36,097 nt of DNA from assembly GCA_007695245.1 (NCBI GenBank), contig REEE01000328.1, positions 1-36,097 of the forward strand, given 5' to 3'. Of the stretch, positions 1-36,097 are shown piece by piece (within the stretch, counting starts at the first letter, position 1; every line of letters starts with the position of its first letter). Under the pieces are notes generated by a model. The model did not search any database and was not told where the DNA came from. It saw only the letters and a program-made list of their open reading frames with translations. The stretch is from Candidatus Competibacteraceae bacterium (GTDB lineage Bacteria; Pseudomonadota; Gammaproteobacteria; Competibacterales; Competibacteraceae). A program made the translations under genes and the position numbers.

Positions 1-653
1 CCGCGGATTCCGAGCTGCTGGGCGAGTTCGTACTGCGCCTGAACCGGGTTGTCGCAGGTCTTGCGTTCGATCTCCTCGCCGCGCTTGGCCCGATTCATCG
101 CGTCCAGCCGGTCGGCGGCGCACCAGACCCCGATCGACTTGGCGAACGACGCGGAACCCGCCCCCTCGCGCGGGAACCACAGGTAGCGTATCTTGATGCC
201 TTCCTGGTGATAGGCGGGCATTTGGCCGTGCATCCGGCGGCAGTAGCCGCAGTCGATATCGGTGAACACCGTGACCGTGTGCTTGACCGGTCCCTCGGGA
301 GCGAAAATCACCATCTGGTCCTCACCGACCGCTTCGACGGCCTTGCCGCGCAGCGCGCCGCGGCGGGCGTCGGTGAGGTTGGCGCGGGTGTCGAGGTCGA
401 TCAGTTCCCCCTGCACCACGAACCGGCCATCCGCGCTCAGATACAGCACCTGACCGCCCAGGACGACCTCGTACAGTCCGGGAATGGGGGTGGAAGCGAC
501 GCTTTCGGGCCGCGCTCCGTTCAGGGCGGCCTGCATCCGGGTCAGATCCGGTTGGCCGGCGGGCGCGGACTCGACCGGGGACGATGGGGCGGGCTCGGCG
601 GCCAGCGCTCCAGTAGCGAATCCAACAACGGCAACCAGCAGAATTTTACGCAT
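1..653 (-). CDS. dsbC: Thiol:disulfide interchange protein DsbC, C-terminal part beyond window edge
   Basis: This is a periplasmic disulfide isomerase of the DsbC/DsbG type, which reshuffles wrong disulfides in secreted proteins and is kept reduced by DsbD. Read on the minus strand from ATG at 653, it begins with a short signal peptide ([11 protein letters not shown], probable cleavage after ALA). An N-terminal dimerisation domain of about 110 residues follows. The thioredoxin-like domain has the redox motif CGYC at residues 135-138. Two further cysteines (VWC and KTC) fit the second, structural disulfide of DsbC. The frame is open to base 1, so about the last 25-30 residues are missing. Its start codon overlaps the queA start on the other strand by two bases. 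The family call rests on the CGYC context and domain order. Confidence 0.9.
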
Positions 654-1779
654 GGGCAAGATCCAGGGTAGTGGCGACGACGGGATAACGGCGAGAGAGT
701 ACCCGAGCCGACCGGAACTTCACAACGACCGGCCGGCGGCGACCGGCGGACTACATCGCCGGGATTTTCATTTCGACTTGCCGGAGGAGCTGATCGCCCA
801 GCACCCCCCGGCCGAGCGTGGCGACAGCCGGCTGTTGACCCTGGACGGCGCCACCGGCGCGCTCGGGGACCGGTGGTTCCACGAGCTGCCCGAACTGTTG
901 CGGTCCGGCGATCTGCTGGTGTTCAACGATACTCGGGTGATTCCAGCCCGCCTGTTCGGGCGCAAGGCCAGCGGCGGTCGGATCGAAGTGCTGGTGGAAC
1001 GCTTGCTGGACGAGCGTCGGGCATTGGTCCATCTGCGCGCCAGCAAAGCGCCCCAACCCGGGGGCCGGCTGTGGTTGGACGCCGGCTTCGCCGCGACCGT
1101 GCTGGGCCGACGCGACGACCTGTTCGAGATCCGCGTCGAGGGTGACGAGCCGCTGCTGGCGCTGCTGGAGCGCCACGGCCAACTGCCTTTGCCGCCCTAC
1201 ATCACCCGCGCGCCGACCGCGGAAGACGCCGAACGCTATCAGACCGTCTACGCCCGCCACCCCGGCGCGGTGGCCGCGCCCACCGCCGGCCTGCACTTCA
1301 CGCCGGCGCTGCTCGACCGGCTGGCGGATCGGGGCGTGGAACAGGCGTTCGTGACCCTGCACGTCGGCGCCGGCACGTTTCAGCCGTTGCGGGTGGAGTC
1401 CATCGCGGAACACGTCATGCACGCGGAGTGGATTGCCGTAGGCGAGACGACGTGCGCGCGAATTCGTGCGACCCGCGCCCGTGGCGGTCGGGTCATCGCG
1501 GTCGGCACGACGGTGACGCGGGCGCTGGAAACCGCCGCCGGTGCCGGCGAGGTTCGGCCCTGGCAAGGCGAAACCCGCATCTTCATCCATCCCGGTCACC
1601 GCTTCCGCGCCGTGGACGCACTGATCACCAACTTCCATCTGCCGGAATCCACGTTGTTGATGCTGGTGGCGGCTTTCGCCGGTCATGCCGAGATTCTGCG
1701 CGCCTATCGCCATGCCGTCGCCCGTCGCTACCGCTTCTTCAGCTACGGCGACGCCATGCTTTTGACTCGCCGGCCATGA
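652..1779 (+). CDS. queA: S-adenosylmethionine:tRNA ribosyltransferase-isomerase QueA
   Basis: QueA transfers and isomerises the ribosyl part of SAM onto 7-aminomethyl-7-deazaguanine in tRNA, giving epoxyqueuosine, the next-to-last queuosine step. Family blocks are clear and in order: [15 protein letters not shown] near the N-terminus, [68 protein letters not shown] and a C-terminal [10 protein letters not shown]. The protein is 375 residues from ATG 652, against about 350 usually. The excess is a roughly 30-residue N-terminal stretch of unlike composition before DFHFDLP. No in-frame ATG, GTG or TTG lies between 652 and that motif, so ATG 652 is the only standard start, although no Shine-Dalgarno sequence is visible. 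It converges on the FimX-like gene. A 10-bp inverted repeat straddles its stop codon. Confidence 0.95.
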
Positions 1780-1811
1780 TTCATGGCGAGACAGCGGCTG
1801 AATGAATCATG
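1775..1811. terminator. Inverted repeat between convergent queA and FimX-like gene
   Basis: CATGATTCAT at 1775-1784 and ATGAATCATG at 1802-1811 form a perfect 10-bp inverted repeat with a 17-nt loop. It overlaps the queA stop codon and sits 3 bp beyond the end of the opposing gene. The position fits a bidirectional transcription end. The stem is AT-rich and has no T-tract on either side, so a standard intrinsic terminator is not proven. Confidence 0.4.
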
Positions 1812-1813
1812 CG

Positions 1814-3907
1814 TCAGGTTATGTACTGTTTGAAATCAAAGTCGATTTTGGGGCCGGATTCCGCAACCATGTTGCCTTGGACCAGGGTCACGCCGAACTG
1901 CCAGATGCTGGCCATCTGCGGCGCCGTGGAGACCCCGGCGGCCACCACGCGAATTTTCAGATCCTGCGCCTGCCGCGTCAGCGTCGCCATCGACCGCCGG
2001 CTGTTTTCGTCCTTGGCCTTGGCCAGTCGTTCGATCAGACTGCCATCCAGCTTGATGTAATCGGGGGACAACTCCTTGAGCAGACGATCGGAATGCGTTT
2101 TACCCCCAAAGTGGGACAAAGCGAGCCCGCAGCCCAATTCCCGCAGGCGGGCGCGCAATTGCCGGGTTTCCTCGAAGCACTCTTCGGCGTTGTCTTCCTT
2201 GATTTCCAGCACCAAGTGCTGGCCCGACAGCCGATTATCCTTGAAGCGTTTGCCTAGCCAGTCAAAAAAGTCATGATCCGTTAGAGAATTACGAGAGACC
2301 CGGACAAATAGAATCGGCGGTTTGGCGGTGCTTTGCTGGATTTCGATCAGGGTTGCCAAGCCCCGGATGATCGTCCAGCGATCCATGGCGCCCATCAGTT
2401 TATAACGCACCGCCACGACGCCCAATTTATCCATGGGCTGGATCTTGCCGCTCTCGTCCACGACTTGCAGGTACGCCTTGTAGCGTGCTTCCTCGGCGGT
2501 TTCAAAGCTGACGATCGGCTGGTAGACCAGACGCAACCGTCCCTTGGTCAGGGCATCGCGAATCAGCCGAATAATGGGTGCGTCCTGCTCGCTGACCGCG
2601 AGGCCCGACCGAGGATCTTCCCGGGGAGGTTTGAAAACCTCGATCTGATTGCCGCCTCGCTGGCGGGCGCTCTCGCAGGCGCGATCGGCCTGCGAGAGCA
2701 TCTGGATCGCGCTCTCGTGGCTATCGCGCGCCTGGTAAACCCCGACGCAACAGGTGGTTGTGAACAGCTTGCCGCCGATCTGAAAGTTGTGCTCGGCGAT
2801 CGCCAGGCGAGTGCGCTCGGCCAGCTCCAAAGGATCGGTCGGCGAGTTGGCGGGTACGTAAAGGGTGAACACCCCGCTGGCGAAATGCGCGGCGATATCC
2901 TCCATCGCTAACAAAGCCTTGATAATTTTAGCAATTTCTAACGTGAATTGTTCGATGGCTTCGAAACCCATGGCATACCGGATCGCGGCGTAATCGACCA
3001 GCAGGATGTACAGCACGGTACCCGAATGATCGATCTCCAGGGTTTCAACGAAAAACCGTCGGCTGTACAACCCCGTTGTCTCGTCGAACTTGAGCAGCTT
3101 TTCGAGTTCCTGTTGGAGGTGGGGATTGTTTTCCGCCGTGGCGTCGCGCGCGATGATCTGGGTGCAGGGCTCGTCGTTCATCCGGGTCGGCGCGCATTCC
3201 AGCAGGATCGGGAGATTTTGCCCGTTGCGGCGCACCCCGACCAATTCCACGGGCTCGACCGCCTTGCCCGAGCGAATGCTGCGGCGCAACACGCTTTTCA
3301 GCGCGTCCCGGTATCCTGGGGGGACCATATGCACCAGTTGGATGCTGGCCAGCTCCTCCTTGGCGTCATAGCCGAACAACCGCAGGTAGGCTGGATTGGC
3401 GTAGACGTGGACCCCTTCATGGATGTAAGCGATAGCCTCCTGGGTATTTTCCAGGAGCGCCTGGCTGCGGTTCTCGCTCTCCTTGAAGCGGGTTTCGAAG
3501 GATTGTTCGCGCTTGCGCGCCTGCAAGTGGCGCAATTCCTTGCGGACCACCGCCACCAGATGATCGGCGTCATCCAGATAAAAATAGTTATCGGCGCCAT
3601 CTTCCAGCAAGCGGGCCGGTTTGTGTTGCTGGCGATAGTCGTCGTCCACCACCGCGATGAGGGGAATATCCTGCTTGGCTTCGGCCACCATCAGGCGAAT
3701 CTCGGCAATGGTGGGTAGATCATCCCCTAGCCGCAGCAAAATCAGGTCCAGCGGTTGGTAGTCGATGGCGCCGCGCGTTTCTTCAATCTGATCGGTATGA
3801 ATGAGTTCGAGTTGATAATCATCGCCGCGCAGCGTCTGCGTGATGTGGTCGATGTCGGATCGGGAACGATCCACGATGAGCAGGTTGATAACGGAAGGAT
3901 CAGACAC
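1814..3907 (-). CDS. FimX-like degenerate REC-PAS-GGDEF-EAL protein
   Basis: This protein of about 697 residues has the same length and domain order as FimX, the c-di-GMP effector that promotes type IV pilus assembly and twitching. Residues are counted from the upstream TTG at 3916; subtract three for the GTG start. A receiver-like domain (about 10-125) has DLILLR at 57-62, where the phosphorylatable Asp is replaced by Arg. A PAS domain spans about 150-265. The GGDEF domain (about 280-430) has ASGVF at 346-350 in place of GGDEF. The EAL domain (about 450-690) has KAY at 480-482 for EAL and SHFGG at 601-605 for DDFGxG, while YIKLDGS is kept. Neither cyclase nor phosphodiesterase activity is expected, so a binding or scaffold role is inferred. 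GTG 3907 is preferred because GAGG lies 9 nt upstream, whereas for TTG 3916 the spacing would be zero. The missing EAL Glu leaves c-di-GMP binding uncertain. Confidence 0.75.
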   Translation of the reverse strand: MSDPSVINLLIVDRSRSDIDHITQTLRGDDYQLELIHTDQIEETRGAIDYQPLDLILLRLGDDLPTIAEIRLMVAEAKQDIPLIAVVDDDYRQQHKPARLLEDGADNYFYLDDADHLVAVVRKELRHLQARKREQSFETRFKESENRSQALLENTQEAIAYIHEGVHVYANPAYLRLFGYDAKEELASIQLVHMVPPGYRDALKSVLRRSIRSGKAVEPVELVGVRRNGQNLPILLECAPTRMNDEPCTQIIARDATAENNPHLQQELEKLLKFDETTGLYSRRFFVETLEIDHSGTVLYILLVDYAAIRYAMGFEAIEQFTLEIAKIIKALLAMEDIAAHFASGVFTLYVPANSPTDPLELAERTRLAIAEHNFQIGGKLFTTTCCVGVYQARDSHESAIQMLSQADRACESARQRGGNQIEVFKPPREDPRSGLAVSEQDAPIIRLIRDALTKGRLRLVYQPIVSFETAEEARYKAYLQVVDESGKIQPMDKLGVVAVRYKLMGAMDRWTIIRGLATLIEIQQSTAKPPILFVRVSRNSLTDHDFFDWLGKRFKDNRLSGQHLVLEIKEDNAEECFEETRQLRARLRELGCGLALSHFGGKTHSDRLLKELSPDYIKLDGSLIERLAKAKDENSRRSMATLTRQAQDLKIRVVAAGVSTAPQMASIWQFGVTLVQGNMVAESGPKIDFDFKQYIT

Positions 3908-3967
3908 GGGTTCCAACCTCTACTAATGGCTTGGACACTGATGAGAAATGACAATAGGTTCGCATCG

Positions 3968-4975
3968 CTACCCGACGGGGGTCTTGGCCGGTTGCCCCGG
4001 CTGTTCCCGAACCAACCGGGGGACCAGATAACCTGGCAGCCGCTGGCGTACCACTTTCATGATAGCCGATGCCTCGGGTTCCTTCACCTCGAAATGCGCC
4101 GCGCCGCGCACCCGGTCGAGCAGATGCAGGTAGTACGGCAGGACCCGAGCGGCGAACAGCGCTTCGCTGAGTTCGACCAGCGTCGCCGCCGAATCGTTGA
4201 CGCCGCGCAGTAATACCGACTGGTTGAACAGTGTTACGCCCGCCGCCGCCAGCCGTTTCAGCGCCTCACGCACCCGGCCGTCGATCTCTCGGGGATGGTT
4301 GGCGTGAACCACCAGCACCCGTCGTAGCCGGGTCCGGGCCAGCAGGTCCAGCAGCCCGTCATCGACCCGCTCGGGCAGCACGATGGGCTGGCGGCTGTGA
4401 ATGCGCAACCGCTCCAGATGCGGGATGCGATCCAGCGCCGCCAGCAACGGGCTCAGCCGGCGGTCGGACAGAGACAGGGGATCACCGCCGCTCAGAATGA
4501 CTTCGCGGAGGCTGGCGTCATCCGCCAGATAGGACAGCGCCGACCGCCAGGCGTCCGCGCTGGCGCGGGATTCGGCGTAGGGAAATTCCCGACGGAAGCA
4601 ATAACGGCAATGCACCGCGCAGGCACCGGTGACCAGGAGCAAGGCTCGACCGTGATATTTGTGCAGCACGCCCGCCGCCGCCACGGCGGCCCGATCACCG
4701 ACCGGATCGGCCAGAAAGTTCGGAGTTGGCTCCAATTCCACCGCCAGCGGTAAAATCTGTCGCAACAGTGGGTCGTCGGGGTCGCCCTTGACCATCCGCG
4801 CCACGAAACCGCGCGGCGCTCGCAGGGGAAAGCGGGCCGCCGCCGTCCGCGCCGCCGGCAGCAGCGCCGGATCGAGTTCCAGGATCCTCAACAGTTCGGC
4901 CGGATCGGTGATGGCTTGGGCCAACTCCCGTTGCCAGGCCGAAATCTGACGCGCCGGCGTCTTTGCCGTTATCAT
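3968..4975 (-). CDS. epmB: EF-P beta-lysylation protein EpmB (lysine 2,3-aminomutase-like)
   Basis: EpmB is a radical-SAM, PLP-dependent enzyme that converts L-alpha-lysine to (R)-beta-lysine, the substrate EpmA attaches to elongation factor P. The 335-residue product has the radical-SAM cluster motif C119-x3-C123-x2-C126 (CAVHCRYC) followed by FRREFPYAE, and ILSGGDPLSLSD. A C-terminal AKTP carries a lysine near 331, which by family comparison should be the PLP lysine. The length is typical of EpmB and shorter than clostridial lysine aminomutases, as expected. It is divergently transcribed from efp across a 44-bp gap, and epmA follows efp, so context and sequence agree. The FimX-like gene lies downstream on the same strand after about 60 bp. 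Confidence 0.95.
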   Translation of the reverse strand: MITAKTPARQISAWQRELAQAITDPAELLRILELDPALLPAARTAAARFPLRAPRGFVARMVKGDPDDPLLRQILPLAVELEPTPNFLADPVGDRAAVAAAGVLHKYHGRALLLVTGACAVHCRYCFRREFPYAESRASADAWRSALSYLADDASLREVILSGGDPLSLSDRRLSPLLAALDRIPHLERLRIHSRQPIVLPERVDDGLLDLLARTRLRRVLVVHANHPREIDGRVREALKRLAAAGVTLFNQSVLLRGVNDSAATLVELSEALFAARVLPYYLHLLDRVRGAAHFEVKEPEASAIMKVVRQRLPGYLVPRLVREQPGQPAKTPVG

Positions 4976-5019
4976 AATTTCGCGGTTTTATCTCAAGCTT
5001 TCAATTAAGGGCGGGTTTT
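4976..5019. promoter_or_regulatory. Divergent epmB/efp control region
   Basis: This 44-bp AT-rich gap separates the epmB start (minus) from the efp start (plus) and must hold at least part of both promoters. AAGG at about 5007-5010 followed by GCGGG is the likely ribosome binding site of efp. No well-formed -35/-10 pair can be named with confidence. Confidence 0.4.
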
Positions 5020-5589
5020 ATGGCGAACTATAGTACCAATGAATTCAAGAGCGGCCTGAAGATCATGCTGGACGGCGATCCTTGGGCCGTCGTCGAAAAC
5101 GAATTTGTCAAACCCGGCAAGGGCCAGGCGTTCAACCGGGTCAAGGTGCGCAATCTGAGGACCAATCGGGTCCTCGAGCGCACCTTCAAATCGGGCGACA
5201 CCGTGGAAGGTGCCGACGTGGTCGATGTGGAATTGCAGTATCTCTACAACGACGGTGAGTACTGGCACTTCATGGACCCGCAAAGCTACGAACAGTTGAC
5301 CGCCGACGCGGCCGTCGTGGGCGACATCGCCAAGTGGCTGAAGGAGGAAGCCATCTGTCAGGTGACCCTGTGGAACGGCGTCCCGCTGAGCGTGGCGGCC
5401 CCCAATTTCGTGGTCATGACCATCGTCGAGACCGATCCCGGCGTGCGCGGCGACACCTCGGGCGGCGGCGGCAAGCCGGCGACCCTGGAGACCGGCGCGG
5501 TGGTGCGGGTGCCGCTGTTCGTGCAGAACGGCGAGGTGATCAAGGTCGATACCCGCACCGGCGAGTACGTCTCGCGGGTCAAGGAATAG
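5020..5589 (+). CDS. efp: Translation elongation factor P
   Basis: EF-P binds ribosomes stalled at polyproline stretches and stimulates peptide bond formation. The 189-residue protein has the normal length and three-barrel layout. The modified lysine is K34 in VKPGKGQAF, the gammaproteobacterial context recognised by EpmA. That lysine is expected to receive (R)-beta-lysine, since epmB lies divergently upstream and epmA follows 21 bp downstream. The C-terminal domain has the usual [14 protein letters not shown] and [11 protein letters not shown]. No EpmC-type hydroxylase gene is present in the window. The ATG start is set by a purine-rich site (AAGGGCGGG) just upstream. Confidence 0.97.
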
Positions 5590-5610
5590 CGCGCGACGGC
5601 GCGACTATCG

Positions 5611-6600
5611 GTGGCTTCGCCCGCCTGGCGGCCCAGCGCCGACCTGGCGACCTTGCGGCTGCGGGCGGAATTGCTACAACGCATCCGCGCCTTCTTCGCG
5701 GCGCGCGGGGTGCTCGAGGTGGAAACTCCGGTGCTGTCGGCGGCGGCGGTCACGCAGCCCCATCTGGCCAGTTTCGCCACTCCGTATTCGGGACCGGGGT
5801 CGCGCCACGGTCAGACGCTCTATCTGCACACCTCGCCGGAATTCCCGATGAAGCGGCTGCTGGCGGCGGGTAGCGGCTGTATCTACCAGATGGCCCGCGT
5901 GTTCCGCGACGGCGAGGCGGGCCGCCGCCACAATCCCGAGTTCACCCTATTGGAATGGTATCGCGTCGGCTTCGACGCCGATCGATTGATGGACGAGGTG
6001 ACGGAACTGGTGACCGCGTTGCTGGCCGGGCGGCTGACGCTGGAGGAGCCGGAACGACTGAGCTATCGAGAGCTATTTCAGCGTCATCTGGATCTGGATC
6101 CGCATCGAACGAGCGTGGCGGAACTGGCGGCTGGCGCGGCACGGCACGGCATCCCCATTCCGCCGGGGATGCCGGCGGACGATGCCGACCCCTGGCTGGA
6201 TCTGTTGCTGACCCAGGGTATCGAACCGTATCTCGGCCAAGGGCGGCTCACCTTCATCCACGACTATCCCGCCTCGCAGGCGGCGCTGGCGCGGCTGCGG
6301 CCGGGCGATCCGCCGGTCGGCGAACGCTTCGAGTTGTATCTGAGCGGTCTCGAACTGGCCAACGGCTTTCACGAACTGGGCGATGCGGACGAACAGCGCC
6401 GCCGCTTCGAGGCGGAAAACGTGGCCCGCCGGGCGCGGGGATTGCCGGTCATGCCGCTCGACGAGTCTTTGCTCGACGCCCTGGCGGCGGGATTGCCGGA
6501 CTGCGCCGGGGTGGCGCTGGGCTTCGATCGACTGGTCATGCTGGCGGCGGGGAAGGACGCGATCCAGGAGGTGATGGCTTTCCCCCTGGAGCGCGCCTGA
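5611..6600 (+). CDS. epmA: EF-P lysine ligase EpmA (GenX/PoxA)
   Basis: EpmA is a shortened class II lysyl-tRNA synthetase paralogue that activates (R)-beta-lysine and joins it to K34 of EF-P. The product is 329 residues, equivalent to the catalytic core only, with no N-terminal anticodon-binding OB domain. Motif 2 is seen as MARVFRDGEAGRRHNPEFTL followed by LEWYR. Motif 3 is GVALGFDRLVMLAAG near the C-terminus. ELYLSGLELANGFHEL is also typical of this family. The start is GTG 5611, 21 bp after efp, with no strong Shine-Dalgarno, which suggests translation coupled to efp. It ends 8 bp before the convergent psd gene. Confidence 0.95.
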   Translation: MASPAWRPSADLATLRLRAELLQRIRAFFAARGVLEVETPVLSAAAVTQPHLASFATPYSGPGSRHGQTLYLHTSPEFPMKRLLAAGSGCIYQMARVFRDGEAGRRHNPEFTLLEWYRVGFDADRLMDEVTELVTALLAGRLTLEEPERLSYRELFQRHLDLDPHRTSVAELAAGAARHGIPIPPGMPADDADPWLDLLLTQGIEPYLGQGRLTFIHDYPASQAALARLRPGDPPVGERFELYLSGLELANGFHELGDADEQRRRFEAENVARRARGLPVMPLDESLLDALAAGLPDCAGVALGFDRLVMLAAGKDAIQEVMAFPLERA

Positions 6601-6608
6601 GGCGGCGT

Positions 6609-7538
6609 TCAAGCGACCGGCGGGGCGACCTTCCCCAACCGTTGCCCCATCCGCACCACGGTTCCCGCTTGAATCCCGGACTCCCAACGCGCGACTCCCG
6701 GACCGAACAGCAGGATCACCGTGGAGCCCATGTTGAAGCGCCCGAGTTCCGCGCCCTTGTCGAGCCGCACCGCGCCATCCCCCTGCGGTGGGTAATGCCA
6801 GTGGCGGAGGGTTTTCCCGAGCGGCGGGGTGATCGTCCCGGCCCAGACCGTGGCGATGGACGCGACGTTGAGCGCGCCCACCAGCACCAGCGCCATGGGT
6901 CCCACCGGGGTCTCGAATAGAGTGATCACGCGCTCGTTGCGAGCGAACAAATTCGCCCTCATCCGCGTGGTCAGCGGCGAAACGCTGAATAATTGGCCGG
7001 GAACATGCACCATTTCCCGCAATTGGCCGGCCAACGGCAGGTGAATGCGGTGATAGTCGCGCGGCGACAGGTACAGCGTGGCGAACCCGCCCCCCAGGAA
7101 GGGTTGCGCCCGTTCCGGGTCGCCGCCCAGCAGCGCCGTCAGCGAAAAGCCGCGGCCCTTGGCCTGTAGTAGGGTATCGGCCTGCGCGATCCCGATCTGG
7201 CTGACCGCGCCGTCCACCGGACAGCAGACCACCCGATCGCCCGGCGCCAGCGGCCGGACTCCCGACTTCAACGCCCGGGTGAAGAAGGCATTGAAATCCG
7301 CATAGGCGCGCGGGTCTGAGGCCGACGCCTCGTCCAGATTCACTCGAAAATAGCGGACGAAAGCGCCGATCAGCGCATTCTTGATCCAGGGCGTCCGCAA
7401 TCGGGTCAGCCGGTGGGTGAGCCACGTCAGCAGCCGTTGCGGCAACAGGCATTGCGCCCCATGGCGCAATCGATCGCGCCAGGGTGCCGCGGCGGTGGTT
7501 TCGAGCGGGCTCCCGCGCGTTTTGGACTCGGTCGTCAT
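6609..7538 (-). CDS. psd: Phosphatidylserine decarboxylase proenzyme
   Basis: Psd converts phosphatidylserine to phosphatidylethanolamine at the inner membrane. It is made as a proenzyme that cleaves itself at a Gly-Ser bond to create its pyruvoyl group. The 309-residue product shows CPVDGAVSQIG, the catalytic region LSPRDYHRIHLP and the cleavage site FNMGST with predicted G271-S272, leaving an alpha chain of 38 residues. Most gammaproteobacterial enzymes have LGST at this site; the Met is a mild variation. The start codon overlaps the stop of the SCO-like gene upstream (ATGA overlap), so the two are probably co-translated. The C-terminus converges on epmA. Confidence 0.95.
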   Translation of the reverse strand: MTTESKTRGSPLETTAAAPWRDRLRHGAQCLLPQRLLTWLTHRLTRLRTPWIKNALIGAFVRYFRVNLDEASASDPRAYADFNAFFTRALKSGVRPLAPGDRVVCCPVDGAVSQIGIAQADTLLQAKGRGFSLTALLGGDPERAQPFLGGGFATLYLSPRDYHRIHLPLAGQLREMVHVPGQLFSVSPLTTRMRANLFARNERVITLFETPVGPMALVLVGALNVASIATVWAGTITPPLGKTLRHWHYPPQGDGAVRLDKGAELGRFNMGSTVILLFGPGVARWESGIQAGTVVRMGQRLGKVAPPVA

Positions 7539-8176
7539 GGCATGGCCACGGCGCGGATCTTCAGGAAATCCTCCGCCAGGCGTTCCGGCGTCTGCGGCGG
7601 GGTGAAAATGGCGCGCGGTCGCCCTTCCGGGTCGATCAGGATGATGGTTGAGGAGTGATCCACCAGATAGTACCCTGAACCCTCCTTCTCCGCTCCGCGC
7701 TGGTAAAACACATAGAGCGCCTGGGCCAGCCGGTCCAGTTCCTCGGGTGCGCCGGTCACCCCCTGAAATTCAGGGTTGAAATAGGTCACATAGTCGCGCA
7801 ATCGCTCCGGCGTATCGCGCTGCGGATCCACCGAGACGAAGATGTAGGCCGTTTCGGCGGCGGCGTCCCGATCGTCCAACAACTGCCGCATGCGGTTCAA
7901 GTCGGCCAGCGTGATCGGGCAGACATCCGGGCAGAAGCTGTAGCCGAAATACAGGAAGGTCCAGTGGCCGTGAAAGTTCTCGCGGGTAAACGGCCGACCG
8001 CTATGATGGACTAGCTGAAAATCCTCGAGCGGTTGCGGGGCGGGTAGATAAATGCCCGCGATCTCCGGGGGTGGCGCGGGCGGGCGTGGCAACAACCACT
8101 GGCTCGCCAACAGCCCCACACCCAGCGCCAATAGGCCCGCAAGAGCCAAGATCCCGGTTTTTGCGTGACGTGTCAT
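7535..8176 (-). CDS. SCO1/SenC family copper chaperone
   Basis: SCO proteins are membrane-anchored periplasmic thioredoxin-fold proteins that deliver copper to the CuA site of cytochrome c oxidase or act as thiol reductants. The 213-residue product has one N-terminal membrane anchor (about residues 8-28) and a Pro-rich linker. The copper ligands are C82 and C86 in CPDVC and H174 in LVDHSS. The context TFLYFGYSFCPDVCP and SVDPQRDTPE are family signatures. ATG 8176 is chosen because AGGAG lies 12 nt upstream and the anchor then starts normally. A longer frame upstream is GC-rich and featureless. A 120-bp piece of this gene (7929-8048, about codons 44-83) is repeated at 12721-12840 with one mismatch. 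No oxidase genes are in the window. Confidence 0.9.
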   Translation of the reverse strand: MTRHAKTGILALAGLLALGVGLLASQWLLPRPPAPPPEIAGIYLPAPQPLEDFQLVHHSGRPFTRENFHGHWTFLYFGYSFCPDVCPITLADLNRMRQLLDDRDAAAETAYIFVSVDPQRDTPERLRDYVTYFNPEFQGVTGAPEELDRLAQALYVFYQRGAEKEGSGYYLVDHSSTIILIDPEGRPRAIFTPPQTPERLAEDFLKIRAVAMP

Positions 8177-8373
8177 GATTGACTCAAGCTCCTGTTGCCG
8201 ATGCGTTGCTTTTTTAGGTGCGGGCGCGCGCGGTCGGTTCGATCCCCGTCGAGCGCCCGGTTTTTTCCTGCCGGGGAGCATATCCGTCCCACCCGCGAAA
8301 CGGTAGAATTTTCCCGGCATCGACCGCTTCGGCGATGAGGGGGCCAACTCTCCGTCCACGACCACGAATCCCG

Positions 8374-9279
8374 ATGAGCGACCACGACGACGTTTTACCC
8401 TATCTGCACACGATTCGCGACCTGATCCGCTGGGGCGCCAGCCGCATGAGCGAGGCCGGCCTGCATTTCGGTCACGGCACCGACAACGCCCTCGACGAAG
8501 CGGCGGCGCTGGTGCTGCACGCGCTGCATCTGCCGCCGGACCTGCATGCCGAGTATCTGCAAGCGCGACTGACGCCGCCCGAAAAGCAGGCGGCCTTACA
8601 GTTGTTGGCGCGGCGGATCAGCGAACGTCGCCCGGCCGCCTATCTGACCGGACGCGCCTGGTTCATGGGGCTGCCGTTCCAGGTGGACGAACGGGTGTTG
8701 GTCCCGCGCTCGCCGCTGGCGGAGCTGATCGAGCGCCATTTCGCGCCCTGGCTGCCGGACAGCCGGCAGGTCGGCGCGATTCTGGATCTGGGAACCGGCA
8801 GCGGCTGTATCGGCATCGCTTGCGCCCGCGCCTTCCCGGATGCGCGGGTAGACCTGGCGGATCTGTCCGCCGATGCCTTGGAGGTGGCGCGGCGCAATGT
8901 CGCCGAGCACGGGCTGGAAGATCAGGTGGAGGTCATTCAGTCCGATCTGTTCTCGGCGCTGAAGGGCCGCCGCTACGACCTGATCATCAGCAATCCGCCC
9001 TACGTCGGCCTGGAAGAACTGGACAACCTGCCGGCCGAATACCATCATGAACCCCGACTGGGACTGGTCGCCGGGGTCGAAGGGTTGGAAGTCGTGGTGG
9101 AAATTCTGCGCCAGGCCGTCGATTATCTACAGCGCGATGGACTGCTGGTCGTCGAGGTCGGCAACGCCCAGTACGCGCTGTGCGAGGCTTTTCCCGACAC
9201 ACCGTTCACTTGGCTGGAATTCGAGCGGGGCGGACAGGGGGTGTTTTTGTTGAATGCCGAGCAACTGCGTCAGTTATAA
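8374..9279 (+). CDS. prmB: 50S ribosomal protein L3 N5-glutamine methyltransferase
   Basis: PrmB methylates a glutamine of ribosomal protein L3 using SAM. From ATG 8374 the protein is 301 residues, close to the usual 300-310. It has an N-terminal helical domain containing AAYLTGRAWFMGLPFQVD and the SAM-binding motif ILDLGTGSGCIGIA. The catalytic NPPY sits in IISNPPYVGLEELDNLPAEY. The WFMGLPF segment and VLVPRSPLAELIE favour PrmB over PrmC. Upstream in-frame codons lack family similarity, so the start is ATG 8374. Codons 153 to the end occur again at 12841-13290, the second copy having a diverged 3' end. Confidence 0.95.
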   Translation: MSDHDDVLPYLHTIRDLIRWGASRMSEAGLHFGHGTDNALDEAAALVLHALHLPPDLHAEYLQARLTPPEKQAALQLLARRISERRPAAYLTGRAWFMGLPFQVDERVLVPRSPLAELIERHFAPWLPDSRQVGAILDLGTGSGCIGIACARAFPDARVDLADLSADALEVARRNVAEHGLEDQVEVIQSDLFSALKGRRYDLIISNPPYVGLEELDNLPAEYHHEPRLGLVAGVEGLEVVVEILRQAVDYLQRDGLLVVEVGNAQYALCEAFPDTPFTWLEFERGGQGVFLLNAEQLRQL

Positions 9280-9308
9280 AAACCTGAGGACGCATCCGGG
9301 GAATTATC

Positions 9309-12656
<3,348 letters not shown>

Positions 12657-12681
<25 letters not shown>

Positions 12682-12720
12682 TCCGCAAGTACGACAAGGC
12701 CGGCCCTCGTTACACCTCCT
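12657..12720 (+). pseudogene. 64-bp hemN 5' fragment (second copy)
   Basis: Bases 12657-12720 are identical to 20441-20504, the start of the intact hemN (ALVFDPALIRKYDKAGPR and onward). The resemblance continues upstream without gaps to 12633/20417 but with about 70 percent identity, mostly transitions. In this copy the two ATG codons of hemN read ACC ACG. The hemN frame breaks off at 12720 after TACACCTCCT, where sequence from the SCO gene begins. The multi-PAS gene ends inside this fragment. It cannot encode a functional HemN. Confidence 0.9.
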
Positions 12721-12840
12721 GGGCAGAAGCTGTAGCCGAAATACAGGAAGGTCCAGTGGCCGTGAAAGTTCTCGCGGGTAAACGGCCGACCGCTATGATG
12801 GACTAACTGAAAATCCTCGAGCGGTTGCGGGGCGGGTAGA
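12721..12840 (-). pseudogene. 120-bp fragment of the SCO-like gene (second copy)
   Basis: Bases 12721-12840 match 7929-8048 with one difference (A at 12806 for G at 8014). On the minus strand this corresponds to about codons 44-83 of the SCO-like protein, ending just inside the CPDVC copper motif. Both ends are abrupt: hemN sequence lies to the left and prmB sequence to the right. Compared with the original order, 781 bp (8049-8829) are missing between this piece and the prmB piece. No start or function is possible. Confidence 0.92.
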
Positions 12841-13290
12841 GCCTTCCCGGATGCGCGGGTAGACCTGGCGGATCTGTCCGCCGATGCCTTGGACGTGGCG
12901 CGGCGCAATGTCGCCGAGCACGGGCTGGAAGATCAGGTGGAGGTCATTCAGTCCGATCTGTTCTCGGCGCTGAAGGGCCGCCGCTACGACCTGATCATCA
13001 GCAATCCGCCCTACGTCGGCCTGGAAGAACTGGACAACCTGCCGGCCGAATACCATCATGAACCCCGACTGGGACTGGTCGCCGGGGTCGAAGGGTTGGA
13101 AGTCGTGGTGGAAATTCTGCGCCAGGCCGTCGATTATCTACAGCGCGATGGACTGCTGGTCGTCGAGGTCGGCAACGCCCAGTACGCGTTGTGTGAAGCG
13201 TTCCCGGACGTTCCGTTTACTTGGCTGGAATTCGAGCGGGGTGGACAGGGGGTGTTTTTGTTGAATGCCGGCCAATTGCGTAAACTTTAA
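12841..13290 (+). pseudogene. 3' half of prmB (second copy, diverged 3' end)
   Basis: Bases 12841-13290 align without gaps to 8830-9279 (offset 4011), starting exactly at codon 153 of prmB and ending at its stop. The first 348 bp differ at one site (12894, Glu to Asp). The last 102 bp differ at 18 sites in 13 codons, 10 of them synonymous, with T to V, E to G and Q to K as the only amino acid changes. The diverged tail therefore looks like a prmB that stayed under selection in another lineage. The frame is open but lacks the N-terminal half and most of the SAM-binding motif, so it should not be functional as it stands. Confidence 0.92.
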
Positions 13291-13332
13291 CAGCAGTGAT
13301 ACGCTATACTTTAACGATAATAGTTCTTTATC

Positions 13333-13362
13333 AGCCTTTCGATCAACGGTGGGGGAAAGGCT
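13333..13362 (+). other. Hairpin in leader of the acyltransferase gene
   Basis: AGCCTTTC (13333-13340) pairs with GAAAGGCT (13355-13362) around a 14-nt G-rich loop, 53 bp before the acyltransferase ATG. There is no T-tract, so it is not a clear terminator. It could be a leader structure or chance. The surrounding 125 bp (13291-13415) is AT-rich and otherwise shows nothing I can identify. Confidence 0.3.
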
Positions 13363-13415
13363 AAATGATCTGTTGCCGATCAGCCTACTGTTCCCCGATG
13401 GGACTAGGAGGACAA

Positions 13416-14240
13416 ATGAATCCCCGGTTAGATGCTGAACCTAGCTTCATTGACTTATTTAACAAATATTTTGAAGTGGTTCCAGCGGATTCACCAAAAA
13501 AAAAGTTAGAGTGTTATCGTTTGCGTTATCAGGTCTATTGCAAGGAAGGAGTTATTCGGGGATTTTACCCAGAGAATTACCCAAACGGGCTGGAGTACGA
13601 TCAGTATGACGAGCGTTCCGTGCATAGCCTGCTGATGCATAAACCCACAAAGTCTGTTGCCGGCACAGTGAGGGTAGTATTGCCCGATCAAAATAAACCA
13701 GAGGCGCAATTTCCACTCGAAAAGTTCGGTAGTCATTCCTTTTACGCGGATGTCATACCTCTTGAAAGCCTCCCCCGTTTGAGGCTCGGCGAGGTTTCTC
13801 GACTGATTCTTGCGTCAAAATTTCGCGGGCGGCAGGACGAGAATCAATTTCCGTATGGTATGGCGGAAAACTCTGAATATCCGTTTCCACCAGACCGCCG
13901 ACGTAAAAGCAGTTCACTTAAAACCGGCTCTGATGATCAAAGAAGAGCCCAGCAACGAACCTTTCCCCATGCTATTCTAGGTTTACTGGTGGCAGTCGTA
14001 CAAATCAGTGTTCAGTATAATCTAAACTACTTGTATGTTGGGATTGAACCCGTATGTGCAAGACTTCTTAGGACATTTGGAATTCATTTTACTCCAATTA
14101 GCCCGATAATTGACTATTACGGTCCATGTAGAGGTTATCTGGGATCGATTCCAGACATTAGCAAAAATATTTACTTGACCAACCCACAAGTATGGAATTT
14201 ACTTTTTAAAAATAGTGCGCTTTATCCACGTCCAACATAA
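13416..14240 (+). CDS. PEP-CTERM/exosortase system-associated acyltransferase (autoinducer-synthase fold)
   Basis: The 274-residue product resembles the acyltransferases that accompany exosortase/PEP-CTERM systems, relatives of N-acyl amino acid synthases and LuxI-type enzymes in the GNAT superfamily. Visible family features are FEVVPADSPKKKLECYRLRY followed by QVYC, the acidic segment YDQYDERSVHSLLMH and AGTVRVVLP. RLGEVSRLILASKFR and a C-terminal half with YLYVGIEPVCARLLRTFGIH complete the pattern. ATG 13416 is chosen because a perfect AGGAGG lies at 13406-13411; an in-frame ATG at 13365 has no such site. No exosortase, PEP-CTERM protein or partner regulator is in the window, so it is an orphan here. 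The product and substrate cannot be told from sequence. Low GC and AT-rich codons mark it as part of the island. Confidence 0.8.
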   Translation: MNPRLDAEPSFIDLFNKYFEVVPADSPKKKLECYRLRYQVYCKEGVIRGFYPENYPNGLEYDQYDERSVHSLLMHKPTKSVAGTVRVVLPDQNKPEAQFPLEKFGSHSFYADVIPLESLPRLRLGEVSRLILASKFRGRQDENQFPYGMAENSEYPFPPDRRRKSSSLKTGSDDQRRAQQRTFPHAILGLLVAVVQISVQYNLNYLYVGIEPVCARLLRTFGIHFTPISPIIDYYGPCRGYLGSIPDISKNIYLTNPQVWNLLFKNSALYPRPT

Positions 14241-14288
14241 CTTTACTCACCTTAACGCATATCTTTCCGGTTTTGAGAGGATTAGTGA

Positions 14289-14759
14289 GTGAAGGTTAAA
14301 CTGACGCTGGGAAATGTTTGGACAATAACCATGCGTCATTTTTGTTGCTTTCTAGGCATGCTGATTATTTGCATCATGAGTGGAATATCTTCCGCAGATA
14401 ATTTGCCCGTTGTGGTTGTCAATCCCACGGTTGATCCTAAATCTTTTCTTTCGCGAAGCGCTTTCAGCGCGATATTTGGAATGCGCCTCAGGAAATGGGA
14501 GGATGGTTCGCAGATCAAAGTCTTTGTACTAGCTGATGACAGTCCTTTACACGTTAACTTCAGCAAAAATATTCTTCGGGTTTTTCCCTATCAATTGCGT
14601 TTAGCTTGGGATCGATTAGTTTTTTCCGGTACGGGAGAGGAACCTACCAAGCTAAAATCAGAGCAACAAATGCGAGAAATGGTTGGTTCCACACCTGGCG
14701 CTATTGGTTATTTGAGTAGGTCCATGATCGATGAAACGGTTAAAGCGATTAATTTTTAA
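14289..14759 (+). CDS. PstS-like periplasmic substrate-binding domain protein
   Basis: This small exported protein (156 residues from GTG 14289) belongs to the phosphate-binding-protein-like (PBP) superfamily. Features are VVVVNPTVDPKSFLSRSAFS followed by AIFGMRLRKWEDGSQIKVFV, and the C-terminal REMVGSTPGAIGYLSRSMID, where STPGAIGY matches the PstS-type ligand loop. The protein is about half the size of full PstS, as in other single-lobe members. A signal peptide is present (CCFLGMLIICIMSGISSA, cleavage before DN). GTG 14289 has AGAGG 8 nt upstream. ATG 14331 would put the signal sequence right at the N-terminus but has no Shine-Dalgarno. No Pst permease or ATPase is nearby, so it is unlikely to work in classical phosphate import. 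It overlaps the start of the porin gene, suggesting joint expression. Confidence 0.7.
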   Translation: MKVKLTLGNVWTITMRHFCCFLGMLIICIMSGISSADNLPVVVVNPTVDPKSFLSRSAFSAIFGMRLRKWEDGSQIKVFVLADDSPLHVNFSKNILRVFPYQLRLAWDRLVFSGTGEEPTKLKSEQQMREMVGSTPGAIGYLSRSMIDETVKAINF

Positions 14760-16110
14760 TAATCGAAAATTGAATATATTTTTTCCACTACACTTTGGGA
14801 AAAAGCTATATTTTATGGACATTTTTGGAAAAAGATTATTCGGTAACAAAATGCTTTTACAGTTCATTCATAGTCAGCATCGCCTAGCGAATTTTTTTAA
14901 AGCTTTAATCATACCCCATTGGATGATTGTTGGATTTCTATATATCATCCTGGGTTGGTATGTTACTGAACGCGCACAGGCTTTCGATCTTACTGAAGAT
15001 ATTCAATTGCATGGATTTATAACTCAAGGCTACTTCCTGACGTCGGACAATAGAATTTTTGGAAAAAGCGATGAAGGCGGCAGTTTTGATTACACTGAAG
15101 CTGGCATCACTGGCTCATGGACTCCTCATTCTGATTTCCGTTTTGCGGCTCAAGTATTATTTCGACGGGCCGGAATAGGGAACAACAATGATTTTGAACT
15201 CGATTTCGGCTTACTCGACTACACCATCCTCTCAACGGTTGATTACCGCCTTGGCGTACGCCTTGGGCGCGTAAAAACACCTTTTGGTTTTTATAATGAA
15301 ACTCGTGATGTATTATTCACCAGGCCAACCATTTTGTTGCCCCAATCCATTTACGCCGATGCCCAACGTGACTTGGCTATGTCTTCAGACAGTGGTTTCA
15401 TCTATGGTGAATATCGAAATGACTGGGGAAATCTGTCTCTTGAACTTGGCGCAGGGATACCAAGAGGGGACAGTGTGGATGTTGAACTCGGAATATTGGG
15501 AGATGATTTTCCGGGGGAAACGTATTCCGAACTCTCTTATGTCGGGAGGTTAGGCTATGAGACCCAAGGCGGAAAATTTCGTATGGCTATTACTTCGGCA
15601 CGGGTAGATACTCGTTATGATCCGAAGCTTCTTCCCCCTGATGACTTGCTGGGTGGCAAGGATATATTTATCCCAGTAATTTTTTCGGGGCAGTATAATC
15701 GGGAAAAACTAAGCCTTACTGCTGAATATGCCTTTCGTTCGGTTGAAGCTACCGGGTTCGGAAGTGGATTTGATAGAAAAATGATTGGAGAGAGTTATTA
15801 TCTACAAGCGGAGTATCGATTTAGACAGAATTGGCAGTTTGTTTTACGTTACGATGTAATGTATAATGATCGTAACGATAAAAATGGTAGAAAAAATGAG
15901 GCAAAATACGGATCCCCTGCTCATACTTGGTTCGCCAAGGATTGGACTATCGGACTTCGCCATTATATTAACCCTTCTTTTTTGATTGCCGCTGAATATC
16001 ATTCGATCAATGGCACAGCTTGGATAGTGCCAATTCAGGATAATCCTGACCCTTTCGATTTGAAGAGAAGATGGAATTTATTCGCTCTTGCAGTGAGCTA
16101 TCGCTTTTAG
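14731..16110 (+). CDS. Outer-membrane porin-like beta-barrel protein
   Basis: This is a 459-residue protein if started at ATG 14731, which overlaps the previous gene by 29 bp. In-frame ATGs at 14815 and 14851 are also possible, and no start has a convincing Shine-Dalgarno. A hydrophobic export segment (MIVGFLYIILGWYVTERAQA) is followed by FDLTEDIQLHGFITQGYF. The rest consists of alternating beta strands with many aromatic ends, and the protein finishes in AVSYRF, the terminal Phe expected for BAM-assembled barrels. RLGRVKTPFGFYNETRDVLF resembles OprO/OprP-type porins and other porins of the superfamily. Substrate is unknown. Coupling to a PstS-like protein may point to an anion or a signalling role, but that is inference. 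Codon use is AT-rich like its neighbours. Confidence 0.75.
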   Translation: MKRLKRLIFNNRKLNIFFPLHFGKKLYFMDIFGKRLFGNKMLLQFIHSQHRLANFFKALIIPHWMIVGFLYIILGWYVTERAQAFDLTEDIQLHGFITQGYFLTSDNRIFGKSDEGGSFDYTEAGITGSWTPHSDFRFAAQVLFRRAGIGNNNDFELDFGLLDYTILSTVDYRLGVRLGRVKTPFGFYNETRDVLFTRPTILLPQSIYADAQRDLAMSSDSGFIYGEYRNDWGNLSLELGAGIPRGDSVDVELGILGDDFPGETYSELSYVGRLGYETQGGKFRMAITSARVDTRYDPKLLPPDDLLGGKDIFIPVIFSGQYNREKLSLTAEYAFRSVEATGFGSGFDRKMIGESYYLQAEYRFRQNWQFVLRYDVMYNDRNDKNGRKNEAKYGSPAHTWFAKDWTIGLRHYINPSFLIAAEYHSINGTAWIVPIQDNPDPFDLKRRWNLFALAVSYRF

Positions 16111-16173
16111 CCATAAAGCTTCTAGGCGCAGACGCTGTTTAATTAACGCAGAACTGATGATTTTAATTCCTAA

Positions 16174-16962
16174 CTACCCGAGAGGCTTACGTCCTACGAC
16201 AATCATTTGTAATATTGCGGAAAAAAATTTACCTTCCGCATTAGAGCGTTCAAGTTCCGCATGCATTTTTTCCAACTCAATTGGTGAGACAATACCAGCT
16301 TCCAAAGCGAATTTCTCAGTCTCATCAAACCAGGTAATTTGCCGACTAATCTGGTAGTCCAATATGAAGCTTGGGGCCAATTCAACATATATATCCTCCA
16401 GCATGGACTGCTGAAAGATACCATAAAGTTGTCTTCCTATATAACCATTCTTGGTCGCTTTTTCAACATGAAATTTTTTTAATTTTTGCTCTATATCAAT
16501 CAAGCTTGTATCGAATGACATTGTACTCCAGTCCGTATCGAATACCAGAGCCCAGCCACCGGGTTTAGTCACTCTTATCATTTCCTGAAGAAGTTGGTGT
16601 GGGTTGGTGCTATGCTGAAAAACTCGCTCGCTACGAACAGAATCGAAATGGTCTGAGCTCAATGAAAGACAGTGACCATCACCCAGATAATGGGAAACCC
16701 ATTTATTTACTCCAGCGTCGAGGGTTTTTTGGTTCGCATGCATGATTTGCTCTTTATCAATATCCACCCCAACGACCTGTCCGGTTTCACCAACAATTGA
16801 AGCTAGGGAAATTGTATCTGTTGCTGGACCACAACCTACATCGAGCACTTTATTGCCAGGTTGTATCCGCATCAGCTCATAAGTGCGTTTTTTGTACTTC
16901 GAAACGATGTTGGCGATTGATAAAAGATAGTCAGATGGTGAGTAATTGTTTGCAGACGCCAT
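16174..16962 (-). CDS. Class I SAM-dependent methyltransferase, substrate unknown
   Basis: The 262-residue product has the Rossmann-type methyltransferase core: motif I VLDVGCGPATDTISLA (near residues 40-55), acidic motif II VVGVDIDKEQI, DHFDSVRSERVFQH and a motif IV/V region with VTKPGGWALVFDTDW. This is the methyltransferase domain 11/25 pattern seen in many small-molecule and quinone methyltransferases. ATG 16962 (MASANNY) is preferred over ATG 16977 because GAGGAGA sits 7 nt before it. The gene faces the porin gene across 63 bp and lies in the AT-rich island. It could act on the product of the nearby acyltransferase, but nothing in the sequence shows that. Confidence 0.8.
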   Translation of the reverse strand: MASANNYSPSDYLLSIANIVSKYKKRTYELMRIQPGNKVLDVGCGPATDTISLASIVGETGQVVGVDIDKEQIMHANQKTLDAGVNKWVSHYLGDGHCLSLSSDHFDSVRSERVFQHSTNPHQLLQEMIRVTKPGGWALVFDTDWSTMSFDTSLIDIEQKLKKFHVEKATKNGYIGRQLYGIFQQSMLEDIYVELAPSFILDYQISRQITWFDETEKFALEAGIVSPIELEKMHAELERSNAEGKFFSAILQMIVVGRKPLG

Positions 16963-17021
16963 GTCGAGTCTCCTCATGTATTAAATAATGATGCAAGTTG
17001 ACCAGTCTTAAAAAGGGTGGG

Positions 17022-17223
17022 TTAGGATGAATAAAGTCGATAAAGCCTTGCTTTCACGAGAATCTTCTCAATTAATCGCTTTTTGTCTTGATGATAGTAT
17101 TTCGGTAAGCTGCTCCACAACCTAAGCCTCTTAATTCTAAGTCCATCTACCGCATTGAATTTTGACAAAAAGCTAGCAACATTGCCGATGGACTCAGTGG
17201 AACGAATCTCTCCATAAATTATG
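17022..17223 (-). pseudogene. 3' part of an ORF split by a MITE-like insertion
   Basis: The minus strand is open from the left target repeat at 17223 to TAA at 17022-17024 and reads as protein-like sequence (RSTESIGNVASFLSKFNAVD, then LRIKRLRLWSSLPKYYHQDK). Removing the 119-bp element plus one 8-bp target repeat joins this frame exactly to MMFQLSHII upstream (ATG at 17370), giving a 73-codon ORF. With the element in place the frame shifts and stops early. I do not recognise the family. The C-terminus is rich in Lys/Arg and Tyr. The ORF could itself be the tail of a longer gene whose 5' part was lost where the next gene begins. Confidence 0.45.
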
Positions 17224-17350
17224 CCTCCTGTAAATTTTCCAGTGACCTTCGTCCGGCAACCTCAACTTGTAGTGTTGGCCCTGTCTGAGCCTATCACAGG
17301 AAGCGACCACCCCACATTTATCACTGGAAAATTTACAGGAAGAAATTATG
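17216..17350. mobile_element. MITE-like element with terminal inverted repeats and 8-bp target duplication
   Basis: A 119-bp element occupies 17224-17342. Its ends form 22-bp inverted repeats with one mismatch. The perfect 20-bp core is 17226-17245 (TCCTGTAAATTTTCCAGTGA) and its reverse complement is 17321-17340. Identical 8-bp direct repeats AAATTATG flank it directly at 17216-17223 and 17343-17350, as expected of a target-site duplication. The interior (about 75 bp) is too short for a transposase. The element must be non-autonomous or a deletion derivative of an IS that makes 8-bp duplications. I cannot assign the family from the repeat alone. Confidence 0.8.
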
Positions 17351-17386
17351 TGTGATAATTGAAACATCATGAAGGTATTGTAGCAA

Positions 17387-20305
17387 ATGATTTCCCCATC
17401 GCCACCAGCACCGCGTCCGGGTTTTTTCCTGAGTCTCAAGTGGAAGGCCCTACTGCTAAGCAGCATCGCCCTGATCTTGATGACCGGCGCTCTAGTAACC
17501 ATCAATCACATCGAACTGCACAATCAGTTCGAGCAGCGCCGATTGGAACTACAAAACCAATATGCCCGGCAGGCCCAAGGGTTGCTGGATCAGTCAGATC
17601 AGCGGCTGCGGCAATGGAGTACGATTATCGCCTCCATGCTCGATATCCGAGTGGCTTTCGAGCAGAGTCGAGAAGTACGGATGATCGCCGAAATCGAGCG
17701 GCTGGCGCCGATTCTGGGATTGGATATGGGCTTACAAAGCATTCTGCTGGTCTCCGCGACCGGTCAGCATCTGACCGTGCATGGCCTGGATGAGAACTCC
17801 GAAGGAGGGGTCGCGCTGCGGGAAGCAACCCGGCGGGTTATGACCACCGAGACGCCGACCAGTCTGATCGACTGCGTCGATACCTGTCTCCAGTACTCCA
17901 TCGTTCCCATCCTCGGCACTGGCGGAGTGCTAGTCGTCGGGGTATCCCTGGCGGATGTCGTTCTTGACTTTCAGCGAGTTGCCGGAATCGATCTCGGCTT
18001 GATCGTCGAACAACCCCAACCCAGGTCTCATGACGATGGTAAGCGCTGGCTCCCGCAATGGGGCGCTCAGGTCGTCGCACTGGGCAACCCACAGGTTAAT
18101 ATGGAAATCTTGCGTATGGCTGCGGTGAACACGCTAACCGACACGGTCCGCGAACCGATTTATGTCGACGCCAACCGGCGTGAGTACGAGGTTCGGCTGT
18201 TTCCGCTGACCGGTTTCGGCGAAGGGGAAGGGGCTTACCTAGCGATCATCGCGGACATCAGCGACGCGATAGCCAGGATTCGAGTCGCGTTCCAGCGCAA
18301 CATTACCCTGGGAGTCTTCGGCTTGGCATTATCGGAACTCATGCTCCTGGGGATACTGTGGGCACCCATGTCCCGACTGCGGCACGCGGCGGACAAGTTG
18401 CCCTGGCTGGCCACCGGCGCGTTTGCCAAAGTGCGCGAGGCGATCTCGGACATGCGCCTGACGCATTTTATTCGGGACGAAGTGGATGTATTGAATGATA
18501 TAGCGATCGCTGTATCCTTTCAATTGGAAGCGCTGAATGTCGAAGTAGCAAATCGGACCCGGGATCTCTCGGAACGGATGAAAGAAATCACCCAACAGCG
18601 CAATTTCGTCACCCATATTCTGGAAACAGCCCAAGCGATCATTTTGACTCAGGATCGGAATAATGCAATCCTGACGATCAATCCTTATGGCCAAACGATC
18701 AGCGGTTATTCTCTCCAGGAATTGCAAGGGCGACCCTTTGTCACTCTGCTCGCTGAAGAAGGTATCGACTCGATTTGCGAGCAACTGGCGGAGCTGGTGG
18801 TTGGGACCCGGGAACACATTGAGGAAGAGCGCGATCTTTTCTGTAAGGATCACAGTTTATCCAACATTGTTTGGCAGCATTCCCGTCTCCGAGGCCATGC
18901 CGAGGGGACGCCGGTGATTTTATCGGTCGGAATGGATATCACCGCCAGGAAGAAAGCCGAACTGCAACTGGCCTGGTTGGCGGACCACGACCCACTCACC
19001 GGACTCTACAATCGGCGTCGCTTTACCCAAGAGTTGAACGATGCGGTCGCGGCAGCCAGGCGGTATCGCTATTCCAGCGCGTTGTTGTTTGTCGATTTGG
19101 ATCAATTCAAGTACATCAACGACACCAGCGGCCATCACGCGGGAGATCGGCTGTTGCAGCGACTCGGCGCGCTGCTGCCGGCCATCCTGCGCGAAGTCGA
19201 TGTGATCGGTCGTTTGGGCGGCGATGAATTTGCGGTGATCCTCAATCGAACCACGGCTGACGAGGCCGTGCAAGTGACCCGTAAGATTCTCGCGCACATT
19301 TGCGAAATCGAATTCCAAGTCGATGAGCGAGTCCACAAACTATCGGCCAGCATCGGTATCGCTTTGTTTCCGGAACACAGCGCCAATATCGAGGATCTCT
19401 TGGCCCGTGCCGATCTCGCCATGTATCAGGTCAAAGAAAGCGGACGAGGTGGATGGCATCTTTTGTCGATTGAAGACCAGAGTCAGCGCCGTATGAGCGA
19501 GCGCGTATTTTGGAAACAACGGGTGGAACACGCTCTAAAAGAGGATCGGTTTTTGTTGTATGCCCAGCCGATCCTCAGAATTCGAGACCATGTGATCTCG
19601 CATTACGAAGTTCTACTTAGGATGCGGGGCGACGATGGAGAAATTTCTGGACCCGCGCAGTTCATTGAAGTTGCGGAACGCTCGGGACTCATTCATTCCA
19701 TCGACCGGATGGTCGTCTCCGAAGCCATTCGCCATCAAGTGGTTGCCAAGGAACAAGGCTGGCGGCTCTTTCTGACCGTCAACTTGTCCGCTCACGCGTT
19801 TAACAACCCCGATTTGTTGGGTTATCTCAAACAGCTTTTGCAGGACACCCAGATTGATCCCCAACAACTTGTTTTCGAGATCACTGAAACGGCTGCGCTT
19901 GCCGACCTGACGGCCGCTCACCGCCTGATGAAAGCCATCAACGACCTCGGCTGCCATTTCGCGCTCGATGATTTCGGAACCGGATTTTCGTCTTTCTACT
20001 ACTTGAAGACACTACCGTTTAAGTTTATCAAGATTGACGGATCGTTTATCAATAAACTGGGAGAGCGCAGGGACGATCAAATTTTGGTCAAGGGGATCGG
20101 AGAAATCGCGAGAGGGTTTGGCAAGAAGACGATCGCCGAACAAGTTGAAGATGAGGAATCTTTTTCCCGACTCGCTGAATACAATATCGACTACGCGCAA
20201 GGTTATTATATAGGGCGACCCGTTCCGATCACCCGTATTTTGGAAGAAAATCAACGGGCGGTCTCTCATGGTTTGCAGTTATCCATCAATGAAAAATCAG
20301 TATAA
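17387..20305 (+). CDS. Membrane-bound PAS-GGDEF-EAL c-di-GMP protein (allele B gene)
   Basis: This 972-residue sensor protein is predicted to make and/or degrade c-di-GMP. An N-terminal membrane segment (about 14-40) leads into a roughly 260-residue periplasmic part of CACHE-like character, starting with a long helix (HNQFEQRRLELQNQYARQAQ). A second membrane segment (about 303-325) is followed by a HAMP-like helix. A PAS domain (about 400-520) comes next. The GGDEF domain has intact LGGDEF near residue 608. The EAL domain has EVL for EAL near 738, with EITETA, DDFGTG and KIDGSF kept. EVL occurs in active and in binding-only EAL domains. The ATG at 17387 lies 37 bp after the right target repeat of the MITE-like element, so its promoter may lie in or behind that element. 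GC content is higher than in the preceding island. Confidence 0.85.
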   Translation: MISPSPPAPRPGFFLSLKWKALLLSSIALILMTGALVTINHIELHNQFEQRRLELQNQYARQAQGLLDQSDQRLRQWSTIIASMLDIRVAFEQSREVRMIAEIERLAPILGLDMGLQSILLVSATGQHLTVHGLDENSEGGVALREATRRVMTTETPTSLIDCVDTCLQYSIVPILGTGGVLVVGVSLADVVLDFQRVAGIDLGLIVEQPQPRSHDDGKRWLPQWGAQVVALGNPQVNMEILRMAAVNTLTDTVREPIYVDANRREYEVRLFPLTGFGEGEGAYLAIIADISDAIARIRVAFQRNITLGVFGLALSELMLLGILWAPMSRLRHAADKLPWLATGAFAKVREAISDMRLTHFIRDEVDVLNDIAIAVSFQLEALNVEVANRTRDLSERMKEITQQRNFVTHILETAQAIILTQDRNNAILTINPYGQTISGYSLQELQGRPFVTLLAEEGIDSICEQLAELVVGTREHIEEERDLFCKDHSLSNIVWQHSRLRGHAEGTPVILSVGMDITARKKAELQLAWLADHDPLTGLYNRRRFTQELNDAVAAARRYRYSSALLFVDLDQFKYINDTSGHHAGDRLLQRLGALLPAILREVDVIGRLGGDEFAVILNRTTADEAVQVTRKILAHICEIEFQVDERVHKLSASIGIALFPEHSANIEDLLARADLAMYQVKESGRGGWHLLSIEDQSQRRMSERVFWKQRVEHALKEDRFLLYAQPILRIRDHVISHYEVLLRMRGDDGEISGPAQFIEVAERSGLIHSIDRMVVSEAIRHQVVAKEQGWRLFLTVNLSAHAFNNPDLLGYLKQLLQDTQIDPQQLVFEITETAALADLTAAHRLMKAINDLGCHFALDDFGTGFSSFYYLKTLPFKFIKIDGSFINKLGERRDDQILVKGIGEIARGFGKKTIAEQVEDEESFSRLAEYNIDYAQGYYIGRPVPITRILEENQRAVSHGLQLSINEKSV

Positions 20306-20432
20306 ATCGCACCCTGATTACCGAACATGCGCAACCCAAGCGCTCGTCGAACGCCAATGCGAGCCCGGCATGAGTGATAGCGCAAGCTGTATCTTCTTCG
20401 GACCTGCAACGCCGCCGTGGGGCCAACCATGA
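20306..20432 (+). other. Probable remnant of an EAL gene 3' end upstream of hemN
   Basis: A frame running to TGA 20430-20432 ends in CIFFGPATPPWGQP. This resembles the C-terminus of the multi-PAS protein at 9309-12681 (FFFGHAAPWGQLP), which also runs into a hemN start. At DNA level TCTTCTTCGG is shared (20392/12611), and the sequence aligns without gaps from 20417/12633. This suggests that hemN in this copy was once preceded by the same EAL gene, of which only the tail remains. The upstream part of the frame (from ATG 20289) shows no EAL similarity I can see. Confidence 0.45.
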
Positions 20433-21814
20433 TGAATAACGCGCTCGTTTTCGATCCCGCCCTGATCCGCAAGTACGACAAGGCCGGCCCTCGTTACACC
20501 TCCTACCCGACCGCCGTGCAGTTCCACGACGGCTTCGACGAGACCGCGTACCGGGAAACGGCCCTCGCCAGCAACGCGACGGGCAAGCCGCTCTCGTTGT
20601 ACGTTCATATCCCCTTCTGCGATACGGTTTGTTTTTACTGCGCCTGCAACAAGATCGTCACCAAAAACCGCCGCCACACCGTTCCCTACCTCGATCATCT
20701 GTATCGGGAGATCGCCTTGCAGGGCGCGCTGTTCGACCGGTCGCGACCGGTCGTCCAACTCCACTGGGGCGGCGGTACCCCCACCTTCATCAGCGCCGCC
20801 GAGATGCGCGAACTGATGCGGGTCACCGGGGAGCATTTTCGGCTGTTGGACGACGATCGCGGCGAATATTCCATTGAGGTGGACCCGCGCGAGACCGACG
20901 ACCACACCATCGCCCTGCTGCGCGAACTCGGTTTCAACCGGCTGAGTTTGGGGGTGCAGGATTTCGATCCCGAAGTGCAACAAGCGGTCAATCGCATTCA
21001 ATCGCGGGAAATCACCTTGAAAGTGATGGACGCCGCCCGGCGCGAGGGTTTCCAATCGATCAGCGTGGATTTGATCTACGGCCTGCCCTTGCAGAATGTG
21101 GTCCGCTTCGCCCGCACGGTGGATGAGATCATCGCGCAGGATCCCGACCGGATTTCGGTGTTCAACTACGCCCATTTGCCCGATTTGTTCAAGACCCAGC
21201 GCCAGATCGCGCCCGATGCTCTGCCGTCCCCGGCGGTGAAGTTGGAGATTCTCAAGACCGCGATCGAGCGGCTGACCGGGGCGGGCTACGTCTACATCGG
21301 CATGGATCATTTCGCCAAGCCCGACGACGAGCTGGCGCGGGCGCAGCGGGCCGGGACGCTGTACCGCAACTTCCAGGGTTACAGCACTCACGCCGATTGC
21401 GATCTGATCGGCTTGGGCGCGACTTCGATCGGCATGGTCGGCGACAGCTACAGCCAGAACCTGAAGGGCCTGGAGGAGTATTACGCCCGCCTCGACGAAG
21501 GGCGGCTGGCGGTGTTCCGGGGGGTGCGGCTGGACGCCGACGACCGGCTGCGGCGGGCGGTGATCACCGACCTGATCTGTCATTTCGCTCTGGAGTTCGC
21601 GACGGTCGAACGCCGGTTCGGCATCCGTTTCCGCGACTATTTCGCGATGGAACTGGCGGAACTGGCCGATCTGCAGACCGACGGCTTGCTGGTGCTATCC
21701 GAAACCGGCATTCGGGTGCTACCGCCCGGCCGACTGCTGATTCGCAACATCTGCATGGCGTTCGACCGCTATCTGCGGGAGCAGACGCAGCAACGGTTCT
21801 CCAAGGTCATTTGA
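20429..21814 (+). CDS. hemN: Oxygen-independent coproporphyrinogen III dehydrogenase
   Basis: HemN is a radical-SAM enzyme that decarboxylates two propionates of coproporphyrinogen III to give protoporphyrinogen IX without oxygen. The roughly 460-residue product has KAGPRYTSYPTAVQF at the N-terminus and the cluster motif CDTVCFYCACNK, where the extra CNK is typical of true HemN rather than HemW. WGGGTPTF, SLGVQDFDPEVQQAVNRIQS and DLIYGLPLQ follow. ATG 20429 or 20432 gives about 20 residues before GPRYTS, as in E. coli. GTG 20417 is an in-frame alternative, and its position is kept as TTG in the fragment at 12633. No FNR-like site is obvious upstream. The first 64 bp after 20441 are repeated at 12657-12720. 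Confidence 0.95.
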   Translation: MMNNALVFDPALIRKYDKAGPRYTSYPTAVQFHDGFDETAYRETALASNATGKPLSLYVHIPFCDTVCFYCACNKIVTKNRRHTVPYLDHLYREIALQGALFDRSRPVVQLHWGGGTPTFISAAEMRELMRVTGEHFRLLDDDRGEYSIEVDPRETDDHTIALLRELGFNRLSLGVQDFDPEVQQAVNRIQSREITLKVMDAARREGFQSISVDLIYGLPLQNVVRFARTVDEIIAQDPDRISVFNYAHLPDLFKTQRQIAPDALPSPAVKLEILKTAIERLTGAGYVYIGMDHFAKPDDELARAQRAGTLYRNFQGYSTHADCDLIGLGATSIGMVGDSYSQNLKGLEEYYARLDEGRLAVFRGVRLDADDRLRRAVITDLICHFALEFATVERRFGIRFRDYFAMELAELADLQTDGLLVLSETGIRVLPPGRLLIRNICMAFDRYLREQTQQRFSKVI

Positions 21815-21890
21815 GCCGCATCGAGCAGATCGAAACCGCGCTGGCGGTCCTGGGCAAGCGGCTGGTGGTCGAGGTGCGCGAGGCGGCTTG
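21811..21890 (+). CDS. Possible very small ORF overlapping the hemN stop
   Basis: A 26-codon frame starts at a TTG overlapping the hemN stop codon and reads SRIEQIETALAVLGKRLVVE then VREAA before TGA. The amphipathic, coiled-coil-like composition recalls short helical proteins, but no family is recognised and no Shine-Dalgarno is seen. It may be chance coding or the start of a broken gene, since Arg-rich sequence of similar style continues in another frame to about 21980. The rest of the gap to adk (to 22020) contains a palindrome AGCCGCG-C-CGCGGCT at 21989-22003 without a T-tract. Confidence 0.2.
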
Positions 21891-22020
21891 AGTCGCGCGA
21901 CCGGCTGGCCATCCGCGCCGACCGGCTGGAAACAACCAGAATGAATGGCAGGAGCGCCGCGACGGCCGCTCCCCCTTGGTTGCGCTGAAGCCGCGCCGCG
22001 GCTCCCCGGCAGGACTCGTC

Positions 22021-22584
22021 TCAGGCGATTTCGTCGAGCACCGCGCGGATGCGCTCGCCGATGGCATCGATGGTTCCCGTACCCTTGACCTTGCGCAGCA
22101 GACCTTTCCGGGTGTAGTACTCGATCAACGGCGCGGTCTTCTCTTCGTAAACCCGCAACCGGTTGCGGATGGTCTCCTCGTTATCATCGGCGCGACCGCG
22201 CCCCAGCAGGCGCCCGACGATCTCCTCGTAATCCACCTCAAAGAACAGCACCAGATCGAGCGGCTGATTGATCTTGTCCAGCAACTGGTCCAGCGCTTCG
22301 GCCTGGGCCAGGTCGCGCGGAAAACCATCCATCATAAAGCCGTTGGAATTCGCTTCGGCCAGTTTTTTCAAGCCATTCTCAATCATGCCCAGCACGATGT
22401 CGAACGGCACCAGATCGCCGGCATCCATGTACGGCTTGGCCTGCTGGCCCAGTTCGGTGTTGGCGGCGACTTCGGCGCGCAACAAATCGCCGGTGGCGAC
22501 CGTGGGGATGCCGTAGCGTTCGGTGATGGCGTCGGTTTGCGTGCCCTTGCCCGAGCCAGGGGCGCCTAGTAGAACAATTCTCAT
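22021..22584 (-). CDS. adk: Adenylate kinase, short (LID-less) form
   Basis: Adk interconverts ATP, ADP and AMP. Starting at ATG 22584 the protein has 187 residues. Features are the P-loop GAPGSGKGTQ at the N-terminus, TGDLLRAEV, the AMP-binding MMDGFPRDLAQAEALD, and GRLLGRGRADDNEETIRNRL where the LID would be. The extended LID/zinc segment of long-type kinases is absent. The frame continues upstream past 22584 with no family similarity, and AAGGGTG about 8 nt before ATG 22584 supports this start. It is transcribed divergently from hppA, which lies 586 bp away. Confidence 0.95.
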   Translation of the reverse strand: MRIVLLGAPGSGKGTQTDAITERYGIPTVATGDLLRAEVAANTELGQQAKPYMDAGDLVPFDIVLGMIENGLKKLAEANSNGFMMDGFPRDLAQAEALDQLLDKINQPLDLVLFFEVDYEEIVGRLLGRGRADDNEETIRNRLRVYEEKTAPLIEYYTRKGLLRKVKGTGTIDAIGERIRAVLDEIA

Positions 22585-23170
22585 CGTGGGTTCACCCTTG
22601 ATTTTGGAAAATTTAAGGTCGGAAGTCCGTCGGCGGTCGACCGCGCCCTCGCCCGGCCTGGCGGATCCGCGCGGGCCGTCCGATGCGGTGAGTCGGTGGC
22701 TTGCGCGGCGAGCCGCGGGCGTGGCTGTCAAGCTTTCGGCCTTGTTGTAGTATAGGCAGTCGCGCGCCGAAATTGGCGGTTGCGGATGGCAACAAACCAA
22801 CCGAGCAACCGGGCAAGCAGGCGCGGATCGACGGTTGGGAAAACGCCGAAGAGGCCAAGGCCGAAATCCTGCGGAGCGTGGAACGCCACGGCCAGCAACG
22901 ATGAGCGAGCCGCGTGGCCGGCGGCTGACGCCCCGGAGCGGGCGATTTCACACACATAATGATTGGTCTTAAGGCCGGCATGGCATATCCTTTAGGCAAG
23001 CGCGGCGCGCCCGTTTTGCCGTCCCCCACGGGAACCTCCGCGCGATGCGCCGCCGGCTCCGCGCCGGAGTGCATCAAGCTAGCCGAGCGAACAACAACAC
23101 TCATTTCACAACGAGTAGAACGAGGAGGAACCATGCGGTTCACACATCCAGATACGGGAGGAAGCGCATC
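22585..23170. other. Intergenic region between adk and hppA, with a doubtful small ORF
   Basis: This 586-bp region separates two divergent genes and should carry both promoters. On the plus strand a frame ending at TGA 22904 reads LAVADGNKPTEQPGKQARID then GWENAEEAKAEILRSVERHG, which looks protein-like. A TTG near 22773 could start a product of about 42 residues. No homologue is recognised. Other frames here look like random high-GC sequence. No tRNA, repeat or clear promoter was found. GGGAGG at about 23157-23162 is the ribosome binding site of hppA. Confidence 0.35.
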
Positions 23171-25222
<2,052 letters not shown>

Positions 25223-25234
25223 TCGACGCTCGAT

Positions 25235-25295
25235 CCCCTCCCACCGGGAGGGGTGTCCGAGAACGCTGGGGCGGGTGGGTCACCCGCCCCTTTTT
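25235..25295 (+). terminator. Tandem hairpins ending in a T-run after hppA
   Basis: Two hairpins follow the hppA stop. The first is CCCCTCCC-ACC-GGGAGGGG (25235-25253). The second is GGGGCGGGTG-GGT-CACCCGCCCC (25268-25290), followed directly by TTTTT at 25291-25295. The second has all parts of a rho-independent terminator for hppA. It ends 50 bp before the RNase D start. Confidence 0.85.
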
Positions 25296-25345
25296 CATTC
25301 CTGGCCGGCGTGAATTTAAGCCCGGAGAGCGAAAGCGAAATCGTG

Positions 25346-26455
25346 ATGGATGATCTGTATATCGCCGACCAGTCAGCGCTGGTCGAGTTCTGCGCCGGTC
25401 TGCGCGGCGCGGCGTGGCTGGCGCTGGATACTGAATTCGTCCGCGAACAAACCTACTACCCGCAACTGGGCCTGCTGCAAATCGCCAGCGCCGACCGGGT
25501 GGCCTGCATCGATCCGCTGGCGCTCCCCACGTTGGAACCGTTGCTGGAGCGAATCTACGATCCGGCGGTGACCAAGGTGCTGCACGCCGCGCATCAGGAT
25601 CTGGAAATTTTTTTCCACTGGCGCGGCGCGGTTCCGGAGCCGGTGTTCGATACTCAACTGGCGGCGCTGGTGTTGGGCGACGGTCATCAGGTCGGCTATG
25701 CGGCCCTGGTGCGGCAACAACTCGGCGTGGACCTGGACAAGACCCATACCCGCGTCGACTGGCGGCGCCGACCGCTGGTGCCGGAGTGGCTCACTTACGC
25801 GGCCGACGACGTGCGCTATCTGCCGGAACTCTACCGGCGGCAGCATGCGGCGCTGGTGGAACGCGGCTGGCTGGCGGCGTTGACCGAGGATTTTCAGGCG
25901 CTGACCGCCCCCGAGCGGTATCGCCAGGATCCCGAGGAGGCGTGGCGACGGGTGCGGGAGCACCAGCGGCTCGGTGGCGCGCAACGCGCGGTGCTGCGGG
26001 CGCTGGCGGCCTGGCGCGAACGGCAGGCCAGCAGCCACGATCGGCCGCGCCGCTGGATTTTAGCGGATGCTCCATCGGTCGAACTCGCTCGGCGGATGCC
26101 CGCCACCCTGGCCGAGCTATCCGGCATCCCCGGCCTGCCGGCGACGACCCGGCAACGACACGGCGAGACGTTGCTGGACCTGATTGCCGCCGCGCGCGCC
26201 GTCCCGCCGGAGCAGTGGCCGGCCCTGCCGCACCGCCCGCGGCTCGCCCCGGCGCAGATCGCGCGGGCGGACGAACTGCTGGCGCTGATCGAGGAGCGGG
26301 CCACCGCTCACGGTATCGCCCCGCTGGCGGTGGCGGGCCGACGGGAGGTGGAAAACCTGCTGGCGGGCCAGGACTCGCCGCTATGCCACGGCTGGCGGGC
26401 GGCGCTGGTCGGCCGCGAGTTGCAAGCGCGGCTGGCGGACGTCGGCGACGGTTGA
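25346..26455 (+). CDS. rnd: Ribonuclease D
   Basis: RNase D is a 3'-5' exoribonuclease that trims tRNA precursors and other small RNAs. From ATG 25346 the product has 369 residues, the usual size. The DEDD catalytic residues are visible: D28 and E30 in LALDTEFVREQTYYPQLGLL, Asp in LHAAHQDLEIFF, and Tyr/Asp in LTYAADDVRYLPELY. Two C-terminal HRDC-type helical domains follow (from about residue 210). The frame is open upstream through the hppA terminator to 25253, but that part cannot be coding. GTG 25343 directly before the ATG is a minor alternative. It converges with the phosphonate HD gene across 48 bp. Confidence 0.93.
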   Translation: MDDLYIADQSALVEFCAGLRGAAWLALDTEFVREQTYYPQLGLLQIASADRVACIDPLALPTLEPLLERIYDPAVTKVLHAAHQDLEIFFHWRGAVPEPVFDTQLAALVLGDGHQVGYAALVRQQLGVDLDKTHTRVDWRRRPLVPEWLTYAADDVRYLPELYRRQHAALVERGWLAALTEDFQALTAPERYRQDPEEAWRRVREHQRLGGAQRAVLRALAAWRERQASSHDRPRRWILADAPSVELARRMPATLAELSGIPGLPATTRQRHGETLLDLIAAARAVPPEQWPALPHRPRLAPAQIARADELLALIEERATAHGIAPLAVAGRREVENLLAGQDSPLCHGWRAALVGRELQARLADVGDG

Positions 26456-26503
26456 GTCGGATCGCGCGCCGAGCGCGGTGCCGTGGTTTCGGGCTGAGGA
26501 TTA

Positions 26504-27052
26504 CTACGCTCCGAGGCGCAACCCGAACGCGAGATCGCGATACGCGGCCAAGGGCGGAACCCGGTATCCTGGAACTTTCGCCCGATCATCGATGCGGCGT
26601 AATGCGACCGCCGCCGCCGCGCCGGGCGTGATCTCGAATGCGGCGGCTTCTTCGGCGGTCATCGCCCCGCCCTGCAAGGCCAGGGAACGGCGGGAATCTT
26701 CCGACAACTTCAGCGCATAGCCCGATTCCCTGGCGCACAGAAACCGCTTGGCCCGCACGTGCAACCGCACCGGGTCGGCCACCGCCGGTCCGAACACGTC
26801 CTCCAGCATCCCGGCGCCGACCGTTTCATGGCGATCGTCAATACCTCGATCGGCGAGCGCGACATCGGCCTCGGGAACCAGATGACCGATATCGTGAAAC
26901 AGCGCGGCCAGCACCAACGTCCCCTCGCGCCCGGCCTCCGCCGCGAGCGCGGCCGATTGCAAGGCGTGTTCGAGTTGGCTGACATCGCTCAGGCCATATC
27001 GACCTCCGCCCCGGTTTTCCAAAAGCAGAAACAGGTCATCGACGCGCGACAT
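26504..27052 (-). CDS. PhnZ-like HD-domain protein of phosphonate degradation
   Basis: This HD-domain protein is of the type found in phosphonate degradation operons. Its characterised relative PhnZ is a diiron oxygenase that splits (R)-2-amino-1-hydroxyethylphosphonate to glycine and phosphate. The 182-residue product keeps H29, H53-D54 (LFHDIGHL), H75 (DDRHE), H98 (RLHVRAKR) and an Asp pair at 155-156 (RRIDDRAKVPG). These are the positions expected for the six iron ligands, with Tyr19 in the place of the active-site Tyr24 of PhnZ. SLALQGGAM is a further family mark. ATG 27052 is preferred to 27076 because AGGA lies about 8 nt before it. No PhnY dioxygenase, which makes the hydroxylated substrate, is in the window. 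It is divergent from phnD. Confidence 0.85.
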   Translation of the reverse strand: MSRVDDLFLLLENRGGGRYGLSDVSQLEHALQSAALAAEAGREGTLVLAALFHDIGHLVPEADVALADRGIDDRHETVGAGMLEDVFGPAVADPVRLHVRAKRFLCARESGYALKLSEDSRRSLALQGGAMTAEEAAAFEITPGAAAAVALRRIDDRAKVPGYRVPPLAAYRDLAFGLRLGA

Positions 27053-27069
27053 CTTGGTTTTCCTGATTT

Positions 27070-27087
27070 TTGTCATCCAATTGTAAA
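27070..27087. promoter_or_regulatory. Candidate Pho box between phnZ-like gene and phnD
   Basis: TTGTCAT-CCAA-TTGTAAA resembles the PhoB recognition unit, two CTGTCAT-like 7-mers spaced by 4 bp; the first matches at 6 of 7 positions and the second at 4 of 7. It lies 18 bp upstream of the phnZ-like start and 73 bp upstream of phnD, so it could serve both. Phosphate-starvation control would suit the gene content. Promoter elements around it are not clear. Confidence 0.4.
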
Positions 27088-27159
27088 GAGGATGGGTTAG
27101 TTTGCCCTTTCATGCTCTTAAAGCCGCCCTGGCATTTTTACCCAAGAGGCTCTTCCTTT

Positions 27160-28059
27160 ATGAAAAAAAGCCCTTTATTCAGTCTGATCGGGTTCGGGTG
27201 GGTCGTGGTTTCGCTGTTCGGCGCCGCCGGCGTGGCCTCGGCCGCTGAATGTGAAAATCCCAAAACGATCACCTTTTCCATGGTTCCCACCGAGGATACT
27301 GCCAAGGAGTTGGCGATTTATCAACCGCTGATCAAGCATTTGGAAGAGACGACCGGCAAGCGTGTCGACTTTTACTCGCCGACCAGCTACGCCTCGGTCA
27401 TGGAAGCGCTGGTTTCCGGCTGGGTGGATGTCGCCGTCCTCGGACCCGCCTCCTACACGCAAGCGAAAGCCATGAACGATAACATCCTGGTCTTCGCCAC
27501 CTACAGTCGCCATGCCGGCCACATGCAGGAGGAGGGACCGGGCTATCGCGCGAATTTGATCTCGCGCGCCGGATCGGGCATCAAGACCGTCGAGGACGCC
27601 AAGGGTAAATTATTGGGTTTGGTCGACCCGGCGAGCACTTCCGGTCATCTGCTGCCCAATGTGGCGTTCGCGGCGGATACCGGCGCGACCCTGGAGGAGT
27701 ACTTCTCGCGGATCGTTTATACCGGAGGACACGATCTTTCCGCCCTGGCGGTCAAGGAGGGGCGAGTGGATGTGGCGTTTGTCGCCACGCACCGGTTTGA
27801 CAACGTCGTCGACCGTGGGGATATCACGCTTGATGACGTGAACGTCCTCTGGAAATCCGCGGTCGTCCCCCAGGATCCTTTTGTTTACCGGCAATCCCTC
27901 TGCGAGGATCTGCGCGATAAAATCGCCCAGGCGTTCCTGACCGCGCACGACGTTCCATCGGTCCAGCCGTATTTCACGGCGATCAACTCGCCGCGCTTCG
28001 TCAAGATGGCGGATGGCGACTACGATCTGATTCGCGACCTTCAGGCGAAAGCCGACTAG
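27160..28059 (+). CDS. phnD: Phosphonate ABC transporter substrate-binding protein PhnD
   Basis: PhnD is the periplasmic binding protein of the phosphonate importer PhnCDE. The 299-residue product begins with a signal peptide (MKKSPLFSLIGFGWVV, cleavage probably at VASA-AE). TITFSMVPTEDTAKELAIYQ, YSPTSYASVMEALVSGWVDV, AVLGPASYTQAKA and DPASTSGHLLPN follow, all typical of the PhnD family. ATG 27160 has AAGAGG 10 nt upstream. It is followed in the same direction by the ATPase and two permease genes. The preferred ligand cannot be read from sequence, but 2-aminoethylphosphonate is common for this family. Confidence 0.92.
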   Translation: MKKSPLFSLIGFGWVVVSLFGAAGVASAAECENPKTITFSMVPTEDTAKELAIYQPLIKHLEETTGKRVDFYSPTSYASVMEALVSGWVDVAVLGPASYTQAKAMNDNILVFATYSRHAGHMQEEGPGYRANLISRAGSGIKTVEDAKGKLLGLVDPASTSGHLLPNVAFAADTGATLEEYFSRIVYTGGHDLSALAVKEGRVDVAFVATHRFDNVVDRGDITLDDVNVLWKSAVVPQDPFVYRQSLCEDLRDKIAQAFLTAHDVPSVQPYFTAINSPRFVKMADGDYDLIRDLQAKAD

Positions 28060-28091
28060 CCGCCGGCGAGAAGACTCAGAAACAGCGCCGG

Positions 28092-28874
28092 ATGGGCCAC
28101 GCCGTGAACCCCTCGCCGATTCTTGCCATCAGCGACCTGAAGGTCCGTTATCCCGGAACCGCCGTCGATGTCCTGCGCGGGGTCGAACTCACCGTGGGCA
28201 AGCAAGAGCTGGTCGCCGTCATCGGTGCCTCGGGCTCCGGCAAGTCCACGCTCATTCGCTGCATCAATCGTCTGGTCGAGCCCACCTCGGGAACCATCCG
28301 CCTCCTGGACGCGGAGGTCACGGCCCTCCGCGGCGCGGCCCTGCGCCGGGCACGCAAGCGCATGGGTATGATTTTTCAGGAATTCAACCTCATTGATCGT
28401 TACAAGGTCCTGGATAACGTGTTGGCGGGACGGCTGGGCCATTACTCCGCCTTGCGCTGTTTCTTTTCGCTCTACCCCCGGGACGCGATCGACCGGGCGG
28501 TCCGTCTTCTGGAGCGCGTCGGTCTCGGGGATTTTCTGGATACCCGGGCGGATGCCCTGAGCGGCGGGCAACGGCAGCGCGTCGGTATCGCTCGGGCCAT
28601 TTTTCAGGGGCCCGAACTGCTCCTCGTCGATGAGCCCACCTCCAGTTTGGACCCAAGAATCGCCTCAGAAATCATGGGCTTGATCCGGGATATCGCCCAA
28701 GAACAGGGCGTCGCGGCGCTGTGCAACATCCACGACGTCGCCCTCGCCCGGCGGTTCGCGTCGCGGGTCGTCGCCCTGAAAGACGGCCGCAAAGTGTACG
28801 ACGGAACCTTCGATCACCTGGATCAGGAGCGGCTGGCCTGGATTTACGCCGAGCCCTCGCGCGGGCATTCCTGA
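28092..28874 (+). CDS. phnC: Phosphonate ABC transporter ATP-binding protein PhnC
   Basis: This is the ATPase of the phosphonate importer. The 260-residue protein has Walker A GASGSGKST, Q-loop MIFQEFNLIDRYKVLDNVLA (the NLIDRYxVLxNVL stretch is characteristic of PhnC), signature LSGGQRQRVGIARA, Walker B LLLVDEPTSSLD and the switch His in ICNIHD-like CNIHDVALA. GTG 28104 is an alternative start. The stop codon overlaps the next gene (TGATG at 28872-28876), so PhnC and the first permease are probably translated together. Confidence 0.93.
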   Translation: MGHAVNPSPILAISDLKVRYPGTAVDVLRGVELTVGKQELVAVIGASGSGKSTLIRCINRLVEPTSGTIRLLDAEVTALRGAALRRARKRMGMIFQEFNLIDRYKVLDNVLAGRLGHYSALRCFFSLYPRDAIDRAVRLLERVGLGDFLDTRADALSGGQRQRVGIARAIFQGPELLLVDEPTSSLDPRIASEIMGLIRDIAQEQGVAALCNIHDVALARRFASRVVALKDGRKVYDGTFDHLDQERLAWIYAEPSRGHS

Positions 28875-29701
28875 TGCCGCAAACGCCGCCACATCCGCAT
28901 CCGGTCTCGGCCCAACGCTGGCTCGAAGCGCGCCGCCGCCGCTGGCGCGCGCTGGGCGCGCTCCTGCTGCTGCTGACGCTCCTGACGTGGTGGACCGTAT
29001 CATCTTCGCTGCTACCCGGCACCGACTGGCAGAGGATGGGGGGGCTGCCCGCCATTCTGGTCACCGTGGGTCGTTTTCTGCCGCCCGATCTGAGTTTGAT
29101 CCCCAACTTGCTCCAACCCGCGTTGGATACGGTCCTGATCGCCATCATCGGCACGGTTCTCGGCAGCCTGATTTCGCTGCCCGTCGCCTTGCTCGGCGCG
29201 CGCAATCTCGCGCCGTTGGGGCGCTTCGGGTATCTCTTGGCCCGCGCGCTGATGACTCTGAGCCGGTCGGTTCATGAAATCATTTGGGCTTTGATTTTCG
29301 TCTCCGCGGTCGGACTGGGCGCTTTTGCCGGAATCCTGGCCCTGGCCTGTCGCTCGGTGGGCTTTATCTCCAAGATCCTCTCCGAGGCGATCGAGCGCAT
29401 CGATCCTCGACCCATCGAAGCCATTCAGGCCGTCGGCGGCTCCCGTTGGCAAGTGGTGCTCCACGGCGTCTTTCCTCAAATCCTCCCCATCACCGTGAGC
29501 ACGATCATCTTTGAGTGGGATGTGAACATGAACCGCGCCGCAGTCTTGGGCCTGGTCGGTGCCGGAGGGTTGGGTTTGGCTTTCTACAACCAGATCATCG
29601 CCTCGCACTACAACGGCGTCACCACGGTTCTGCTGGCCATTCTGGCGATCATCCTCATCGGTGAACTCGTCTCGGCGTTCCTGCGGCGCCGCATGGTCTG
29701 A
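28874..29701 (+). CDS. phnE: Phosphonate ABC transporter permease PhnE, first copy
   Basis: This is an inner-membrane subunit of the importer, 275 residues with about six membrane segments. A Pro/Arg-rich cytosolic start is followed by a first helix (LGALLLLLTLLTWW). The core contains LDTVLIAIIGTVLGSLISLP, SRSVHEIIWALIFVSAVGLG and the EAA-type loop AIERIDPRPIEAIQAVGGSR, followed by WQVVLHGVFPQILP. GFVGAGGLG-like LVGAGGLGLAFYNQI is also a PhnE trait. The start ATG overlaps the phnC stop. A second, diverged permease gene follows after 39 bp, so the pore may be a heterodimer. Confidence 0.92.
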   Translation: MPQTPPHPHPVSAQRWLEARRRRWRALGALLLLLTLLTWWTVSSSLLPGTDWQRMGGLPAILVTVGRFLPPDLSLIPNLLQPALDTVLIAIIGTVLGSLISLPVALLGARNLAPLGRFGYLLARALMTLSRSVHEIIWALIFVSAVGLGAFAGILALACRSVGFISKILSEAIERIDPRPIEAIQAVGGSRWQVVLHGVFPQILPITVSTIIFEWDVNMNRAAVLGLVGAGGLGLAFYNQIIASHYNGVTTVLLAILAIILIGELVSAFLRRRMV

Positions 29702-29740
29702 ACGCCCCGATCCAGAGTCCGCACACTCCCTCTTCGCCTC

Positions 29741-30547
29741 ATGATTGCCTCTGTTTCCGTCGTTCGCGCCCGGCAACTGCGACTTTTGAGCCGCTTCACG
29801 GTGCTGCTCCTGTCGGGCGTCGGTTTGTGGATGAGCCTGAATTATCTGAACGTTCATGTGGAGCGGTTCGAACAGCTCTTTCAGCGGCTCGGCGTCCTCT
29901 TCGCGAATCGGTATTACCCGCCGGATCTGGAGTACATCACCCGACCGGGTTTTCTTAAGAGCGTCCTGGAAACGATTCACATGGCGTTTCTCGCCGCCCT
30001 GATCGGCCTACTGGTTTCCGCGCCGCTGGCTTGGCTGGCCTCCTTTAACGTCAGTCCTTTTCCGAAAATGGGCTACCCCTTGGCCCGATTGTTGATCACC
30101 ACGTCGCGCGCCATTCACGAGATGATCTGGGCCATCATCTTCGTCATGATCGTCGGCTACGGCGTGCTGGCGGGGGTGATCGCCCTGACGCTGTCCTGCA
30201 TCGGTTTTTCGGCCAAGCTGTTCGCCGAGGAAATCGAGTCCATCGCGCCCGGTCCCGTGGAGGCCGTGAAAGCCAGCGGCGCCAGCCCCTTGGGGGTTTT
30301 TCTGTTCGGGGTTTTGCCGCAAGTGAAAACGGCCTGGATCGGCATTTCGATTTATACCTGGGATGTGGTGTTCCGAGCCTCCACCGTCGTGGGTTTTGTC
30401 GGCGCGGGCGGCATGGGGTGGTACCTGCGTCGCGCCGCGGATCAACTGCAAAGCGACCGGGTTGCCGCGATCGTTTTGTTGATCGTCGCGCTGGTCGCCT
30501 GCTCCGAACTATTCTCTTTTTACGCGCGAAAACGCTTCCATGGCTAA
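29741..30547 (+). CDS. phnE: Phosphonate ABC transporter permease PhnE, second copy
   Basis: This second PhnE-type membrane subunit has 268 residues and about six membrane segments. It has FLKSVLETIHMAFLAALIGL, TTSRAIHEMIWAIIFVMIVG, the EAA-type loop ESIAPGPVEAVKASGASPLG, and VVGFVGAGGMGWYL. It is clearly a paralogue of the preceding gene rather than a recent duplicate. Paired permeases of this kind occur in phnCDE1E2 operons. Its last 8 bases overlap the start of the dehydrogenase gene, pointing to one transcript through the dehydrogenase. Confidence 0.92.
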   Translation: MIASVSVVRARQLRLLSRFTVLLLSGVGLWMSLNYLNVHVERFEQLFQRLGVLFANRYYPPDLEYITRPGFLKSVLETIHMAFLAALIGLLVSAPLAWLASFNVSPFPKMGYPLARLLITTSRAIHEMIWAIIFVMIVGYGVLAGVIALTLSCIGFSAKLFAEEIESIAPGPVEAVKASGASPLGVFLFGVLPQVKTAWIGISIYTWDVVFRASTVVGFVGAGGMGWYLRRAADQLQSDRVAAIVLLIVALVACSELFSFYARKRFHG

Positions 30548-31703
30548 TCGGAACCCAACAAGACCACCGGCGGCCGATTCGCCGGATCGAGCCACGGGCC
30601 GCGCCGCGGTTTACCCCGCACCCCAGCGGCCCTTCGAGATCCGCGAATATCCCCTCAGACCCGTGAAGCCGGACGAGGCGCTGGCGCGCGTTCGCATGGC
30701 GACGATTTGCCGGTCGGACCTGCATTCGTATCACGGACTGCGCCCGAATCCTTGCCCCGGCATTTTGGGGCATGAGATTGTCGGGACCATCGCGCAACTC
30801 GGGGATGAAGTCGGTTGCGACCTGCGCGGCGAGCGCTTGCGGGTCGGCGACCGGGTCACCTGGACGATGTTTTTCCATCCCGATCATTCGTATGTCTCGG
30901 AGATCCTCGACCTCCCGCAAAAATCGCCTGGCCTGCGCAAGTACGGTCATGATCGGGTCGAGGACGAACCGCATTTTCTGGGTGGGTTCGCGGAATATTG
31001 CTATCTGTTGCCCGGCACCGGCATCCTGCGGCTACCGGACGCCCTCACCGACGAAGAAGCGGCCCCGCTCAACTGCGGCGTCGCGACCATGATCGCGGTC
31101 ACCGAAGCCGCCGGAATCGGGTTGGGCGACACGGTGGTCATCCAGGGCCTCGGCCTGTTGGGGCTCTACGGCTGCGCCATCGCCAAGTCGCGCGGCGCAC
31201 GGCGGGTCGTCGGCATCGACGCCGTTCCCAGTCGTCTGGCGCGGGCGACCGCCTTCGGCGCCGATATCGTCTTGAACGCCGCGGTGCTATCCCCGGAGGC
31301 GCTGGTCGCCGCCGTCAAGGTCGAGTGCGCCCCGGTCGGCGCGGATGCGGGCATCGAAGTCTGCGGGGTGCCGGAAGCGGTCCCGCTGGGCCTGCGGATG
31401 CTGCGCCCCGGAGGGCGCTACATCATCGGCGGACTGGTCAATCCGGGCTCGACCTTCCACCTCGACGGCAACGAGATTCTGCGCGGCTTGCTCGCCCTGC
31501 GCGGCGTGCATAACTACCATCCCCGGCATCTGGTCCAGGCACTGGATTTCGTGGTCGCGAACCGCGACCGATTTCCGTTCGGCGAACTGGTGGACGCGCG
31601 GTTTGCCCTGGATGAAATCGACGAAGCCTTCGCTCGCGCCGCCGACCATTCCGCGTTGCGCGCCGCCGTCGTGCCGTGGGCCACGCGGCAACCGTCCGCG
31701 TGA
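30540..31703 (+). CDS. Zinc-dependent alcohol dehydrogenase family protein of phosphonate catabolism
   Basis: This 387-residue medium-chain dehydrogenase is of the type annotated as phosphonate-catabolism-associated alcohol dehydrogenase. Catalytic zinc ligands are seen as C57 (TICRSDLHSY), H78-E79 (GILGHEIVG) and C179 (PLNCGVATM). The nucleotide-binding fold has GLGLLG at 203-208, and the following acidic residue in VVGIDA suggests NAD. The lobe that usually holds the structural zinc has no cysteine between about residues 94 and 153: it reads WTMFFHPDHSYVSEILDLPQ then KSPGLRKYGHD. That site is therefore lost, while LPQK and KYGH of the subfamily remain. A role in oxidising a phosphonate-derived alcohol or aldehyde is inferred from context. 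It overlaps phnE by 8 bp. Confidence 0.8.
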   Translation: MANRNPTRPPAADSPDRATGRAAVYPAPQRPFEIREYPLRPVKPDEALARVRMATICRSDLHSYHGLRPNPCPGILGHEIVGTIAQLGDEVGCDLRGERLRVGDRVTWTMFFHPDHSYVSEILDLPQKSPGLRKYGHDRVEDEPHFLGGFAEYCYLLPGTGILRLPDALTDEEAAPLNCGVATMIAVTEAAGIGLGDTVVIQGLGLLGLYGCAIAKSRGARRVVGIDAVPSRLARATAFGADIVLNAAVLSPEALVAAVKVECAPVGADAGIEVCGVPEAVPLGLRMLRPGGRYIIGGLVNPGSTFHLDGNEILRGLLALRGVHNYHPRHLVQALDFVVANRDRFPFGELVDARFALDEIDEAFARAADHSALRAAVVPWATRQPSA

Positions 31704-31879
31704 ACCGCATGACTCCGCGCCTGGAATAACCCCGCGCCTGGATGTTCGCCGACCGCAGCGTTTGGCCCGAACCCATCGCGGCGGTCCTCAGAGCGCCGCA
31801 CCCCTCGGCCATTGCCATCCCGCTGTAATATTTCGGTGGTTCACTATGTCGTTCGATAACGCCAGCCAGAGGATTCATC

Positions 31880-32857
31880 ATGACGCTGAAAGTCTTGTTC
31901 GCCAGCGCGCTGCTCGCCATTTCCGCCGCCGTCTCCACAGCCTTCGCTCAATCCGGTACGGTCAATTTTTACTCTTCGATGGTGCTCGATGTGGTCGAGC
32001 CGATCATCGCGGAATTTCAGACCCGCCACCCGGAGATCAAGGTCGATCTGCTGTATTCCGGCAGCGTCGAACTGGAGCAGCGCATCTTCGCCGAGATCGA
32101 GGCCGGCAACCTGCGCGCCGACGTGATTTGGGCGGCCAATCCCGCGCTGTTTCTCAACCTCAAGGAAGCCGGTTGGCTGCAACGCTACGACAGCCCGCAC
32201 GCCGACGCCCTGCCGCCAAGCCTGAAGGACGAGGACCACATGTTCTTCGCCGGCCGGGTGCATCACATGGGGATCGGCTACAACACTAATCTGGTGTCGG
32301 CGGATCGAGTCCCGCAAACCTGGGCGGAATTCCTGGAATGGGGTCCGCGCGCCGCCATGGCCAGCCCGCTGCACAGCGGGACCAATTTCAATCTCATGGG
32401 CGCGTTCGTGCAAAACGAAGCCATCGGCTGGGCGTGGTTCGAGAAGGCGCGTCAGGCCGGCGTCCAGGTGGTGCGCGGCACCGGCGATGTGACCCGCGGC
32501 CTGACCAGCGGCGAGTTCGCGGTGATCAAGGGCATCGACTACATCATGGCCGCCGAAGCGGCCAAGGGCGCGCCGGTCGGCTTCGCCTTCCCCAAGGACG
32601 GCGTGCTGGCCCTGCCCAGTCCGCTGGCCATTGGCAAGAACGCCCCCAACGTCGCCGCCGCCCGGGTGTTCGTCGATTTCATTCTGTCCCCGGAGGGCCA
32701 GCAAGTCCTGGTCGACCGACACTTCATGCCGGTGCGCGGTGACATCGACCCACCGGCCGGACTCCCCTCGGGCGAGATCGTCGTGCTTTCGACCGATGTC
32801 GAGTGGCTGGCCGAACGCGGCCCGGAATTGCGCGAGCGCTTCGCCGATCTGTATTGA
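31880..32857 (+). CDS. Periplasmic binding protein of a 2-aminoethylphosphonate/Fe3+-type ABC importer
   Basis: This 325-residue family 1 solute-binding protein has a signal peptide (MTLKVLFASALLAISAAVST, then AFA-QS). NFYSSMVLDVVEPIIAEFQT, VDLLYSGSVELEQRIFAEIE, GNLRADVIWAANPALFLNLK and VIKGIDYIMAAEAAKG are typical of the group holding ferric-iron and putative 2-aminoethylphosphonate binders. The paired tyrosines that bind iron in FbpA are not seen at the expected place, and the neighbours are phosphonate genes. A phosphonate ligand is therefore more likely, though unproven. AGAGG lies 7 nt before the ATG. The 176 bp upstream, after the dehydrogenase, shows no gene. It probably forms one operon with the permease and ATPase genes that follow. 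Confidence 0.8.
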   Translation: MTLKVLFASALLAISAAVSTAFAQSGTVNFYSSMVLDVVEPIIAEFQTRHPEIKVDLLYSGSVELEQRIFAEIEAGNLRADVIWAANPALFLNLKEAGWLQRYDSPHADALPPSLKDEDHMFFAGRVHHMGIGYNTNLVSADRVPQTWAEFLEWGPRAAMASPLHSGTNFNLMGAFVQNEAIGWAWFEKARQAGVQVVRGTGDVTRGLTSGEFAVIKGIDYIMAAEAAKGAPVGFAFPKDGVLALPSPLAIGKNAPNVAAARVFVDFILSPEGQQVLVDRHFMPVRGDIDPPAGLPSGEIVVLSTDVEWLAERGPELRERFADLY

Positions 32858-32871
32858 TCGCCCTCATCCCG

Positions 32872-32898
32872 GCCCTTCTCCCGCCGTGGGCGAGGGGC
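32872..32898. repeat. Intergenic REP-like hairpin
   Basis: GCCCTTCTCCC-GCCGT-GGGCGAGGGGC pairs at 10 of 11 positions, one being G-T, between the binding-protein and permease genes. The motif CCCTCATCCCGGCCCTTCTC just upstream resembles dispersed intergenic palindromes found many times in some gammaproteobacterial genomes. There is no T-run. It may trim or stabilise the mRNA of the binding protein. Only one copy is in the window. Confidence 0.5.
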
Positions 32899-32922
32899 TC
32901 TGGAGCACCGTTGTAAAACGCC

Positions 32923-34650
32923 ATGCCCGCCCCGACTCGGCCGCGGCCCGGCCCGCCGCCGGGGCCGGTCGCCCGTTGGTTCGACCACCGCCACGTCCTG
33001 TTCGTGGGGCTGTCGCTGTTCGTGTTCGTCGTGGTGGTCTACCCGCTCCTGCAAGTGGCGCTGCGCAGCATTCTGGTCCAGGGCGAGTTCTCGCTGGCCA
33101 ACTACGAACAGGTTTTCCTGCGGCGGCGCAATTATCTGGCGCTGTGGAATTCGCTCTGGGTGTCGGCGATCGCCACCCTGCTGGCGACGATCATCGGCGT
33201 CTTCACCGCTTTTCTGGTCCAGCGCACCGATATCCCGGCCAGGAATCTGTGGCGGGTGCTGCTGGTGCTGCCGTTCGCCATTCCGCCGTTGTTCTCGGCG
33301 ATGGGGTGGGTGCAGCTCGCCGGACCGGTCGGACTGCTCTCGCAGGTTTACAAAGAGCTGTTTGGCGTCTTCACCGTACCCTGGAATCTCTACTCGCCGG
33401 GCGGCATCATCTTCGTGCTGGCGGTCTCGAACTACCCCTTCGTGTTCATTACCGTCGCCGGGGCGCTCGCGCGCATGGATTCCAGCCTGGAAGAAGCCGC
33501 TCGCACTTCCGGCGTCGGTCCTTGGCGGGTGATGCGCGACATCACCCTGCCGCTGGTTCGCCCGGCCATCCTGGGGGGCGCGCTGCTGGCCTTCGTGTCC
33601 TCGATCGACAATTTCGGCATCCCGGCCGTGCTCGGCCTGCGCGCCCAGTTCTATGTGCTGACCACGCGCATCTACGAAGCCCTGACCATCCCCAACCTGC
33701 CGTTGGCCACCGCCATGTCCATGCTGCTGGTCGGCCTCGCCCTGCTGGCCATGCTCGGTTTCCGTCGCGCTGAAGGCCACGGCGACCGCTACGCGGTGGT
33801 GGCCGGTAAGTCGGTGCTGCCCAACGTTGTCCGGCTCGGACGCTGGCGCGCGCCGGTCGTCGCCGGACTGGCTCTGCTGGTGACGTTCATCGTACTGCTG
33901 CCGCTGTTCGCCCTCGTGTTGACCTCGCTCCTGCGCTTCTGGGGCGCGGAGCTGACCTGGGCCAACCTGACGCTGGATCATTATCACGCGGTGCTCAACA
34001 CGCCGGCGGCCCGGCGCGGCATCGTCAACAGCCTGATCCTGGCCTTCACCGCCGCGACCGTGCTGGTCGTGGCCACCGCGCTAATCTCCTACCTGACCGT
34101 CAAGGCGAAGCTGCGCGGGGCCGGCTGGCTGGACGCGGCCGGCATCGTCCCCTTCGCCCTGCCCGGTTCGGTGATCGGGGTCAGCATGATCCTGGCCTGG
34201 AGCAATCCGCCGTTCGGGCCGACCTTGTACGGGACGATCTGGATTCTGCTGATCGCTTATCTGATGCGCTACATGGCCTTCGGCCTGCAAGCGACCCGCG
34301 CCACCCTGCAACAAATCCATGGTTCGCTGGAGGAGGCCGCCCTGACCGCCGGGGCCAGCCGGCTGCGCGCGCTGAAGGACATTACCCTGCCGCTGTTGCG
34401 GCCCGGCATGATCGCCGGCTGGGTGCTGATTTTCATTTCGGCCTTTAACGAGCTGACCGTGTCGGTGCTGATCTGGACCTCGGGTTCCGAAACCATCGGT
34501 GTGTGGATCTTCCTGATGCAGGATTCCGGCTTCACCGGCCGCGCCAGCGCCCTGGCCGCGCTCACTTTACCGGTAATCCTGATCCTGTACCTGCTCGCGC
34601 AATGGCTGGCCCGGCTGGAGGAGCGCCGCGCCGGGAAGGGGCCATCATGA
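32923..34650 (+). CDS. Fused two-domain ABC permease (2-aminoethylphosphonate/Fe3+ type)
   Basis: This 575-residue inner-membrane protein contains two permease domains in one chain, about 12 membrane segments in all. Two EAA loops mark the halves: EEAARTSGVGPWRVMRDITL near residue 190 and EEAALTAGASRLRALKDITL near 470. This FbpB-like architecture is used by ferric-iron importers and by one class of putative aminoethylphosphonate importers. A basic, Pro-rich N-terminus precedes the first helix. Its stop overlaps the ATPase start (ATGA at 34647-34650), so the two are translationally coupled. Substrate is assigned only from neighbours. Confidence 0.85.
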   Translation: MPAPTRPRPGPPPGPVARWFDHRHVLFVGLSLFVFVVVVYPLLQVALRSILVQGEFSLANYEQVFLRRRNYLALWNSLWVSAIATLLATIIGVFTAFLVQRTDIPARNLWRVLLVLPFAIPPLFSAMGWVQLAGPVGLLSQVYKELFGVFTVPWNLYSPGGIIFVLAVSNYPFVFITVAGALARMDSSLEEAARTSGVGPWRVMRDITLPLVRPAILGGALLAFVSSIDNFGIPAVLGLRAQFYVLTTRIYEALTIPNLPLATAMSMLLVGLALLAMLGFRRAEGHGDRYAVVAGKSVLPNVVRLGRWRAPVVAGLALLVTFIVLLPLFALVLTSLLRFWGAELTWANLTLDHYHAVLNTPAARRGIVNSLILAFTAATVLVVATALISYLTVKAKLRGAGWLDAAGIVPFALPGSVIGVSMILAWSNPPFGPTLYGTIWILLIAYLMRYMAFGLQATRATLQQIHGSLEEAALTAGASRLRALKDITLPLLRPGMIAGWVLIFISAFNELTVSVLIWTSGSETIGVWIFLMQDSGFTGRASALAALTLPVILILYLLAQWLARLEERRAGKGPS

Positions 34651-35744
34651 CCGCCGTCGTCGAAGTGGCTGGGTTACACAAGCGGTTCGGCGAGGTTCGG
34701 GCGGTGGACGACGTCAGTTTCGCGGTCGGCGCGCACGAATTCTTCTCGTTGCTCGGGCCTTCGGGCTGCGGCAAGACCACCACCTTGCGCTGCGTGGCCG
34801 GTCTGGAGAGCGCCGACCGGGGCGCTATCCGCATCGGCGACCGGATCGTGTTCGACCGGGCCGGGCGCGTCGATCTGCCGCCCAATCAGCGCGCCATCGG
34901 CATGGTGTTCCAGAGCTATGCGGTCTGGCCGCACATGAGCGTGTTCGACAATATCGCCTATCCGCTCAAGGTCCAGGGCCGCGCGCGCGCCGTCATCGCC
35001 GACCGGGTGGCGCGGGTGCTGGAAATCCTCGGGATGCGGGGGCTGGAGCGGCGTATGCCCGGCCAACTGTCCGGCGGCCAGCAGCAGCGGGTGGCCCTGG
35101 GTCGGGCGCTGGCGCTGGAACCCGCCGTGCTGTTGCTGGACGAGCCGCTGTCCAATCTCGACGCCAAGCTGCGCGAGCAGATGCGCGCCGAATTGAAGCT
35201 GCTCCAAAAGGACACCGGCCTGCCGATTCTCTACGTCACCCACGACCAGACCGAGGCGCTGGCGATGTCGGATCGGATCGCGGTGATGAGCGAGGGGCGG
35301 ATCCACCAACTGGCCGGCCCCAGCGACATTTACCGCCGCCCGGCCACGCAGTTCGTACTGGATTTCATCGGCACGGTGAACTATGTGCCCTGCCGGCTGG
35401 AGGATCCCACCGCCGATCCGCTCCGCTTGATCCTCGCCGACGGTCAGGCGTGCGACCTGCCGCGGCCGTCGTTCGTGCCCGCCGCCGGGGACGTGCTGCT
35501 GGCGGTGCGCCCCGAGGATATCGCCATCGGCCCGGACGGGCGGGGTCTCATGGCCGAGGTGGAACTGGGCAGTTTTCTGGGCCACGCCAACGAATACCGG
35601 GTGCGGCTCGGCGACCGGGTCCTACGCGTCGTTGGCGACAAACAGCTCAACGTGGCCGAAGGGACCACGGTCGGGCTGACCGTGCGGGATGGCCTGCTGC
35701 TGGAACGCGACGCCTTGGAACGCCCCCTGGCGCGGGCGAGCTGA
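34647..35744 (+). CDS. ABC importer ATP-binding protein (2-aminoethylphosphonate/Fe3+ type)
   Basis: This 365-residue ATPase partners the fused permease. It has Walker A GPSGCGKTT, Q-loop MVFQSYAVWPHMSVFDNIAY, signature LSGGQQQRVALGRALA, Walker B LLLDEPLSNLD and switch TVTHDQTEA-like YVTHDQTEALAMSDR. A C-terminal TOBE-type domain follows (about 280-355, with VRPEDIAIG). This is the MalK/PotA/FbpC class layout. ATG 34647 is used; the longer frame upstream lies inside the permease gene. No gene of the cluster follows in the window. The next 75 bp carry no feature I can name. Confidence 0.88.
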   Translation: MTAVVEVAGLHKRFGEVRAVDDVSFAVGAHEFFSLLGPSGCGKTTTLRCVAGLESADRGAIRIGDRIVFDRAGRVDLPPNQRAIGMVFQSYAVWPHMSVFDNIAYPLKVQGRARAVIADRVARVLEILGMRGLERRMPGQLSGGQQQRVALGRALALEPAVLLLDEPLSNLDAKLREQMRAELKLLQKDTGLPILYVTHDQTEALAMSDRIAVMSEGRIHQLAGPSDIYRRPATQFVLDFIGTVNYVPCRLEDPTADPLRLILADGQACDLPRPSFVPAAGDVLLAVRPEDIAIGPDGRGLMAEVELGSFLGHANEYRVRLGDRVLRVVGDKQLNVAEGTTVGLTVRDGLLLERDALERPLARAS

Positions 35745-35821
35745 CGCAGGTTCTTCGGTCAACTCTTTCTCCAGAGACCGGCCGCCACCAACCGCCGCAC
35801 CAGCGCGCTGATGCCTGCTCC

Positions 35822-35893
35822 CTGATCCAGCCGGCTGATGTGGCTGAGTTCGAAGCCGACCTCAATACCCTGCGAGATATGGGTCGCTTGTGA
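35822..35893 (+). pseudogene. 3' end of a UPF0175-type antitoxin gene
   Basis: The frame LIQPADVAEFEADLNTLRDM followed by GRL and TGA matches the C-terminal end usual for UPF0175 antitoxins (acidic DFEADLxTL then GRL-like). No start or N-terminal part can be found upstream, where the sequence is unrelated to the family. The stop overlaps the ATG of a PIN-toxin start (TGATG at 35891-35895), the normal coupled arrangement of this toxin-antitoxin pair. It is a remnant. Confidence 0.5.
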
Positions 35894-36084
35894 TGGTCAT
35901 TAGCGATGCATCACCACTAATCGCGCTGGCCGCGATTCCCACCGGTGGCGACCGTGATGGCCGGGGTGATGGCCGCCGCACCCGAGGGGTGGATTTTCAG
36001 GCGCGCTTCACCGGGTGGCGGCTGGGGCGAGGTAGGCGGGCCGGGCGGGTTACCGCCGCCGCAACCGCCTGCGGGACCGCCTAA
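35893..36084 (+). pseudogene. 5' end of a PIN-domain (DUF3368-type) toxin gene
   Basis: MVISDASPLIALAAI is the standard N-terminus of PIN-domain toxins of this type; the Asp of SDASPL is the first acidic active-site residue. After codon 15 (35937) the frame changes to Gly/Arg-rich, high-GC sequence with no PIN features and stops at 36084. A full toxin is about 150-160 residues. The gene is thus cut off or joined to foreign sequence, and no nuclease activity is expected. Confidence 0.5.
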
Positions 36085-36097
36085 ATTCCCCATTTTT

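Follow-up and report, generated by a model that had tools for sequence, protein, structure and literature searches.

Structure and boundaries of the repeat

In a 36,097-nt contig of a Candidatus Competibacteraceae bacterium (contig 13 of a 4.08 Mb draft assembly in 389 contigs; "the window" below means this whole stretch of DNA), a methyltransferase gene (16174-16977, minus strand) is separated from a dCache-PAS-GGDEF-EAL gene (ATG at 17387) by a short repeat without coding capacity. The locus raises the question of whether this repeat is a mobile element and, if so, which transposase could have moved it. We are highly confident that it is a MITE, a 119-bp non-autonomous transposon presumably mobilised by the ISKra4-family, ISMich2-type transposase of an insertion sequence (IS) that shares its ends.

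The element spans 17224-17342, with no strand assigned, and ends 44 bp before the start of the dCache-PAS-GGDEF-EAL gene; the methyltransferase gene flanks it on the other side. Its left terminal inverted repeat, CCTCCTGTAAATTTTCCAGTGA (17224-17245, plus strand), and its right one, CTTCCTGTAAATTTTCCAGTGA (17321-17342, minus strand), are reverse complements over 22 bases with a mismatch at position 2 alone (21/22). Directly outside lie two exact copies of the 8-mer AAATTATG, at 17216-17223 and 17343-17350, which are its only plus-strand occurrences in the window. A direct check of the sequence thus found the preliminary description, of a 119-bp element with 22-bp ends (21 matching) and perfect 8-bp repeats, to be correct to the base. 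The window contains no other inverted pair of 21/22 or better spaced within 300 bp, and none arose in 20 shuffled versions of it. As RNA, the element folds better than all 200 shuffled versions on both strands (z -5.2 and -6.4).

Copies in the genome and in relatives

Matches to the 20-bp end numbered 44 in the window's own genome at up to three mismatches, compared with none for the reversed control pattern. BLAST resolved about 20 two-ended elements, typically 118-121 bp long, three of them 99% identical to the window copy; by their cores they form a few subgroups, with 73-99% identity to that copy. Among 190 related genomes, matches were confined to the Competibacteraceae, where the end pattern was present in all 13 genomes examined (the window's own and 12 others); one of them holds as many as 113 matches. 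Pattern scans found no two-ended copies of this type in a set of genome contigs, which may leave out the window's genome, and none in viral contigs. The search for paired ends in the genome and its relatives that had been proposed at the outset therefore returned copies in both. Together with the absence of coding capacity and an 8-bp duplication that recurs, these copies bear out the earlier view that the repeat has the structural marks of a non-autonomous MITE.

Several other arrangements were noted during these searches. One end is solitary, with neither a second end nor a transposase alongside (L090, G000:C127, 2087-2105); it follows a 72-aa ORF, itself located after a gene that, by eye, is a candidate for an NqrF-type flavin/ferredoxin subunit. 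In a relative (L079, G007:C36, around 9413-9569), an extra partial end, CCTGTAAATTTTCCGGT, directly precedes CCTGTAAATTTTCC at a MITE copy, as if one copy had inserted into the end of another; the AAATTTTCC of that end resembles the target described below. The window's assembly also holds a second MITE family of 134 bp, seen at C194:62831-62964 (about 2332-2465 of L085, G000:C194:60500-63110), where it is nested within a copy of the first family. Its ends are CTCACCACC/GGTGGTGAG and its duplications 10 bp, for example GTCCGGCAAC; nine copies, near-full or partial, occur in the genome, and the 9-10 bp duplications of most of them are intact.

Target-site duplications are intact or absent

To score the flanking repeats we compared the two flanks of each copy with one another and with those of other copies. 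Duplications matching at 7-8 of 8 positions were found at 9/26 copies in the relative G007, versus 20/650 cross pairs of flanks from different copies, and at 4/13 copies in G005, versus 6/156 cross pairs. Perfect matches between flanks of different copies were rarer still (1/650 in G007 and 0/156 in G005). On the basis of these cross pairs in two relatives, the 8-bp direct repeat in the window is not a chance match. Copies that lack a matching partner still carry half-sites of about 80% A+T with an AAAWWTTT pattern, compared with 50% just outside. The MITE target is AT-rich, about AAAWWTTT, and is duplicated over 8 bp.

Over three genomes, the duplication was intact (7-8/8) at 14 of 55 copies, 13 of these 55 being exact, and stood at about chance level in 41; two copies scored 6/8. 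Within the window's own genome, the window copy is alone among 17 scorable copies in having an intact duplication, the other 16 showing no match. Gradual mutational decay was rejected as the cause, since it would give intermediate values and erode the ends too, whereas the observed pattern is all-or-none. Recombination between copies, or deletion adjacent to them, would instead account for the lost duplications. Partner half-sites gave no proof of simple flank exchange, which predicts them in excess: in the window's genome, eight matches at 7-8/8 stood against five for the control, not a real surplus. Where two direct copies recombine, the half-sites between them are lost, which would account for the missing partners.

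One copy lies at a visibly altered gene. At contig C381 of the same genome (L027, element near 1499-1617) a gene for a HelD-type RNA polymerase recycling factor is truncated: it stops at the MITE, whereas the G017 relative runs on, and a search of the window's own assembly did not turn up the remaining portion. This truncation supports exchange or deletion of flanks at MITE copies. It is a real possibility, if somewhat short of probable, that the ISMich2-type MITEs here are frequent substrates for deletions and rearrangements, with most copies marking the point where two once separate insertion sites were joined.

For the missing duplications, and for these only, the alternative is an artefact in which draft contigs were wrongly joined through the repeat. 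The assembly is indeed a draft of 389 contigs, and many copies are no more than 250 bp from the end of a contig. Against this, the second MITE family of the same assembly has intact 9-10 bp duplications at all readable sites except one, copies in mid-contig (including two identical ones, in C174 and C325) are likewise without the duplication, and two further assemblies show the pattern as well. We therefore regard misassembly as unlikely, while still giving it some weight, and proceed with loss of the duplications by recombination or deletion.

The same data bear on the age of the window copy. The perfect duplication had been taken to suggest a fairly recent insertion, which is plausible, but the duplication alone is no proof: three other copies are 99% identical to that in the window, and the two of these that can be scored have no matching duplication. 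Given such near-identical copies, an intact duplication is better read as the sign of an unrearranged site than of youth.

A probable ISKra4-family partner in related genomes

The preliminary description named no IS family and proposed a search for a full IS with these ends. Such elements were found in relatives. In G005, one contig carries both MITE-type ends 1.5 kb apart with a transposase in between; a second 1.5-kb element with these ends and a transposase is present in Candidatus Contendobacter sp. SB13 (G015), and a third IS with shared ends in HKST-UBA202, another Competibacteraceae genome. The left end of the window element agrees with the G005 IS end, CTTGCTGTAAATTTTCCAGTGA, at 20/22 positions and with the G015 IS end, CCTCCTGTAAATTTTCCTGTGA, at 21/22. 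Cyanobacterial and Crocinitomicaceae relatives of the IS have related ends (CCTGTAAATT..).

The IS transposase matched the NCBIfam ISKra4 model NF033572 with E 4e-32 and 112 bits, which is below the curated cut-off of 205 bits, and matched Pfam UPF0236 above the cut-off. Its closest named plasmid-borne relatives are cyanobacterial and 47-53% identical. In both G005 and G015 an A8 run marks the overlap of a short upstream ORF A with the main ORF B, which lies in the -1 frame; as read from the sequence, the transposase is split into two ORFs that would be joined by a -1 frameshift at this run. This organisation is known from the ISMich2 group, and the group and its relatives within the superfamily make 8-9 bp duplications and have a terminal C (Guerillot et al. 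2014, PMC3942029).

Contigs of G005 break inside the IS, and we paired the outer flanks instead: five of eight right-end contigs share an exact 8-mer with a left-end contig, in a register identical to that of the MITE. The G005 IS ends begin with CTT and the 8-bp duplication lies directly outside, which fixes the true boundary of the element at the position drawn previously. The related IS supports the boundaries of the MITE: its ends likewise start with C and its 8-bp duplications stand at an equal offset, a register that AAATTATG shares with other MITE copies too. The core of the MITE has no significant similarity to any of four IS copies, so it is the ends, the duplication and the target that link MITE and IS. 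By these features the MITE is assigned to the ISKra4-family, ISMich2-type elements of its relatives as their probable derivative.

No ISMich2-type transposase was found in the window's own assembly. The only transposase homologue there is 31% identical over 161 residues and has no MITE-like ends; this distant ISKra4-type gene, with a 346-aa frame, lies at L114 (G000:C35:5000-7755). The MITE family therefore looks orphaned in its own genome, although repeated IS are often missing from draft assemblies. IS256 (PF00872) was also considered as a parent, without a match in the genome, and viral contigs contained no relatives of the transposase.

Many copies persisting in a genome without a detectable transposase, with ends better conserved than the cores and than most duplications, might also be expected of a REP/BIME-like or domesticated repeat kept for a host function, such as an RNA hairpin or a protein-binding site, with an IS origin being secondary. 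Perfect duplications recur in several species and the ends agree precisely with those of the IS, down to the insertion register, which makes this reading quite improbable. A simple hairpin (terminator or structured RNA) beside a chance 8-bp repeat, a reading suggested by the strong fold on either strand and the intergenic position upstream of a gene, is scarcely credible, the copies and the IS having already refuted it: there are about 20 dispersed copies, no T tract or terminator-like site at the MITE, no match to the element in an Rfam search, and identical-type ends with an equal duplication on elements that bear a transposase.

These data allow us to propose a model for the MITE family. 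The element has a non-coding core between ends of 22 bp each. A DDE (Mutator-type) transposase from an ISKra4-family, ISMich2-type IS would act on these ends in trans, and the MITE would insert into AT-rich targets (about AAAWWTTT), duplicating 8 bp. The autonomous partner may since have been lost from the window's genome, or was never assembled, and most copies would later have lost their duplication via recombination between copies or adjacent deletion.

The insertion site and the neighbouring gene

At the window locus, the right end of the MITE contributes a TTTACA hexamer that, 16 nt away from GATAAT in the flank (17332-17359, plus strand), could form a hybrid outward promoter 27 bp before the ATG at 17387. 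This assignment is tentative and at chance level, with one such promoter found versus 1.1 expected. Taken over all MITE ends, -10-like hexamers were no more than slightly in excess at this one spacing, and an outward promoter was rejected as a general property of the ends. A promoter made in part by the right end is possible, and a regulatory effect of the MITE on the dCache-PAS-GGDEF-EAL gene is unproven.

A base-exact empty site for the window MITE was not found in the homologous junctions of G016 and G024. In both, the sensor gene follows the homologue of the gene at 14731-16110 and no element is seen; the intergenic sequence there could not be aligned, and no methyltransferase gene was recovered.

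Relation to known elements

The window element shares with prokaryotic MITEs in general (PMC10969869) its short length, inverted ends, target duplication, multiple copies, hairpin potential, lack of coding capacity and presumed dependence on a transposase in trans. With the ISMich2 group of the ISKra4 family (p-MULT 4, Mutator-like DDE transposases; PMC3942029) it has in common a terminal C, long inverted repeats and an 8-bp duplication, and the matching IS of its relatives likewise combines a two-ORF transposase, apparently with a -1 frameshift, with an ISKra4 profile match. It differs in being 119 bp long, in having no transposase and in a core unrelated to the IS; the partner transposase also falls below the NCBIfam ISKra4 cut-off. 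A close parallel in method is the 187-bp Microcystis MITE linked to ISL3 (PMC11448079), which was likewise assigned by common ends and an equal 8-bp duplication. That element has other ends (GGCTCTTCG) and another IS family, and direct repeats were confirmed around its homologues.

An ISKra4- or Mutator-derived MITE in bacteria is not mentioned in the review PMC10969869 or in the other literature searched, which is weak evidence of absence. The window MITE family and its partner IS have no earlier description in that literature, although the MITE as a kind of element is well known.

A small repeat with no previous assignment is now tied to a named transposase group, and ISKra4/ISMich2-type elements, on this assignment, can give rise to MITEs that become widespread in the Competibacteraceae, which are wastewater bacteria. 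The all-or-none state of the duplication would offer a simple readout of MITE-linked rearrangement and, if most copies do sit at rearranged junctions, the MITE pattern records past reshuffling of the genome in these bacteria.
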